Of a stretch of DNA of 49,986 nucleotides, positions 1 through 49,986 are shown in pieces. The position numbers were made by a program, and so were the translations under genes. Numbering within the stretch: position 1 is the first letter of the stretch; each line of letters opens with the position of its first letter. A model generated the notes under the pieces. It saw nothing but the letters and a program-made list of their open reading frames with translations, had not been told where the DNA came from and made no database searches. Source of the DNA: a virus. Where the stretch lies: the IMG/VR virus record IMGVR_UViG_3300024317_000007, positions 1 through 49,986 of that record; one strand, written 5' to 3'.

Positions 1-135
1 GCTCCGTCCAGGCTCGCTCCGTCCAGGCTCGCTCCGTCCAGGCTCGCTCCGTCCAGGCTCGCTCCGTCCAGGCGCGCTCCGACCAGGCTCGCTCCGTCCA
101 GGCGCGCTCCGACCAGGCGCGCTCCGTCCAGGCTC
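1..135. repeat. 15-bp minisatellite, left end
   Basis: Nine full copies of a 15-bp unit (GCTCCGNCCAGGCNC on the plus strand). Only position 7 (T or A) and position 14 (T or G) vary. On the coding strand these change Asp/Val and Ser/Arg; the other 13 bases, including wobble positions, do not change. Positions 136 onward hold a degenerate unit leading into the N-terminal cap. Confidence 0.95.
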
Positions 136-284
136 GCTCGGTCGAGGTCCTCATGGCTCAAGTCCGCCTCGTAGAGATCGACGCCGGCTTTCACCGCCGC
201 CTCGACACACAGCTTCATCGAGCCGAACTCGCCCTCGAACCGGATCGCGCCGTTGAACCACGACTTGATTCTGAAGATGCTCAT
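1..284 (-). CDS. Pentapeptide-repeat protein, 5' part (gene continues across the contig ends)
   Basis: ATG at 284 follows GGAGGCGGCGA and overlaps the stop of the upstream gene as ATGA. The first ~45 residues (start MSIFRIKSWFNG, then FEGEFGSMKLCVEAAVKAG) match the N-terminal cap I know from phage pentapeptide-repeat proteins. Then come A-[S/R]-L-[D/V]-G repeats, which fold as a right-handed quadrilateral beta helix in this family. The frame runs to base 1 without a stop; the 3' part is at 49402-49986. Pasting the ends directly would shift the frame by one base. Closing them on the shared 126-bp tract (1-126 = 49844-49969) keeps the frame. Function is unknown; DNA mimicry is known for some family members but is not shown here. 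Confidence 0.85.
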   Translation of the reverse strand, partial: MSIFRIKSWFNGAIRFEGEFGSMKLCVEAAVKAGVDLYEADLSHEDLDRASLDGARLVGARLDGASLVGARLDGASLDGASLDGASLDGASLDG

Positions 285-1264
285 TCGCCGCCTCCATTCT
301 TCGAGTCCCGTTGTTTCTTCTTTTCTTCGGTGAACCGACGGAGCCACTCCGACTCGCTCTCGCCCTCGAGCCGCGGGAAGTCCGGGCGCGGCGGGCGAGC
401 CGAGCTCAGTCGCGCGCCGAGGACCGCCGCGTCGCCTTCGAGCTTTCGGAGGAGCTGCTCGCGCGCGGGGCCGTTGGCGTGGGGAACCGACCAGTCCTCT
501 TCGAGCGCGCGTCTCGTCCAGGCCGCCCGGTTGTCGGAATTCCTGGATCCCTCGACGACGTCAAAGACGCGCCCGACCGCGTGGGAGGCCGCCAGGGCGC
601 GCGCTACACCCTCGGCGAGGTCTATTTCCCGGAGAAGCTCGAAGGATCGACGCGGGACGACCTGTAGAAGCAGGGCGGCCCCTTCTCGGGAGGCCGGCTT
701 TCCGTCCTGATCGTCCCCCTCTTTCCGTTCCGAAACAACAACAGCAACCCCATCGTCCGTCCCCTCCGGTCCTGATTCCGGGGCCCCATCGGCGTGATTT
801 CTTCCGGAAGAATTCCGGCTGGCCGGGTCGTCCGGCACCTGTGTTTCCGGAGTTTCCTGTTTGTTGTTTCCAGGATGTCCAGGATAGGGGGAAGTCTGCC
901 TACTTTCTTCCGGAAGAATTCCGTGATCGCGCGCGTACTTCTGCCTCTGTTTCCGCTTTTTTTCATCGTAAATGAGGATTGCGCGCCCGGTGTGCTCCAT
1001 CCAATCGTGGATGGTCTTACCATCCCGTTCCAGGAATTTGGCCTCCCGAAGGGCGTCGGATAGCTTCCCGCGGGTCCCAGACCAGCCCACGGCGGCCTCG
1101 ATGGCCGGTCCGCCGCCCTCGATGACCCCCTTCTTCGCGTACTGGGCGGCCCACCGCCAAAGGCGGAGCGGGTAGATATCGGCGGTCGGTCCGATCAGGC
1201 TGATGAGCCGGAGCGTCTTCGGATGCTTGAAGTAGTCGACGTCGATCGGAATCTCGAATCCCAT
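281..1264 (-). CDS. Replication-initiator-like protein with winged-helix-type N-terminus
   Basis: 327 aa. The N-terminal ~110 residues (DYFKHPKTLRLISLIG, then YPLRLWRWAAQYA) resemble the winged-helix domain found at the start of many phage DnaD/O-type replication proteins. A Pro/Ser/Gly-rich low-complexity linker (about residues 120-200) follows, then a charged C-terminal part (about 210-327) with a basic tail. It sits at the end of the recombination block and overlaps the pentapeptide gene by ATGA. The DNA under the linker carries an out-of-frame 20-bp direct repeat, as expected if the origin lies inside the initiator gene as in lambda O. Role inferred from domain look and context; no ATPase motif is visible. 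Confidence 0.55.
   Translation of the reverse strand: MGFEIPIDVDYFKHPKTLRLISLIGPTADIYPLRLWRWAAQYAKKGVIEGGGPAIEAAVGWSGTRGKLSDALREAKFLERDGKTIHDWMEHTGRAILIYDEKKRKQRQKYARDHGILPEESRQTSPYPGHPGNNKQETPETQVPDDPASRNSSGRNHADGAPESGPEGTDDGVAVVVSERKEGDDQDGKPASREGAALLLQVVPRRSFELLREIDLAEGVARALAASHAVGRVFDVVEGSRNSDNRAAWTRRALEEDWSVPHANGPAREQLLRKLEGDAAVLGARLSSARPPRPDFPRLEGESESEWLRRFTEEKKKQRDSKNGGGE
798..923. other. Candidate replication origin inside the initiator-like gene
   Basis: The 20-bp word TTTCTTCCGGAAGAATTCCG occurs exactly at 798-817 and 904-923. The copies are 106 bp apart and are read in different codon frames (one gives ILPEES, the other RNSSGR), so protein constraint cannot explain the match. The word contains the palindrome CTTCCGGAAG. 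Between the copies are several GTTTCC words, and the segment is clearly less GC-rich than its surroundings. This resembles iterons plus an unwinding region. Confidence 0.45.
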
Positions 1265-1284
1265 GCGACCCTCTCTTCAACCGT

Positions 1285-1743
1285 TCAGGCGTTTGTCGTC
1301 GACCCGTCCATCTTCAGGAGCTCGTCGGGGACCTCCCACAAACTGAGCGCCCCGCGTCGCTCGATCGGCCGCTCGAGGCGCTTCACGTTCGACAGGAGCC
1401 ACGCGAACCGGCCCGGCGAGTAGTCCCCGAACTTGCTCTCGTGGAACTGCATCCCGATCAAGCGCGGATGGGGCGCGTCCACCGGAACCACATCGTCGAG
1501 GTTCGCCGTCGCGATGATCTTCCCCAGGGGCCACGAACTGAGGGCCTCCAGGAACGGCTTCGCGTGGCCCTCGAGGCCGGCCGCCGCGAAGATGTCCGCG
1601 GTCTCCGGCGTGTGCCGCGGACTCCTCGAGGCGTGGATCGCGATCGGCCCGCGGTGCCGGGTCGACCACGACCTGGTCTCGATCAGCTTGTAGCCGTGCG
1701 CGATCAGCGAGGCCCAGGGCTGGAGAAGCGAGATCACCTTCAT
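1285..1743 (-). CDS. ASCH-domain protein
   Basis: 152 aa, starting MKVISLLQPWASLI. That start, with the later WSTRHRGPIAIHAS, is the typical opening of ASCH domains, a PUA-like RNA-binding beta barrel. ATG at 1743 has a GGGAGGGACC ribosome site and overlaps the previous stop by ATGA. The open frame extends further upstream, but that stretch lies inside the neighbouring gene in another frame, so the later start is chosen. Phage ASCH proteins are common in early operons; a role in RNA or nucleotide handling is inferred only from the fold. Confidence 0.75.
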   Translation of the reverse strand: MKVISLLQPWASLIAHGYKLIETRSWSTRHRGPIAIHASRSPRHTPETADIFAAAGLEGHAKPFLEALSSWPLGKIIATANLDDVVPVDAPHPRLIGMQFHESKFGDYSPGRFAWLLSNVKRLERPIERRGALSLWEVPDELLKMDGSTTNA

Positions 1744-1988
1744 GGTCCCTCCCCGACGCAACAGCGGCCGCGGGCCGCCACATGACGCTGGTGATAGTCC
1801 TCGAGGACCTTCGCGGGCTGCTCCCTGAAGGTCACCGGATCGAATCCGAGCGAGTGAGCGAAGAACGCGATCGCGTTCGCGCGGAAGCTCACGCACGTTT
1901 GCCCCGGCTTCGACTCGTTGCAGCCGTGGGCCTCATGAAGAGCGACGACGTGCAGGAGTACGTTCCGGATCTCCTCCATCGCGGTCAT
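1740..1988 (-). CDS. Small hypothetical early protein
   Basis: 82 aa, starting MTAMEEIRNVLLHVV. ATG at 1988 follows AAGGAGCGCGCC and overlaps the methyltransferase stop as ATGA; its own stop overlaps the ASCH start the same way. Mostly helical, with a Cys pair near the end (GRCCVGEG). No family recognised. The longer open frame reaching to 3017 is a shadow of the methyltransferase and RuvC genes. Confidence 0.7.
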   Translation of the reverse strand: MTAMEEIRNVLLHVVALHEAHGCNESKPGQTCVSFRANAIAFFAHSLGFDPVTFREQPAKVLEDYHQRHVAARGRCCVGEGP

Positions 1989-2725
1989 GGCGCGCTCCTT
2001 ACCTGTCGTCCGGTGATGATGTTCGATCCGTCGCCGGTCGCGATCGTGAGTCCCCGCGACAGCTTTCCCCCGAGCGCCCGCCAAGCCCTCGAGACGCCGC
2101 CCGTCCCAGGGAAGAGGTCGTCGAGCTCGTCCCGGTCCGGCAGCATCCCCATCGCGCCGAAGAGCCATGCCGAGAACTTGAGCGGCTTCCGGCCTGGGAG
2201 CTCGCCGCCGAACCGCGCCGGGTGGATGTAGAGCGCGTCCCGCTTGCCGGGCCGGATCCGTCGCCCCTGCAGCACGATGACGGCTTCCCAGACGTTGTGG
2301 AGCCCGAGCGTCCGCGGCGGCGCCCCGACCGGCTTCACCCAGGCGCAGACCCGGACCTCCGGAGGACAGAGCGGAAGGAGCTCCCGGAGCGCCCGCGCGG
2401 ACGTCGAGAGCGCCCATCCCCGGTACCCGGACGACAGAAGTCGATCGATGAGCGACGGATGATCGACCTCCCCGGCGTAGTTCTTCTCGCGGCCGTAGTA
2501 CCGCTTCGCGAGGCCGGGGAAGGGAGGATCCGCATAGGCGAATCGGCCGGGGGCCATGACGTCGACGGGCGACGCCTTCCGTCGGCCCTCGAGCGGCGAC
2601 GAATAGACGCCGACCCTCCATGATGCTTGCCGGCACTTCTGGCAACAGAAACGGGCGTCGCTCCGCGAGCCCGAGGGAATCGGACCGCTGCACCAGGCGC
2701 AGCCGTGTCCGGTTGACTTTTCCAT
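1985..2725 (-). CDS. DNA adenine/cytosine-N4 methyltransferase with N-terminal zinc ribbon
   Basis: 246 aa. Residues 9-31 hold two Cys clusters (CAWC and FCCQKC), a likely zinc ribbon. DPPF at 66-69 is catalytic motif IV. FPGTGG at 205-210 is the SAM-binding motif I. The order IV before I is that of beta-class amino-methyltransferases. It lies in the early operon between the RuvC-like gene and a small orphan gene, where it would modify phage DNA, probably against host restriction. Specificity cannot be read. The weak part is the middle target-recognition region, which I cannot match. Confidence 0.75.
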   Translation of the reverse strand: MEKSTGHGCAWCSGPIPSGSRSDARFCCQKCRQASWRVGVYSSPLEGRRKASPVDVMAPGRFAYADPPFPGLAKRYYGREKNYAGEVDHPSLIDRLLSSGYRGWALSTSARALRELLPLCPPEVRVCAWVKPVGAPPRTLGLHNVWEAVIVLQGRRIRPGKRDALYIHPARFGGELPGRKPLKFSAWLFGAMGMLPDRDELDDLFPGTGGVSRAWRALGGKLSRGLTIATGDGSNIITGRQVRSAP

Positions 2726-2743
2726 AGTCGGTTGACAAATCGC

Positions 2744-3229
2744 CTATTCGAGGGTCGCGTGATAGATCGCAAGGCCGCCGGCGGCCGCCGCGTCCGGAGG
2801 CATTCGCTCCCGGAGCCCGAGGAGCTGACCGACGACGTACGAATATTGCTGCGGGGTCGCGTTGCCTCGGCCGGTGATCTTCTTCCAGACCTGTGGCGGG
2901 TACTGATGGAACCGGAGGCCGATCTGCCCGATGTACGCGAGAGCGAGGGCGCGGGCCCCAGCGATCGCGAGCGTCGCGAGATGGTTCTCGTCCACGAAGG
3001 GCTGCTCGACGACGCATTCGGCCCAGTGGCCCTTCGCTTCCTCGAAGATCGGGAGGAGCTGTTCCATGAGGAGGCCGAGCCGACGGTGGAGCGGGCTCCT
3101 CGCCTCAGGGTAAAGGGTGCCGAAGCGGACGGCCTTGAAGCTCATCCGCTTCGGCACCTCGATGAGGCAATACCCCATAGCGAAGGTGCCCGGGTCGATC
3201 CCAAGGACAAACCGCGGGCGATCGGCCAC
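2744..3229 (-). CDS. ruvC: RuvC-like Holliday-junction resolvase
   Basis: 161 aa, near the usual ~165. GTG at 3229 overlaps the preceding TAG as TAGTG. LGIDPGT (Asp12) is the first catalytic strand of the RNase H fold and CVVEQPF gives the second acid. The C-terminal motif reads PPDAAAAGGLAIYH, so the third Asp is kept, but the place where cellular RuvC has a fourth Asp (DxxD) appears to be Ala. Phage RuvC-like enzymes cut branched DNA before packaging. Location among recombination genes agrees. Confidence 0.8.
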   Translation of the reverse strand: MADRPRFVLGIDPGTFAMGYCLIEVPKRMSFKAVRFGTLYPEARSPLHRRLGLLMEQLLPIFEEAKGHWAECVVEQPFVDENHLATLAIAGARALALAYIGQIGLRFHQYPPQVWKKITGRGNATPQQYSYVVGQLLGLRERMPPDAAAAGGLAIYHATLE

Positions 3230-3576
3230 TACGCCGACTCCTTCTTCGGATCCTTGGCCGCCTGGCCTTCGGCCTCGATGTCCTCGGCGGTCTTCCCGCC
3301 GGCCGGCTCCTTCGAGTCCTTGAACCGCCGGCGCTTGTACTTCTCGGAGGGCTTGTCGACATACCACTCGTTCGAGCCCCGGACGCGCGAGGACTTGAGC
3401 TTCATCACCTTCGCGAGCGCGACGGCCTCGTCCGAGAGCTCCCGGTTCTTCTTCCGGAGCTTCGCGATCTTGCCGTCGTTGTCCTCCATCTCGTCCTCGA
3501 TGTCCTCGAGGCGCTGATCCTGGGCGTTGAAGGTCCCCGGCAGCTTGAGCTGGTCCTTCCGCTTGATGCCTTCCAC
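3229..3576 (-). CDS. Hypothetical coiled-coil protein
   Basis: 115 aa from GTG at 3576 with an AAAGGAG site. Residues about 18-60 form a charged heptad-rich helix (RLEDIEDEMEDNDGK onward), followed by a Lys/Arg-rich stretch and an acidic-basic tail. It lies just upstream of the RuvC-like gene with a one-base-shared stop and start. It may be a DNA-binding accessory protein. No family recognised. Confidence 0.65.
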   Translation of the reverse strand: MEGIKRKDQLKLPGTFNAQDQRLEDIEDEMEDNDGKIAKLRKKNRELSDEAVALAKVMKLKSSRVRGSNEWYVDKPSEKYKRRRFKDSKEPAGGKTAEDIEAEGQAAKDPKKESA

Positions 3577-3642
3577 GATGGCTCCTTTCTCTTGGCCGCC
3601 TCTATCTCCGGCGCGCGGAACGCCCGCGCGCTTTTTCGATCT

Positions 3643-3673
3643 GTCGTCCAGGACCTGAGCGGATCCCGGCGAC
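3643..3673 (-). terminator. Intergenic stem-loop, GTCGCC family
   Basis: Begins 3 nt after the stop of the Cro-like gene. In transcript sense a GTCGCC arm pairs with GACGAC through one wobble, with a GGATCC-containing loop, followed by AGAT and an A-rich run. It is one of several near-identical elements after stop codons in this genome (17197, 23269, 30090). Confidence 0.6.
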
Positions 3674-3676
3674 GGT

Positions 3677-4006
3677 TCAGGCGATCGCCGACTTCGGGAG
3701 CTCGACGGCCACCGGCCGCGCCGGCTCGACCTTCGCGGCCGCGAGCGGGTTCTCGAGCTTGGCGAGCACCCGCTCCCGGATGAGCGCCGGCGCCTTCGAC
3801 GCCCAGGCGAACTCGACCAGGTCCTCGGCGTGCACGCCGTAGAGCCGCGCCGCGCGGATGAGGATCTTGACCGAAGGCGCGTTGACCCGAGAGAGCTCGA
3901 TTCCCGAGATGTAGCCCTTCACGGTTCCGAGCTTCTTCGCCGCTTCGGTGAGGGTGATTCCCTGGCCCTGCCGGAGGGCCTTCATCAATTCGCCGAACTT
4001 GACCAT
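3677..4006 (-). CDS. XRE/Cro-type transcription regulator
   Basis: 109 aa with an AGGAGGTTTCCG ribosome site. Residues about 5-60 form a helix-turn-helix of the Cro/CI class: FGELMKALRQGQGITLTEAA, then KLGTVKGYISGIE and SVKILIRAARLYGV. No peptidase or dimerisation domain follows, only a Pro/Ala-rich tail. It is the only clear HTH regulator here, so it may govern the leftward promoter at 11.2 kb or act as an early-late switch. Being deep within the early operon suits a Cro-like role better than a CI-like maintenance repressor. Confidence 0.8.
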   Translation of the reverse strand: MVKFGELMKALRQGQGITLTEAAKKLGTVKGYISGIELSRVNAPSVKILIRAARLYGVHAEDLVEFAWASKAPALIRERVLAKLENPLAAAKVEPARPVAVELPKSAIA

Positions 4007-4027
4007 CGGAAACCTCCTGTCGTGGTT

Positions 4028-4627
4028 CTATTCGCGCCCGCTCCACGGGTCGCGATACTTGAGACTCGCAAGCTCGAAAACGGACTGTTCCGTCGGAGTC
4101 TGGATCGTCGGCATGGCGGCCTTTTCCTTGTCGGTGAAGTGGCCCCGGTGCGGCGCGGAGCGGACCCATCCTTCGTGGGACGGCCGGCCCTGATTGCCGA
4201 GCTGCGTGACGACGTACTCCGAGAAGGTCGCCGAGCCCGTGCGGATGAGGAGGATGAGCCCCCAGTTTCCGGCCGAGGCGGTGAAGAGGTCGACCTTGAT
4301 CGGCTCTCCGTCGGGCGTCGGCCAGAGGAACTTCCGGTACTTCTCGCCGTGGTTGAGCGTGTCCCTGCCGGCCAGGACCTCCGTCAGGCGATCCCAGAGC
4401 CGGTTCTTCCGGACCCTTTCGATCGCGCCGAAGAGGTCGCCGGCGACCGCCTGTTCGACGACCTCGATCTTCGGGATCGCGACGAGCTCGATGTCGCCGA
4501 TCATCTTCAGCCGGCGCCGGAGGGAGCCGGCGACCTCGATCCGCTCACAGGCCGGCCGGAGGAGCTCGACGAGCTGCTCGGCGATGCCCTGGACGGCGAT
4601 CGCCGGACGCTTCGTTCCTTCGCTCAT
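4028..4627 (-). CDS. DNA polymerase X (beta)-like nucleotidyltransferase
   Basis: 199 aa. GSLRRR at 34-39 followed by GDIEL (Asp45, Glu47) is the nucleotide-binding and metal-binding signature of the Pol beta superfamily, with a third acid at KVDLF (Asp113). NWGLILLIRTGS further on matches the conserved end of the palm/fingers in phage PolX-like proteins. It lacks the helix-hairpin-helix lyase domain of full PolX. ATG at 4627 overlaps the HNH gene stop by ATGA. A role in gap filling during recombination or repair is likely; it cannot replace a replicative polymerase. Confidence 0.75.
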   Translation of the reverse strand: MSEGTKRPAIAVQGIAEQLVELLRPACERIEVAGSLRRRLKMIGDIELVAIPKIEVVEQAVAGDLFGAIERVRKNRLWDRLTEVLAGRDTLNHGEKYRKFLWPTPDGEPIKVDLFTASAGNWGLILLIRTGSATFSEYVVTQLGNQGRPSHEGWVRSAPHRGHFTDKEKAAMPTIQTPTEQSVFELASLKYRDPWSGRE

Positions 4628-5475
4628 TTGCGCTCCCTGAGATCGCTCTTCGCCGCGGCTTCCGCCTGGCGCCAGGTCTCGCTATCGCGGACCGTCTTGA
4701 TCCACTCCTCGTCCTCGTCGGAGAGCTTCTCGCCCGTCGCGTTCACCACGAACTCCGGGTCGATCCGGAGGTAGGTCTTGAGGATCCCGTGGGCGAGCTC
4801 GCGGCCGCGGACGGCGCGGGGCTTCGAGTCGTCGATCGAGGCGAGGAGCTTCCGCGCGCGGCCGTTGCGCGGATAGGAGGAGACGTCGACGCCGAACCAC
4901 GCGAGGAGCTTGTTCCGCCGGCGGAAGGGGGCGTTGAAGATGATCCCGACCTGGTCGAGCACCGGGTACCAGTAGCCGTCGAAGATCTTCCGGAGACGGT
5001 TGAGCTTCGACGAGAAGCGGTTGAACTCGGCGGTCCCCGCGCCGGCGCGCCGGTGCTGCGCCTCGCTCCACTCCGGATTCCGCATGTGGTGGAGGACCGC
5101 GACGTCGCCGTGGGTCCCGAGCGCGATGTTCTCGGGCTTGTCGTTGAGCTCGTTCCCGTCGACGTGGATGACGATCTTCCCTTCGGGGACGGGGCCGTTG
5201 TTCTTCTCCCACCACCAGCGGGCGTAGAGCTTCCATCTGTGCTGAGGCGGGCCGTCGAGCCGGACCTTGATGAACCGGACGAGCTGGCGCTTGCCGTTGA
5301 CGAGGTCGCTCCGGAGCGTGACGGTCCCGACAGGCAAGGACCGCTTCAGGGTCCCCTTGGCCTGGCCGATCCGAACGGCGCCGAAGGGGTCGCGCCTGAC
5401 GCGCCTATGAATTTTCGGAGGGCCGCTCGGGCCGGCCCCCACTCCCCGGTCGCACAACCTCTCTCCGTCCACCAC
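4624..5475 (-). CDS. HNH endonuclease
   Basis: 283 aa from GTG at 5475. Residues about 85-125 carry the HNH core: NNGPVPEGKIVIHVDGNE, then NDKPENIAL, as in HNH_3 homing-type enzymes. The C-terminal half is rich in Arg and Trp and unrecognised. Its stop overlaps the PolX-like gene by ATGA, so it belongs to the operon and does not interrupt another gene. It could be a free-standing homing endonuclease or a recombination or packaging nickase. The exact start is uncertain because the first ~60 residues are low in conserved features. Confidence 0.7.
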   Translation of the reverse strand: MVDGERLCDRGVGAGPSGPPKIHRRVRRDPFGAVRIGQAKGTLKRSLPVGTVTLRSDLVNGKRQLVRFIKVRLDGPPQHRWKLYARWWWEKNNGPVPEGKIVIHVDGNELNDKPENIALGTHGDVAVLHHMRNPEWSEAQHRRAGAGTAEFNRFSSKLNRLRKIFDGYWYPVLDQVGIIFNAPFRRRNKLLAWFGVDVSSYPRNGRARKLLASIDDSKPRAVRGRELAHGILKTYLRIDPEFVVNATGEKLSDEDEEWIKTVRDSETWRQAEAAAKSDLRERK

Positions 5476-5563
5476 TCAACCCTCTCTTCCGGCCAGGTCC
5501 CCCGGGCTCCTACCTCGAAGATTCGGTCCTGACCTCCGCCATCTCTCTCAAGCCGTCCAGCGA

Positions 5564-5590
5564 CCCGCCCGAGGTTGCCGATCGGGCGGG
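5564..5590 (-). terminator. GC-rich terminator-like hairpin
   Basis: Nine-base-pair stem CCCGCCCGA / TCGGGCGGG with a 9-nt loop, about 40 nt after the SbcC-like gene stop and upstream of the HNH gene. No T-run follows, so termination may be partial. The 150-bp gap 5476-5628 holds no gene that I can see. Confidence 0.55.
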
Positions 5591-5628
5591 GCCCCGGAAG
5601 GCTACAGGCCCCCCAGGAAACGTAGAGG

Positions 5629-7878
5629 TCATGCCTTGGCGTACTCGGTCGCGATCGTCTTCCAGCCGGGGAGCTCGCCGGCGGGCGCGCGGGGCGTCAT
5701 GACGACGGCCGCGGTCAGGCCCTTTCCGATCGCTGAGATCCCGCGGAGGAGTTGCGCCAGATGCCGGTCGTCCGTCTCACCGGCCTCGACGAGCAAGATC
5801 CGGACCTGTGCCTCTCGGGCGAGGATCATCGACGCGGTGAGCGCGGCGGCGAAGAACGACCACTCGCCACCGGAGAGGGCCTGGATCTGGACGTCTTTCC
5901 CGTCGGGCGTCTGCCATCCGATCGAACAGCTTCCGGCCCCCGCGCGTATGAACGGGGTCTCCTGACGGCCGGCCGCCTCGAGGAAGGCCCGCACGGTCCC
6001 GAGGAGCGCGCCGCCGCTCTCGGAGATCTCGACCTCGCGCTGGCGCTGCAGGGCCCACTCGATCGCCGTGAAGACGTCGCGCGAGGCCTGAGCCTCCTCG
6101 ATCGACGATAGGGCGCTCTGGATCTCACGATGAACCGCCTGGGCGTTGACGAGGCGCCCGAGCTCGCCCGCGGTAGCCCTGAGCTTCGCCTCGAGAGCTT
6201 CCATGCCTTCCGGGGCGGGCCCTGGGTCGCCGGCGCCGGCGAGCTGGTCCTGGAGGGATGCGAGGCGTCGATCGAGGGAGAGCTTCTCCCCGCGGGCGGC
6301 CTCGAGCGAGCGACGGTGGGTCGCGATCTTCCCCTCGAGATCCTGGCGCTCGGCGAGGAGGCGCGTCCGGGTCGTTTCGTAGGCGCTTCTCGCCTTGGCG
6401 TCGGCCTGGCGGAGCTCGTCCCGGAGCTTCGTCGCCTGGGCGCCCTTCTCGCGGCTCTTCTCGAAGAGGGCCTCCTTCTTCTCCTTCAGCTCTTCGCGCT
6501 CCTTCTCGATCTCCTTGACCTCCTTCTGGATCTGGGCCAGGACGATGCCCGCGGCTTCGAGATCGTGTTCGAGCTCCTCGGGAGTGGCGCCGATCGAGAG
6601 CCGAGCCGCGTCGCGGAGGCGCTTGATGCACTTGGCGAGCTTGCCCTTCTTGGCGCTGTCGGAGAGGGAGTCGAGCTCGGCGGCCACGGCCAGGACTTCC
6701 GCCCAGGTCGATTGCTTGGCCGCCTGAAGGCGCGTCGTCAGGATGTCGACCTTTCGCTGGGCCTCGACCGTGCTCGGCTTCTCCGGGAGCTTGATCTCGG
6801 CAGCCTTGCCCTCGAGGTCGAAGGCTTCCTTCCGGAGCTTCTCAGCCGCGGAATCGTCGCTCGCCGCCGGCGTCTGCATGATGTCGAGGGCCTTCCGGGC
6901 CGCGGCGGCTTTCTCCTCGAGCTCGGCGATTGCCTTTCCGTGGACCGCTTCCGCGTCGAGCGCGACCTGATTTGTCCGATCGGCCATCTCGCGGACCTGG
7001 ACGAGCGCGGCTTCGGCCTGGCGGCGCGCCGCGGATTGACGGCCCCATGCGCTCGACCGCTCCTGAAGGGCGCCAAGATCGCGCTGGAGCCTCGCCTTCT
7101 CGCCCTCGAGGCGTTCGATGTCGCGCGGATCCGGCTCGGGGATCTCGACAGCCCTCTTCCGGAGCTCGTGCGCGGCCGCCTCCTTCTGTTTGAGGCCCGT
7201 TGCCGCGTCGCGCTTCTCTTCGTTCGCCCAGGCGAGAGCGCCCTGGATTCCGGCCTCCGTGATCTTGGCCCCGAGGATCGAGGCGTGCTCCTTGAGCGCC
7301 GCCTTGTGGCGGTCCGTGACCATCGGAAGCGCCTCGAGGTAGTCCGCCGGCATCCTGTCCTCCGGGAGGTTCGGGATGAGGCGCATGACGGTGAACCGGG
7401 CGACGGCGCGCGCGATCTCCTCCGGTGACCGCTGACCGGCGGCGAGGAGCTGCTCGATGCGCGCGGACCGCTGGTTCGGCGTCGCGGTCAGGAGCTCCCG
7501 AATGTCCAGGCACTCGGCGACGTCCTGCTCCTCGGCGCCGAAGATCCCGAGGATCGCCTTCGCCGTCTCCGTGGGTTTCGCGTTCCGGAGCCATGAGGCC
7601 TCCGCGCCCGCGATGAAGCCGCGGTCCTGCCGGTCGAGGGAACGCCTGACCGTTCGGCCGTCGTCGAGGACGAGCTCGACCGACATCGAGCCGTTGTGCA
7701 TGAGCGCGGCGGTATCGACCGGCCGCTTCCCGAGCGCCGGGACGTAGCCAAGCGCGCCGAAGCGGATCGAGTCAGCGATCGTTGACTTCCCCGACCCGTT
7801 CGGGCCCGTGATGAGGTTCCTCGGCCCGAGCGAGACCTCGTGGTCCACGCCTTTGACCCCCTTGGTGATGAGCTTCAT
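5629..7878 (-). CDS. SbcC/Rad50-like SMC-family ATPase
   Basis: 749 aa from ATG at 7878, with AGGAGGCGGAGT just upstream. Walker A GPNGSGKST at 25-33 and, near the C-terminus, the ABC signature LSGGE and a Walker B strand ILLVEAGE. Between them lie several hundred residues of heptad-rich coiled coil. The CxxC zinc hook of Rad50/SbcC is not visible at the coil apex. It lies directly downstream of the putative annealing protein and nuclease, so it probably acts with them in DNA end processing. There is no SbcD-like phosphoesterase in the window. Confidence 0.8.
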   Translation of the reverse strand: MKLITKGVKGVDHEVSLGPRNLITGPNGSGKSTIADSIRFGALGYVPALGKRPVDTAALMHNGSMSVELVLDDGRTVRRSLDRQDRGFIAGAEASWLRNAKPTETAKAILGIFGAEEQDVAECLDIRELLTATPNQRSARIEQLLAAGQRSPEEIARAVARFTVMRLIPNLPEDRMPADYLEALPMVTDRHKAALKEHASILGAKITEAGIQGALAWANEEKRDAATGLKQKEAAAHELRKRAVEIPEPDPRDIERLEGEKARLQRDLGALQERSSAWGRQSAARRQAEAALVQVREMADRTNQVALDAEAVHGKAIAELEEKAAAARKALDIMQTPAASDDSAAEKLRKEAFDLEGKAAEIKLPEKPSTVEAQRKVDILTTRLQAAKQSTWAEVLAVAAELDSLSDSAKKGKLAKCIKRLRDAARLSIGATPEELEHDLEAAGIVLAQIQKEVKEIEKEREELKEKKEALFEKSREKGAQATKLRDELRQADAKARSAYETTRTRLLAERQDLEGKIATHRRSLEAARGEKLSLDRRLASLQDQLAGAGDPGPAPEGMEALEAKLRATAGELGRLVNAQAVHREIQSALSSIEEAQASRDVFTAIEWALQRQREVEISESGGALLGTVRAFLEAAGRQETPFIRAGAGSCSIGWQTPDGKDVQIQALSGGEWSFFAAALTASMILAREAQVRILLVEAGETDDRHLAQLLRGISAIGKGLTAAVVMTPRAPAGELPGWKTIATEYAKA

Positions 7879-7896
7879 ACTCCGCCTCCTTCTATC

Positions 7897-7956
7897 CGAG
7901 CGTCCACTCTGGCGGTCCGCCGGATTCACCGGACGGACCGCCAACGTTCACGCTCG
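7897..7956 (-). terminator. Long two-tier stem-loop after the annealing-protein gene
   Basis: The outer stem CGAGCGT / ACGCTCG encloses an inner stem of GGCGGTCCG and CCGG pairing with their complements (7911-7923 with 7929-7942, one bulge). It starts 2 nt after the stop at 7959 and ends just before GGATAGAAGGAGG, the ribosome site of the SbcC-like gene. Position and GGATA tail match the other stop-codon stem-loops. Confidence 0.65.
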
Positions 7957-7958
7957 AC

Positions 7959-8972
7959 CTAGCCGAAGAGGCCTTCGCCCTTCGGCTTCTGCGGGGCGCC
8001 GCCTTTGGCGGGCGGCGGGGGAGCGGCTTTCTTGGGCTCGCCCTGGGCCTCGGCGACCTCCTTGTCGCGGATCCGCTTGGCCTCCTCGGGCGAGATCGTG
8101 GAGGGGTCGGCCTTCGGCGTCGTCTCGGCGGGCTTGTCCGGAACGAGAGCATCGGCGATCGCCTTCCCGGTGATCGGGCCCTCGACCTCCTTCTTCGGGT
8201 CGATGGGCGGGAAGAGTTCCGTGATCGTCGCCTCGCCCTTCTCGAGAGCGTTCTTGTCGCCCTTGAAGGCGGCGATGTCCTGAAGCGACCAGAGCGCCTT
8301 CTCCTTGCCGGCCTTCGCGATGACCTGCTCGGGCGTGGCCCCCTTCGCCGTGAAGTAGCTCATCACGGAGTCGGCGTACTCCTGGAGCTTCTGTGGATCG
8401 AGGCCCTTGACGACGGCCTCCTTCGCCTTCTCGATCGCGCGGTCGACCAGCCATCGCGGGACGGCATTCACCACCACGTTACGGATCGCTTTCGACTGAC
8501 CGATCTGAAGCGCCATGTCGAGCTTGCGGTCCGGATCGAAGTTCCCCTGGACGACGTTCTTTCGCTGGCGGAAGACGCGCTCCATCTGAAAGCCCTTCTC
8601 GATGTCCACGAAGCGCGGCGTGAGGATGAACGTCCCGTCGGTCTCCTGGAAGTCGACCGTGACCGCGCAATTCGTCCATTCCCTGGCGAGGCTGTTCGCC
8701 AGGCCGATCGACGGGCCTTCGATCCGGTTGCCCTTCTTGTCCGTCCAGGCGTAGTAGAAGGAGTCGCCGGCGTACTGTGCCTCGCGGTCGATCGCCTCGA
8801 CGATCTTGTCGAGGTTGCGGGGCTTCTGGACCGAGATCGCCGTCACGAACGGCGTCCCCGCCCTCATCAGGGTCTTTCCGCCTTCGAGAACTTTGAAGGG
8901 GCCGTCCGGGGCGAATCCTCCATCCTCGAAAGGCTCGGCTTGTGCCTGGACCGTGCTCTTTCCGGTGCTCAT
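7959..8972 (-). CDS. Putative single-strand annealing/recombination protein
   Basis: 337 aa from ATG at 8972 with AAAGGAGATTTC. The conserved core, YYAWTDKKGNRIEGPSIGLA then REWTNCAVTVDF, is a pattern I know from phage proteins next to recombination exonucleases. A central region follows (FRQRKNVVQGN, then IGQSKAIRNVVVNAVPRWL), then a Pro/Lys-rich tail ending GEGLFG. A disordered C-terminal tail on an annealing core resembles phage SSAPs that contact SSB. It lies between a PD-(D/E)XK nuclease and an SbcC-like ATPase. The assignment is mostly context plus a remembered motif; no fold can be proven by eye. Confidence 0.55.
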   Translation of the reverse strand: MSTGKSTVQAQAEPFEDGGFAPDGPFKVLEGGKTLMRAGTPFVTAISVQKPRNLDKIVEAIDREAQYAGDSFYYAWTDKKGNRIEGPSIGLANSLAREWTNCAVTVDFQETDGTFILTPRFVDIEKGFQMERVFRQRKNVVQGNFDPDRKLDMALQIGQSKAIRNVVVNAVPRWLVDRAIEKAKEAVVKGLDPQKLQEYADSVMSYFTAKGATPEQVIAKAGKEKALWSLQDIAAFKGDKNALEKGEATITELFPPIDPKKEVEGPITGKAIADALVPDKPAETTPKADPSTISPEEAKRIRDKEVAEAQGEPKKAAPPPPAKGGAPQKPKGEGLFG

Positions 8973-8983
8973 GAAATCTCCTT

Positions 8984-9814
8984 TCAATCCTCGAGCTTGG
9001 CCGCAGCGGCCATGCGCTCACTGTTCACAAAGGGGCATGTGTCCCAGAACGGACACCACTTGGGGGAACAGATCCAGGAGCCGACGCCGGCGGGGGCGAA
9101 GAGGCCGGCTTGCACGGACCGGAGCATGATGTTCGCGCGGTTGATGAGGACCTGGACGTCCTTCTTTGTCCGCGTCGATTCGAGATGCTGCGCCTTGGGG
9201 GTCTTGAGGTCGACCAGGACCTCGAGGTCGAAGCCGGCGGGCTCGTGGCCCTTGAGCTTCGTGTAGAGGAGCCAGTATTGCGTCCCCTGAAGAGACTCGT
9301 CGATGTCCTTCTGGCTCTTCGAGCGGCCCGAGGTCTTGAGGTCCTTGATGCGGTTATCGGTTGTCGAGAGGTCCAGGCGGCCGCCGAAGACCACTCCGTT
9401 CGGGAGCGTGATCTTCGCTTCCTGCTCGATCAGGTCGGGCTTCATCGCCGGCGCGACGCGGTCGGCATAGAGCCCGGTGAGCGTCTGGACCGATTCCACC
9501 GTGCGCGCCAGAACGGGACTGGCGCCGACGCTGAGCTCGTCGGGCGTGAGCCGGAACCCCTCCTTCGCCTTCTTCTCCTCGAAGCCGGCGATCGCGATGT
9601 CGATGATCTCCTTCTTGGGGAGGTCCTGGCCCTGAGCCTTCTTGTGCTCGTGGTTCTTCTGCGCGCCGACGTGGACGGCGCCGCCGCGGAGGGCCGCGGT
9701 CCCCGGATAGGCCGGCTCCTTCTCGATGTGCTTCCGGCGGAACATCTCGCCGCAGAGCTCGAAGTCGTTGAGCGCGGACTGGCGGACTTCAAGGGTCGCC
9801 GACGGTTCCGTCAT
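8984..9814 (-). CDS. PD-(D/E)XK exonuclease with Cas4/AddB-like four-cysteine cluster
   Basis: 276 aa from ATG at 9814 (ATGA overlap). Core motifs: GGRLD (Asp148) and DLK (Asp158, Lys160) form the PD-(D/E)XK site, with His48 upstream in GGAVHVG. One Cys at 21 and three near the end (249, 254, 260) have the spacing of an iron-sulfur clamp as in Cas4 and AddB. Q177 in GTQYWL fits the RecB-family QxxxY motif. It probably makes 3' single-strand ends for the adjacent annealing protein. Confidence 0.75.
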   Translation of the reverse strand: MTEPSATLEVRQSALNDFELCGEMFRRKHIEKEPAYPGTAALRGGAVHVGAQKNHEHKKAQGQDLPKKEIIDIAIAGFEEKKAKEGFRLTPDELSVGASPVLARTVESVQTLTGLYADRVAPAMKPDLIEQEAKITLPNGVVFGGRLDLSTTDNRIKDLKTSGRSKSQKDIDESLQGTQYWLLYTKLKGHEPAGFDLEVLVDLKTPKAQHLESTRTKKDVQVLINRANIMLRSVQAGLFAPAGVGSWICSPKWCPFWDTCPFVNSERMAAAAKLED

Positions 9815-10116
9815 TTGGCCCTCCCGATTCGCTCGACGAGGGCCTCGTAGGAGTAGGGCCCCTCGAGCTTCTGGATCTGCCGGCCGTCGCGGAAGACGAT
9901 CGTGGTCGGAACGTCGGTCACATTCAGGCCCTTCGCGATCGTGGGGTTCTCGTCCACGTCGATGAGGAGCGTCCGCATCGCCATCTCCTCCGAGAACCGC
10001 TTGAACTCCGGGAGGAAGTGGTCGCAGGGGATCGAGTTCGGCATGACGAAGGCGACGATTAGAACGCCGTCCTCCAGGAGCTCCCTCTCGAGGCCGAGGT
10101 CGTTCGTCCGCTTCAC
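9811..10116 (-). CDS. Thioredoxin-like protein with single active-site cysteine
   Basis: 101 aa from GTG at 10116 (GTGA overlap). The pattern VLIVAFVMPNSIPCDHFLPE, then LLIDVDENPTIAKGLNV and DVPTTIVFRDG, is a thioredoxin fold with its cis-Pro loop (VPTT). Where thioredoxins have CxxC the protein has SIPC, so the first Cys is Ser and only the resolving Cys remains. It therefore cannot do ordinary dithiol exchange alone. It lies between a zinc-ribbon protein and the four-Cys nuclease. Confidence 0.7.
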   Translation of the reverse strand: MKRTNDLGLERELLEDGVLIVAFVMPNSIPCDHFLPEFKRFSEEMAMRTLLIDVDENPTIAKGLNVTDVPTTIVFRDGRQIQKLEGPYSYEALVERIGRAK

Positions 10117-10412
10117 GCGAGCACCGCCTGGGCGGCCGTGAGGCCGAAGAAGACCGAGTGAACGAAGAGGACCGCAAGCGCCGCGCCGGCATCCTTCGCG
10201 CGGAAGCGGGCCTTGACCTCCTCCGGCATCGGCTCCGACTTGTAGAGATGCGGGTACGCCTGATGGAGGATGCGGCGACCCGAAGTCCCGCGCCGGCGCG
10301 CCTCGAGGACGCGGGCCCAAACGGTGCGCGCCTTCTGACATCCGGCTGTAAACCAGTGGGCCCGGAGGAAGATGAATAAGCTGAACGAGTGGCCGCAGGA
10401 TCCACAGGTCAT
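10113..10412 (-). CDS. Small protein with N-terminal zinc-knuckle and C-terminal membrane segment
   Basis: 99 aa from ATG at 10412 (ATGA overlap), starting MTCGSCGHSFSLFIF. A CxxC pair lies in the first seven residues. The end, ALAVLFVHSVFFGLTAAQA, is hydrophobic enough to span a membrane. The middle is Arg-rich. Function unknown. Confidence 0.6.
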   Translation of the reverse strand: MTCGSCGHSFSLFIFLRAHWFTAGCQKARTVWARVLEARRRGTSGRRILHQAYPHLYKSEPMPEEVKARFRAKDAGAALAVLFVHSVFFGLTAAQAVLA

Positions 10413-10642
10413 CGGGCCACCGCCGTTTCCGCGCCGACATCGTCGGGCCGCAGTTCCCAAATCTCCGAGCCTTCCTTCGGGCTCGCGAAGAGGATGTCGT
10501 AGTCATGCCCGGCCGAGAGAGCCCGGGCGATGACGTCCTCCTTGTGGAACTGAGCGGCGGCATACGACAGACAGGCGAACGACGTGATCTCCCATGCCCG
10601 CCGGCGGATGCGAAGCCGATAGGTGACGATCCAGACCTTCAT
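10409..10642 (-). CDS. Small hypothetical protein
   Basis: 77 aa from ATG at 10642 (ATGA overlap), starting MKVWIVTYRLRIRRRAWE. It looks like a short alpha/beta protein with a strand-rich N-terminus. No family recognised. It is the second gene of the leftward early operon. Confidence 0.6.
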   Translation of the reverse strand: MKVWIVTYRLRIRRRAWEITSFACLSYAAAQFHKEDVIARALSAGHDYDILFASPKEGSEIWELRPDDVGAETAVAR

Positions 10643-10920
10643 GACCGCACCCCGCTCCGCGGCTCCTGAGCGATCGCGGGGCCGTAGTCGGGCGGCGGGA
10701 GCCCCGCGCTCTCGCGGACTCTCCGATCGCAGATGACGCAGATCCCGTGGGTCGCGGGCTCGATGCCGGCGGAGAGGACCTCGCCGCACCAGGAGCACAC
10801 GACGCGCTGAGAAGATTGACAGGCGGCACCGATCGAGGCTCCGCGAACGGAACCCGCCGCCTGAGAGGGGAAATCTTGCTGGTGGAGCTTCTCCCCTCTC
10901 GCTTCCGCTTCCGTCGTCAC
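10639..10920 (-). CDS. Zinc-ribbon protein, first gene of the early operon
   Basis: 93 aa from GTG at 10920 with GGGAGAAGC before it. CSWCGEVLSAG then GICVICDRRV gives two CxxC pairs about 17 residues apart, a treble-clef or zinc-ribbon pattern close to that of the TraR/DksA family, though the long N-terminal coiled coil of DksA is missing. It is the first reading frame after the strong leftward promoter, so it should be among the earliest proteins made. A transcription-modulating role is possible but unproven. Confidence 0.6.
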   Translation of the reverse strand: MTTEAEARGEKLHQQDFPSQAAGSVRGASIGAACQSSQRVVCSWCGEVLSAGIEPATHGICVICDRRVRESAGLPPPDYGPAIAQEPRSGVRS

Positions 10921-10942
10921 GCTTCTCCCATCGCGGGAGGGG

Positions 10943-10971
10943 TTGACGGCGGTTTCTCGATCGCGTAAGCT
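10943..10971 (+). promoter_or_regulatory. Sigma70-type promoter for the tRNA-like segment
   Basis: TTGACG, 17-nt spacer, TAAGCT. The predicted start is about 20 nt before the tRNA-like GGGGCCG at 11000, the usual spacing for a tRNA gene. Confidence 0.55.
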
Positions 10972-10999
10972 GGCGGACCTCTTACCCCCTTCGGGGCTC

Positions 11000-11118
11000 G
11001 GGGCCGTTAGCTCAGTTGGCTAGAGCGTCTGCTCTAGCCAGGTCGCGACCCGAAAAACACGCCGCTTCCCGCTGCCCGCAAAAAATCGAACCCCGCAAGA
11101 CGCGCCGGTCCCCCTGAG
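11000..11118 (+). other. tRNA-like segment: intact 5' half, broken 3' half
   Basis: GGGGCCG, TTA, GCTC...GAGC and AGCGTCTGCTC are what one expects of an acceptor 5' strand, D-arm and start of an anticodon arm. A GTCTG/CAGGT stem with loop CTCTAGC could even present anticodon CUA, but base 26 would then be missing. A T-arm is absent: only TCGAACCCCGC (T-loop 3' side) at 11085-11095 and CGGTCCC (acceptor 3' strand, one wobble) at 11105-11111 can be found, separated by unrelated sequence. I read it as a tRNA-derived attachment-site segment or a decayed tRNA, not a working tRNA. Confidence 0.5.
11017..11040. other. Perfect 10-bp palindrome, candidate attP core
   Basis: Arms TGGCTAGAGC and GCTCTAGCCA flank the spacer GTCT. 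It lies in the anticodon-arm part of the tRNA-like segment, 340 bp before the integrase. Tyrosine recombinases bind inverted arm pairs around a 6-8 bp crossover, which would be GCGTCTGC here with arms TGGCTAGA/TCTAGCCA. Attachment sites in tRNA anticodon arms are well known. Confidence 0.45.
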
Positions 11119-11130
11119 AAGTGTTCGAGT

Positions 11131-11198
11131 GATGAGCAAGAGCACAAGACAGGGATACGGCGCGTCCCGAGGGGTTCTTTTCTTCGCCCTTGCTCATC
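11131..11198 (-). promoter_or_regulatory. 5' leader hairpin of the leftward early transcript
   Basis: GATGAGCAAG (11131-11140) pairs with CTTGCTCATC (11189-11198). The upper arm starts almost exactly at the predicted transcription start of the promoter at 11206-11233, so the RNA would begin with a 10-bp stem closing a ~48-nt loop. A stability, antitermination or processing element is plausible. Confidence 0.5.
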
Positions 11199-11205
11199 GA
11201 GAGGG

Positions 11206-11233
11206 AGTATACCCTGGGCTCGAGCGATGTCAA
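11206..11233 (-). promoter_or_regulatory. Strong leftward sigma70 promoter (early operon)
   Basis: On the minus strand: TTGACA (11233-11228), 16-nt spacer, TATACT (11211-11206). The -35 is a perfect consensus match and the -10 is close. It faces the early genes beginning at 10920 with a ~280-nt leader. Confidence 0.8.
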
Positions 11234-11251
11234 CAAAAAAAATAATACCGC

Positions 11252-11288
11252 TTGCAAAATTGCAGGAACCGGGTATCAATCCTATTAC
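11252..11288 (+). promoter_or_regulatory. Candidate integrase promoter and overlapping operator
   Basis: TTGCAG (11260-11265), 17-nt spacer, TATTAC (11283-11288); an alternative is TTGCAA (11252) with TATCAA (11274). The palindrome TGCAA-AA-TTGCA (11253-11264) overlaps the -35 region and lies ~20 bp from the -35 of the divergent leftward promoter, so one repressor could control both. The surroundings are unusually AT-rich for this genome. Confidence 0.45.
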
Positions 11289-11380
11289 CGATCGGGGTTC
11301 CGCGAAGGGATAGGGGATCTCTCGCGGAGAGGGTTTCGCCGCTGGGGAAAAGGGAGTAGCGGTGGAAAGAAAAGGGAGGG

Positions 11381-12289
11381 TTGTCGGAGACCCGATCGGA
11401 GACCCGATCCGTCTCAATCGTCGTTCATGGCGAGGAGTGGCTCACCGAGCTCGCCAACCACGGCCGGGAGGCCTGGACGATCAAGACCTATCGGGACCGC
11501 CTTCGCTGGCTCGGGGAATGGTTGACGTCCGTCGAGCTCAAGGCGACAGAGGTCACCCGCGGCTCGATCGAGCAGTGGCTCTCGGATCAGCGCGAGCGGG
11601 GCCTTTCATCGAAGAGCCGCGCGGCGAATCTCTCGGTCGCCCGGAACTTCTTCGCCTGGCTCTCCGAGCGCGGACACGTCGATCGGAGCCCCCTCGTCGG
11701 AGTCGGCTCGATCAAGATCCCGCGCCGCCTTCCCCGCATCCTTCAACCGGAGGACGTCCTCAAGGTCATCGCGGCCGCGCGGACCTCGCGCGAGCTTGTG
11801 GTCGTGGAGCTCCTTTACGGTAGCGGGATCCGGCTGTCCGAGCTCCTCTCGGCGACCGTCTCGGGGACCGATTTGAGCGAAGAGGGCGGCCGGATCCTGG
11901 TCCGAGGGAAGGGCGGCCACGAACGCCGGCCGCCGATCAGCCGCCCGGCCGCGGCGGCGATCCGCGCGTGGCTTCCAGAGAGAGCGGTGATCGCCTCGAA
12001 GTTCAAGCGTCAGAGCGACGCCCTCCTGGTCGGCCGGCAGGGCGCGCTCAAGCGATCGATGGTCCGGAACATCGTCTATCAGATCGCCGAGCGGACCACG
12101 ATCGACAAAGCGGTCTATCCGCATCTCCTGCGCCATTGTTTCGCGACGCATCTCCTAGAGGGAGGCGCGGACGTCCGGACGGTCCAGGAGCTACTCGGCC
12201 ATGCGAATCTCGCCACGACTCAGATTTACACTCACGTCGCCGAAGGTCGGGCGATCGAAGAATACAAGAAGGCTCACCCGAGAGCATGA
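11381..12289 (+). CDS. int: Tyrosine recombinase (phage integrase, XerC/D-like)
   Basis: 302 aa, from TTG at 11381 because no ATG/GTG precedes the in-frame stop at 11357; the start is uncertain. An N-terminal SAM-like core-binding domain (about 10-100) precedes the catalytic domain with the full set Arg151 (SGIRLSEL), Lys177 (GKGGHE), His248 and Arg251 (HLLRHCFATH), His274 (LLGHANLATT) and Tyr283 (IYTHV). No arm-type DNA-binding domain is seen, so it is closer to Xer-type enzymes than to lambda Int. It is the first of only two plus-strand genes and lies beside the tRNA-like palindrome. Confidence 0.9.
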   Translation: MSETRSETRSVSIVVHGEEWLTELANHGREAWTIKTYRDRLRWLGEWLTSVELKATEVTRGSIEQWLSDQRERGLSSKSRAANLSVARNFFAWLSERGHVDRSPLVGVGSIKIPRRLPRILQPEDVLKVIAAARTSRELVVVELLYGSGIRLSELLSATVSGTDLSEEGGRILVRGKGGHERRPPISRPAAAAIRAWLPERAVIASKFKRQSDALLVGRQGALKRSMVRNIVYQIAERTTIDKAVYPHLLRHCFATHLLEGGADVRTVQELLGHANLATTQIYTHVAEGRAIEEYKKAHPRA

Positions 12290-12300
12290 AGGAGATTCCC

Positions 12301-12693
12301 ATGAAAGGCGGTGCCGTCGTCATGGTTGTCATCATCGTCGCCGGCGCGGCGGGCGCCGGGGGGTACTTCGCCGGCCGTTCTTCCCAGGACGAGAACGCCT
12401 CGAAGCTCGCGAGGCTCCAGCTCGAGGAGCTCCATAAGAAGCGATACGAGAGCCACCCGCCGGCCCCAGAGTGCGACTTCTCTGCGGAATGCGAGATGAA
12501 GGAGGCGCGCTTTCTCGTCGTCCTCTTCGCGTCGGATCAGAAGAGCTTTAAAGGGAGAGGCGCCGGGACGATCGTCGACAGGCTCAACGACCTCATCGAC
12601 GAGGCGGAAAGCAAGCGCAACGCCTCGGTCGTGGATTTCATCCACAAGGAACTTGAGCCATTCAGGAGCGGGCCCGCCCGCGGGCTTCATTAG
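12301..12693 (+). CDS. Small N-terminally anchored membrane protein
   Basis: 130 aa. ATG at 12301 follows AAGGAGATTCCC and is preferred to the ATG at 12286, which overlaps the integrase stop and contains this ribosome site. Residues 5-27 form a membrane helix (VVMVVIIVAGAAGAGGYFAG). The rest is soluble and helical, with two Cys in PECDFSAECEMKEA. Co-transcription with the integrase suggests expression in the prophage, so it may act in lysogenic conversion or superinfection exclusion; that is inference. Confidence 0.7.
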   Translation: MKGGAVVMVVIIVAGAAGAGGYFAGRSSQDENASKLARLQLEELHKKRYESHPPAPECDFSAECEMKEARFLVVLFASDQKSFKGRGAGTIVDRLNDLIDEAESKRNASVVDFIHKELEPFRSGPARGLH

Positions 12694-12701
12694 AAATGGA
12701 A

Positions 12702-12731
12702 GGGGCCCGAGGAGATGAATCCCCGGGCCCC
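12702..12731. terminator. Bidirectional GC-rich hairpin between convergent genes
   Basis: GGGGCCCG pairs with CGGGCCCC around a 14-nt loop, 8 nt after the stop of the plus-strand membrane protein. It separates the integrase operon from the leftward late genes arriving from the other side. Confidence 0.7.
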
Positions 12732-12742
12732 AGAGGCGGCCT

Positions 12743-12767
12743 TCCGACGGAGGACTAGGCCGTCGGA
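12743..12767 (-). terminator. Hairpin spanning the last late-gene stop codon
   Basis: TCCGACGG pairs with CCGTCGGA; the stop codon of the 12755-13501 gene is in the loop. Together with 12702-12731 it makes a double barrier at the end of the late unit. Confidence 0.5.
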
Positions 12768-13501
12768 GCTGAAGAAGTCGCAGGAGCAGGATCAGGAGTC
12801 GAGACCGCCGGCGGCGAGATCTCGGCATGGGCCGCCGCGTGGGCGGCCTCCGCGACCTGGTCCGGCGTCGCGCCTGTGAGCTTGACTTTCGAGAGCACCT
12901 TCGCCACGTACGGACTGACTTTCGCGTCCTCGTGGGCTGCCTCGAGGACGCTCGCCAGGCCGGCAGCGACCTCCGGTCGCCCTCCCTCCTTCATCTTCTT
13001 CATCCACGCTTCGATCGCGCCGAACGTCGAATCGAGGGAGGTCAGGATCGTTCCGATCCCAGGAATCATCTTGGCGACCGGGCTCCGCGCCAGGCCGATA
13101 AGAACCAGCGCCCCGGAGACGAACGCGCCGCCAACCGCCGCCCAGAAGCCTACCTGGTGGGACTTCAGGATCCGGTCGATCAGACCGGGCGTCTCCGCGT
13201 GATTGTAGGTGACTGGCTTCTCCGGAGGGCCCCAGTTCTTTTGAAGCGCGTTGGCGATCTGCTTCGAGTCGTTATTCTTCTCGCGCATCCGCGCCACTAT
13301 CGGCGCCGCGACGGCCGCGACCTGTGGATCTTCCTTGACCGCAGCCTCGAGGCGATCGAGCTCCGCATCTTGGCTCTCGGCGATCTGCCGCTCGACGTCG
13401 ACCCCCTGGCGGTCCTCCTCGGTGACCGTGTTCTTCGTGGTGCAGCCGGCGATCGACAGGACCGCCAGCGCCACGAATGCAACCCACTCTTTCTTCCCCA
13501 T
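12755..13501 (-). CDS. Phage lipoprotein with internal membrane segment
   Basis: 248 aa, with AAAGGAGATAGGC before ATG 13501. The signal peptide ends in lipobox LSIAGC (lipidated Cys about residue 20). An acidic helical domain follows; a second hydrophobic stretch, VGFWAAVGGAFVSGALVLIGLA, lies near residues 115-140; the Ala/Pro-rich tail looks disordered. As the last gene of the late unit it sits where lysis genes often lie, so a spanin- or holin-like envelope role is possible, but no family is recognised. Confidence 0.65.
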   Translation of the reverse strand: MGKKEWVAFVALAVLSIAGCTTKNTVTEEDRQGVDVERQIAESQDAELDRLEAAVKEDPQVAAVAAPIVARMREKNNDSKQIANALQKNWGPPEKPVTYNHAETPGLIDRILKSHQVGFWAAVGGAFVSGALVLIGLARSPVAKMIPGIGTILTSLDSTFGAIEAWMKKMKEGGRPEVAAGLASVLEAAHEDAKVSPYVAKVLSKVKLTGATPDQVAEAAHAAAHAEISPPAVSTPDPAPATSSAPTA

Positions 13502-13516
13502 GCCTATCTCCTTTGC

Positions 13517-15427
13517 TTATTCGCTGATGAGAGGGATTGGAGCGATCTGCGGAGCGATGAGCTCGGCGCCTCCTGAGAGGACCAGCCGAACGGTTGCGAG
13601 AAGCTCCCCCTCCGGGAGCTCCGACGGGATGACCGGGATTGCGATCAGGCCGCGCTCGGCGTCGAGGACCTTGCCGTCGAGATCAAGTCCGGTCACGGCG
13701 TAGGGGCGCCGGAGCTCGAGAGAGACGGCCGTCACGTCCGAGAGATCGAATGGGAGCCCCGCGTCGGTAACCCTGAGCTTGAGGACGTCCGCCTTCGCCT
13801 CGAGCGCGATCGTCTTCCTGCCGGCCGCGCGGCCGCGCTTGCCGAGGACGACGAGACTGAGCGAGAGGCCGAGCTGGAGAGAAGAGACCGGCGTCGAGAC
13901 GACGGTCCCGCCGATCGTTCGAGAGATCTCGAGGACGTAGGGCTCGTCGATCGCGCTCCTGGCCTTTACGCCGGCAGAAGAGGTCATCGACATCTCCCCA
14001 CGGTGGGCGACCGACGTATCCGACAGCATGTCGGCCGCGGCCTTCGCGAAGACCCTGCAATCCGAGGCGAACGTCCAGGACGCCTGTTTCAGGATTCGGC
14101 CGTCGGAGTCCTTCGTGACCGATGCCTGGGCCTTGACCCGCCCGTCGGAGGTTACGTCTTCCTCGCCGCCGTTCGTCCCCACCTTGGCGTTGGAGAATAG
14201 AGAGGTCGACGCCACCGCAAGATTCCGCCCATCGGATGCCAGAGAGGTTGAGGCTCTCGCCTTCGCCCTGCCGTCAGACGTTCCGGTCGTAGAGGCGCCG
14301 GCCTTCGCCCGGCCGTCGGAGGTTTTCGTGGCTGAGGCGATGGCCTTCGCGCGGCCGTCCGATGCGACTGTCGTCGAGGCCTGTCCGAGAATTCTCCCGT
14401 CGGAGGTCTTTGTACTCGAGGCGGGAGAAAAGACCCGACCGTCGCTCGCCTTCGTCGTCGAAGCCGCAGCTTTGATCCTTCCATCGCTCGTGGACGTCGT
14501 GGACGTCTGAACGCGCGCGCGCCCGTCGGACGTCTTGGTCGTGGAAGCCTGAGCCTTGACCCTTCCGTCGGAAGCCCCCGTCGTCGACGCCTGAGCCTTC
14601 GTCCTGCCGTCGGATGTCTTTGTGGTGGAGGCTTGGGCTTTCGCTCTTCCGTCCGAGGTCTTCGTCGTCGAGGCCTGGGCCTTCGCTCGGCCATCCGAGG
14701 TCTTCGTGGTGGACGCCTGAGCTTTGGCTCGCCCGTCGCTCGTCTTGGTCGTGGACGCTTGCGCCTTGACGCGGCCGTCCGATGTTTTCGTGGTCGAGGC
14801 CGTCTGGACGCCGCGGACGGCGACGAGGATCCCGTTGTTGATCGCGCCAGCTCCGGACACGGTGCAGGTGCGCGAGCCGGTGGCGCCGGCCGCGGCCTGT
14901 GTCGCGCTCGCGTCGCCGACTTCCGGCCGCGAGTTGGTGTTCGGCCCGTCCTGGTCCTCGACCAGGCTGTTCGACCATGACGAGAGGGTCAGCTTGGCTC
15001 CCACGCCGGCGAACATGAGGAGGAGGGAATTTGGATTGACCGTCGTGACCTGGTCGGCGGTGCACGTTGTCGAGCTCGCGTTCGCTCGCCAGGCGCCGAC
15101 GACATCCATTCCCGTTCCGGCGGTCGAGGCGTTCTGAATGGCGATGATGAAGGCGGAGATCCCGCTCCCCGACGTGTGGGTCACGGTGGGCGCGGTATCG
15201 CCGGTCTGGAGGCGGCGCCGATAGAGAGCGGTCTGGAATCCGGAGCCGTTCGTCTTGACGACGTCGATGAGCGTCCAGCCGGACACGGAAAGCGCGACGT
15301 TATCGAGCGTCGCGACGACCAGAAGGCCGATGTCGTTGTTCTGCCAGCCAGTCGGGAGGGCCGGAGAGACGTTCCCGCTCGCGGCGGCCGAGACGGCGCC
15401 GACAGCGCGGACGGACGGATTCGCCAT
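13517..15427 (-). CDS. Fibre-like structural protein with 14-residue SDGR repeats
   Basis: 636 aa. Residues 1-207 form a beta-rich globular domain ending GILVAVRGVQT. Residues 210-405 are fourteen in-register 14-residue repeats of type ASTTKTSDGRxKAQ, then a few degenerate copies to about 473. The C-terminal ~160 residues form another globular domain (YVLEISRTIGG, then SLELRRPYAV), as in phage proteins that close fibres or baseplates. It is probably a virion fibre near the end of the tail module. The repeats differ at wobble positions, so they are old and protein-selected. Confidence 0.65.
   Translation of the reverse strand: MANPSVRAVGAVSAAASGNVSPALPTGWQNNDIGLLVVATLDNVALSVSGWTLIDVVKTNGSGFQTALYRRRLQTGDTAPTVTHTSGSGISAFIIAIQNASTAGTGMDVVGAWRANASSTTCTADQVTTVNPNSLLLMFAGVGAKLTLSSWSNSLVEDQDGPNTNSRPEVGDASATQAAAGATGSRTCTVSGAGAINNGILVAVRGVQTASTTKTSDGRVKAQASTTKTSDGRAKAQASTTKTSDGRAKAQASTTKTSDGRAKAQASTTKTSDGRTKAQASTTGASDGRVKAQASTTKTSDGRARVQTSTTSTSDGRIKAAASTTKASDGRVFSPASSTKTSDGRILGQASTTVASDGRAKAIASATKTSDGRAKAGASTTGTSDGRAKARASTSLASDGRNLAVASTSLFSNAKVGTNGGEEDVTSDGRVKAQASVTKDSDGRILKQASWTFASDCRVFAKAAADMLSDTSVAHRGEMSMTSSAGVKARSAIDEPYVLEISRTIGGTVVSTPVSSLQLGLSLSLVVLGKRGRAAGRKTIALEAKADVLKLRVTDAGLPFDLSDVTAVSLELRRPYAVTGLDLDGKVLDAERGLIAIPVIPSELPEGELLATVRLVLSGGAELIAPQIAPIPLISE
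14213..14800 (-). repeat. Coding tandem array, 14 x 42 bp
   Basis: Encodes the fourteen contiguous ASTTKTSDGRxKAQ units (residues 210-405). The SDGR core is constant while the last four residues (KAQ, RVQ, FSP, LGQ, NLAV) vary. DNA identity between units is limited by synonymous changes. Degenerate units continue down to about 14000. Confidence 0.9.
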
Positions 15428-15895
15428 CTACACGCTCGCCTTCCGGAGATCGTCCTCGACGTGCCGGCCGTCGCCGAAGATCTTGAAGCCGTACCGCGTC
15501 ACCTGGCCGCCCGGCGGCCGCGTCTCCCACCCGAGGAAGAAGCATTCGATCTCCGCCGGCGCCGTGTTGTGGTCGAGCGTGTACATCTCGGCCTTTCTCC
15601 GCCAGCACCAGATCAGCTCGCGAGGCGTCCCCGGCCTAACCTGTTCCCGGTTGACCAGGCGCTGCTCGAGGTACGCCTCGCCCTTGTGGATCTTGAGGCC
15701 GATATGGAGGCGCGTCGGCTTGATGAAGATGGAGAACTCCTCGACGAGGAGAGCCCTCTTCATCTTGAAGATCGCGGGCGAAAGCTGCATCTTGCCCTTC
15801 TCGACGAGCGGGCCCACGACGGCGCGCCACTCGGGGAGCCAGGTCTGGTAGAGCGTCTTCGGCTCGGCGTTCTTTCCGAAAAGGATCTCGCCCAT
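15428..15895 (-). CDS. Hypothetical late protein
   Basis: 155 aa with GGAGACG before ATG 15895; its stop abuts the fibre gene start. Trp-rich beta pattern (TWLPEWRAVVGP, then ELIWCWRRKAEMYTL). Probably a structural or assembly protein by position. No family recognised. Confidence 0.6.
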   Translation of the reverse strand: MGEILFGKNAEPKTLYQTWLPEWRAVVGPLVEKGKMQLSPAIFKMKRALLVEEFSIFIKPTRLHIGLKIHKGEAYLEQRLVNREQVRPGTPRELIWCWRRKAEMYTLDHNTAPAEIECFFLGWETRPPGGQVTRYGFKIFGDGRHVEDDLRKASV

Positions 15896-15914
15896 CGTCT
15901 CCGCCCTTCTATTT

Positions 15915-15934
15915 GTCTGCCGGCGATCGCCGAC
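15915..15934 (-). terminator. Intergenic palindrome after a stop codon
   Basis: GTC...GAC encloses the perfect 12-bp palindrome CGGCGATCGCCG, about 10 nt after the stop at 15944. In transcript sense it ends CAGACAAATAGAAGG, close to the tails of the GTCGCC stem-loop family. Confidence 0.45.
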
Positions 15935-15943
15935 GCCTCTTCG

Positions 15944-16255
15944 CTACGAGGTCACCGGGGTCAAGGTCGTGCAGGGACAGGGAACTTCCGCCGGCTCGCC
16001 GGTGATCGGATCGGTTCCGGGAACCGTCATCGAACAGGCGCGCGTCGGCTTGTTGTCCTCGTCGTGCCAGGCGCCGGCCTTCGGATGATGGTTGAGCTGG
16101 TGTCCACAGTCGCAGAGGCCGAGGAGCTCGAAGGAAGTGCAGGAGCAGGGGATCGCGACCTTCTTCTTCGCGTCGACCCCGCTCTTCCCCGAGCATTTCC
16201 CGGCGCCGCCGGAATGGACGGCCTGGGGATGACGGCAGATACATTCTTTTGCCAC
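15944..16255 (-). CDS. Cysteine/histidine-rich small protein
   Basis: 103 aa from GTG at 16255 with AAAGGAGATCGCC. Cys and His are grouped: CICRHPQAVHSG, then CSCTSF, CDCGHQLNHHP, CSMT and CPC. At least two metal sites seem likely, with a repeated CxC-xH...H layout. It lies between tail genes, which is unusual for a zinc protein. No family recognised. Confidence 0.6.
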   Translation of the reverse strand: MAKECICRHPQAVHSGGAGKCSGKSGVDAKKKVAIPCSCTSFELLGLCDCGHQLNHHPKAGAWHDEDNKPTRACSMTVPGTDPITGEPAEVPCPCTTLTPVTS

Positions 16256-16269
16256 GGCGATCTCCTTTC

Positions 16270-16779
16270 CTATTGCTCGTTCCACTTGATCGTGAAGGTC
16301 TTCTGATTGAGCGAGCCCGCCGGCGTCGAGCCTGTCGTCTGGAGCTGGCTCTTCATGTAGTCGCTCTTTCCGGCCGCGGTGAGCGTCCCGCTCAGAGCGC
16401 CGCCGATGCCCCAATTCGCCGCGGCCGGATCCGAGGTCGCGAGCGCCTGATCCGTGTAGGTCGTCGTCGTCGGCGTCGCGTAGGCGATCGCGCCGCCATA
16501 GCTCGAGGTCCGGAGGTTGCACTGGATCCCCTCGCCCGTCACGTAGTTCCCGGCGCTCTTGTAGAGCTCGAGGGAGTCGATCTGGTTCAGGCCGTTCATG
16601 GCCGTGACCTCGAACTTCCAGAACTTCGTGTAGGAGTTGTTCCCCGCGGTGATGACCGAGCTCGAGTCGATCGTCATCGACGGCGTGTCGACGTTCCCGT
16701 AATTGAAGTTGGTGACGCCATTGGTGATCGTCTCGCCGGCGCCGTTGGATTCGTCGAAGCGGACAGTCGCGACGCTCAT
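16270..16779 (-). CDS. Beta-rich virion protein (hypothetical)
   Basis: 169 aa with GAGGAGACTATT before ATG 16779. Thr/Ser/Gly/Asn-rich, alternating beta pattern, no membrane segment (NGVTNFNYGNVDTPSMTID near the start, TFTIKWNEQ at the end). Composition and place suggest a tail-tip or decoration component. Confidence 0.6.
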   Translation of the reverse strand: MSVATVRFDESNGAGETITNGVTNFNYGNVDTPSMTIDSSSVITAGNNSYTKFWKFEVTAMNGLNQIDSLELYKSAGNYVTGEGIQCNLRTSSYGGAIAYATPTTTTYTDQALATSDPAAANWGIGGALSGTLTAAGKSDYMKSQLQTTGSTPAGSLNQKTFTIKWNEQ

Positions 16780-16810
16780 AATAGTCTCCTCGTTCTATCG
16801 TTCGGGATTT

Positions 16811-17164
16811 CTATTTCTTCCGAAGCTCAAGCAAGACCTGGTTCAGGGAGCCCTGCTGGGAGTCGATCTTCCCTTCGATCACGGACTGCTTCGTGTCGAT
16901 CGATTGAAGGTGTCGCTCCGCCTGGTCCTGCATGACCTCGAGCTTGATGATTCGCTCCGAATGACGCTTGAGGGTCTCCTCGCTCGTGTCGATTCGCTGA
17001 ATCGACTTGTCGATCTTCGATTCCGAGCCCCTCCAGGTCAGGGCCCAGACGAGACCGACGAGGGCCATTACGAGGCCGCACGCCGATAGCAGAATGCGAT
17101 CGGTGAACCTCTTGAACTGCGGCTCGCCTCGGCCGCCCACTACATCTGTCGGGCGTTCTGCCAT
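16811..17164 (-). CDS. Membrane-anchored coiled-coil protein (holin or XhlA-like candidate)
   Basis: 117 aa. A short N-terminus, one membrane helix at about 25-43 (LLSACGLVMALVGLVWALTW), then a long heptad-rich helix (KIDKSIQRIDTSEETLKRHS onward). XhlA-type lysis proteins combine a coiled coil with a membrane helix, but in the opposite order, so the match is only in character. It is the best candidate in the late region for a membrane lysis factor. Confidence 0.6.
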   Translation of the reverse strand: MAERPTDVVGGRGEPQFKRFTDRILLSACGLVMALVGLVWALTWRGSESKIDKSIQRIDTSEETLKRHSERIIKLEVMQDQAERHLQSIDTKQSVIEGKIDSQQGSLNQVLLELRKK

Positions 17165-17196
17165 TTATCAAGCCCTCCTCTCACCCATTCGTATCT

Positions 17197-17227
17197 GTCG
17201 CCGGGATCCCGCGCGGCCGCGGGCGAC
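17197..17227 (-). terminator. Intergenic stem-loop, GTCGCC family
   Basis: GTCGCC / GGCGAC outer stem with inner CCCGCG / CGCGGG pairing and a GGATCCC word in the loop side; 2 nt after the stop at 17230 and followed in transcript sense by AGATACGA. Confidence 0.7.
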
Positions 17228-17229
17228 GG

Positions 17230-18258
17230 TTAGAGCATGTCGACCGAGTCCTTGTCCTTCGGAACCGCCGCTCCGATGAGCGGGCGAACGAAAAGCGTCA
17301 GCGTGAAATTCCTGGCCGAGATGACCTCGCTTCCGATCTGGGTCCGGACGATCGTGAAGCGCCGGAACTCGGTCACGAAGCGATCGAGGCCGACGACGTC
17401 CTTGTCGACGGCCGCGAAGATCGTGTCGGGGATGTTGGAGGCGTCGAAGACGATGTCCTCCTTATTCCAGCGCACGGTCTCGCTCTGGATCTCGAGCGTG
17501 AGCTGGTTGTCCGGGGCGACCCCAGTCGGCGCGTAGAGCCCCTCGTCGTCCCCGCGGTGCGCGGTGATCGCGAAGCCGACGACCTCGACGGCGCCGTCGA
17601 TCCCGACGACGTTGTCGTCCGGAGCTCCGGGAAGGACGAGATCGACCCGGCCGTCGGGGTCGTCCAGGAACTCGCTCTCCGTGTCCTGGATCGAGATTGT
17701 CCGGACGTTGGACGCGAGGGCTTGGTGAGTCGAATAGCCGGGAAGGATCTGCGCGAGACGGGCGAAGTCGGACAGGCCGAACCCATCCCACGTCATCGAG
17801 TAGAGATAGAGGATGTTCGGCGCGGAATTGTCCTCGAAGAGCTGCGCGGTTCCTCCCGACGGGACGCCGATGTAGATCGTCTTCGGGAGGCCGGCGACGA
17901 TCGCCGAGGCGTCGAGCGTGACGTCGCCGGTCTGCGTGACGCGATGCTTGACGCCGGCGAACGTCGCCCACGCGACCGAGATGTCCTGCTCCCCGAAGGC
18001 GATGTTGAAGGCCGGCCGCCGGCCGATCGTGATTTGCGAGCCACCGGCGTAGTTCTCGATGTCGAGCTGGTAGCTCGCCGCCCCGACGATCCCGTCGCGA
18101 TCGAACTCGTCGAGCGTGAGAAGAGCCCCGTCCCCGACGGCCGCGGAGATCTGCGCGGCGAGCGAATTGACCGCCGCCTCGATCGCGTCGAAGTTGCCCT
18201 TGACGATCGCCGGGTAATTCGTGCTCCCGAGGGGGATGTTTGCCAGGACGAGGCTCAT
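17230..18258 (-). CDS. Tail structural protein (hypothetical)
   Basis: 342 aa with GGAGCGCACACG before ATG 18258. It starts MSLVLANIPLGSTNYP and a helical segment (FDAIEAAVNSLAAQIS) precedes a long beta-rich body. Such short helical stems before beta domains are typical of trimeric fibre proteins. It ends in a GTCGCC stem-loop. No family recognised. Confidence 0.6.
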   Translation of the reverse strand: MSLVLANIPLGSTNYPAIVKGNFDAIEAAVNSLAAQISAAVGDGALLTLDEFDRDGIVGAASYQLDIENYAGGSQITIGRRPAFNIAFGEQDISVAWATFAGVKHRVTQTGDVTLDASAIVAGLPKTIYIGVPSGGTAQLFEDNSAPNILYLYSMTWDGFGLSDFARLAQILPGYSTHQALASNVRTISIQDTESEFLDDPDGRVDLVLPGAPDDNVVGIDGAVEVVGFAITAHRGDDEGLYAPTGVAPDNQLTLEIQSETVRWNKEDIVFDASNIPDTIFAAVDKDVVGLDRFVTEFRRFTIVRTQIGSEVISARNFTLTLFVRPLIGAAVPKDKDSVDML

Positions 18259-18270
18259 CGTGTGCGCTCC

Positions 18271-18936
18271 TTACTCGACGTTTTCGAGGATCTCCTGATA
18301 TTCCGCCCCCCAGGGATCCGCGCCCCAGAGGAGAGGATGAGGGCCGCCCCATCCCTTCCGGGTGAGAAGGACATGGCGGGTCGTGATCTTCCGGTTCTTG
18401 GCCGGCTGGAAGAGGACCGGGACGTCCGCCGGATCGACGTCAGGCCCCATGATCTCTGCCCCGAAGGCGTCGACGGCCTCGACGGATTGCCACGGCTTGT
18501 CCGCGTCTCCCCAGGTCTTGTCGCCCCACGCCTCGGGAGTGAAATCGAAGTCCGGGATGAAGAGGAGCCCGAGGTCCGCCAGGTTGTACTCGATCTCGTG
18601 ATAGGTCGGCTCCAGGATGGATCCGTCCGGCGTCTGGGCGCCGGCCGTCATCTCCTTCGCGCGGCCGACGACCGTGTACTTCCCCTGGCGGGACCGCTCG
18701 AGAGAGACCGGGATCCGAGCGCCGGAGACGAGCTGTCTCGCGAAGGGGGCGACCGGGACGTTCCGGATGATCGCCATCGAGCTCGAGGTCGGGAGGCCGA
18801 TGTAGACGTCGACCAGCCACTCCTTGTTCCCTGCCTGGTCGATCTCCTTGTAAACGGGGGTCGTCGCCGTGACGCCGGAGACGTATCTCGCGTGGGCTTC
18901 GAGCTCGCGCCTGGACAGGACCGCGGCGTTCCTCAT
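18271..18936 (-). CDS. Tail/baseplate-region protein (hypothetical)
   Basis: 221 aa from ATG 18936 (ATGA overlap with the hub-like gene). The start MRNAAVLSRRELEAHARYV is followed by a compact alpha/beta protein with a Trp-rich end (GWGGPHPLLWGADPWG). Tight coupling to the upstream gene suggests the two products work together in the tail tip. Confidence 0.6.
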   Translation of the reverse strand: MRNAAVLSRRELEAHARYVSGVTATTPVYKEIDQAGNKEWLVDVYIGLPTSSSMAIIRNVPVAPFARQLVSGARIPVSLERSRQGKYTVVGRAKEMTAGAQTPDGSILEPTYHEIEYNLADLGLLFIPDFDFTPEAWGDKTWGDADKPWQSVEAVDAFGAEIMGPDVDPADVPVLFQPAKNRKITTRHVLLTRKGWGGPHPLLWGADPWGAEYQEILENVE

Positions 18937-20561
18937 GCGACCGCCTCCGTCTCGAGCGCGGCCGTGACGGGGTCGAAGATCTTCCAGCAAAGGAGGTCGA
19001 CCGTCGACTTCTCCCCGAACCGGACCACGCGGCGGACGGCGTTCACGTAGAACCGCTCGCCGCTCGAGAGCTCGATGACGTCGTCGACCTCGAGGAGAGG
19101 GTCGTCCATGAGCGTGATCGTGAAGAGCTGGTTCTTGACGAGCTCGCGCCGGAGATGCTCCCGTGAGATCGCGTCGAGGTCATCCATCGAGGAGAGGAGG
19201 TCGTTCCGGTAGACGAGCGAGCGGATCTCCTCCGGCCGGAGGCTCGGGAGCTTCGCCTTCGAGACGAGCTCCTGATAGACGAACTCGAAGGGCTCGCCCC
19301 ATACCTCGTAGGTCCCGCGGCCGATGAAGTTCATCGCCCAAAGGAGAGCCGCCAGGGCGACGAGCGCGGCGACTTTCAGGACCTGGCGGAGCGTCGCGAG
19401 GAAGTCCCCGAGGACCCCGTTCGACTGCTGCGCGAGGAAGTCGAGGAACGCGACCGCGAGCTCGAGGGCGAGGTAGACGCCGAAGATGATCTCCCTCGCC
19501 GTCGCGAGGTAGTGGGTATCGATCGAGAGCGCCCCGGAGAATTCGTCGATCTCGGTCCAGGTCGCGTCGCTCCAGGAGATCTTGTGCTTCTCGTGGAGGA
19601 ACGTGTTCTGCGCCCGCTGAGAGCGGTCGTCGGAATAGAAGAAGACGCGGTCGTAGCTCGAATCGAAGAAGCCGGTCACGACGTCGACCGAGAAGAGGAA
19701 CTGCATCGCCTGGACGGCCTTCGTCAGAGTCGCGGACAGGCCGTGGAGCTCGACCTCGTTGTTGACCTCGAGGTCGTTCGGGGCGGCGATGGACTGCTCG
19801 ACGGTGACGTCCCCTCGGGAGAAGATCCTGGCGGCCGGCTTGTCGAGGTTCACGTCGACCGCGACCAGGCGGCCCTGGGCGTCGAACTTGGGCTTCTTCC
19901 CGACCGTGAAGAAGAGCTGCCAGAGCGCGTCGAGGCAATTCGTCGAGACGATCTGATTCGAGACGTGCTGAGAACGGAAGCCCTGCGCCCCGAAGCGGAC
20001 CTCGTCCTGGCCGAGCTCCATGACGCCGGTCGCGATCGCGAGGGCGATCTGCCCGACGTCGGTGTTCTTCCCGAAGACCTCCGTCGTCACGTCGAGGTTG
20101 AGATACCGCTCCTCCCGCCCGTAGGCCGTCGCCTCGAGGCCCTCCGTCAGGCGCGCCGGCGTCCCCCGGTCGTCCCCCGGGCGGCCGCGGAAGGTCCCGG
20201 TGAAGAGCGGGACCCAGTCCTCCTTCCGGACTCGGCGGTCCCCCACGAGGACCCGCACGATCACGCCGTCCTCGACCAGGCCGCGCCTCATGTCCTTGCC
20301 GCCGGCGGGCGACCGCTTGAAGCGGAAGGTCACCCGCGTAACCGAGGGGTCGTTCCCGTTCTCGAAGCCGATGTTCTCCTCGTGCTCGAACTCCGCGACG
20401 TAGGGCGTCAGGTCGAAGGGCGCCTGGCGGACGGTGCCGGCGGCGACCTCGTTGATCGTGGTCTTGTTCGGGTTCCAGACGAGGATCTGCCAGGCGGGCC
20501 ATCGGGTAAGCGACCCGGCGATCTCGTTCAGCCTGGACCCGGCGAAGAGTTCACGGGACAT
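18933..20561 (-). CDS. Tail-tip/hub-like structural protein
   Basis: 542 aa from ATG 20561, overlapping the glycosyltransferase stop by 11 bp. The N-terminal ~290 residues have the beta pattern of tail hub proteins (TPYVAEFEHEENIGF, FTGTFRGRPGD, EATAYGREERYLN). The middle has a hydrophobic stretch (LKVAALVALAALLWAMNFIG, about 385-410) that could span a membrane during DNA entry. The end (DPLLEVDDVIEL, then RFYVNAVRRVVRFG) is again beta. Role inferred from size, place and pattern. Confidence 0.6.
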   Translation of the reverse strand: MSRELFAGSRLNEIAGSLTRWPAWQILVWNPNKTTINEVAAGTVRQAPFDLTPYVAEFEHEENIGFENGNDPSVTRVTFRFKRSPAGGKDMRRGLVEDGVIVRVLVGDRRVRKEDWVPLFTGTFRGRPGDDRGTPARLTEGLEATAYGREERYLNLDVTTEVFGKNTDVGQIALAIATGVMELGQDEVRFGAQGFRSQHVSNQIVSTNCLDALWQLFFTVGKKPKFDAQGRLVAVDVNLDKPAARIFSRGDVTVEQSIAAPNDLEVNNEVELHGLSATLTKAVQAMQFLFSVDVVTGFFDSSYDRVFFYSDDRSQRAQNTFLHEKHKISWSDATWTEIDEFSGALSIDTHYLATAREIIFGVYLALELAVAFLDFLAQQSNGVLGDFLATLRQVLKVAALVALAALLWAMNFIGRGTYEVWGEPFEFVYQELVSKAKLPSLRPEEIRSLVYRNDLLSSMDDLDAISREHLRRELVKNQLFTITLMDDPLLEVDDVIELSSGERFYVNAVRRVVRFGEKSTVDLLCWKIFDPVTAALETEAVA

Positions 20562-21249
20562 CGGCGGCCGCCATCTTGTAGAAGACGAGCATCTCCTCGG
20601 GGAACCACCGGGGCTGCGGCGCCGGCTCGAGGCGCTCCCGCGCGTCGAACCGCCAGGAGTTGCGGTCGTGCCTTACGTAGACGAAGAGGTCCTTCTGGTG
20701 GAGCTCGACGATCCTAGCCCCTCCCGAGATCGCCTCATTCACGAAGGCCGTCGATTCTCCGAGCGAGCTGTCGCGGTAGAGGGCCTTGAGGGCGCCGCGG
20801 CGATAGGCGATCGTCCCATCGTGGAGCGAGTGCCCGCGGATCCGCGACGGTTCGCGCTTGAAGCGCCAGAAGCGGCAGTCGGGGATCGTCAAGACGAGAT
20901 CCATCCCGAGCCCGACGAGGTCCGCCTGGTCGAGGACCAGCGGCTCGATCTGGCGAACGATCCGGCGGGGGGAATAGTAGTCGTCGTCATCCCAGTGGAC
21001 GACGATCTCCCCGCGGGCGACCTCGTCGGCGACGTGCCACTTCTCCCCGATCGTGAAGCGGCTCGGGAGCCGGTAGTAGCGGACCTCGGCCTCGCGGGGG
21101 AGCCTCATGAGCTGCCAGGGGTCGCTGTCGTCGAGGACCAGGATCTCGAGGTTGTCATACGTCTGTGCGAGGATGAGCTCCAGGGCCCGCTCCGCGAAGC
21201 GCGGCCGGTTCCAGGTCGGCATGACGACGGAGACGAGCGGCTTACCCAT
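20551..21249 (-). CDS. GT2-family glycosyltransferase
   Basis: 232 aa from ATG 21249, overlapping the previous stop by 8 bp. The start MGKPLVSVVMPTWNRPRFAE and LEILVLDDSDP are the nucleotide-sugar-binding part of a GT-A fold; HWDDDDYY holds the metal-binding DxD. It lacks membrane helices. Its place inside the tail operon, overlapping structural genes on both sides, suggests that it modifies a virion protein or host envelope sugar. Donor and acceptor cannot be told. Confidence 0.85.
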   Translation of the reverse strand: MGKPLVSVVMPTWNRPRFAERALELILAQTYDNLEILVLDDSDPWQLMRLPREAEVRYYRLPSRFTIGEKWHVADEVARGEIVVHWDDDDYYSPRRIVRQIEPLVLDQADLVGLGMDLVLTIPDCRFWRFKREPSRIRGHSLHDGTIAYRRGALKALYRDSSLGESTAFVNEAISGGARIVELHQKDLFVYVRHDRNSWRFDARERLEPAPQPRWFPEEMLVFYKMAAADVP

Positions 21250-22645
21250 AGATGCAGGGGTCCTGTCCCCCGGTCTCGCCCTTCGGGAAGAAGCAGAGGT
21301 CCCGCGCCGCGGGCCCGGTGAAGGGGCGCCCCGCGGACAGGTGGACGTCGTCCTTGACGGAGATAACGTAGAGCGCGACGTGGGCCGCGCGGTCCGCGCC
21401 AATGTCGAAGGCGATGACCAGGCGGAGAGGCGCCTGGTAGGGCGGCGCCTCGACCGGGGAGGCCGCCGGCGTCCGGAGCGGAAGGAATTCGAGGTCGGTG
21501 TCGACCTGCTGGTAGACCGAGCCGCCGATGTTCGTAAGGTCCTGGACGAGCTCGAACTTCCGGACGAGGAGAGTCGGCGCCGAGCCGACGGCGGCCGCGT
21601 GGATCCCCACGATCAAAAGGTCCTTCGCCGGCTTCGTCCCCGGGGTTCCCGCGACGACCTGGACGCCCGGAACGCTCGGCTCGTCCGGCGTATTCGCCTC
21701 GATCGTCTGGGTGTGAAGGATGAGCTCCTGGCAGCAGGGCTCGTCGATCGGTGGAAGACAATTGTCCGCCGGCGGAGGAAGTACCCGGATCAGAATCGGG
21801 ACATCGACGAAGTAGAGGGAGTCCTCCTTCGATCGGAAGCGGACCGTGATCGACTTCAGGCCCGCGGTATTCTCGACTTGAATGATCTGCTGGTCCTTCA
21901 CCGGGTTCTGGGTGACCGGGTTCACCTGGACGCCGACGCCTTCGGTCCCCGGCGTCGTGTCGAAGAAGGAAACGAAAACCGCCCCGCCGTACGCCTTGAG
22001 GAAGCCGCCCTCGGGCGTCCCCTCGGTGACGAGCCGGTGCATCTCCTGGAATTCGTCGTTCCAGGAGACGAAGAAGTCGATCGGGATGTCGAGCCAGTCC
22101 CTCGAGGCGTCGACCATCGGGAAGGCCCGCTCGACCGGGAGGAGCGTGTCCGGATCGAGCGCCGGGAGATCTCCGACGGTTACGATGTCGTAGTCGTAGG
22201 ACTTGATCCAGAACTCCCGCTCGACGGTCCCGAAGACGGAGCTCCACCGGAGGAAGTTGCGGATCGCTCCGGACGCCGGCGTTCCGGCCTTCGTCTGTCC
22301 GCTCCCGGCGAGCATGTCGACCGTGTAGAGGCCGGGCCCGCCGGAGGGCGCGTCCTCGGCCAGGTTGTTCCCGATCGAGCGGCGGTCCTGGTAGATGAAG
22401 ACTCCGGTCAGGCGATCCTTGAGCCCGACCTGGAATCCCGAGCGGATCCCGAGGCCGGCGAGGATCGGGTTCTTCGGATGGGAGCCGGCCCGGTTGAGCG
22501 TGAGGACCTGTTTGTTGAGGATGAGGTTCGCGTTCTCGATGGGCGAGTTGATCCCAGGCACGGGGCCGCGGAGGCGAGGCTCGGTCGCGCGCGTGACCCT
22601 CTCCCACTCGATCGTCGGCTGCGAACCTCTCGAGATCAGTCCCAT
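21242..22645 (-). CDS. Tail structural protein (hypothetical)
   Basis: 467 aa; ATG 22645 lies 1 nt after the stop of the upstream gene. Long, beta-rich, with clustered Cys in the middle (NCLPPIDEPCCQELIL) and a short C-terminal Cys pair. No enzyme motifs. The position between tape measure and hub-like genes indicates a tail-tip component. Confidence 0.55.
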   Translation of the reverse strand: MGLISRGSQPTIEWERVTRATEPRLRGPVPGINSPIENANLILNKQVLTLNRAGSHPKNPILAGLGIRSGFQVGLKDRLTGVFIYQDRRSIGNNLAEDAPSGGPGLYTVDMLAGSGQTKAGTPASGAIRNFLRWSSVFGTVEREFWIKSYDYDIVTVGDLPALDPDTLLPVERAFPMVDASRDWLDIPIDFFVSWNDEFQEMHRLVTEGTPEGGFLKAYGGAVFVSFFDTTPGTEGVGVQVNPVTQNPVKDQQIIQVENTAGLKSITVRFRSKEDSLYFVDVPILIRVLPPPADNCLPPIDEPCCQELILHTQTIEANTPDEPSVPGVQVVAGTPGTKPAKDLLIVGIHAAAVGSAPTLLVRKFELVQDLTNIGGSVYQQVDTDLEFLPLRTPAASPVEAPPYQAPLRLVIAFDIGADRAAHVALYVISVKDDVHLSAGRPFTGPAARDLCFFPKGETGGQDPCIYG

Positions 22646-22646
22646 T

Positions 22647-23252
22647 TTACAGGCCCTCGAACCACGCGACGCCGGCGGCGCCGCGGGCCTCCCGAACGAG
22701 CTTGAAGGAGATGGAGAGCGCCTGGCGCATGTAGTAGGGGCGCTTTTCCCCGAGCGCCTCGACGGGATAGTCCTCGCTCTGGCCGAGCCGGACGTCGAGG
22801 AGCTCGATCCAGAAGTTCTTGGGCGAGAGGTCCCGGGGCTGCCATCCCAGGTACTGGTCCGGCGGAAGGACGTCCTCCCGGAAGCGGAGGACCTGGCGGA
22901 AGAACCTCGTCAACGTCGTGAGCTCGTTCCCGGCCGAGACTCCCCACGTCTCGGTGATGACCGTCCCGTCGACCGGATCCTTGAAGTGGTCGACCGCCGC
23001 GCCGGCGAGGGTCTTCGTCACGACGGAGCGGACGCGGCGAATCGGATCGTCGAGGAAGTTGACGGTCAGGTCCGGGAGCCGCGGGTAGACGATCCTCGGG
23101 TAGAAGGGATGCTTGAGGCACCGGCCGCCGCCGCGGATCGGGTTGAGGCGCGCCTGGCGGGCGTTTCCTCCGACGGGGCGCGGCCACGGCGCCATCGGGT
23201 CGAAGTGATCGTTCCCGTACGCGGCCGCCAGCCCCTGGGTCTCGAAGTCCAC
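22647..23252 (-). CDS. Tail-region protein (hypothetical)
   Basis: 201 aa from GTG 23252 with AAGGAGAAGACG directly after a stop-codon stem-loop. Arg/Pro-rich N-terminus, then helix-rich FFRQVLRFREDVLPPDQYLG. No family recognised; structural role inferred from context. Confidence 0.55.
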   Translation of the reverse strand: MDFETQGLAAAYGNDHFDPMAPWPRPVGGNARQARLNPIRGGGRCLKHPFYPRIVYPRLPDLTVNFLDDPIRRVRSVVTKTLAGAAVDHFKDPVDGTVITETWGVSAGNELTTLTRFFRQVLRFREDVLPPDQYLGWQPRDLSPKNFWIELLDVRLGQSEDYPVEALGEKRPYYMRQALSISFKLVREARGAAGVAWFEGL

Positions 23253-23268
23253 CGTCTTCTCCTTATCC

Positions 23269-23299
23269 GTCGCTCAGGACCTCCGCCGGCGCGAGCGAC
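23269..23299 (-). terminator. Intergenic stem-loop, GTCGC family
   Basis: GTCGC / GCGAC outer stem with GCCGGC inside, 7 nt after the stop at 23307. In transcript sense it ends GGATAAGGAG, which runs straight into the next ribosome site. Confidence 0.65.
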
Positions 23300-23306
23300 G
23301 GTTCGC

Positions 23307-23915
23307 CTAACTGATGTCGGGATTCGCCGCGAGCTTCGTCCGGACCATCTTGAGCGAGACCCGGTCGTTCTCGTCCTTCTCGAGGGCGACGGTCACGTTG
23401 TATCGGGCGAGCTCGCCCGTCTGAAGGTTCTGCGCGTCGTCCAGGTCGACCGTGGCCGCGTCGGCGTGGGCCTTCGTGTCGAACACGCGGACGCGGTAAG
23501 AGACGAGGTTCCCGGGCGTGTCGTAGACGCAGAGGTCCTGGATCTTCGCCTCGCCGGCGTACCCGAGGAGCCGGAGCTGGCGGAAGAGGATCTCCTTGAT
23601 GTCGTCGCCGAGATCGTCGATGTCGAAGACCTGCCACGCGACGGTGATCGTCTCGTCACCGGCCTCCGCGTCCGTCGAGAGTGTCCCGTTCCACTCGATC
23701 CGGATCGTGTTGGCGTTGAGGAGCCGGACCGTCGCGCCGCGGTGCTCGAGAGTGAGGTCCGGGTCCGGGAGGGCCGGGATCCTCGATTCGCGGATCAACG
23801 CTTTGACCTCGGCGGATCCGGGCTTCACGGGAGAGGCGAGCGCGACGTCCTTCGGGCTCACGTCTCCGACCGTGACCGTCGTCACGCCGCGCTGGACGAG
23901 GGAGTAGTTCGCCAT
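23307..23915 (-). CDS. Tail-region protein (hypothetical)
   Basis: 202 aa with TAGGAGAGAACG before ATG 23915. Beta-rich (MANYSLVQRGVTTVTVGDVS, RLLNANTIRIEWNGTL), similar in character to tail-tip domains. No family recognised. Confidence 0.55.
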   Translation of the reverse strand: MANYSLVQRGVTTVTVGDVSPKDVALASPVKPGSAEVKALIRESRIPALPDPDLTLEHRGATVRLLNANTIRIEWNGTLSTDAEAGDETITVAWQVFDIDDLGDDIKEILFRQLRLLGYAGEAKIQDLCVYDTPGNLVSYRVRVFDTKAHADAATVDLDDAQNLQTGELARYNVTVALEKDENDRVSLKMVRTKLAANPDIS

Positions 23916-23924
23916 CGTTCTCTC

Positions 23925-24482
23925 CTACTTGAGCCTCTGCCAAAGAGGCGAGCCGTGAGCCGGATCTCCGATCGCTGCGTGGAGCGCCTCGTGGGCGAGC
24001 GCCGGGACGAGTGGCTTCGCCGTGTACCTCCACGTCGGGTAGGTGTCGCCGAACTCGTTCGTCCCCGGCGGGCGCTTTTCCCAGACGTTGCCCGGATCGG
24101 TCGCGGAGGTCCCGCGACTCCACAGGCAGACGTATAGGACCTTCGCGCCCTTCCCGAGCTCGGCGCCCGCGGCCCACTGGCCGATCCACATGGCGTAGCG
24201 GTCGGTCGTGCAACAGGCCGCCTCGACGGCCGGGTACTCGGGGAACCTCGATCGGAAGAAGTCCCATGCCGCGTCGACCGCTTGGTCGATCTCGGCCTCG
24301 GTCGCGAAGCCTTTCAGGACCGAGCCCTTCGGGTCGTTACAGACGAGATGGCCCTTCGGCGTCTTCCGGAAGTTGTCGCAGTGGTGCGCGAGGTAGGGCG
24401 AGTAGTCCGGGCCCTTCTCGAAGATGGACTTGAAGACGCAGCCGGAGAGGAGGACGAGGAGTGCGAGGGCGAAGTGTCTCAT
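23925..24482 (-). CDS. Lipoprotein with HExxH zinc-protease motif
   Basis: 185 aa from ATG 24482 (ATGA overlap). Signal peptide MRHFALALLVLLSGC ends in a lipobox with Cys15 as the lipidation site. Near the C-terminus LAHEALHAAIGDPAHGSPLW has HExxH and a third His eight residues after it, which fits a metzincin- or gluzincin-like zinc site. Further Cys (residues about 35, 48, and a CC pair near 90) may form disulfides outside the cytoplasm. A surface-anchored protease in a tail operon is unusual; catalysis is inferred from the motif only. Confidence 0.65.
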   Translation of the reverse strand: MRHFALALLVLLSGCVFKSIFEKGPDYSPYLAHHCDNFRKTPKGHLVCNDPKGSVLKGFATEAEIDQAVDAAWDFFRSRFPEYPAVEAACCTTDRYAMWIGQWAAGAELGKGAKVLYVCLWSRGTSATDPGNVWEKRPPGTNEFGDTYPTWRYTAKPLVPALAHEALHAAIGDPAHGSPLWQRLK

Positions 24483-24772
24483 GCTTCAAAGACCTGAAGG
24501 TTCGGGCCTTTCCCCGTTCTGAGGGCCTCGAATTCGCCGTCCGTGTTCGCGTTCGCCCATTCGCCCGGAGGCGTCGACATGCTCGCGAGTGCGGCCGCGA
24601 TTTTCGCGTCGTCCTCCGCGTCGGCGAAGCAGACACAGGCGAAGGCCGCGCGCGTCGGTGTCGATCGTCTGTCTTTGCCGCGGAACCGGACCTCCCGGAC
24701 CTGGAGCCCTTGCTCGAGGAGCGAGGAGACGACCGCCGGCACGTCGAGGTTGAATGCCTTGAAGCATTTCAT
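24479..24772 (-). CDS. Small hypothetical protein
   Basis: 97 aa with AAGGAGAAGCCG before ATG 24772; its stop overlaps the lipoprotein start by ATGA. Starts MKCFKAFNLDVPAVVSSLLE; the later AAFACVCFADAEDDAKIA looks like an alpha/beta fold. No family recognised. Confidence 0.55.
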   Translation of the reverse strand: MKCFKAFNLDVPAVVSSLLEQGLQVREVRFRGKDRRSTPTRAAFACVCFADAEDDAKIAAALASMSTPPGEWANANTDGEFEALRTGKGPNLQVFEA

Positions 24773-24784
24773 CGGCTTCTCCTT

Positions 24785-26947
24785 CTAGGCGACGGCCGAG
24801 ATCACGAGGATCAGACCGTCCCCTCCGTCGCCCCCTTTGCCGCTGTTTCCGCCGCGCCCACCACCACCTCCGCCGCCCCCGGCAGCCTGGGCGCCGTCAC
24901 CGCCCTTGCCCGCCGCCGCGCCTTGTTTCCCACCACCGCCACCACCGGCACCTCCGGAGACATCGACAATCCCGTCGTTCTGTCCATCGCCACCGGCCAC
25001 CCCGGCAGCGCCTCCGGCGCCGCCGCTGTTTGCGAAGTTGAGCCCGCCGTCGTAGGCGCCCGCGCCTACGGCTCCGGCTTGATCTGCTCCGGCCGCGGTC
25101 ACTCCGCCGCCGCCGCCGCCTCCGCCCGCAGCGAGACCGAGACCCTCGTACGTCGGGGTCGCGAGGATGTAAGCGTTCCTTCCGATTGCCGCGGCGGTCG
25201 TGCCGTCTCCGCCCGCGCCGCCCGCGCCGCCGTAGAACATCATCGCCGCGCCGCCGCCGGCACCGGGCGCTCCGCCAGCCGCAGACGTTCCTTTCAGACC
25301 CTTGAGGCCGCCCGAAGCGCCGAAGAGCCCACCACCCAAGTCCGAGTCGCCTCCGTCGGTGCCGTCGTTGCCGTCGGTGTCGTTGACCGTTTGAGCCGCG
25401 CCCCCCACGCCTCCTTCGCCGACAGTCGCCGCCAGCGTCGCCGCGAGAATGGAACTCGGAAGATCGACCCACTCGCAGTAGTTCCCGCCGCCGCCTCCTC
25501 CACCGCCGCCCGCGAGAGCTGCGGTGCTCTTGCGTCCAGACCCAGCGCCACCGCCGGCGCCCCAGATCTTGATGGTGTGCTTCCGGGCGCCGCGCGGCTT
25601 GATCCAGTTGGCCCACGGCCCGCCGACGGCGAACCTCTGGATGTTCACTCCGTTGACGGCCGAGAGCTGGCCGATGATGACGGGGTCGTCGCCGACGGTG
25701 CTGCTCGCCACGTACCGGAGATGGTTGTCGTCGGCCGCGCCGGTCTCCTTGAAGATCGGCTTCCCGGCGGTGGTGTACCCGAAGCTGATGTCGTACCTGC
25801 CGGACGATGCGGCAACCCGGACCGTCTCGCTGGTGACGAGCCCGCCGTCATAGACCTGCCCGTCGAAGGACAGGCTCGCCGCGGACGCCTCGATGTCGAG
25901 AAGCCGCGCGGTCGCGACCTGGGTATAGAGCGAGATGTTCTTGAAGTTGGCGAGGGACGCCGCGATCTTGAGAGTCGCGATCACGAACTCGCACCCGTCG
26001 ACATGCAGGAAGTCGCCCCCCGGATCGGAGAAATAGACCAGGCCGTCCCCGAAGACGTACCCGTGGCCGAGGCGCGACCAGTTCTCGAGGAGAAGGCCGT
26101 TCGAGCACCCGATGGCCGATTCGTCGTCGAGGACGACGCCGACCCGCTCGTCCGATCCTCCGACTCCGACTCCGCTGTTGCCCTGGATCGCCGAATCGAA
26201 GAGATAGAGCCCGCCGCTCGATCCGCCGCCCTTGAAGGCGAGCGCCTGGGCCGAGTTCTTCAGCATGACGAGCGAGTCCCACATGACGAGCGTGGGCGCG
26301 TCGCCGGCGCCGGCCTTGAGCGCGGTCTCGAATTCCTTTCCCGTCGCGCCGGCGTTCGACCCGAAGAACGTGTTGCGGAAGAAGATCGTCGGCGAGGCCC
26401 CGTCGGTCTCGAGGGCGATCTGCCCGGCCTGATTGGCGGCCCACTCGAGGAGGTTGACGAACTCGTAGTTGTGCCCGTACTGGAAAAGCCAGGCGCTTCC
26501 AGCCGTCGCGCCGAAGTTGAGCCGGCAGCCCCCGAACGACTCGGCCTGGCCTCCCACGAACCGCTGAGGCTTGTCCGCCGGCTTGAGCTGCCCGACTATG
26601 TACGAGCTCGCCGGCCTCGGGAAGTAGATCGTGTCCGCGCCGGAGTCGATCGCCTTCTGGATCGCGACGGTGTCGTCCGTGGCCCCGTCTCCCTTCGCAC
26701 CGAAGGACGTCACGTCGGCGACCACGCCGGAGCCGGCGGAGCCGCGGGAGTAGCGCAGGAAGCGGCCGCTCCCCGAGACGTTGTCCGGCTTGACGACGTC
26801 GAAGCCGTCGTCCGCGGCCGCCGAGTCCTTGTCGAAGATGTACCAGTCGCGCGCCGGCGAGACGAAGGCCTGGCTCTTGTCGAGGTGCTTCTTCAGGGCG
26901 CGGATCGCCTCGACGCTCTCGACCTCGCGGATCTCGACGTGTCTCAT
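24785..26947 (-). CDS. Tail-spike/receptor-binding protein: beta helix plus glycine-rich tip
   Basis: 720 aa. Residues 1-68 form the small head-binding-type domain shared with three other proteins here (IRALKK...DDGFDVVKPD...GRFLRY). From 76, VADVTSFGAKGDGATDDTVA then QKAIDSGADTIYFP is the classic start of a pectate-lyase-like parallel beta helix, running to about 440. From about 457 (HTIKIWGAGGGAGSG) to the end the chain is dominated by poly-glycine runs, like the glycine-rich adhesin tips of phage fibres. It probably recognises and perhaps degrades a surface polysaccharide. No active-site acids could be assigned. Confidence 0.8.
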   Translation of the reverse strand: MRHVEIREVESVEAIRALKKHLDKSQAFVSPARDWYIFDKDSAAADDGFDVVKPDNVSGSGRFLRYSRGSAGSGVVADVTSFGAKGDGATDDTVAIQKAIDSGADTIYFPRPASSYIVGQLKPADKPQRFVGGQAESFGGCRLNFGATAGSAWLFQYGHNYEFVNLLEWAANQAGQIALETDGASPTIFFRNTFFGSNAGATGKEFETALKAGAGDAPTLVMWDSLVMLKNSAQALAFKGGGSSGGLYLFDSAIQGNSGVGVGGSDERVGVVLDDESAIGCSNGLLLENWSRLGHGYVFGDGLVYFSDPGGDFLHVDGCEFVIATLKIAASLANFKNISLYTQVATARLLDIEASAASLSFDGQVYDGGLVTSETVRVAASSGRYDISFGYTTAGKPIFKETGAADDNHLRYVASSTVGDDPVIIGQLSAVNGVNIQRFAVGGPWANWIKPRGARKHTIKIWGAGGGAGSGRKSTAALAGGGGGGGGGNYCEWVDLPSSILAATLAATVGEGGVGGAAQTVNDTDGNDGTDGGDSDLGGGLFGASGGLKGLKGTSAAGGAPGAGGGAAMMFYGGAGGAGGDGTTAAAIGRNAYILATPTYEGLGLAAGGGGGGGGVTAAGADQAGAVGAGAYDGGLNFANSGGAGGAAGVAGGDGQNDGIVDVSGGAGGGGGGKQGAAAGKGGDGAQAAGGGGGGGGRGGNSGKGGDGGDGLILVISAVA
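24790..25577 (-). repeat. Glycine-codon-rich low-complexity stretch
   Basis: Encodes the glycine-rich tip (about residues 457-720) with several GGC/GGA runs of 5-9 codons. Such tracts in phage adhesins form polyglycine-II helix bundles that hold variable loops for host recognition. Confidence 0.8.
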
Positions 26948-26960
26948 TTCGCCGGCCTCT

Positions 26961-27623
26961 CTAATTCATCCGCTCGATCAGAATCCGCCCCGACACGTTG
27001 ATGTTCCCGGCCCCCGTCTGGTAGGCCTCCCCCGTGAGGATCTCCCCCAGGAGGAGGTTCGTTTCGATGGACGGAACGACGTGCGCGTCGCTCGAGAAGG
27101 TCTGAAGCGGCTTGTAGGTCGTACCCGGGAAGTCGACCCCGTCGGCCGCGCCGCGCATGGCCTCGGCATAGCGGACGCCCGTCGAGTCCGTGTTATCCCA
27201 GGTAAGCCAGAAGGTCACCCGGGCATTCTTCCCGACCCACGAGGCCGGAATGACGAACCCGCCTTTCCCACCCGCCACGGCCGGGTCGAAGATCGAGTCG
27301 TCATCCCAGTAGACGAAGGCCGAGGAGAGGTCGAAGTGCGTGGAAAAGTTGTGCGGGATGGACTGTGCCCAGGCGATGAGCGCGCTCCGCCCCGCGTTGA
27401 CCGCTTGCCCACGAACGTACCGCACCCACCGCCCCGGATCGCCGCCGCCCACGTCGTCGGGCTTCACGAAGTCCAGGCCGTCGTCCGCCGTCGTCTCGGC
27501 CGCGTCGTATAGGTACACGTCCTTCGTCCCGAGCACGAAGGCGTGCGCCTTGTCGCGATGCCGGGCGACCGAACGGAGCGCCGCCACGGTCGCGACCTGG
27601 CGCGGAAGGACGAACTGGCTCAT
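26961..27623 (-). CDS. Tail-fibre protein with shared N-terminal domain
   Basis: 220 aa with TAGGAGAGACCG before ATG 27623. Residues 1-70 (VATVAALRSVARH, YLYDAAETTADDGLDFVKPD, GRWVRYVRG) are the same domain as in the tail spike next to it. Residues 70-220 are a beta sandwich-like body (FDLSSAFVYWDDDS, ARVTFWLTWDNT). It may cap or join fibres. It lies directly after the tape measure gene. Confidence 0.7.
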   Translation of the reverse strand: MSQFVLPRQVATVAALRSVARHRDKAHAFVLGTKDVYLYDAAETTADDGLDFVKPDDVGGGDPGRWVRYVRGQAVNAGRSALIAWAQSIPHNFSTHFDLSSAFVYWDDDSIFDPAVAGGKGGFVIPASWVGKNARVTFWLTWDNTDSTGVRYAEAMRGAADGVDFPGTTYKPLQTFSSDAHVVPSIETNLLLGEILTGEAYQTGAGNINVSGRILIERMN

Positions 27624-27632
27624 CGGTCTCTC

Positions 27633-29342
27633 CTATGCGGTGGGAACCATGACGGCCGGGGACGAGAAGCCGACGCCGCCGGTAGTCCTGGTCTTCCCGT
27701 CGATGCTCCGGAGGATCGTGGCGATCGTGTCCAGTCGGATCACGACGGGCGCCATCGAGCGGGAGATGTCCTCGCCGACGGCCGCGATCGCGACGTTCGT
27801 CGGTCCCGCGACGATCCCGCGGACCGCCTCGTTCGACGTGATCCCGCTCTGGACGCCGCCGAAGCTCTGAGACCCACTACGCTTGCGCGACAGGATCCCG
27901 CCGACGACGCCGAGGACCGCGGTCAACGCGCCGCCCAAGATCTCGCCGCCCTGGCCGGCAATCGACTGGAAGGCCGCGATCATGCCCTTCTGGAAGGTGT
28001 CGACCACGTTGTTCAGCATGTTCGCGAAGAGGTTCCGGCCGACGTCCGCGAGGATCGTCATCGCCTTCTCGCCGTTCAGGATCCCATTCGAGACGGCCTG
28101 GCCGATCGAGCTCGCCAGGCCCTGGGCGTACTGGCCCGCGGCCTGTTTCGATTCGAGCTCCGCCTTCGCGATCTGAGCCTTCGGACCGAGCGCGGCCTCG
28201 CTCTCCTGGAGGAGGGCGAGCTGCTGCTGGATGGCATTCCGGAGCTCCTCGTTGTCACCGACGAGGGCCATCGCCTTCTTGAGGTCCTCCTCCGCGGCGA
28301 TGATTTTCCGGAGGGCAGCCTCGGTCGCCTGAAGGTTCTTCTGGGCGGCCTGTAGCGGGGTGTCGAGGCCGAGCTCGACGGCGCGCTGGCCCTCGATCTG
28401 GACGTCCCCGATCGTGGAGATGAGCTTCCGGGCCTGTTCCTCCGTCTTCGCGAAGTCGAGCGCCTCCTTGAGGTCCCGGATCTTCCTCGCGGTCCCCTCG
28501 ATGTCGGCGCCGCTCATCGCGGCCTTCGCGCGCGTGACGTTGCGCTGGAGGACCTCCATCTGCAGGTTGAGCTTGGCGAGCTCGGCCGAGAGCTTCTGGA
28601 CGTCCGGAGGGATCGCGTCGAGCTCACCGGCCGCGGCCGACATCGCGTCGATCTTCGTCGTGAGGTCGTCGATCTGGCGCTGAAGGACCGGGGCCTGGGC
28701 CGCGAGCATCGTCTCGGCAAGGGAGAGCTCTCGGGCCGCCTTGTCGGCCGCCTCGAGCTGTTGCGTATAGGAAGCGATCGAGGCGACGAGCGGGCCCTGG
28801 GACTCGGGGAGGATCTGGCTCTTCACGTCCTCCCGGGCGAGGGCGCTGATGACCTTCCCGACGTTCCTGTCGAGCTCCCGGTTGAGCTCGCGCTGCTTCT
28901 TCTCGACCTCGTCGATCGCCTTCGTCAAGGTGCTGTATCCGGAGATAAGGGCCACGATCGACCCGAGCGCCGCGCCCCCCACGCCGGGCATGAGGCCGAA
29001 GACCATGATGAACCGTTGAAGCGACGTCGCGCCGGCCTCGAGCGCGACCTGGAGGCCGCTCATGCCCTTGTGCCCCTGGACGCTCTCGAGGACCGTCTGC
29101 ATCGCGATCATGTGGGCGGTGATCTTCAGGAACTTGTCGGCGATCCGCACCGACTTCGCGTCGATCCCGTCGATCGCGGTCGAGATCTTCTTCCCGCTCG
29201 ACTCGACCCTGTTCGCCGTATCCTCGACGGCGTTCCCGAAGGACTTGATCTCGGTCTTCCCGGCCGCCGTGCCGGCTTTGAGCGCATCGACCTGGCTCTT
29301 CAGGTCAACGACGATCGCCCCGGCTGCGAAATCACCGGCCAC
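27633..29342 (-). CDS. Tape measure protein
   Basis: 569 aa from GTG 29342, overlapping the GT reading frame. Long alternating helices and coiled coil, hydrophobic segments near 110-135 (FIMVFGLMPGVGGAALGSIV) and 460-490, and Ala/Gln/Lys-rich repeats without Cys or Trp. It directly follows the G/GT chaperone pair, the standard place. Using ~0.15 nm per residue, it would set a tail of roughly 85 nm. Confidence 0.8.
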   Translation of the reverse strand: MAGDFAAGAIVVDLKSQVDALKAGTAAGKTEIKSFGNAVEDTANRVESSGKKISTAIDGIDAKSVRIADKFLKITAHMIAMQTVLESVQGHKGMSGLQVALEAGATSLQRFIMVFGLMPGVGGAALGSIVALISGYSTLTKAIDEVEKKQRELNRELDRNVGKVISALAREDVKSQILPESQGPLVASIASYTQQLEAADKAARELSLAETMLAAQAPVLQRQIDDLTTKIDAMSAAAGELDAIPPDVQKLSAELAKLNLQMEVLQRNVTRAKAAMSGADIEGTARKIRDLKEALDFAKTEEQARKLISTIGDVQIEGQRAVELGLDTPLQAAQKNLQATEAALRKIIAAEEDLKKAMALVGDNEELRNAIQQQLALLQESEAALGPKAQIAKAELESKQAAGQYAQGLASSIGQAVSNGILNGEKAMTILADVGRNLFANMLNNVVDTFQKGMIAAFQSIAGQGGEILGGALTAVLGVVGGILSRKRSGSQSFGGVQSGITSNEAVRGIVAGPTNVAIAAVGEDISRSMAPVVIRLDTIATILRSIDGKTRTTGGVGFSSPAVMVPTA

Positions 29343-29727
29343 GTTTCGCCCCCTTTGCCGCCTTCGCGAGATTGAGCTTGCCGAAGATCTCGAGCATCTT
29401 CTTCGCCGGCGAGCCGTCGGCCGCGGATCCGGACGATTCGCCCCGCGCTTCCCGCCGGACCCGGTTCAGGCCCTCGAGGAACGGCTTCGCGCCTTCGGGC
29501 TTGAACGAGCCGGCGATCGCCGCGGAAACGGCACCGAACTGGCGCTGCGCGTCGTCCGCTTCCATCTCGAGGGCTACGGGAAACATAAGTTCAAGCAACC
29601 ATCGACTCCACACGCCGTCCCAGGCGAGGAGCTCCGCCATCGAGGCGAGCCCCGTCCGACAGAGAACGCCGAAAACTACTTCGATGGGGTACTCGACGGA
29701 TCCAGGCCCTCGGCGGGAGCGCCCCAC
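29332..29727 (-). CDS. Tail assembly chaperone, frameshifted (T) part
   Basis: The frame is open for 131 codons from a GTG at 29727, but no ribosome site precedes it. It lies in the -1 frame relative to the upstream chaperone gene, stays open back to the slippery site at 29748-29754, and overlaps the tape measure start. It should therefore be made only as the C-terminal part of a G-T fusion. The product has hydrophobic LLAWDGVWSRWLLELMFPVA and a basic Lys/Arg tail. This is the lambda G/GT arrangement. Confidence 0.8.
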   Translation of the reverse strand: MGRSRRGPGSVEYPIEVVFGVLCRTGLASMAELLAWDGVWSRWLLELMFPVALEMEADDAQRQFGAVSAAIAGSFKPEGAKPFLEGLNRVRREARGESSGSAADGSPAKKMLEIFGKLNLAKAAKGAKRGR

Positions 29728-30059
29728 AAATCCGCGAGGGCCTTGAGATTTTTTAGGAGCTCGGGCGTCATGTTGAGGCGCGTCGACGCCGCGGCGATCT
29801 TGACGAGGTCGAGCGGAGTCGCGTTCTTCACCTTCTCACGGTCGCACGGCTGAACGGACATCTCGGCGAGGAGGGGAACCTGCTCCATCTTCCCCACCGA
29901 CTTATAGAGCTCGAGGAACTTCGGCCAGGACCAGGTCTCGACGAGGACCGTCGATCCGTCCCAGAGCGTGACGACCTCCCTCCGATTCGCGAGCGCCGCC
30001 GGGATCGCCCTCATGGGGGTCTCCACGGCCGGCGCCTCCGCCGTTCCCTTCGTGTTCAC
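29676..30059 (-). CDS. Tail assembly chaperone, G part
   Basis: 127 aa from GTG 30059 with GAAGGAGGCGGCG. The segment REVVTLWDGSTVLVETWSWP then KFLELYKSVGKMEQ resembles tail chaperone G proteins. It lies between the major tail protein and the tape measure, its normal place. Near its end the codons CTA AAA AAT form a -1 slippery heptamer that leads into the next frame. Confidence 0.75.
   Translation of the reverse strand: MNTKGTAEAPAVETPMRAIPAALANRREVVTLWDGSTVLVETWSWPKFLELYKSVGKMEQVPLLAEMSVQPCDREKVKNATPLDLVKIAAASTRLNMTPELLKNLKALADLWGAPAEGLDPSSTPSK
29748..29754 (-). promoter_or_regulatory. Programmed -1 frameshift site A-AAA-AAT
   Basis: In the zero frame the codons read CTC CTA AAA AAT CTC. 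A slip at AAA/AAT moves the ribosome into the -1 frame, which is open straight into 29727-29332. The layout is the conserved tail-chaperone signal of siphoviruses and myoviruses. Confidence 0.8.
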
Positions 30060-30089
30060 CGCCGCCTCCTTCCGCCAGTCCTTTTATCT

Positions 30090-30120
30090 GTCGCCCGGAT
30101 CCACGATGGCCACAGGCGAC
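30090..30120 (-). terminator. Intergenic stem-loop, GTCGCC family
   Basis: GTCGCC / GGCGAC with a GGATCC word in the loop, 6 nt after the major tail protein stop. In transcript sense it ends AGATAAAAGGAC, close to the next ribosome site. Confidence 0.7.
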
Positions 30121-30126
30121 GGCTCC

Positions 30127-30936
30127 TTACGGGAGATCGCCGGCGTCGATGACGTGGAGCGTCCCGAGCTTGCCGTTCACGTCTTCGAGGATCTCGAGCT
30201 GAAGTCCGATCTCCTCGTATTTCTGCCCGTCGCCGATCTTGATCGAGCCGTTGTTCCGCATGTTGACGTTTCCGAAGGTCGCGACGACCTTGATCCCCTC
30301 GTCGGTCAGGACCTGGAGCTGGGCCTGGCCGTTGAGATCCGTTCCGGGGAAGATCTCGAAGGACTGAGAGCCCGCGGCCTTCGCCCACTGAACGTGGACC
30401 TCGGGAACGCCCGTGTCCGGATCGTTCGAGGCGAGAGCGCCGGCCGTGATTGTGATCGTCCCGGCGGCCTCGTCGACCGTGTAGTCGACGCCCGCCACGT
30501 AGGTGACCTCCTCCTCGTGGTTGATCGAGCGGACGATGATGCTCCCGACGTTGAGGCCCGTCTGCCCGATCGTGATGACGCCGGCGTTTCCGGGATTGAC
30601 GAAGATCCGGTCGTCCATCGTGTCGACCTCGTCGTCGTCCGGCGTCATGTTGGACATGAAGGCGAACTGGAGGTTCGGGAGGTTGATCTCGTCGATCGTG
30701 AGGTTCAGGTTCGCGCTCCGCTCGGTGATGAGGCTCTTGTCCTTCGCCCGGACGCCCCGCCGGTTGGAGAAGTGGTCGAGCCTGGTCAAGGTCGGCATGA
30801 GCTCTGGGTTGACGACGTTCCCGAGGTCCTTCCAGTCGGAATCGTCGGACGAGCCGGCCTTCCTGAACCACAGGGAGACCTTGCCGGCGAGCTGGTAGTT
30901 CCGGGGATCGGAGGCGCGGACGTTCTGGTCGGACAT
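30127..30936 (-). CDS. Major tail (tube) protein
   Basis: 269 aa with TAGGAGATCGACA before ATG 30936. Beta-rich, with features of tube proteins: KVSLWFRKAG, LDHFSNRRGVRAKDKSL, LNLTIDEINLPNLQFAFM, and a long insertion with VDYTVDEAAGTITIT. Located between the tail-completion gene and the G chaperone, which is diagnostic. Absence of an upstream sheath gene supports a siphovirus tail. Confidence 0.75.
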   Translation of the reverse strand: MSDQNVRASDPRNYQLAGKVSLWFRKAGSSDDSDWKDLGNVVNPELMPTLTRLDHFSNRRGVRAKDKSLITERSANLNLTIDEINLPNLQFAFMSNMTPDDDEVDTMDDRIFVNPGNAGVITIGQTGLNVGSIIVRSINHEEEVTYVAGVDYTVDEAAGTITITAGALASNDPDTGVPEVHVQWAKAAGSQSFEIFPGTDLNGQAQLQVLTDEGIKVVATFGNVNMRNNGSIKIGDGQKYEEIGLQLEILEDVNGKLGTLHVIDAGDLP

Positions 30937-30946
30937 TGTCGATCTC

Positions 30947-31438
30947 CTATATGGGCAGAGGGACGGCGAAGAAACGAATCACGGTCGAGGCGAGGACCTG
31001 GTCTTCCTTGTCCACGTCGATGATCGTCGGGCGCGCCACCATGACCGACCCCTTGATCTGGAAGCCGGTCGAGATGCGGCCGCGCTGAAGGAGGAGGAAG
31101 TCGGAGAGGTCCTCGAGGAGCGCCTTCACGACCTCCGGAGCCTTCCCGAATCGGATCACGGCCTGGATATTCCACTCCTGCTTCGAGGAGGAGGAGGAGG
31201 TCGGAGGGACGCCGGGCCCGACGTTCGATCCGAGAGCGATGACCGGCTCGTGGTCCTTGTTGTACCCCTCGAGTTCCTTCGAGAGGTCGTGGACGTCGGC
31301 GAGCGCGCCCACGAATAGGTGCCTCCCCGGGATCATCCCGAGGTCCTGGTAGCCCGGATCGGCGAACCGGAACCTCTCCGAGATCCGGTCGACGAGCCCC
31401 TCCTCGAAGCCGAAAAGACGGATCACGCGCTGGCTCAC
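30947..31438 (-). CDS. Tail completion/terminator-like protein
   Basis: 163 aa from GTG 31438, overlapping the upstream stop as GTGA. Alpha/beta with a Ser-rich loop (PPTSSSSSKQEW) and an end (MVARPTIIDVDKEDQVLAST) that fits small tail-terminator proteins. The order adaptor, gp10-like, this gene, major tail protein matches other siphoviruses. Assignment rests mainly on gene order. Confidence 0.6.
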   Translation of the reverse strand: MSQRVIRLFGFEEGLVDRISERFRFADPGYQDLGMIPGRHLFVGALADVHDLSKELEGYNKDHEPVIALGSNVGPGVPPTSSSSSKQEWNIQAVIRFGKAPEVVKALLEDLSDFLLLQRGRISTGFQIKGSVMVARPTIIDVDKEDQVLASTVIRFFAVPLPI

Positions 31439-32028
31439 GCGACCCTCCCGAGGTTGGCGGCCGCGACCGTTCCGATCTGCTCGGCCGCGGTCGAACGCCT
31501 GGTCTCGATGACGCTCGAGAAGAAGCCGTCGCCGCGCTGCGTGACCCTGTTCTTCAGGACCCAATGGAGCTCGATCGTCCGGTCCGTCTTCCCGCGCCGC
31601 TTGGCGAGGAAGACACGGCCCCAGAGCTTGAGGACGAAGAGACCGTCCTCCTCCCGCGGGCTCGAATACCGGGCCACGCCGCGGCCGGTCATGATGGGGT
31701 CGAGGGGGATCGAGAGCATGGTGCCGTTCTTGGCGACGATCTCTCCGCCCTGGTCGCGCTGTCTCGAATAGCCGATGTTGAAGCCGCCCGAGAGGGAGAT
31801 CCAGGTCCCGTCGAAGGTCGGATCCGTGACCGTGGCCGAGCCGCGGAGATCTCCGCTCCGGACCGAGGCCTTCTGCTGCGCCTCGGCGATGACGTCGTTC
31901 ATCCACCCGCCCATCGCGTAGCGGACCGCCGCGATCCACTGGCCCTCGGCTTCGTCCAGGCGTCCTTCGACGCTCGCGACGGATGCCTTCAGCTTTCCGA
32001 GGTCGATCGAGAAGAAGGAGTTAGGCAT
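31435..32028 (-). CDS. HK97 gp10-like tail-completion protein
   Basis: 197 aa overlapping the upstream adaptor gene by 8 bp. A helical start (LGKLKASVASVEGRLDEAEG) leads to WMNDVIAEAQQKASVRSGDLRGSATV, where a Thr/Ser-x-x-Leu-x-x-Ser step after a helix is typical of gp10-like proteins, and then a beta part. It joins head and tail. Confidence 0.6.
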   Translation of the reverse strand: MPNSFFSIDLGKLKASVASVEGRLDEAEGQWIAAVRYAMGGWMNDVIAEAQQKASVRSGDLRGSATVTDPTFDGTWISLSGGFNIGYSRQRDQGGEIVAKNGTMLSIPLDPIMTGRGVARYSSPREEDGLFVLKLWGRVFLAKRRGKTDRTIELHWVLKNRVTQRGDGFFSSVIETRRSTAAEQIGTVAAANLGRVA

Positions 32029-32401
32029 CGGGCTTGTCCTCCTCCACCGGGAGGTGGGTGTGGGCGAGCCCCATGCGGAGATACTTCGCCGAGCCGAAGA
32101 GCTGCTCGTCCTCGTCGATCGTGACGATCCGGTAGGCGTCTCCGTCTTTCGCGACGACGACGTCCTCGACCTCGATCTCCGGGAAGTTGTCGCTCGATCG
32201 ACGGCAGACGAGTTCCGCGTCGAGCGTGATGTCCTGGCCGCGGACGGTGATCGTCCGGCCCTTCCGGCGCTTGATCCGGCACGGAATGGGGAGCGGCCCG
32301 CCGGCGCCGTCGAGGACCTCTTTGTAGACGACCTCGTTCCTCACGGTCCGCCCGGAGGCGCGCCGCAGGGTCACGCTGTCGCGAAATAGTAGGTCGAGCA
32401 T
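32021..32401 (-). CDS. Head-tail connector (head-closure) protein
   Basis: 126 aa. Beta-barrel pattern of head-closure proteins: RDSVTLRRASG at the start, PCRIKRRKG, LVCRRSSDNFPEIEVEDVVV, AYRIVTID. Short length and position agree with this family. Confidence 0.65.
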   Translation of the reverse strand: MLDLLFRDSVTLRRASGRTVRNEVVYKEVLDGAGGPLPIPCRIKRRKGRTITVRGQDITLDAELVCRRSSDNFPEIEVEDVVVAKDGDAYRIVTIDEDEQLFGSAKYLRMGLAHTHLPVEEDKPDA

Positions 32402-32404
32402 CGT

Positions 32405-32917
32405 CTATCCGAAAAGGCTTTCCGAGTCGCCGCTGCCGTCGTACGGCCGGTTCTTGAAGAGCGGCGGAACCATTGCCTTGAGCTGGTCGAGCTCGCGGCG
32501 CGCGGCGCCGGGGAGCTCGGAGACGTCCGCGTCGAAGCTCGCGTTCTGTCCGAGGATCGAGGCCGAGGTCACGCCCTCCGCCTGTAGGCGCTTCAGGCCG
32601 ACGACCTGGTCCTCGAGGAAGTAGTCGATGAAGGCGAGGAGCGCGCGCTTCACTTCCCTCCGGATGGTGAAGGGGCCACCCTTGGGGCCGTCGAGCGATC
32701 GTGGGAAGGCGAGCGCCTGGCCGGCGACGGCCGGATCGCTCCACGTCGAATAGCTGTCGATGAGGCGGGTCCCGACCATGAGGAGCTGGGCCTTCTTGTC
32801 CTGGTCGAGGTCCTCCCACCGATCGACCGAGAAATAGGCGTCCATCGCGTCGTCGGCTTCCTGGACCGTTAGATAGGAATTCGCCGACGTGCCCGAGACC
32901 GTCGCGTCAAGCTCCAT
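32405..32917 (-). CDS. Head-tail adaptor protein
   Basis: 170 aa with CGGAGGACGG before ATG 32917. SANSYLTVQEADDAMDAYFS, then KAQLLMVGTRLIDSYSTWSD, is the pattern of the small all-helical adaptors sometimes labelled DnaT-like. It lies just after the capsid gene, where the first connector is usual. Confidence 0.7.
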   Translation of the reverse strand: MELDATVSGTSANSYLTVQEADDAMDAYFSVDRWEDLDQDKKAQLLMVGTRLIDSYSTWSDPAVAGQALAFPRSLDGPKGGPFTIRREVKRALLAFIDYFLEDQVVGLKRLQAEGVTSASILGQNASFDADVSELPGAARRELDQLKAMVPPLFKNRPYDGSGDSESLFG

Positions 32918-32936
32918 CCGTCCTCCGCCGCCTCAC

Positions 32937-32966
32937 GGGGGGCCGGCCCTTTCAGGCCGACCCCCC
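32937..32966 (-). terminator. Strong hairpin after the major capsid gene
   Basis: GGGGGG plus CGGCC pair with their complements (one mismatch) around a 6-nt loop, ~40 nt after the capsid stop. A smaller CTCT/GAGAG hairpin lies just before it at 32976-32991. It would let capsid mRNA exceed that of the connectors downstream. Confidence 0.7.
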
Positions 32967-33003
32967 AGAAAGATCTCTCCCCAAAGAGAGAGGGAAACGT
33001 CTC

Positions 33004-34032
33004 CTAGGCGATGACTTTCGCCGTCACGATGGCGGCGGGGAGCTTGATGATCGGGAGCCGGACGTACCCCGCGTAGAGTGTGAACGCCGGCGGGTTCTTC
33101 GTGAGCGCGCTGAAGGCGTACTTGCCGATGACCTCGATCAGGCCCGAGCCGTCGTTCTTCGGCACGGCGTCGGAGCCGATCCGGAAGCAGCCCCACTCGC
33201 GGTCCGGAGCGGGATGGATGACGACGGTCTTCTCGTCGAGGTACGGCGTGATGACGGTCCCGTCCTCGTTCGTGAAGGTCTCGTCCGAGATCACCCACTC
33301 GAGGCCGAGGAGATTCGACGCGTACCCCTGTTCGATGATCTGGGCGCCGGCGACCGACCGGCCGACGAACTCCTTGAAGCGGTCGTTGTTGAGGAGCGCC
33401 GTCATCGTGCGGCTCGAACACCAGGCCCGCTTCGCCGTCCGGCCGCTGTGACGGGAGACCGCGAGCTTGAAGTTCTTGATGTCCGTCAGGATGTCGGCCG
33501 ACGGATCCTCCCAGTCGGTGTCGATCGTCGAGAACCCGACGCCGCCTCCGACCTTGAACTTGTTCGACGCGGGGACCGCGTAGTCGACGACGATGTCCTG
33601 GTCGTCGATCGTCATCGCGAGCGATCCCTGGAGGGCCTGGGAAATCATGAAGTTGTCCTGCCGGGCCATCCACATGGCGTTGTCTTCGAGCTCGCGCGCG
33701 ATCTGATCCTCGGCGAGCGTCTGCCGCTCGAGGGATCCGGGCGCCCGGAGGTCGATGAACTGAGAGCCGATGAGCGGCTTCTCCTTGAAGGTCCGGGCCA
33801 GCGTCGCGTGCTGCTGGCCGATGGTCTGCAGGTTCCGGCGGCCGGCGCGGGCGCCGCGGCCCTCGAAGGTCGCGATGTCGCGGCGGACGTGCTTGATGTC
33901 CCAGGTCACTTCCTGACCCATCCCCGTCTCCTCCTGGAGGACGCCGGAGTTGAGCCAGTTGAGGTCCTCGGGCTCGAAGTCGCGGATGATCCCCGTCAGG
34001 GTCTCATACCGAAGGATGTCCATGTCCAACAC
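33004..34032 (-). CDS. Major capsid protein (lambda gpE-like, HK97 fold)
   Basis: 342 aa, close to lambda gpE. GTG at 34032 has GGAGGG seven bases before it; an ATG lies three codons on. LRYETLTGIIRDFEP at the start and REWGCFRIGSDAVP, KTVVIHPAPD and KNPPAFTLYAGYVRLPIIKL near the end match the capsid E family. It lies after the decoration gene and before the connectors, and has its own downstream terminator. Confidence 0.85.
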   Translation of the reverse strand: MLDMDILRYETLTGIIRDFEPEDLNWLNSGVLQEETGMGQEVTWDIKHVRRDIATFEGRGARAGRRNLQTIGQQHATLARTFKEKPLIGSQFIDLRAPGSLERQTLAEDQIARELEDNAMWMARQDNFMISQALQGSLAMTIDDQDIVVDYAVPASNKFKVGGGVGFSTIDTDWEDPSADILTDIKNFKLAVSRHSGRTAKRAWCSSRTMTALLNNDRFKEFVGRSVAGAQIIEQGYASNLLGLEWVISDETFTNEDGTVITPYLDEKTVVIHPAPDREWGCFRIGSDAVPKNDGSGLIEVIGKYAFSALTKNPPAFTLYAGYVRLPIIKLPAAIVTAKVIA

Positions 34033-34117
34033 TTGTAGGCCCTCCGAATCGGTTTCTCGTTCTTTCTTCCCTCAGAGCCAGGGCGCCCTCGCGATCCTCG
34101 CGGGGGTCCTCCTTGCC

Positions 34118-34140
34118 CGTCTTGCCGGCGACCGGCGACG
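34118..34140 (-). terminator. Intergenic stem-loop, GTCGCCGG type
   Basis: CGTC and GCCGG pair with CCGGC and GACG around a 3-nt loop with a TT bulge, directly after the decoration gene stop (34142). The remaining gap to 34033 holds no gene that I can see, only a further GC hairpin near 34087-34105. Confidence 0.6.
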
Positions 34141-34141
34141 G

Positions 34142-34600
34142 TTACGCCTTGAGCTCGAACTCGACCTGGTCGAGGATCCCCTTGATGTCGTCGATGTCCG
34201 GGGGGTTCGCGGTCCCGAAGATCACCTTCTCCTCGTCGACGGCGCCGTGGAAGAGCCCCTCGCCGCTCTTGTCCTCGGTCGTGGAGCCGTCGCGCCCGAC
34301 CATGTTGACGGGCTTCATGAGGAGGACGGCGTAGAGCCGGCTCCCGACGCCCGGGTCGTCGGCGTGACCGACCTGGACGTACTTGTTCTTGTTCGCTCCG
34401 GACTCCACTCTCACCAGGGCCAGGCCCGCGCGGAGCTTGGTCGTCGGCGTGTTGCCGGAGTCGACGACGTCCTTGTCGATCGTGATCCCGCGGGTCATCC
34501 GGTGATCCGCGTTCTTGAGGAAGTTGTTCGCGACCTGGTCGACCCGGGCCGTGATGCCGGGGAGCGCATCGCGCCCGCCGGGAAGGAAAGGACCGGCCAT
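34142..34600 (-). CDS. Head decoration protein (gpD-like)
   Basis: 152 aa with TAAGGAGAATACG before ATG 34600. TRGITIDKDVVDSGNTP, LRAGLALVRVESGANKNKY and AVLLMKPVNMVGRDG are the conserved beta elements of the lambda gpD family. It lies just upstream of the capsid gene as in lambda-like heads. It stabilises the expanded shell. Confidence 0.75.
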   Translation of the reverse strand: MAGPFLPGGRDALPGITARVDQVANNFLKNADHRMTRGITIDKDVVDSGNTPTTKLRAGLALVRVESGANKNKYVQVGHADDPGVGSRLYAVLLMKPVNMVGRDGSTTEDKSGEGLFHGAVDEEKVIFGTANPPDIDDIKGILDQVEFELKA

Positions 34601-34671
34601 CGTATTCTCCTTACCGAGATTCCATGTTCACTGTCCGACCGGAACGCCCGGCCTGACTCTCGTTCCTGGGG

Positions 34672-35358
34672 TTATTTCCCGGCGCCCGCCTTCTCGGCCT
34701 TCGCCGACTTCGAGCGTTCGGGGCTGACGCGCTTGTGGATCTCCGCGCCCTTCCGCGCGAGGGCTTCCGCGTCCTTCTCGCCTTCCGGCCCCGGGGGATC
34801 GGAGAGGGCGACCGTGCGGAGACCAGGCCGGAGCTTGCCCTTGTCGTCGGCCAGGATGACGCCGGGGGTCGCGCCGAGGAGCTCGACCGCGAGCTTCAGG
34901 GCTTCCTCGACCTTCCCGAGCCGCTCGCCGATGGCCTGGGGATCCTGGGCGCCGTCCTGGGAGAGGGCGATCGCCTCGAATTCCTTGATCCCGGAGAGGA
35001 ACCGGCCGAGCTTCTCGGCCATCGCGGGGGCCACCTTGCCGGAGGCGACCAGGCGGTTGAGCTGCTCCTGCTGGCGGGCGAAGGCTTCCTTCCGGCCCTT
35101 GAGGAGCTCTTCCTTCAGGCGGATCGTCTCGGGGGAGTCCTCCGGCTTGATGACGATGTCGAGCGCGATCGGCTCGGTCCGGATGACCTTCCCCTGGTCG
35201 AGCTTGAAGCCGTGCTTCGGGAGCTCGGCCGTGAGGTTGCTCAAGGACTCCCTGGCCGTGACCCCGTCGGCGACCGCCTTGGCGGCCGCGGTGAGGATCT
35301 TGTCCGAGGGGCTGTCCTTGTCGAGCCCCAGGGCGACGGCGAGCTTCGAGAGATCCAT
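34672..35358 (-). CDS. Capsid scaffold-like protein
   Basis: 228 aa. Helical, Lys/Glu/Ala-rich without Cys or Trp: a central charged helix (ETIRLKEELLKGRKEAFARQ) and a basic tail (SAKAEKAGAGK). It follows the protease gene and precedes decoration and capsid genes, the usual place for a scaffold that is removed during maturation. No sequence motif proves it. Confidence 0.6.
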   Translation of the reverse strand: MDLSKLAVALGLDKDSPSDKILTAAAKAVADGVTARESLSNLTAELPKHGFKLDQGKVIRTEPIALDIVIKPEDSPETIRLKEELLKGRKEAFARQQEQLNRLVASGKVAPAMAEKLGRFLSGIKEFEAIALSQDGAQDPQAIGERLGKVEEALKLAVELLGATPGVILADDKGKLRPGLRTVALSDPPGPEGEKDAEALARKGAEIHKRVSPERSKSAKAEKAGAGK

Positions 35359-35372
35359 CGCACGTTCCTTTC

Positions 35373-35393
35373 AAAAAAAGGCCCCGAGGGGCC
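35373..35393 (-). terminator. Classic Rho-independent terminator
   Basis: In transcript sense GGCCCC pairs with GGGGCC, followed by seven T's. It lies between the protease and scaffold genes, 12 nt after the protease stop. It probably works partially, reducing or resetting expression ahead of the scaffold gene. Confidence 0.85.
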
Positions 35394-35404
35394 GAGGTTC
35401 CGTT

Positions 35405-36295
35405 CTATCCGCCGTTGTTCTTCGCGAGGTCCTCGAGCGCGGCCGCGATCGCGGCCGGATCCGCCTCGTGGGCGAGCTCCTCGAGCGCCTGGGCGATCGA
35501 GACCTTCGCCATCGGAGGCACGTAGGCGTGATCCGTGGTCGTGTTCTCGACGTGCTTCGCCATCAGGTTCGCATGGTTCGCGAGCCGGCGCGTCGCGATC
35601 CGGAGCTTGTCGGCGTGGCCCATCGTGTCCTTGTGGTCCGCACCGTTCTCCGCGTAGCTCTTCCCGTACGCCTTCGCGTGTTTCTTCATGTCCGCCTGGA
35701 GGCGGTCGTGGGCGGCCTGAAGATCGAGCGGATCGTGGGTGTCGTCGTCGCCCTGGTCGGATTCGCTCGCGAGGGCCTCCGGGAGATAGAGCTCGGCCTT
35801 CGTCTTCGTGAAGACCTCGCGCGAGAGGGCGACGAAGCTCTTCTGGCCCGTCCATACGGGGTAGTTCGTCGCGCAGATATGCGTCGGGACCTCGGCATAG
35901 TGCTGGCCGGCCGGATCGGTCACGTCCTTCTCGATGAAGGCCGAGACGAAGTCGAGCGCCCCAGTCTCGATCCCCTTGGCCGCCTTCGGGTCCTTCGGCT
36001 CGACGACGCCGACGAAGTCGTCCCCGCTCCGGATGAAGGGGCCCGGCCAGGTCCCGAGGTTTTCGAGCGGGTCGACGGTGTGGCCCTTCGGAAAGGGGAT
36101 CGTGTTCCCATTCTTGAGGTACTTCTCCGTCGCGGCCACAAGCCGGTCGATCCGGTCGCGGTCGAACTCGACCATCCGGCCGGTCGCGGGATGAAGGCGC
36201 TTCCCCACCGAGACGACGTCCTTCGCGAAGAGCCCTCCGCCTTTCGCGGCGAACGCCTGGCCCTGGTGCACGACGTAGAAGCCCTTCGGTTCCAT
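35405..36295 (-). CDS. Capsid maturation protease (Mu gpI-like)
   Basis: 296 aa. KGHTVDPLENLG, then GALDFVSAFIEKDV and THICATNYPVWTGQKSFVAL, match the protease domain of Mu-type I proteins placed before the scaffold. The C-terminal ~110 residues are helical and His-rich (LANHANLMAKHVENTTTDHA) and may serve as a scaffold extension. Which residues are catalytic cannot be fixed by eye. Confidence 0.65.
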   Translation of the reverse strand: MEPKGFYVVHQGQAFAAKGGGLFAKDVVSVGKRLHPATGRMVEFDRDRIDRLVAATEKYLKNGNTIPFPKGHTVDPLENLGTWPGPFIRSGDDFVGVVEPKDPKAAKGIETGALDFVSAFIEKDVTDPAGQHYAEVPTHICATNYPVWTGQKSFVALSREVFTKTKAELYLPEALASESDQGDDDTHDPLDLQAAHDRLQADMKKHAKAYGKSYAENGADHKDTMGHADKLRIATRRLANHANLMAKHVENTTTDHAYVPPMAKVSIAQALEELAHEADPAAIAAALEDLAKNNGG

Positions 36296-36305
36296 CGGTC
36301 CTCCT

Positions 36306-37478
36306 CTAGGCGGCGCCCTTGATCGGCGGCGCCGGGGGCTGAGTGAAATAATCCTCGGGAAGAATCTTCCGCGCGTTGGGCAGGATCGCCTCGAGCTGTG
36401 CCGGCGTGAGCTCCTCGATGAACTTCGTCACGTCGGCCGCCGTCTTCCCGAACACGTTCTCCGGGAGGAGCTCGGCCGCGATCCTCGCGTCTTCGATCTG
36501 GCCGGCGGTCTTGAAGTCGAGGACCCAGGGCTCCGGGACGTGAGCGCAGTTTGGATGGAATGGCGGCCCGCTGTTCGGGATCCCCTTGATGGACGGAAAG
36601 CCGAGCGGATCCTCGCCTTGGCCGATGTAGAAGACCTGGCCGGCGTAGGCCGTGCAGACGTCCGGCTCCTTCTGAACGTGGACGCTGATCCGGACGTGGT
36701 TCACGGAATTCTGCTGAAGGCGGACGAGCGTCGCGACCTTGTGGGCGTCACGGAGCATCGTTCGGGCGACGAGGTTCGCGTACGCGCGGACGTCGTAGTT
36801 TCGGGCGCCGACCCGGACGACCTGGCCCTTCGCCAGGCGCTCGTAGAGCTTGAGGAGATCCGGCTGGAAGCCTTGCTCCCGGAGCCGCGCGATCGCCTCA
36901 GGCCCCCCGCGGCCCTCGAGGATGATGTTCGCGATGTCGTCGGAGAGCTGCCGGCCGGTAGCCCCGCGGATGATCCCGGAGACCGTCGCCTCGCGGATCG
37001 CCTGATCGGTGTGGAGGACGAGCTGCGTCCTCCGGACGGCGAGGGCGAACTGGGATTGCATCTGAGAGGCGACCTGGCGGAGCGTCTCGTCCATCGACGA
37101 GATGATCGCCCTCATGGCGGTCTGATTGACCGCGGTCCAGCCGGTCGCGATCTCGCCCCACGCCTGGCGATCGCCGGACGACAGATCGGAGAGGGATTCC
37201 CGGAGCTGCCGGGTCGCCGCGTCGTCGCCGAGGACGAAGGCTTCGTGAACGGTCTCCCGGATCCAGGCCCGGACCTTGCCGTCCCGGGAAGGATCGAGCT
37301 CGAGGATGAGGTCGCGGATTCGGGCGATGAGCTCGCGCGCGCGGGCCCCGCCAGGCTGCGTGATCCCGAGCGAAAGCTCCCGGAGGATCCGGCCGAGTGT
37401 CCGCTCGTAAATGTCGATGAGCGACGCGACCGTCTCCGCGTTCTCGATCAGGCTCGTCAACTCGCGCGAGGCTGCCAT
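36306..37478 (-). CDS. Phage minor head protein (SPP1 gp7/Mu F-like)
   Basis: 390 aa from ATG 37478, which overlaps nothing and follows the 46-codon gene. The C-terminal half has the conserved features of the family: RTMLRDAHKVATLVRLQQN, VHVQKEPDVCTAYAGQVF, then GPPFHPNCAH. The N-terminal 230 residues are helical. It binds the portal and may help DNA ejection. Confidence 0.8.
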   Translation of the reverse strand: MAASRELTSLIENAETVASLIDIYERTLGRILRELSLGITQPGGARARELIARIRDLILELDPSRDGKVRAWIRETVHEAFVLGDDAATRQLRESLSDLSSGDRQAWGEIATGWTAVNQTAMRAIISSMDETLRQVASQMQSQFALAVRRTQLVLHTDQAIREATVSGIIRGATGRQLSDDIANIILEGRGGPEAIARLREQGFQPDLLKLYERLAKGQVVRVGARNYDVRAYANLVARTMLRDAHKVATLVRLQQNSVNHVRISVHVQKEPDVCTAYAGQVFYIGQGEDPLGFPSIKGIPNSGPPFHPNCAHVPEPWVLDFKTAGQIEDARIAAELLPENVFGKTAADVTKFIEELTPAQLEAILPNARKILPEDYFTQPPAPPIKGAA

Positions 37479-37480
37479 CC

Positions 37481-37621
37481 CTATTCGCCCTTGTCCTTCT
37501 CCGCCTTCTTCGCCTCTTCGGCCTTGGCCTGGGCCTCTCGCTCGGCGCGCTCCTTCGCGAGGACCGCGCGCTTCTCCTCGAGGGCCTTCTCGATCGGCTC
37601 CGGAAATCTCGGGCCGGGCAT
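37481..37621 (-). CDS. 46-residue charged helical protein
   Basis: ATG at 37621 directly follows the TAA of the upstream gene, and its TAG lies 2 nt before the minor head start. It begins MPGPRFPEPIEKALEE and ends KKAEKDKGE. Nearly the whole chain is Ala/Lys/Glu helix. Perfect fit between two genes supports it as real. Possibly a small head-assembly or scaffold helper. Confidence 0.65.
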   Translation of the reverse strand: MPGPRFPEPIEKALEEKRAVLAKERAEREAQAKAEEAKKAEKDKGE

Positions 37622-38710
37622 TTAGTTCACCTTTCTCACGGAGAGATGCGCGGGATCCGGCCGGCCGGCGGCGAGGATCTTGACCGTGTCCGGGGAATCC
37701 TGATAGGCGAGGAGGGAGACGACGTCGCCGGCCTCTAGCGGGATTCCGAGGGCCGCGACCTTCTGGCGCGGGAAGTCGTCGGTCTTCGCCGGCACGAAGG
37801 CGAGGTCGATCGTGTCCCCGTTCAGGACAAGGAGGAGCCAGGCGCCGCTCTCCGCATCGTGCAGGAAGTAGTCCCAGGAGACGCCGCCCTGGATGTCGTA
37901 TTCCCCGTCCTCCGGGATGGTCGCCCGCTCGGTGTTCGCGAGAAGGTCGTGGAAGTCGCCGCGGTCGTACCTCTCGACGCTGAAGGTGACGTCGGCGTAT
38001 TCGCTCGCCGCGACCTCGAGATCCTGGTCGCGCGTGAGGTAGCACGCCGGGCGCGGATGGTCGCCGCTCGCCTTGTCCACGCGCTGAACGGCAAGCCAGG
38101 CGCCGGCCTCGAGGTTGATCGCGCCATGACCGATCGCCGTGTCCTGAGCGACGACGAGCTTGATCTCGTCGCCCTGCTCGAGGAGCCCGAGGTAGTGCGC
38201 GGAGAGCGGCTGCTCGTCCGTGTCATGCTTGTGGGAATTCGCGCCGGCCACGACCTCGTCGTTCACGGTGATCTGCAGCTCGAAATCGGGGAGCGCCCCG
38301 CCGGAGCCCGCGAGGATGGCGCCGCCGGCGACGAGGTACTTCCCGGGCGTCTGGACCACGAACTTCTGGCCGTCCTCATTCCAGAGGGAGTCCGTGTCGT
38401 AGGTCTTCGTGTCGAGCTCGACCTGGGTGTCGACGTCGCCGCCGGGGATCGACTGGGTGTCGGACGTGTACGCGCGCGCGGAGATGTCCGACCCCTCGAG
38501 GCCGATCAGGCTCAAGATCCACCGGCCTGGCTTCCTGGAGGGATAGGTCTCCGGCTTGACGATGCTCGACCCGTTGTCGTCATCCGTCGAGCTCGAGGAG
38601 AACTTGAAGATCCCGTCGACGCCGGAGACGAAGACGGTCGCCGCCTGGCGGGGCTTGCCGATCGCGCGGAGCGCGGCGATCGTCGGGACCTGGCGCGAGA
38701 GGGCGTTCAT
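37622..38710 (-). CDS. Head-fibre-like protein: shared N-domain plus two C1q/TNF-like domains
   Basis: 362 aa. Residues 1-68 are the shared domain (TIAALRAIGKP, SSTDDDNGSSIVKPE, KPGRWILSL). Two similar beta sandwiches follow: FVVQTPGKYLVAGGAILAG with LGLLEQGDEIKLVVAQDT, and ATIPEDGEYDIQGGVSWD with LGIPLEAGDVVSLLAYQD. This repeats the C1q/TNF jelly-roll pattern of bacterial and phage fibre tips. Its place between portal and minor head genes suggests attachment to the head, not the tail. Confidence 0.65.
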   Translation of the reverse strand: MNALSRQVPTIAALRAIGKPRQAATVFVSGVDGIFKFSSSSTDDDNGSSIVKPETYPSRKPGRWILSLIGLEGSDISARAYTSDTQSIPGGDVDTQVELDTKTYDTDSLWNEDGQKFVVQTPGKYLVAGGAILAGSGGALPDFELQITVNDEVVAGANSHKHDTDEQPLSAHYLGLLEQGDEIKLVVAQDTAIGHGAINLEAGAWLAVQRVDKASGDHPRPACYLTRDQDLEVAASEYADVTFSVERYDRGDFHDLLANTERATIPEDGEYDIQGGVSWDYFLHDAESGAWLLLVLNGDTIDLAFVPAKTDDFPRQKVAALGIPLEAGDVVSLLAYQDSPDTVKILAAGRPDPAHLSVRKVN

Positions 38711-38714
38711 GGGG

Positions 38715-38948
38715 CTACTCGATCAGCCTCCACCGGCCGGGCTTCCCCTGGACGAGGTCCGCGGGGAGGATCGAGATCTGGCCGTCGTCGGCCGTCGTGT
38801 CGTCGGACTTCCAGATGTACTCCTCGCCGTTCAGGCCGCCGTCCCCGACGACGTCCTTGACGAGGACGACCTCGTTCTGCCGGCGAGCCTTGATCGCCCG
38901 AAGGGCCGTCAGGTTTTCCGCCACCCGGAACTCCCCGTGATCGCTCAT
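38715..38948 (-). CDS. Stand-alone copy of the shared fibre N-terminal domain
   Basis: 77 aa from ATG 38948 with GCAGGAGGAACG. The whole protein is the domain: LTALRAIKARRQNEVVLVKD, EEYIWKSDDTTADDGQ, KPGRWRLIE. Lacking any fibre body, it may act as an anchor or cap, or compete for the same binding site on the virion. Confidence 0.7.
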   Translation of the reverse strand: MSDHGEFRVAENLTALRAIKARRQNEVVLVKDVVGDGGLNGEEYIWKSDDTTADDGQISILPADLVQGKPGRWRLIE

Positions 38949-38968
38949 CGTTCCTCCTGCCTTCACAG

Positions 38969-38994
38969 GGGGCCTCGGATGGACCCGAGGCCCC
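38969..38994 (-). terminator. GC-rich hairpin in the head operon
   Basis: GGGGCCTCGG pairs with CCGAGGCCCC around ATGGAC. A second small hairpin, CCGC-ACGAA-GCGG, lies at 39001-39013. Both fill the 70-bp gap between the gene at 39019 and the one starting at 38948. Confidence 0.65.
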
Positions 38995-39018
38995 GAATGA
39001 CCGCACGAAGCGGTTGAT

Positions 39019-39639
39019 CTACTCGAACGCCTCCCACCGGATCGTGTCTCCGGCGATGGGATCGGTCGCGCCCGCGAAGTCGATCGCGATCTTCGAGTCG
39101 ACGATCGTCGCGAGGAAGGTCGCGTCCTTGATGAGCCCCGCCGCCGTGCGGGTCTCGACGTGGAAGAACCTGGGGCTCACGAGGCCCGTCTCGATGATGA
39201 GATGGTCCGCCGTGATGTCCTTCGCCGTCACGGTGTAGAGGCCGCGGGCGATCGTCTGGGTCCCGGCGTTCTCTCCGCCGACGAGCGTCGCGCCCGAGAT
39301 GACCAGGCCTGCGTCGGTGACGGTTTCGGCCAGGGCGACGTTTCCGGCGACTCCGGCCTTGTCGGCGATCAGGTGGACCATGAGGTTGTCCTTCGAGTCG
39401 ACGACGGCCGTCACGGGATGCGTGGGCTTGTTCGCGTTGACCTTCGCGAGGAACTCAGCGGCCGTGAGGGCGGCCGTTCCCTTGATGTCGACGAGGACGT
39501 GTCCGGCGGTGACGGCGGCGTCGTCGTCGAACTCGTAGACCTTGTCGTCGATGGTGATCGTCTCGCCGTCCACGAACGTGTTGTTCGTGAAGTAGACGCT
39601 CCCCTGGGCCTTGTTGCCGAAGTACCTGACTCTGCTCAT
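39019..39639 (-). CDS. Virion surface protein (hypothetical), decoration- or tail-type beta domain
   Basis: 206 aa from ATG 39639. FVDGETITIDDKVYEFDDDA, LTAAEFLAKVNANKP, NVALAETVTDAGLVISGATL and VGGENAG form a domain seen repeatedly in phage structural proteins. The second half is a separate beta domain (LIIETGLVSPRFFHVETRT). Followed by a strong hairpin, so it may be made in excess. Confidence 0.6.
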   Translation of the reverse strand: MSRVRYFGNKAQGSVYFTNNTFVDGETITIDDKVYEFDDDAAVTAGHVLVDIKGTAALTAAEFLAKVNANKPTHPVTAVVDSKDNLMVHLIADKAGVAGNVALAETVTDAGLVISGATLVGGENAGTQTIARGLYTVTAKDITADHLIIETGLVSPRFFHVETRTAAGLIKDATFLATIVDSKIAIDFAGATDPIAGDTIRWEAFE

Positions 39640-39671
39640 GGCTTTCTTCCCTCGAAGGAGAAATAGGGCTC

Positions 39672-40013
39672 TCAGCCCGTCAATCGCTGCCGCCAGGAAC
39701 GCCCCGGCGACTTTCTCACGAAGCTCCTGGGATTGCTCCGCGCGTGGAACTCGATCCGTCGTCCGGATCCGCGCAGGTCCTGGGCGACGGATACGCGCGG
39801 CCGGTAGCCGGCGCCGTCCCTGGCGGTTTGCTCGCGCTTCGAGATCCGGGATTCGAGGCGCTTGTTCAGATGGTCGAAGTCCTGGATGAATTGCGGGGTC
39901 GCGTAGAACGTGCCGGCCGCCGTGACGTTGTTGTCGGTGACGTCGAAGGGATTGGAGCCGATGACGACGACATTCGAGGCCGTCGCGTCCTGGTAAATGA
40001 CGTTCGGGGTCAT
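39672..40013 (-). CDS. Small hypothetical head protein
   Basis: 113 aa from ATG 40013, overlapping the portal stop by ATGA. Starts MTPNVIYQDATASNVVVIGS; the C-terminal third is strongly basic (RRIEFHARSNPRSFVRKSPG), suggesting nucleic-acid contact. No family recognised. Confidence 0.55.
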   Translation of the reverse strand: MTPNVIYQDATASNVVVIGSNPFDVTDNNVTAAGTFYATPQFIQDFDHLNKRLESRISKREQTARDGAGYRPRVSVAQDLRGSGRRIEFHARSNPRSFVRKSPGRSWRQRLTG

Positions 40014-41701
40014 TCACCCCTCCCGTTCCGCCGGCGCGAGAGGCCGCCGTCCGAGGCCGGGACGACGGGGTTCTGCCCGGAGATCCCGACGCCGTGATCG
40101 ACGGCGCCCTTTGCGACCAGGCGGTCGCGGACCTTCTTCTCGAGCTCGGCGTCTCCGAGGAGCGGCTCGTCGGCGCCGCCCGGGCCCGGCGTCATGGAGC
40201 CGGCCTGGGCCTCGCGGGCCGCCTTCTCCTTCTTCCGCTCGCCGGCGAGCTGCTCAAGCTCGTCCCCCGGGCGCTGCGGGATCTGAAGCGTCTTCAGGAT
40301 CGCCGGGACGTCCATCCGCTCCCACGGGCGGATCGGCTCGCCGTCGAGCTGCGCCTTCTCACACTCGAAGAGCTCGATGAGGAGGTCCTTGTAGACGGCC
40401 TGAAGGCTGTCGGAGACGCCGGCGGTTACGATCTTCGTCCGGCTCGATCTGAGCGCCTCCTCGCCGAAGTTGTAGAGGACGAGGGGGTCGATGATGTCCT
40501 CCTGGAGGACCTCGGCGTACTCGTCGATGATCGACTCCTGGCTCTCGGACATCGTCTCGGCGTGTTGCTTCGCCTCGGCCAGGCCGCCGCGGCTCGCCTG
40601 TCCTCCGCGGCCGGAGGTCCCGGCGCGGTCCGTCACCCAGAGCGACCGGAGGATCTGCGTCGACAGCCCGTCGATCCGCTGCTGAAGCTGATCGCCGCGC
40701 TTGTCGTCCTTCATGTATTCGAGGTCGAACTTGTACTCCTTCGTCTCCTTCTCCATGAGGTTCGGGAGGACGACGGCCCCGCCGCTCTTGAGCTGAAGGG
40801 CCTGGGTCGCCATGTACTCGAAGCCGCTGGCCTCTTTCCCACCGATCATGATCCGGTCCCCGGCGCGGATCTTGAGGGGCGGGTCCGCGCGGTGCTCGAA
40901 GTAGCGGTTCGCGATGAGCTGCGTCGCGGTCTTGAACCACCAGGGCTCGTAGGCCTGGTCGAGCATCGGGAACCCCTCGAGCCGGCCGAAGACCTCCTCG
41001 CGGCGGAAGCACCAGAATGCGAGGCGCTCGCGCGAGACCGGCATGAGGGGAGGCAACCCGAAGCGCATGTAAAGCTGCTCGACGCCGACCCAGTCGTCGA
41101 GATCATGGTCGATGATGAAGTGATAGGTCCTGGGGTCGATCGCCTTGAACCGCTTGTAGACCCAGGCCGCCGGGAAGTCCTTCGAGGTCGTCGCTCCGCT
41201 CGTCTCGTCGGTCGTCTCGAGCTTGAGCGGCCGCGACTCCCAGACCTTCTCGCAGATCTGCCGGCCGAACGGCATGGCGAGCGAGAGGCCGCCGGCGAGC
41301 TCGCGGTAGCACGCCTCGAGGGCCTGGGTGACGAAGGCCTTGATGATCGGGTCGTGGGACTCGATCGACCATTCGAGGTTGACGAGCGGCGCCCGATGGA
41401 GCGCGAGACCGAAGGAGACGTCCGGGTCGAGGCGCATCATCCAGCGTATGTCGGTTCCGACATACCGCGGGTTGAAGTTCCCGATCAGGCGCTGGACATC
41501 GCCGGCGATGCGGGTCTCCGTGCCGTAGAACTGGACGAGCGCGGGGAAGCCCGGAGGCATGTCCCATTCTTCCGGCGGGATCTGCGCGTTCATCGGCTTC
41601 CCATCGCCGGGCTTCATGGCCTTCGAGCTGCCGGGAGCGCCGCCCCAGGTGACGCCGCCCTTTGCGATCTGGACCGGGAGGAACGGAACCTTCGGGCTCA
41701 T
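40010..41701 (-). CDS. Portal protein (Mu gp29/DUF935-like)
   Basis: 563 aa, overlapping the terminase stop by ATGA. LDPDVSFGLALHRAPLVNLEWSI-type wing, FGRQICEKVWESRPLKLE, RYFEHRADPPLKIRAGDRIM and DKRGDQLQQRIDGLSTQIL resemble DUF935 portals. The C-terminal ~100 residues are charged and probably disordered. Dodecameric portals form the DNA channel and bind the terminase encoded just upstream. Confidence 0.8.
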   Translation of the reverse strand: MSPKVPFLPVQIAKGGVTWGGAPGSSKAMKPGDGKPMNAQIPPEEWDMPPGFPALVQFYGTETRIAGDVQRLIGNFNPRYVGTDIRWMMRLDPDVSFGLALHRAPLVNLEWSIESHDPIIKAFVTQALEACYRELAGGLSLAMPFGRQICEKVWESRPLKLETTDETSGATTSKDFPAAWVYKRFKAIDPRTYHFIIDHDLDDWVGVEQLYMRFGLPPLMPVSRERLAFWCFRREEVFGRLEGFPMLDQAYEPWWFKTATQLIANRYFEHRADPPLKIRAGDRIMIGGKEASGFEYMATQALQLKSGGAVVLPNLMEKETKEYKFDLEYMKDDKRGDQLQQRIDGLSTQILRSLWVTDRAGTSGRGGQASRGGLAEAKQHAETMSESQESIIDEYAEVLQEDIIDPLVLYNFGEEALRSSRTKIVTAGVSDSLQAVYKDLLIELFECEKAQLDGEPIRPWERMDVPAILKTLQIPQRPGDELEQLAGERKKEKAAREAQAGSMTPGPGGADEPLLGDAELEKKVRDRLVAKGAVDHGVGISGQNPVVPASDGGLSRRRNGRGE

Positions 41702-43140
41702 CCGAACAGGCTCCCCGGTCCGACGATCGGGAAGATCGGGGACCGTCCGGCGCTCGCGGGATCGAAGCCCTCGGGGACGTCGGGGATCTCGTCCTCGCCG
41801 GCGAGGAGGTTGTGGGCGTGGGCCGCGGCGTCGACCATGTCGATCAGGCCCTTCGGGAAACGCTCGATCTGCTCCTTGAAGGCCTTGACCCAGGGGCCGT
41901 CGACCAGGCGGACCTTGCCGCGTTCGGCGGCCGAGGCGAAGGCGTCAGCGCGGAGCTCCTTCGAGCCGCGGGCCTTCGAGACGTGGCAGACCCGGTTGTC
42001 GAACTCGCGACGCTTGAAGATGTAGTCGATCTGGGCGATCCCGCCCGAGCCGCCTTCCTGCTCGAGGGAGACCTCGGTCTCGGCGCCGTCCTCGGTGGCG
42101 ATCGCCGCGATCTCATTGTCGCGAGCGCCGGCCGTCTTCCAGAACGCCTGGACGTTCGTCAGGTAGTAGAGGCCATCATCGGCAATGATGGTCCGGACGC
42201 CGGCCGTCTGTTTGTTCTTCTCGTCCTCGGAGGCGGCCAGGTCCCACGCGCGGACGGCCCGGCGCGCGGGGGGCGCGGCCGCCACGACCTGGAACCAGTG
42301 CGTCTTGATCTGACCGCCGCCGCGGGCCCGCGGATGCTGCTGGTAGAGCGTCTCCCACCAGTAGGAGGTAGTCCGGTTCTTCTTCGCCTCGAGGAACGCC
42401 TTCGAGAATCGCTCGGGGCAGACGACGTCGCCCTTCTTCCGCGTCCACAGGCCGCCGAAGAGGTCCTCGTCGGCTTCCGCGATCGCCGGGAGACGGATGA
42501 CGGTCCAGGGTTCCTTGCCCTTGTCGATGTACTCGGTCCGGATGCGGCCGGCGAGATCGTCCTCGGCCCATCGGGTGTGCATGACGATCTTCGCGGTCGA
42601 CTCGTTCTCGCGCGAGCAGATCGTCGATTCCCACCAGTCCCAGATCAGGTCCTTCCGGGCCTTCGACTCGGCCTCTTCGGCGTTCTTGATCGGGTCGTCG
42701 ACGATGATGAGGTCCGCCCGGCGGCCCGTGATCTGTCCGCCGACGCCGGCCGTAATCATCCCGCCTTCGCGGCCGGCGATCGACCAGTCGTCGGCCTTGT
42801 GCGAATCCTGGGCGACTCCGATCTTGAAGAGCTCGGCGCCGTGCTCCTCGATGACCGCTCGGGCCTGGCGGCCCCACCGGCGCGCGTAGTCCGCGGCGTA
42901 AGAGGCGAGCGCGATCCTGCGATCGGGATAGGTCCCGACGTACCAGGCGGGGAAGTAGCGGGACCAGAACTCGCTCTTCCCGATCTGAGGCTGGATCTCG
43001 ACGAGGAGGTTCTTGATCTCGCCGGCGGCGAGAGAGAGTCCGAGCCGGTTGAAAAGGCTCGCGTGCCGGTAGAGCTTCCAGGCGCCCTTACTGGCGACTC
43101 GAGCCGTTCCCGCCGGGGTCCAGGCGCCCTGCGGCGACAC
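41698..43140 (-). CDS. terL: Terminase large subunit
   Basis: 480 aa from GTG 43140, preceded by TTGGAGGAGC; the open frame runs 21 codons further but that part lies under the small subunit. ATPase: EIQPQIGKSEF (residues about 48-58) is the P-loop, with the unusual core PQIGKS; ADLIIVDDPIKN is Walker B; HTRWAEDDLAGR follows. Nuclease: AWDLAASE and DMVDAAAHA supply acids of the RNase H-like fold. It ends ATGA into the portal gene. Confidence 0.85.
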   Translation of the reverse strand: MSPQGAWTPAGTARVASKGAWKLYRHASLFNRLGLSLAAGEIKNLLVEIQPQIGKSEFWSRYFPAWYVGTYPDRRIALASYAADYARRWGRQARAVIEEHGAELFKIGVAQDSHKADDWSIAGREGGMITAGVGGQITGRRADLIIVDDPIKNAEEAESKARKDLIWDWWESTICSRENESTAKIVMHTRWAEDDLAGRIRTEYIDKGKEPWTVIRLPAIAEADEDLFGGLWTRKKGDVVCPERFSKAFLEAKKNRTTSYWWETLYQQHPRARGGGQIKTHWFQVVAAAPPARRAVRAWDLAASEDEKNKQTAGVRTIIADDGLYYLTNVQAFWKTAGARDNEIAAIATEDGAETEVSLEQEGGSGGIAQIDYIFKRREFDNRVCHVSKARGSKELRADAFASAAERGKVRLVDGPWVKAFKEQIERFPKGLIDMVDAAAHAHNLLAGEDEIPDVPEGFDPASAGRSPIFPIVGPGSLFG

Positions 43141-43648
43141 GCTCCTCCAATCGAGCAGCGAGCTCCCGAGCGACAGGATCAGACACAATATCGACGGCCA
43201 CATTTTGTTCGGATGAATGCTGCGTGACGCCGATCACGGTCGCCGGCGCCTGGGGCGTCGCGGCGGCGAAGATCTTGTCGATGATCTTCTCGCCGAATCG
43301 TAGGTCCTGAAGCGCGCGCGCGAGGAGCGCGTCGATGAACGTGAGCTTCGTCCCGTCCTTGCCCTTGACCCGGAATCTCCGGACCGCCTTCAGGAGCTCG
43401 GTGTTCAGGTTCGGGACGCCGGGCGTCCGGCCGTGAGGGTTGCCGGACTTTCCCTTCACGAACTGGCCCTTCACCGTCCGCGCGAGAGCCGTGGCGGAGC
43501 TCGTCTCGTCGACGGATCGCCAGAGAGCGATCGCCTTCTCGGCGTCGGTAGGGGGGGATTCGGGGGAGGGTGCCGACGCCGAAAGGCTATCGAGGGAAGG
43601 CGGGGGCGCTCCGTTGCCGGGCGTTTCCCCCTCGCCGTTCCCCGTCAT
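43088..43648 (-). CDS. Terminase small subunit-like (DUF5681-type)
   Basis: 186 aa from ATG 43648; an alternative TTG start lies 12 codons upstream. QFVKGKSGNPHGRTPGVPNL is the DUF5681 signature commonly found in the gene before phage terminases. The N-terminal 60 residues are Pro/Ser-rich, the rest helical. It overlaps the large subunit by ~50 bp. It should recognise packaging DNA. Confidence 0.7.
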   Translation of the reverse strand: MTGNGEGETPGNGAPPPSLDSLSASAPSPESPPTDAEKAIALWRSVDETSSATALARTVKGQFVKGKSGNPHGRTPGVPNLNTELLKAVRRFRVKGKDGTKLTFIDALLARALQDLRFGEKIIDKIFAAATPQAPATVIGVTQHSSEQNVAVDIVSDPVARELAARLEERVAAGRLDPGGNGSSRQ

Positions 43649-43656
43649 GTGCCGGG

Positions 43657-43684
43657 ACTGTACCGCTCCAGGCGTAGAGCGCAA
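43657..43684 (-). promoter_or_regulatory. Possible late promoter before the terminase genes
   Basis: Minus strand TTGCGC, 16-nt spacer, TACAGT. The predicted start is within a few bases of the ATG at 43648, so the first late mRNA could be leaderless; no ribosome site precedes that ATG. Weak evidence from two hexamers. Confidence 0.3.
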
Positions 43685-43712
43685 GCGGGGGAGGACACAT
43701 TTTCAGCAAACT

Positions 43713-43729
43713 GGCCCCACGCAGGGGCC
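43713..43729 (-). terminator. Hairpin closing the early operon
   Basis: GGCCCC-ACGCA-GGGGCC, ~10 nt after the last early gene (43740) and before the terminase genes. In transcript sense it is followed by AGTTTGCT. It marks the boundary of early and late units. Confidence 0.6.
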
Positions 43730-43739
43730 TGGCAGGACC

Positions 43740-43937
43740 CTACATCCTCCGAAATCCTGCCGTGGACGGGTGCTCAAGGGCGTCCGCCACGATCCCGCAG
43801 AGCCACGCCTTGAGGGTCTGACCGCGGGCCGCCGCGCGCTTCCTCGCGGCCCGGTAGAGATCCTTCGGGAGGCGGAGGTTGTACTTCGCCTCCTCCTCTT
43901 GCTCATCTTCCGGTCTCTGATTGCTCGGGTTCGACAT
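43740..43937 (-). CDS. Ribbon-helix-helix-type small protein
   Basis: 65 aa with GAGAGAGGCG before ATG 43937. KYNLRLPKDLYRAARKRAAA then RGQTLKAWLCGIVADALEH is an Arc/HicB-like ribbon-helix-helix: one strand and two helices. Such proteins bind DNA as dimers. As the last early gene, just before the terminase operon, it could control late expression. Confidence 0.7.
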   Translation of the reverse strand: MSNPSNQRPEDEQEEEAKYNLRLPKDLYRAARKRAAARGQTLKAWLCGIVADALEHPSTAGFRRM

Positions 43938-43950
43938 CGCCTCTCTCCCT

Positions 43951-45144
43951 TCACTCGATCGTGATCGCGGGCCTCGTCAGGTTCTTCGCGGCTTTGCCCG
44001 TCATCTTCTGCCACCGCCGAACGGCGGCGTCGACGTAGACGGGCTCGCTCTCGATCGCAAGACAGATCCGCGCGAGCTTTTCGGCGGCGATCATGACCGT
44101 TCCGCTGCCGGCGTACGGATCGAAGATCGTCTCGCCCGAGGTCTTCTCGAGGCACCACTTCATGAGCGCGATCGGCTTCTGCGTCGGATGGACCCGGCGC
44201 TCTCCGTGCTCGCTCGCCTTCACCATGCCGATCCAGCGATGATGGAAGATCCGCACTGCGCCCTTCAGGTTCGTCCAGGCGAGCTCCGCGTCGCCGAAGT
44301 CGCCAAGGTCCATCTCCTCTTTCTTGTCCCAAATGAGCCAGGCCGAGCTCGACGGAAGACGCTCGGCGTAGTAGTTCGCCCCGAAGAAGACGGCCTGGCG
44401 CGCGAGCGGGACGAAGGGCCGCGGGTCGAAGGGCTCGCGGTCACCCTCCATCGGCTTGTAGATCCCGACCTTCACGATCTTCCCGCCGGCGAGTCGGTTC
44501 TTGCCGAACGGCCTCGAGGCACCGATCGCTCGATCGCCTTTCAAGATGTCGATGCCGTAGGGCGGATCCGCGATCAGGACGTCGAGCTTCCCGGCGCCGG
44601 CGAGAATCCGCTCGCGGTCCGGGATCTGGCGCGCATCACCGCAAAGGAGACGGTGCCGGCCGAGCTCCCACAGGTCGCCCGTTTGCGTCGTGGCCGTATC
44701 AGCGACTTCGACGGGGGTGTCCTCCTCTTCCGTACCGTTCAAGACGGAGCTGTGAATGTCCATGATCTCGCCCGGGTCGAAGCCGGAGAGCGATAGATCG
44801 AGCTCCGTCGTCTCGAGGCCCTTCAGGAGCTCGGCCAGGACCGGCAGATCGAACTCGCCGGCGAGGTTCTGATTGTTGAGCGCGACATTGAGGAGCCTCT
44901 CCTTCTCCGGCGTGATCTCGAGCACGACGCACTCGACCGACTTCTCGCCGCGCTTCTCGAGGATCCGGAGGCGCTGGTGGCCGCCGACGACGGTGTACCC
45001 GGTCTTCTTGTTGACGACGATCGGCTCGACCAGGCCGAACTCGTCGATCGACCTCTCGAGCTTGGCGAGGGCGGCGTCGGAGATCTTTCGCGGGTTGTAC
45101 TTCGCGCGCTTGAGCTTGGCGAGGGGGAGGGTTCGGAAGATCAT
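43951..45144 (-). CDS. ParB-N domain fused to DNA methyltransferase
   Basis: 397 aa from ATG 45144 (ATGA overlap). Residues 1-100 form a ParB/Srx-type domain with GGHQRL at 54-59. The methyltransferase follows: DPPYG at 193-197 (catalytic motif IV), HPTQKP at 319-324 and FDPYAGSGT at 341-349 (SAM site). Motif order IV then I marks the beta class, adenine-N6 or cytosine-N4. Such fusions are common in phages. The ParB part may find DNA or hydrolyse nucleotides. Confidence 0.85.
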   Translation of the reverse strand: MIFRTLPLAKLKRAKYNPRKISDAALAKLERSIDEFGLVEPIVVNKKTGYTVVGGHQRLRILEKRGEKSVECVVLEITPEKERLLNVALNNQNLAGEFDLPVLAELLKGLETTELDLSLSGFDPGEIMDIHSSVLNGTEEEDTPVEVADTATTQTGDLWELGRHRLLCGDARQIPDRERILAGAGKLDVLIADPPYGIDILKGDRAIGASRPFGKNRLAGGKIVKVGIYKPMEGDREPFDPRPFVPLARQAVFFGANYYAERLPSSSAWLIWDKKEEMDLGDFGDAELAWTNLKGAVRIFHHRWIGMVKASEHGERRVHPTQKPIALMKWCLEKTSGETIFDPYAGSGTVMIAAEKLARICLAIESEPVYVDAAVRRWQKMTGKAAKNLTRPAITIE

Positions 45145-45443
45145 GGCGTCACCGCCGTGAGCGCGGCGCGGCAGATCGCGAGGGGCGCGGTCTCCCCGCT
45201 CTCGGTTTCCGAGTCGATGAAGTAGGAGGTTTTGGACGCCATCCATTTCATGGGGCCGATCTCGTAAGGCGCGATGGAGAGTTCGAGCTTCTCGACGACC
45301 TCCCACGCATCCGCGATCCGCGTACTCGGGGACCAGAGCACACCAACCTCGGCCGCTTTGAGGCCTTCTCCGCTCCATCCCATGATTTTCTCGGCGATGA
45401 GCAAATCGAGCTCCGGACCTGGTTTGAGCTTGTAGACGTCCAT
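45141..45443 (-). CDS. Phage ABA-sandwich domain protein
   Basis: 100 aa from ATG 45443 with AAGGAGG eight bases away. ELDLLIAEKIMGW, then SPSTRIADAWEVVEKLEL and APLAICRAAL, are the conserved landmarks of the Phage_ABA_S family, which has no known function. It overlaps the methyltransferase start by ATGA. Confidence 0.75.
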   Translation of the reverse strand: MDVYKLKPGPELDLLIAEKIMGWSGEGLKAAEVGVLWSPSTRIADAWEVVEKLELSIAPYEIGPMKWMASKTSYFIDSETESGETAPLAICRAALTAVTP

Positions 45444-45471
45444 CGTGCGCGCCTCCTTCAACGCCTGAATG

Positions 45472-45603
45472 TTACCGGCCCACCCACCACGCCAGGAGCG
45501 CCATCACGCCGACGATGACGGCGATCGCTCCGAGAGCGGCCAGGGCTTCTCGGATTCGACCTCTCCGCTCTGCGGCGTAGAACTCTCGCTCTTCCTCCCG
45601 CAT
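45472..45603 (-). CDS. 43-residue single-pass membrane protein
   Basis: ATG at 45603 with AGAGGGGTGTG upstream. Charged start MREEEREFYAAERRGR, then one membrane helix (ALAALGAIAVIVGVMALLAW) and a short positively charged end. It fills the gap between two genes in the operon direction. Small early phage membrane proteins often act on host envelope or exclusion; unknown here. Confidence 0.6.
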   Translation of the reverse strand: MREEEREFYAAERRGRIREALAALGAIAVIVGVMALLAWWVGR

Positions 45604-45625
45604 CACACCCCTCTCTTCCGGCTTC

Positions 45626-46012
45626 CTAAAGATCCTTCATCCCGAGAATCTCCGCGGCGACCTCGAGCCCCGAGAACCCCTGGATCAGACATTGGGCGCA
45701 CAGGTTGAGGTCTCCGCGAAACCTCGCCCGCCCAGAGTGCGCCATCGAGCGACATCGGTTGATGTTCTTCCGGGCGACGAGGACGACCTGGCGGATCCGG
45801 GCGACGACGAAGCTCTTCGGGTCGGTGTCCTTGAGGATCGCCCGGAGGCGCGCGAGCTCGCCGACCAGGCCCGGCACGTCGTCGGCGAGCGCCCGGAGGA
45901 TCTCGATCCGCTTCTCCTCGCCGATCATCGCCGCCTGGTCGCGCGCCTCCATGTGCTTCGCGATCTCCTTCAGGTCGGCGTCGGTCATGAACTTCGGCTC
46001 GATCTGTCCCAT
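45626..46012 (-). CDS. Hypothetical early protein
   Basis: 128 aa with GGAGGCGGGG before ATG 46012. Helical (MTDADLKEIAKHMEARDQAA, PGLVGELARLRAILKD), with three Cys in the last third (INRCRSM, LNLCAQCL) that could bind metal. No family recognised. Confidence 0.6.
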   Translation of the reverse strand: MGQIEPKFMTDADLKEIAKHMEARDQAAMIGEEKRIEILRALADDVPGLVGELARLRAILKDTDPKSFVVARIRQVVLVARKNINRCRSMAHSGRARFRGDLNLCAQCLIQGFSGLEVAAEILGMKDL

Positions 46013-46021
46013 CCCCGCCTC

Positions 46022-46162
46022 CTATTGAAATTCCTCGCATCTGCAATCCGGCTTGATGCATCCGATGAAGGCGACGTGGTACATGATCGAGTGACCGCGC
46101 CCGGGCCGGGAGCAGTCGCCGATCATCCAGGAAGACATCGAGCGCCACAGCCTTCGTATCAT
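46022..46162 (-). CDS. 46-residue Cys-containing small protein
   Basis: ATG at 46162 with GGAGGCAGGG directly upstream; stop 10 nt before the next gene start. Starts MIRRLWRSMSSWM; four Cys, including CIKPDCRC near the end. Good ribosome site and fit between neighbours support it, though length is small. Confidence 0.5.
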   Translation of the reverse strand: MIRRLWRSMSSWMIGDCSRPGRGHSIMYHVAFIGCIKPDCRCEEFQ

Positions 46163-46171
46163 CCCTGCCTC

Positions 46172-46393
46172 CTATGGAATCCTGATCTCTCGTCCCGTTC
46201 CCTCTTCAGTCCGCCAGAACGCCCGGAAGCCGTGAACCGCGAGAAGGTGTCCGTTGAGCTTCGCCTCCATGACCTCGATCGAGCGTGAGAGCGCGGACCA
46301 TTCGCAGATCGCGCAATAGACGCCGGCCTCGTCGTTGAACCCGACGCATAAGGGATCCTTGAGCTTCCGCGCCTCTCGCTCCGCGTTCGTCAT
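46172..46393 (-). CDS. Small C2H2-like zinc-finger protein
   Basis: 73 aa. CAIC followed after ~20 residues by HLLAVH makes a C2H2-type finger with a helix between (SRSIEVMEAKLNGHLLAVH). Ribosome site weak. Early-operon position. DNA or protein binding is inferred from the motif. Confidence 0.6.
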   Translation of the reverse strand: MTNAEREARKLKDPLCVGFNDEAGVYCAICEWSALSRSIEVMEAKLNGHLLAVHGFRAFWRTEEGTGREIRIP

Positions 46394-46400
46394 CGCTGAA

Positions 46401-46697
46401 CTAACCCTCGGCTTTCTTGGCGTCGTCCTGGGCCGCTCTCGCGAGGGCGTCCTGGTAGAGCTTCTTCGCGTAACGCCAGAGCGGCCGCGCGGCCTCGAGG
46501 AGGGCCTTGTCCTCCATCATCTTCCCGTGGTTGGCCCGGTAGAGCGTCGGGTCGAGCATCGCGCCGAACGAGTCCGCACGTTCGATGCGAGCGAGCAGGT
46601 CGTCGATGTCGACCTCGGCAAAGACGAGCATCCGGGCCGCGTGCATGATCGCGATCAGCTTCTCCTGGTACTCCTCGCCGGTCATCCGTTCCGCCAT
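46401..46697 (-). CDS. Hypothetical helical protein
   Basis: 98 aa with GGGAGGCGGCG before ATG 46697. All-helical pattern (GEEYQEKLIAIMHAARMLVF, DDLLARIERADSFG), Lys/Ala-rich end. No family recognised. Confidence 0.6.
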   Translation of the reverse strand: MAERMTGEEYQEKLIAIMHAARMLVFAEVDIDDLLARIERADSFGAMLDPTLYRANHGKMMEDKALLEAARPLWRYAKKLYQDALARAAQDDAKKAEG

Positions 46698-46715
46698 CGC
46701 CGCCTCCCGTAAAAG

Positions 46716-46955
46716 TCAGTCCACCAATTCCCGCAAGGTTGCCGCGTCCACCGTCAGGGCCAGGACGACATTCCTCACGCGCGCTTGCTTTTCTTTGAGG
46801 AGGACGAGCTCCTCGAATTGCTTGTCCCGCTCCGCCTTTACACTGTCGAGCTCGACCCGAGCCTTGTCCCGCTCCCGCCGGAGCCGGTCGTTGTCCTCGA
46901 TGGCGCGACGAAGGCGCTCGCCCAGGTCCTCGCGACGGGTCTCCTCGTCGGTCAT
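46716..46955 (-). CDS. Small coiled-coil protein
   Basis: 79 aa from ATG 46955 (ATGA overlap). Almost the entire chain is one charged heptad helix (RLRRERDKARVELDSVKAER, KQFEELVLLKEKQA), then a short hydrophobic end. Could be a lysis-regulator-like Rz or a scaffold, but no signal or membrane segment is present. Confidence 0.6.
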   Translation of the reverse strand: MTDEETRREDLGERLRRAIEDNDRLRRERDKARVELDSVKAERDKQFEELVLLKEKQARVRNVVLALTVDAATLRELVD

Positions 46956-47188
46956 AGAGGCACGCTCCATTTGCGGCCAGGCGCCCACGCGAGATCGACT
47001 TCGGCGGCCTCGTAAAAGGACCGGCCATCCTTCTCACAGAGCACGAACCGAATCATCGTTGTGGGACCGAGAGCCGGCATTTCGAGGTCGATAAACGACG
47101 GAAGGACGCCTTCCTTTTCCGCGTACGCTTCGGCAAAACGCTTAACAGCGCGCTCGGTGATCCCGCGCTCTTCGAGAGGAATCTTCAA
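46952..47188 (-). CDS. Small hypothetical protein (TTG start)
   Basis: 78 aa from TTG 47188, overlapping the upstream stop as TTGA with GGAGCTCAC before it. Alpha/beta pattern (GITERAVKRFAEAYAEKEG, TTMIRFVLCEKDGRSF). No family recognised. Confidence 0.55.
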   Translation of the reverse strand: MKIPLEERGITERAVKRFAEAYAEKEGVLPSFIDLEMPALGPTTMIRFVLCEKDGRSFYEAAEVDLAWAPGRKWSVPL

Positions 47189-47517
47189 GTGAGCTCCTCC
47201 GCCTCGTCCTCCACCAGGTCCTCGTCGTCTTGCTCGTCCATCCATTCCTCGGCGCCTTCCACGTCCTCATCGGGGAGCTCGAGGAACTCATGAAGCTCGA
47301 CGTCGAGCTGGAAGCCGCGGATCTCCGCCGCGATCTTCCCGACGCGGATCGCGTCCTCCCGAAGGCCGACGAAGGCGATCCAACATTCGCCGTCGAAATA
47401 GGTTCCCCCGAGCGTCCCGTTCGACGCGACGATGAGATCGCACGGCGGGCCCGGGAGATCGGTGACGACGACCCGCCGGCGCCGCCTCAAGATCCAGATG
47501 TCGAAATGCTCGATCAT
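47185..47517 (-). CDS. Small acidic protein
   Basis: 110 aa from ATG 47517 (ATGA overlap). N-terminal half beta (WILRRRRRVVVTDLPGPPCD), C-terminal third extremely acidic (AEEWMDEQDDEDLVEDEAEE). Such acidic tails occur in DNA-mimic phage proteins, but the tail here is short. No family recognised. Confidence 0.6.
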   Translation of the reverse strand: MIEHFDIWILRRRRRVVVTDLPGPPCDLIVASNGTLGGTYFDGECWIAFVGLREDAIRVGKIAAEIRGFQLDVELHEFLELPDEDVEGAEEWMDEQDDEDLVEDEAEELT

Positions 47518-47807
47518 GGCTGCTCCCCGGGCTCGCGGAAGAAGGACGTCACGATCGCGTCGGGGATATGCGCCTTCAGGATCCTCGCCGCCTCCCGGGA
47601 GAGCGCCTCGCAGACGTCCTTCATGAGCGGGACCATCGGGGACTCGGGCTTGGAGATCAGGATCCGAATGGTGATGACCTCGCCGAGGAGCGCCATCGCG
47701 GCCGAGAGCGTCTCCTGGCTGATCTTGCAGCCCGTGTCGAGATCCGGGAGCTGTTTCCGGAGGGCGGCCCGGAGCTTTCGGATCTTCTCGAGGTCGATCT
47801 CGCTCAT
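47514..47807 (-). CDS. Small hypothetical protein
   Basis: 97 aa from ATG 47807, overlapping the HerA-like gene stop by ATGA. Helical (MSEIDLEKIRKLRAALRKQL, MKDVCEALSREAARILKAHI). Tight coupling downstream of the ATPase gene suggests that the two may work together. No family recognised. Confidence 0.6.
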   Translation of the reverse strand: MSEIDLEKIRKLRAALRKQLPDLDTGCKISQETLSAAMALLGEVITIRILISKPESPMVPLMKDVCEALSREAARILKAHIPDAIVTSFFREPGEQP

Positions 47808-49294
47808 AGCTTCCTCAGCCTCACAAGCTCCCCTTCGGTCTCGGCCAGGCCGTGCCGGCGGAGCCAGGAGAGGCCGTCGCGAAAAGTCGTCGTCCGTGGA
47901 CCGACGACGGAGAGGCCGGCGAGCTGTGTACGGGTGAGCTCCCCGCGCTTCATGAGCGTCTCGAGGAGCCGGCGGTTCACCCCGCGGCCGGCACGTTCCA
48001 GCCATGGCGCGTACGCCCCCTCGTCGACGGGCGACGCCCCCTCGTCGACGGGCGTGATCTCGTCGAAGAGGCGCTTGAGCATTGTCCAATACGGCTCGAG
48101 GGCCTTCCGGCACAGGGCGACGCGATCTTCAGATCTGGCGCGGAGCCGGCGTTCCCGGTCGAGCTCGTCCCGGAAGTTGGTGACTTGCTTCTTGAGGTTG
48201 CCGTTTTCGAGAGCGAGCTCGGCGACCCTGTGACGCTCTTCCGTGAGAGCATCCGACGCGCCGGCGAGCGCGTTCGAGACGCCGGCATTCGCCCCGTGGA
48301 GAATGCGCTTGAGCTTCGGGTTCTTGGCGAGCTCCCGGATATCCTCGGCCGCCTGAACAAGCCTGGGAGGAACCGGGACCGACGCGACGCTCTTCGTCAA
48401 TTGCTTCCGCACGCGCGCGACGAACTCGTCGACTGGCGCGAGCTCGACATCGCGGAGCGGGACGCCAAGCCGGCGCGAGTCGCGGGGATGAAACGTCTCG
48501 CGCGGTCGGACCTTGATCTTCTCGAAGAGCTTCAGGAACCTCGGCGACCAGGCGTAACACGTCCCCGTCTCAAGATTCGCGAGATCCGTCAACATCGTCT
48601 CGTCGAAGTGCGCGCCGGTCGATTTGATCCAGTTCTTGTAGGAGTCCCGGTCGTGCGAGCTCTGAGTCGCGAACGCGAAGACCGTCTCGCATTGAGAGAG
48701 CGCCGCCTTCGCGATCGCCGCGCTCCGCTGTCCGAGGAGCGTCGCGCCGTACCCGTAGTTCCCGCCGAGCGTGACCAGGCGCTCGACGATCTCGGAGCAC
48801 TCGCGCCCGAGCTGATAGCTCGCGGTTTGCGGGATGAACTCCTGCGACTCCTCGATGAAGATCTTCCGGGGGATCTTCGCCTCGACCTCGAGGAGCGCCG
48901 CGACGAAGTCCCGGACGAACGTCCGCCAGATCGTCTTCGACGTCTTCTTCAGGTCGATGACCGCGAAGACATTCTCCGCGATCACGGCCTCCGCGATCTT
49001 TCGGCCGTCCCCTTTCTCGATCTCGACGTCGGCCCGCTCGCCGCCGAAGACCACGACAGGAAAGCCCCCGGGCTTCCCGTCCGGACGCGACCGAAGGCCC
49101 CACCAATTTCCGACCGGATCGAGCGCCACCCACGGCTGCCGGATCTTGCAGAGCTCCTCCGCCATGACCAGGCCCAGGTAGCTCTTACCACTCTCCCGGA
49201 TGCCGAGGATCGCCGTCGCCTTCGTGACTTCGTCGAGGGGGAGCCCGAGCCGGTCGCCTCCCGACACCAAGTTCCCGATGTAAAGTCCCTTCAT
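47804..49294 (-). CDS. HerA/FtsK-like ATPase with coiled coil and C-terminal winged helix
   Basis: 496 aa from ATG 49294 with GGAGGCGGCG. GIRESGKSY at 31-39 is Walker A; KIFIEESQEFIP is the Walker B strand with EE in place of DE; LVTLGGNYGYGATLLGQRSA then CETVFAFATQ are the sensor and arginine-finger region of HerA-type ATPases. A coiled coil (HRVAELALENGNLKKQVTNF) and a winged-helix end (LTRTQLAGLSVVGPRT) follow. No HAS-barrel or NurA-like nuclease partner is next to it. It could pump DNA or act in exclusion of other phages. Confidence 0.75.
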   Translation of the reverse strand: MKGLYIGNLVSGGDRLGLPLDEVTKATAILGIRESGKSYLGLVMAEELCKIRQPWVALDPVGNWWGLRSRPDGKPGGFPVVVFGGERADVEIEKGDGRKIAEAVIAENVFAVIDLKKTSKTIWRTFVRDFVAALLEVEAKIPRKIFIEESQEFIPQTASYQLGRECSEIVERLVTLGGNYGYGATLLGQRSAAIAKAALSQCETVFAFATQSSHDRDSYKNWIKSTGAHFDETMLTDLANLETGTCYAWSPRFLKLFEKIKVRPRETFHPRDSRRLGVPLRDVELAPVDEFVARVRKQLTKSVASVPVPPRLVQAAEDIRELAKNPKLKRILHGANAGVSNALAGASDALTEERHRVAELALENGNLKKQVTNFRDELDRERRLRARSEDRVALCRKALEPYWTMLKRLFDEITPVDEGASPVDEGAYAPWLERAGRGVNRRLLETLMKRGELTRTQLAGLSVVGPRTTTFRDGLSWLRRHGLAETEGELVRLRKL

Positions 49295-49398
49295 CGCCGC
49301 CTCCGTTTTCTCCACCAAGTCCACCCTATCGCCAAGAGCGCCGCCGTCAGTCCCGCGGCCGCGCCCCATGCTTGCGCCGTCCAGTCGATGTCGCCCAC
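49291..49398 (-). CDS. 35-residue membrane protein before the HerA-like gene
   Basis: GTG at 49398; TGA overlaps the ATPase start by ATGA. MGDIDWTAQAWGA leads to one membrane helix (AAGLTAALLAIGWTWW) and a run of Lys/Arg (RKRRRR), giving a clear inside-positive orientation. The start site is weak (AAGG at eight bases). Could anchor the ATPase at the membrane. Confidence 0.5.
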   Translation of the reverse strand: MGDIDWTAQAWGAAAGLTAALLAIGWTWWRKRRRR

Positions 49399-49401
49399 GA
49401 T

Positions 49402-49986
49402 TCAGACCTTCACCTTCGCGGCTTTCCCGCCGAATGCCGAGCGGATGCTCTTCAGCCACTCCTCGATCCACTCGGCCGCGATCCGCGCCGCGTCGTGCTT
49501 CTCCGGCGTGTCGCCCTTCTTGATCATCGCGAACCACGCCTCAGCCGGGCGGCCGCTGTCGGGCTTGAGGACGCCGAGCTGGCGGTAGTCGCAGCCGCGC
49601 GCCTTCGCGATCGTCCCGACGAGACAGGCGCACTCGCCCGTGTAGGTCGAGCCGTCGACCTTGCCGGCTTTCAGCGCCTCGAGGAGCGCGGGAACCTCCG
49701 CCGGCGCCGACGACAGCACGGCCCAGAGGTCGTCGCGGAACGGGGTCAGGCGCGCTCCGTCCAGGCTCGCTCCGTCCAGGCTCGCTCCGTCCAGGCTCGC
49801 TCCGTCCAGGCGCGCTCCGACCAGGCTCGCTCCGTCCAGGCGCGCTCCGTCCAGGCTCGCTCCGTCCAGGCTCGCTCCGTCCAGGCTCGCTCCGTCCAGG
49901 CTCGCTCCGTCCAGGCGCGCTCCGACCAGGCTCGCTCCGTCCAGGCGCGCTCCGACCAGGCGCGCTCCGACCAGGCGCGCTCCGTC
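49402..49986 (-). CDS. Pentapeptide-repeat protein, 3' part
   Basis: Continues the gene starting at 284. After the last A-R-L repeat at 49750 the chain goes [51 protein letters not shown], then [20 protein letters not shown] and [15 protein letters not shown] know this ~120-residue C-terminal domain from many phage pentapeptide proteins, so the two parts belong to one gene. With the ends closed on the shared tract the protein has ~20 or more repeats; the true number cannot be read here. Confidence 0.85.
49754..49986. repeat. 15-bp minisatellite, right end
   Basis: Fifteen full units (49754-49978) and a partial one. Same two variable positions as at the left end. The stretch 49844-49969 is identical to 1-126; after that the right end has an additional AG-type unit where the left end has TT. 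The mismatch shows either real repeat-number variants or an assembly stop inside the array. Confidence 0.95.

Follow-up and report, generated by a model that had tools for sequence, protein, structure and literature searches.

Phages carry a widespread and previously undescribed family of repeat-rod proteins, in which an array of short tandem repeats is followed by a conserved C-terminal domain. Within most arrays the units differ by amino acid replacement and hardly at all by silent change, most of the replacements change charge, and the array is rapidly rearranged between close relatives. We believe that the protein is probably an early-region rod under concerted turnover and selection for charge diversity, its likeliest use being to recognize, or interfere with, an intracellular partner that itself changes. 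A search of the open-access literature found no paper on hypervariable phage pentapeptide arrays.

The analysis started from the window, the whole 49,986-nucleotide stretch of viral DNA, which comes from a tailed phage and includes genes for terminase, portal, head and tail. A minus-strand PF00805 gene is split by the contig junction, with its start at position 284 and its stop near 49402. The N-terminal half begins at the ATG at 284-282, reads MSIFRIKSWFNGAIRFEGEFGSMKLCVEAAVKAG... and is truncated where the contig begins. In the C-terminal half (49402-49986, minus strand), which picks up at the other end of the contig, the last part is a conserved domain of some 115 residues. The features of the gene and its neighborhood are as follows.

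1-284, minus strand: N-terminal half of the pentapeptide-repeat gene, comprising the ATG, the N-terminal cap (MSIFRIKSWFNGAIRFEGEF...AAVKAG) and array (translation; PF00805, E 2e-17; cap aligned in 30 relatives)
132-146, minus strand: degenerate first unit LDRAS (translation)
1-131, minus strand: homogeneous 15-bp units on the N-terminal side, 8.7 units (TRF, translation)
49750-49986, minus strand: homogeneous 15-bp units on the C-terminal side, 15.8 units (TRF, translation)
49844-49969, no strand: 126 bp identical to 1-126, followed by 17 bp with one additional LVGAR unit (sequence comparison)
49405-49749, minus strand: conserved C-terminal domain, helical in an AF2 model, with no Pfam family or PDB match (profile and fold searches)
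281-1264, minus strand: upstream open reading frame with a PHROG replication-initiation-protein match, whose stop overlaps the repeat-gene start by ATGA
4624-10405, minus strand: early-region neighbors in DNA metabolism, namely an HNH endonuclease (4624-5475), an SbcC-like ATPase (5629-7944) and a PD-(D/E)XK exonuclease (8984-10405)

Both halves match PF00805 well above the curated cut-off (E 2e-17 for the N-terminal half and 3e-20 for the C-terminal half). The window holds 15-16 or more homogeneous units, against the at least eight consecutive A(D/N)LXX-type units expected of a pentapeptide array. TRF reported a 15-bp period at both contig ends, with 16 copies and 93% match at 49747-49986 and 9.8 copies and 92% match at 1-147. 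The first-pass annotation had recognized a real 15-bp array but gave it too short an interval, 49754-49986; on the minus strand the array runs through 131-1 plus 49986-49750, with the LDRAS unit at 132-146. The homogeneous unit on this strand is CTGG[A/T]CGGAGCG[A/C]GC, which encodes L-[D/V]-G-A-[S/R]. The claim that 13 of the 15 bases are fixed and that both variable bases cause replacement was confirmed in the homogeneous units, where the alternatives are GAC/GTC (Asp/Val) and AGC/CGC (Ser/Arg). There are zero silent differences across the 15 complete homogeneous units, giving a piN of 0.088 and a piS of 0.000. The same annotation's four unit types appear in the register S/R-Leu-D/V (SD 7, RD 4, SV 2, RV 1), but the register LxGAx gives only three (LDGAS 9, LVGAR 4, LDGAR 2), as V always precedes R in the window array. 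Leucine and alanine point into the interior of a pentapeptide beta-helix. Both are invariant across the window units, and the varying residues are the outward-facing ones.

Both contig ends bear the array because the contig begins and ends within a single gene. Bases 1-126 equal 49844-49969, and the last 17 bp of the contig add one LVGAR unit and then rejoin the start sequence; the exact terminal overlap of the window measures just 8 bp. Most likely the two ends show the same locus, assembled twice from a genome that is circular or circularly permuted, and the difference of one unit between the two versions is either population variation or an assembly tip. A repeat shared by the genome ends as a biological feature, as previously proposed, gives way to a single gene split at the junction. 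Twenty-two family contigs also stop inside this gene. The N-terminal part was matched for 11 of them, in at least 10 cases at the other end of that contig, which strengthens the single-locus reading of the window ends. Exact terminal overlaps inside the array were found for L091/L078 (111 bp), L094/L011 (124 bp) and L098/L037 (117 bp), and such overlaps would let a contig pass for a complete genome with direct terminal repeats. An origin of the 126 bp as k-1 of a k=127 assembly graph is compatible with the window but does not explain the 111, 117 and 124 bp of these three overlaps, and remains a suggestion. In 40 of 146 contigs a contig end lies upstream of the C-terminal domain at a distance of no more than 300 nt, and in 3 of 146 one lies downstream at no more than that distance. 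Short-read assembly breaks at the array.

The family was opened by a two-sequence alignment of the C-terminal domain, and the resulting profile retrieved 93 viral contigs. Two further profiles brought the total analyzed to 148 distinct records, about 150 phage contigs. With the domain as a single-sequence query, a scan of the viral contigs gave no match and searches of phages gave one record. The environmental carriers number about 150 phages, to which a few prophages are added; of deposited phage isolates, the collection searched gave only one. The family includes the isolated Bordetella phage vB_BaM-IFTN6 and a Nitrosovibrio genome. The domain was present in 2 of 399 Burkholderiales genomes, which indicates that it is mainly phage-borne, and a plasmid search with it gave no matches. 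The window domain shares 40-67% identity with 47 relatives, and the N-terminal cap can be aligned as well. Thirteen positions are invariant in 48 sequences (E18, G29, G33, Y36, G38, C40, C42, L43, G45, E70, G79, P82 and W94). No Pfam family was found for the domain, nor any PDB relative by sequence profile or by fold. The profile of PHROG 31265 matches the N-terminal half (3e-12) and that of PHROG 7713 matches the array and the start of the C-terminal domain (3e-16); the domain alone has no PHROG match. Both are phage families without an assigned function, and their matches rest largely on the repeats.

In the AF2 model of a short relative, L007 (pLDDT 89), a beta-hairpin-helix cap is followed by a regular repeat rod and then by a C-terminal domain that is helical. 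The modeled rod has one strand residue per five and matches models of viral pentapeptide proteins, so that the beta-helix is a predicted one. Three relatives (L048, L054 and L056) carry arrays of 28, 17 and 37 hexapeptide units before the same C-terminal domain. Their unit is V-[S/F]-G-[D/N/E/K]-A-[R/W/E/Q], and its variation is almost wholly replacement.

In the window alone, two random variable columns would both be nonsynonymous with a chance of about 0.48, and the replacement-only pattern is significant solely across the family. Among 114 arrays that are nonredundant at 95% C-terminal identity, piN exceeds piS in 107 and piS is zero in 81. The median piN is 0.137 and the median piS 0.000, and the ratio of means is 0.27 (bootstrap 0.16-0.37). 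The three variable codons of the first 66 arrays hold 326 replacement and 29 silent variants, where 89 silent variants were expected; 18 of these 66 arrays show some silent variation. The opposite holds for ordinary Burkholderiales chromosomal pentapeptide arrays, for which piS exceeds piN in 17 of 17, typically about 0.6 versus 0.4; this control leaves out L262 and L282, whose source is the single genome in which the C-terminal domain is present as well. In the adjacent C-terminal domain pN is lower than pS in 8 of 9 relative pairs, so silent changes do build up beside the array. Because the arrays share descent, p-values overstate their independence, and array-level counts and the control weigh more. 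The frozen third bases bear out, at the family level, the earlier view that homogenization is recent and continuing. As codon position is invisible to processes acting at the DNA level, selection on the protein would have to be involved.

The replacements are also biased in kind. Charge is changed in 286 of 338 single-step replacements between unit variants (85%), where 176 (52%) would be expected, and the commonest are D/N, R/S, D/G, G/R and D/V. Twelve arrays, that of the window among them, share the D/V plus S/R alphabet, and their frozen third bases form at least nine different signatures. This indicates that the choice of residues outlasts the silent background, which turns over from one array to the next. 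Over the 114 arrays the mean net charge is -0.25 per unit; 13 arrays are net positive and 101 are not. Autocorrelation of residues and of charge detected no period-4 (one-coil) order, the order of units being near random, and like charges at lag 4 are neither avoided nor favored (combined z +1.0, n=92). The two variable sites had been likened to a two-bit code on two faces of the beta helix. This picture finds no support, the unit order having no period-4 structure, and the alphabet is not two-bit in general, since relatives vary at three positions with up to 3-4 residues.

Pairs of close relatives indicated how fast the arrays change. Ten contig pairs have a 100% identical C-terminal domain over the compared length, and their arrays differ in five and show no change over the compared units in five. 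In nine of the ten, identity extends over 1.1-1.4 kb counted from where that domain begins, the exception being L038/L040, which differ downstream. Among the changed pairs are L027/L029 with 10 versus 21 units, L032/L033 with 11 versus 7 units and L117/L120 with unit gains and losses, lengths that are uncertain in metagenomes because differences may be collapsed repeats. L047/L050 differ by seven substitutions in 3,064 bp, every one in the array and every one a replacement, and L217/L219 differ by two replacements. Such replacement-only substitutions are harder to ascribe to collapse, but chimeric paths could produce them. The five unchanged pairs are identical over 10-18 compared units. L016 and L034 have unrelated patterns despite 99% identity of the C-terminal domain. 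The suggestion that this might be a variable protein is thereby upheld for the family, in which array length and pattern differ between phages with identical or near-identical flanks. The window itself has no such partner: its exact unit pattern was sought in other viral contigs and not found, 24 kb of its sequence gave no megablast hits among phage records, and searches with the terminase or the upstream open reading frame yielded no close relative, the nearest terminase being 48% identical.

Duplicated blocks of up to 17 units were detected in 7 of 53 arrays at p<0.01, a share that is a lower bound because arrays with long repeated blocks are less likely to be assembled intact. The variable sites within a unit are linked. 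Linked sites and block duplications fit what unequal exchange would give.

Two further observations concern repeats in related elements. Three related elements in the isolate record set IMG 2844200831 (L229, L244 and L245) have near-identical upstream flanks and different arrays, of 9, 8 and 31 units. Downstream of the repeat-rod gene, L038 has another tandem repeat at 3529-4132, in multiples of 24 bp, which differs between L038 and L040.

The gene lies among replication and recombination genes. In addition to the window neighbors listed above, the neighbors in relatives include exonucleases, a DNA polymerase exonuclease subunit, RecT and ERF, and in Bordetella phage vB_BaM-IFTN6 the repeat gene is near repressor, Ead/Ea22-like and Rha-family genes. 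The replication and recombination neighbors point to an early, intracellular role. RecT was found in 8 of 42 genomes (one of them below the curated cut-off) and ERF in 6 of 42. The first-pass annotation had named the phage's own annealing enzymes as a cause of array change; this is not borne out, as the window matches neither RecT nor ERF and 14 of the 42 genomes have one. Elsewhere in the window, a second in-frame minisatellite occupies 14259-14801 within an open reading frame at 13517-15427 (minus strand; PHROG 30105), with 42-bp ASTTKTSDGRAKAQ-like repeats whose units are diverged in the ordinary way. A ParB-like domain fused to a DNA methyltransferase is encoded upstream of the terminase (43951-45378, minus strand). 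A large open reading frame downstream of the repeat gene (47804-49537, minus strand) has a weak PHROG terminase match and reads like a P-loop ATPase.

One account of the window is an ordinary recent expansion, in which the two variable sites are meaningless founder differences in a freshly amplified gene. It accounts for the frozen third bases and suits the window alone (P about 0.48), but the same bias in 107 of 114 arrays, 81 of them without silent variation, the opposite bias of ordinary bacterial arrays and the excess of charge switching already contradict it at the family level, and we regard it as improbable. A diversity-generating retroelement or another templated mutator would explain why the variation is so local and biased toward replacement. 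The reverse transcriptase family PF00078 is absent from all 42 genomes, the window included, and the variable bases (G/A, C/A, G/C and A/T) extend beyond template adenines. A retroelement is thus already contradicted, although a mutator of another type would remain, and templated mutation as a whole is extremely improbable. Tail fibers commonly bear variable solenoids, which would suit a structural or receptor-binding (tail or spike) repeat of the virion that alters host attachment; the gene sits among replication and recombination genes in the window and the examined relatives, apart from the window's tail genes, and this makes a virion role very unlikely.

The main alternative to recognition is that heterogeneity serves folding, since uniform units would place like charges above one another on one side of the solenoid. 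The toggles are indeed mostly swaps of charged for neutral residues, and the arrays are only mildly acidic on average. Yet stacked residues lie four units apart, where like charges are not avoided, a result that speaks against this alternative; the near-random unit order does so too, and the wholesale replacement of patterns between relatives is left unexplained. We consider a folding role unlikely, though less so than the other alternatives. A DNA mimic, an acidic rod like MfpA or Qnr that blocks gyrase or a DNA-binding defense enzyme with its charge tuned to the target, would draw on the fold class shared with the gyrase inhibitors reviewed in PMC8145042 and on the 101 of 114 arrays that are not net positive. 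The arrays are weakly acidic with many arginines, 13 of the 114 are net positive, and the C-terminal domain has no sequence match to any PDB chain. The strongly acidic DNA-like surface of MfpA and Qnr is seen neither in the window array, with a net charge of -5 over 15 units, nor in the family. The mild and sometimes positive net charge is a poor fit to a classical acidic DNA mimic, which is a rather doubtful explanation. For the recognition rod that we favor, unequal recombination or slippage among near-identical units would turn the array over quickly and erase neutral variation, while selection on the protein would keep the charge alternatives, so that each lineage would show its own charge pattern on a constant scaffold. 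The rod might recognize or hinder a changing intracellular partner, for example a host defense factor or a protein of another prophage. The conserved cap and C-terminal domain would do the constant work of oligomerizing, anchoring or signaling.

The family shares features with several known systems. Like the PF00805 proteins MfpA, Qnr and AlbG, the phage proteins are built of A-x-L-x-x units of the right-handed quadrilateral beta-helix class, with the fold here predicted, and have an N-cap, a rod and a helical C-terminus in the AF2 model. Whereas the ordinary PF00805 members examined have diverged units and an excess of silent change, the phage units are homogenized and vary at replacement sites alone, and the phage rods carry a conserved C-terminal domain with no Pfam or PDB relative. 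The in-frame tandem repeats of Borgs are perfect, or imperfect through silent variants, and are mostly disordered (Schoelmerich et al. 2023, PMC9879509). Both are fast-evolving in-frame minisatellites in mobile elements that collapse in short-read assembly, but the phage rod varies by replacement only, on a predicted folded solenoid (PMC9879509 for the Borg side of the comparison). The phage-borne variable protein surface resembles the products of diversity-generating retroelements, without the reverse transcriptase and with variable columns (G/C, G/A and C/G/T) that lack the adenine-specific signature. TAL effectors are made of near-identical 34-residue helical repeats with repeat-variable di-residues. 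They too are solenoids of near-identical repeats with few variable residues each, rearranged by recombination, whereas the phage units are five-residue beta-helix units in random order with no sign of a linear target-reading code.

Fast-evolving phage proteins are known mostly as receptor-binding tips or retroelement targets. The protein described here differs from those in being an early-region protein with a homogenized repeat and replacement-only, charge-switching variation. Genes of this kind are routinely cut in two by assembly, and contigs ending in the array can mimic shared terminal repeats. A broader proposition, which we hold only tentatively, is an undescribed and widespread phage diversity system. 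Here a constant intracellular scaffold would display a recombination-shuffled charge pattern on a beta-solenoid, selected in an arms race or in self/non-self discrimination, between phage and host or among co-resident prophages, and would have stayed out of sight in databases because the array interrupts short-read assembly. The family offers a testable case of concerted evolution and diversifying selection jointly maintaining a combinatorial protein surface.
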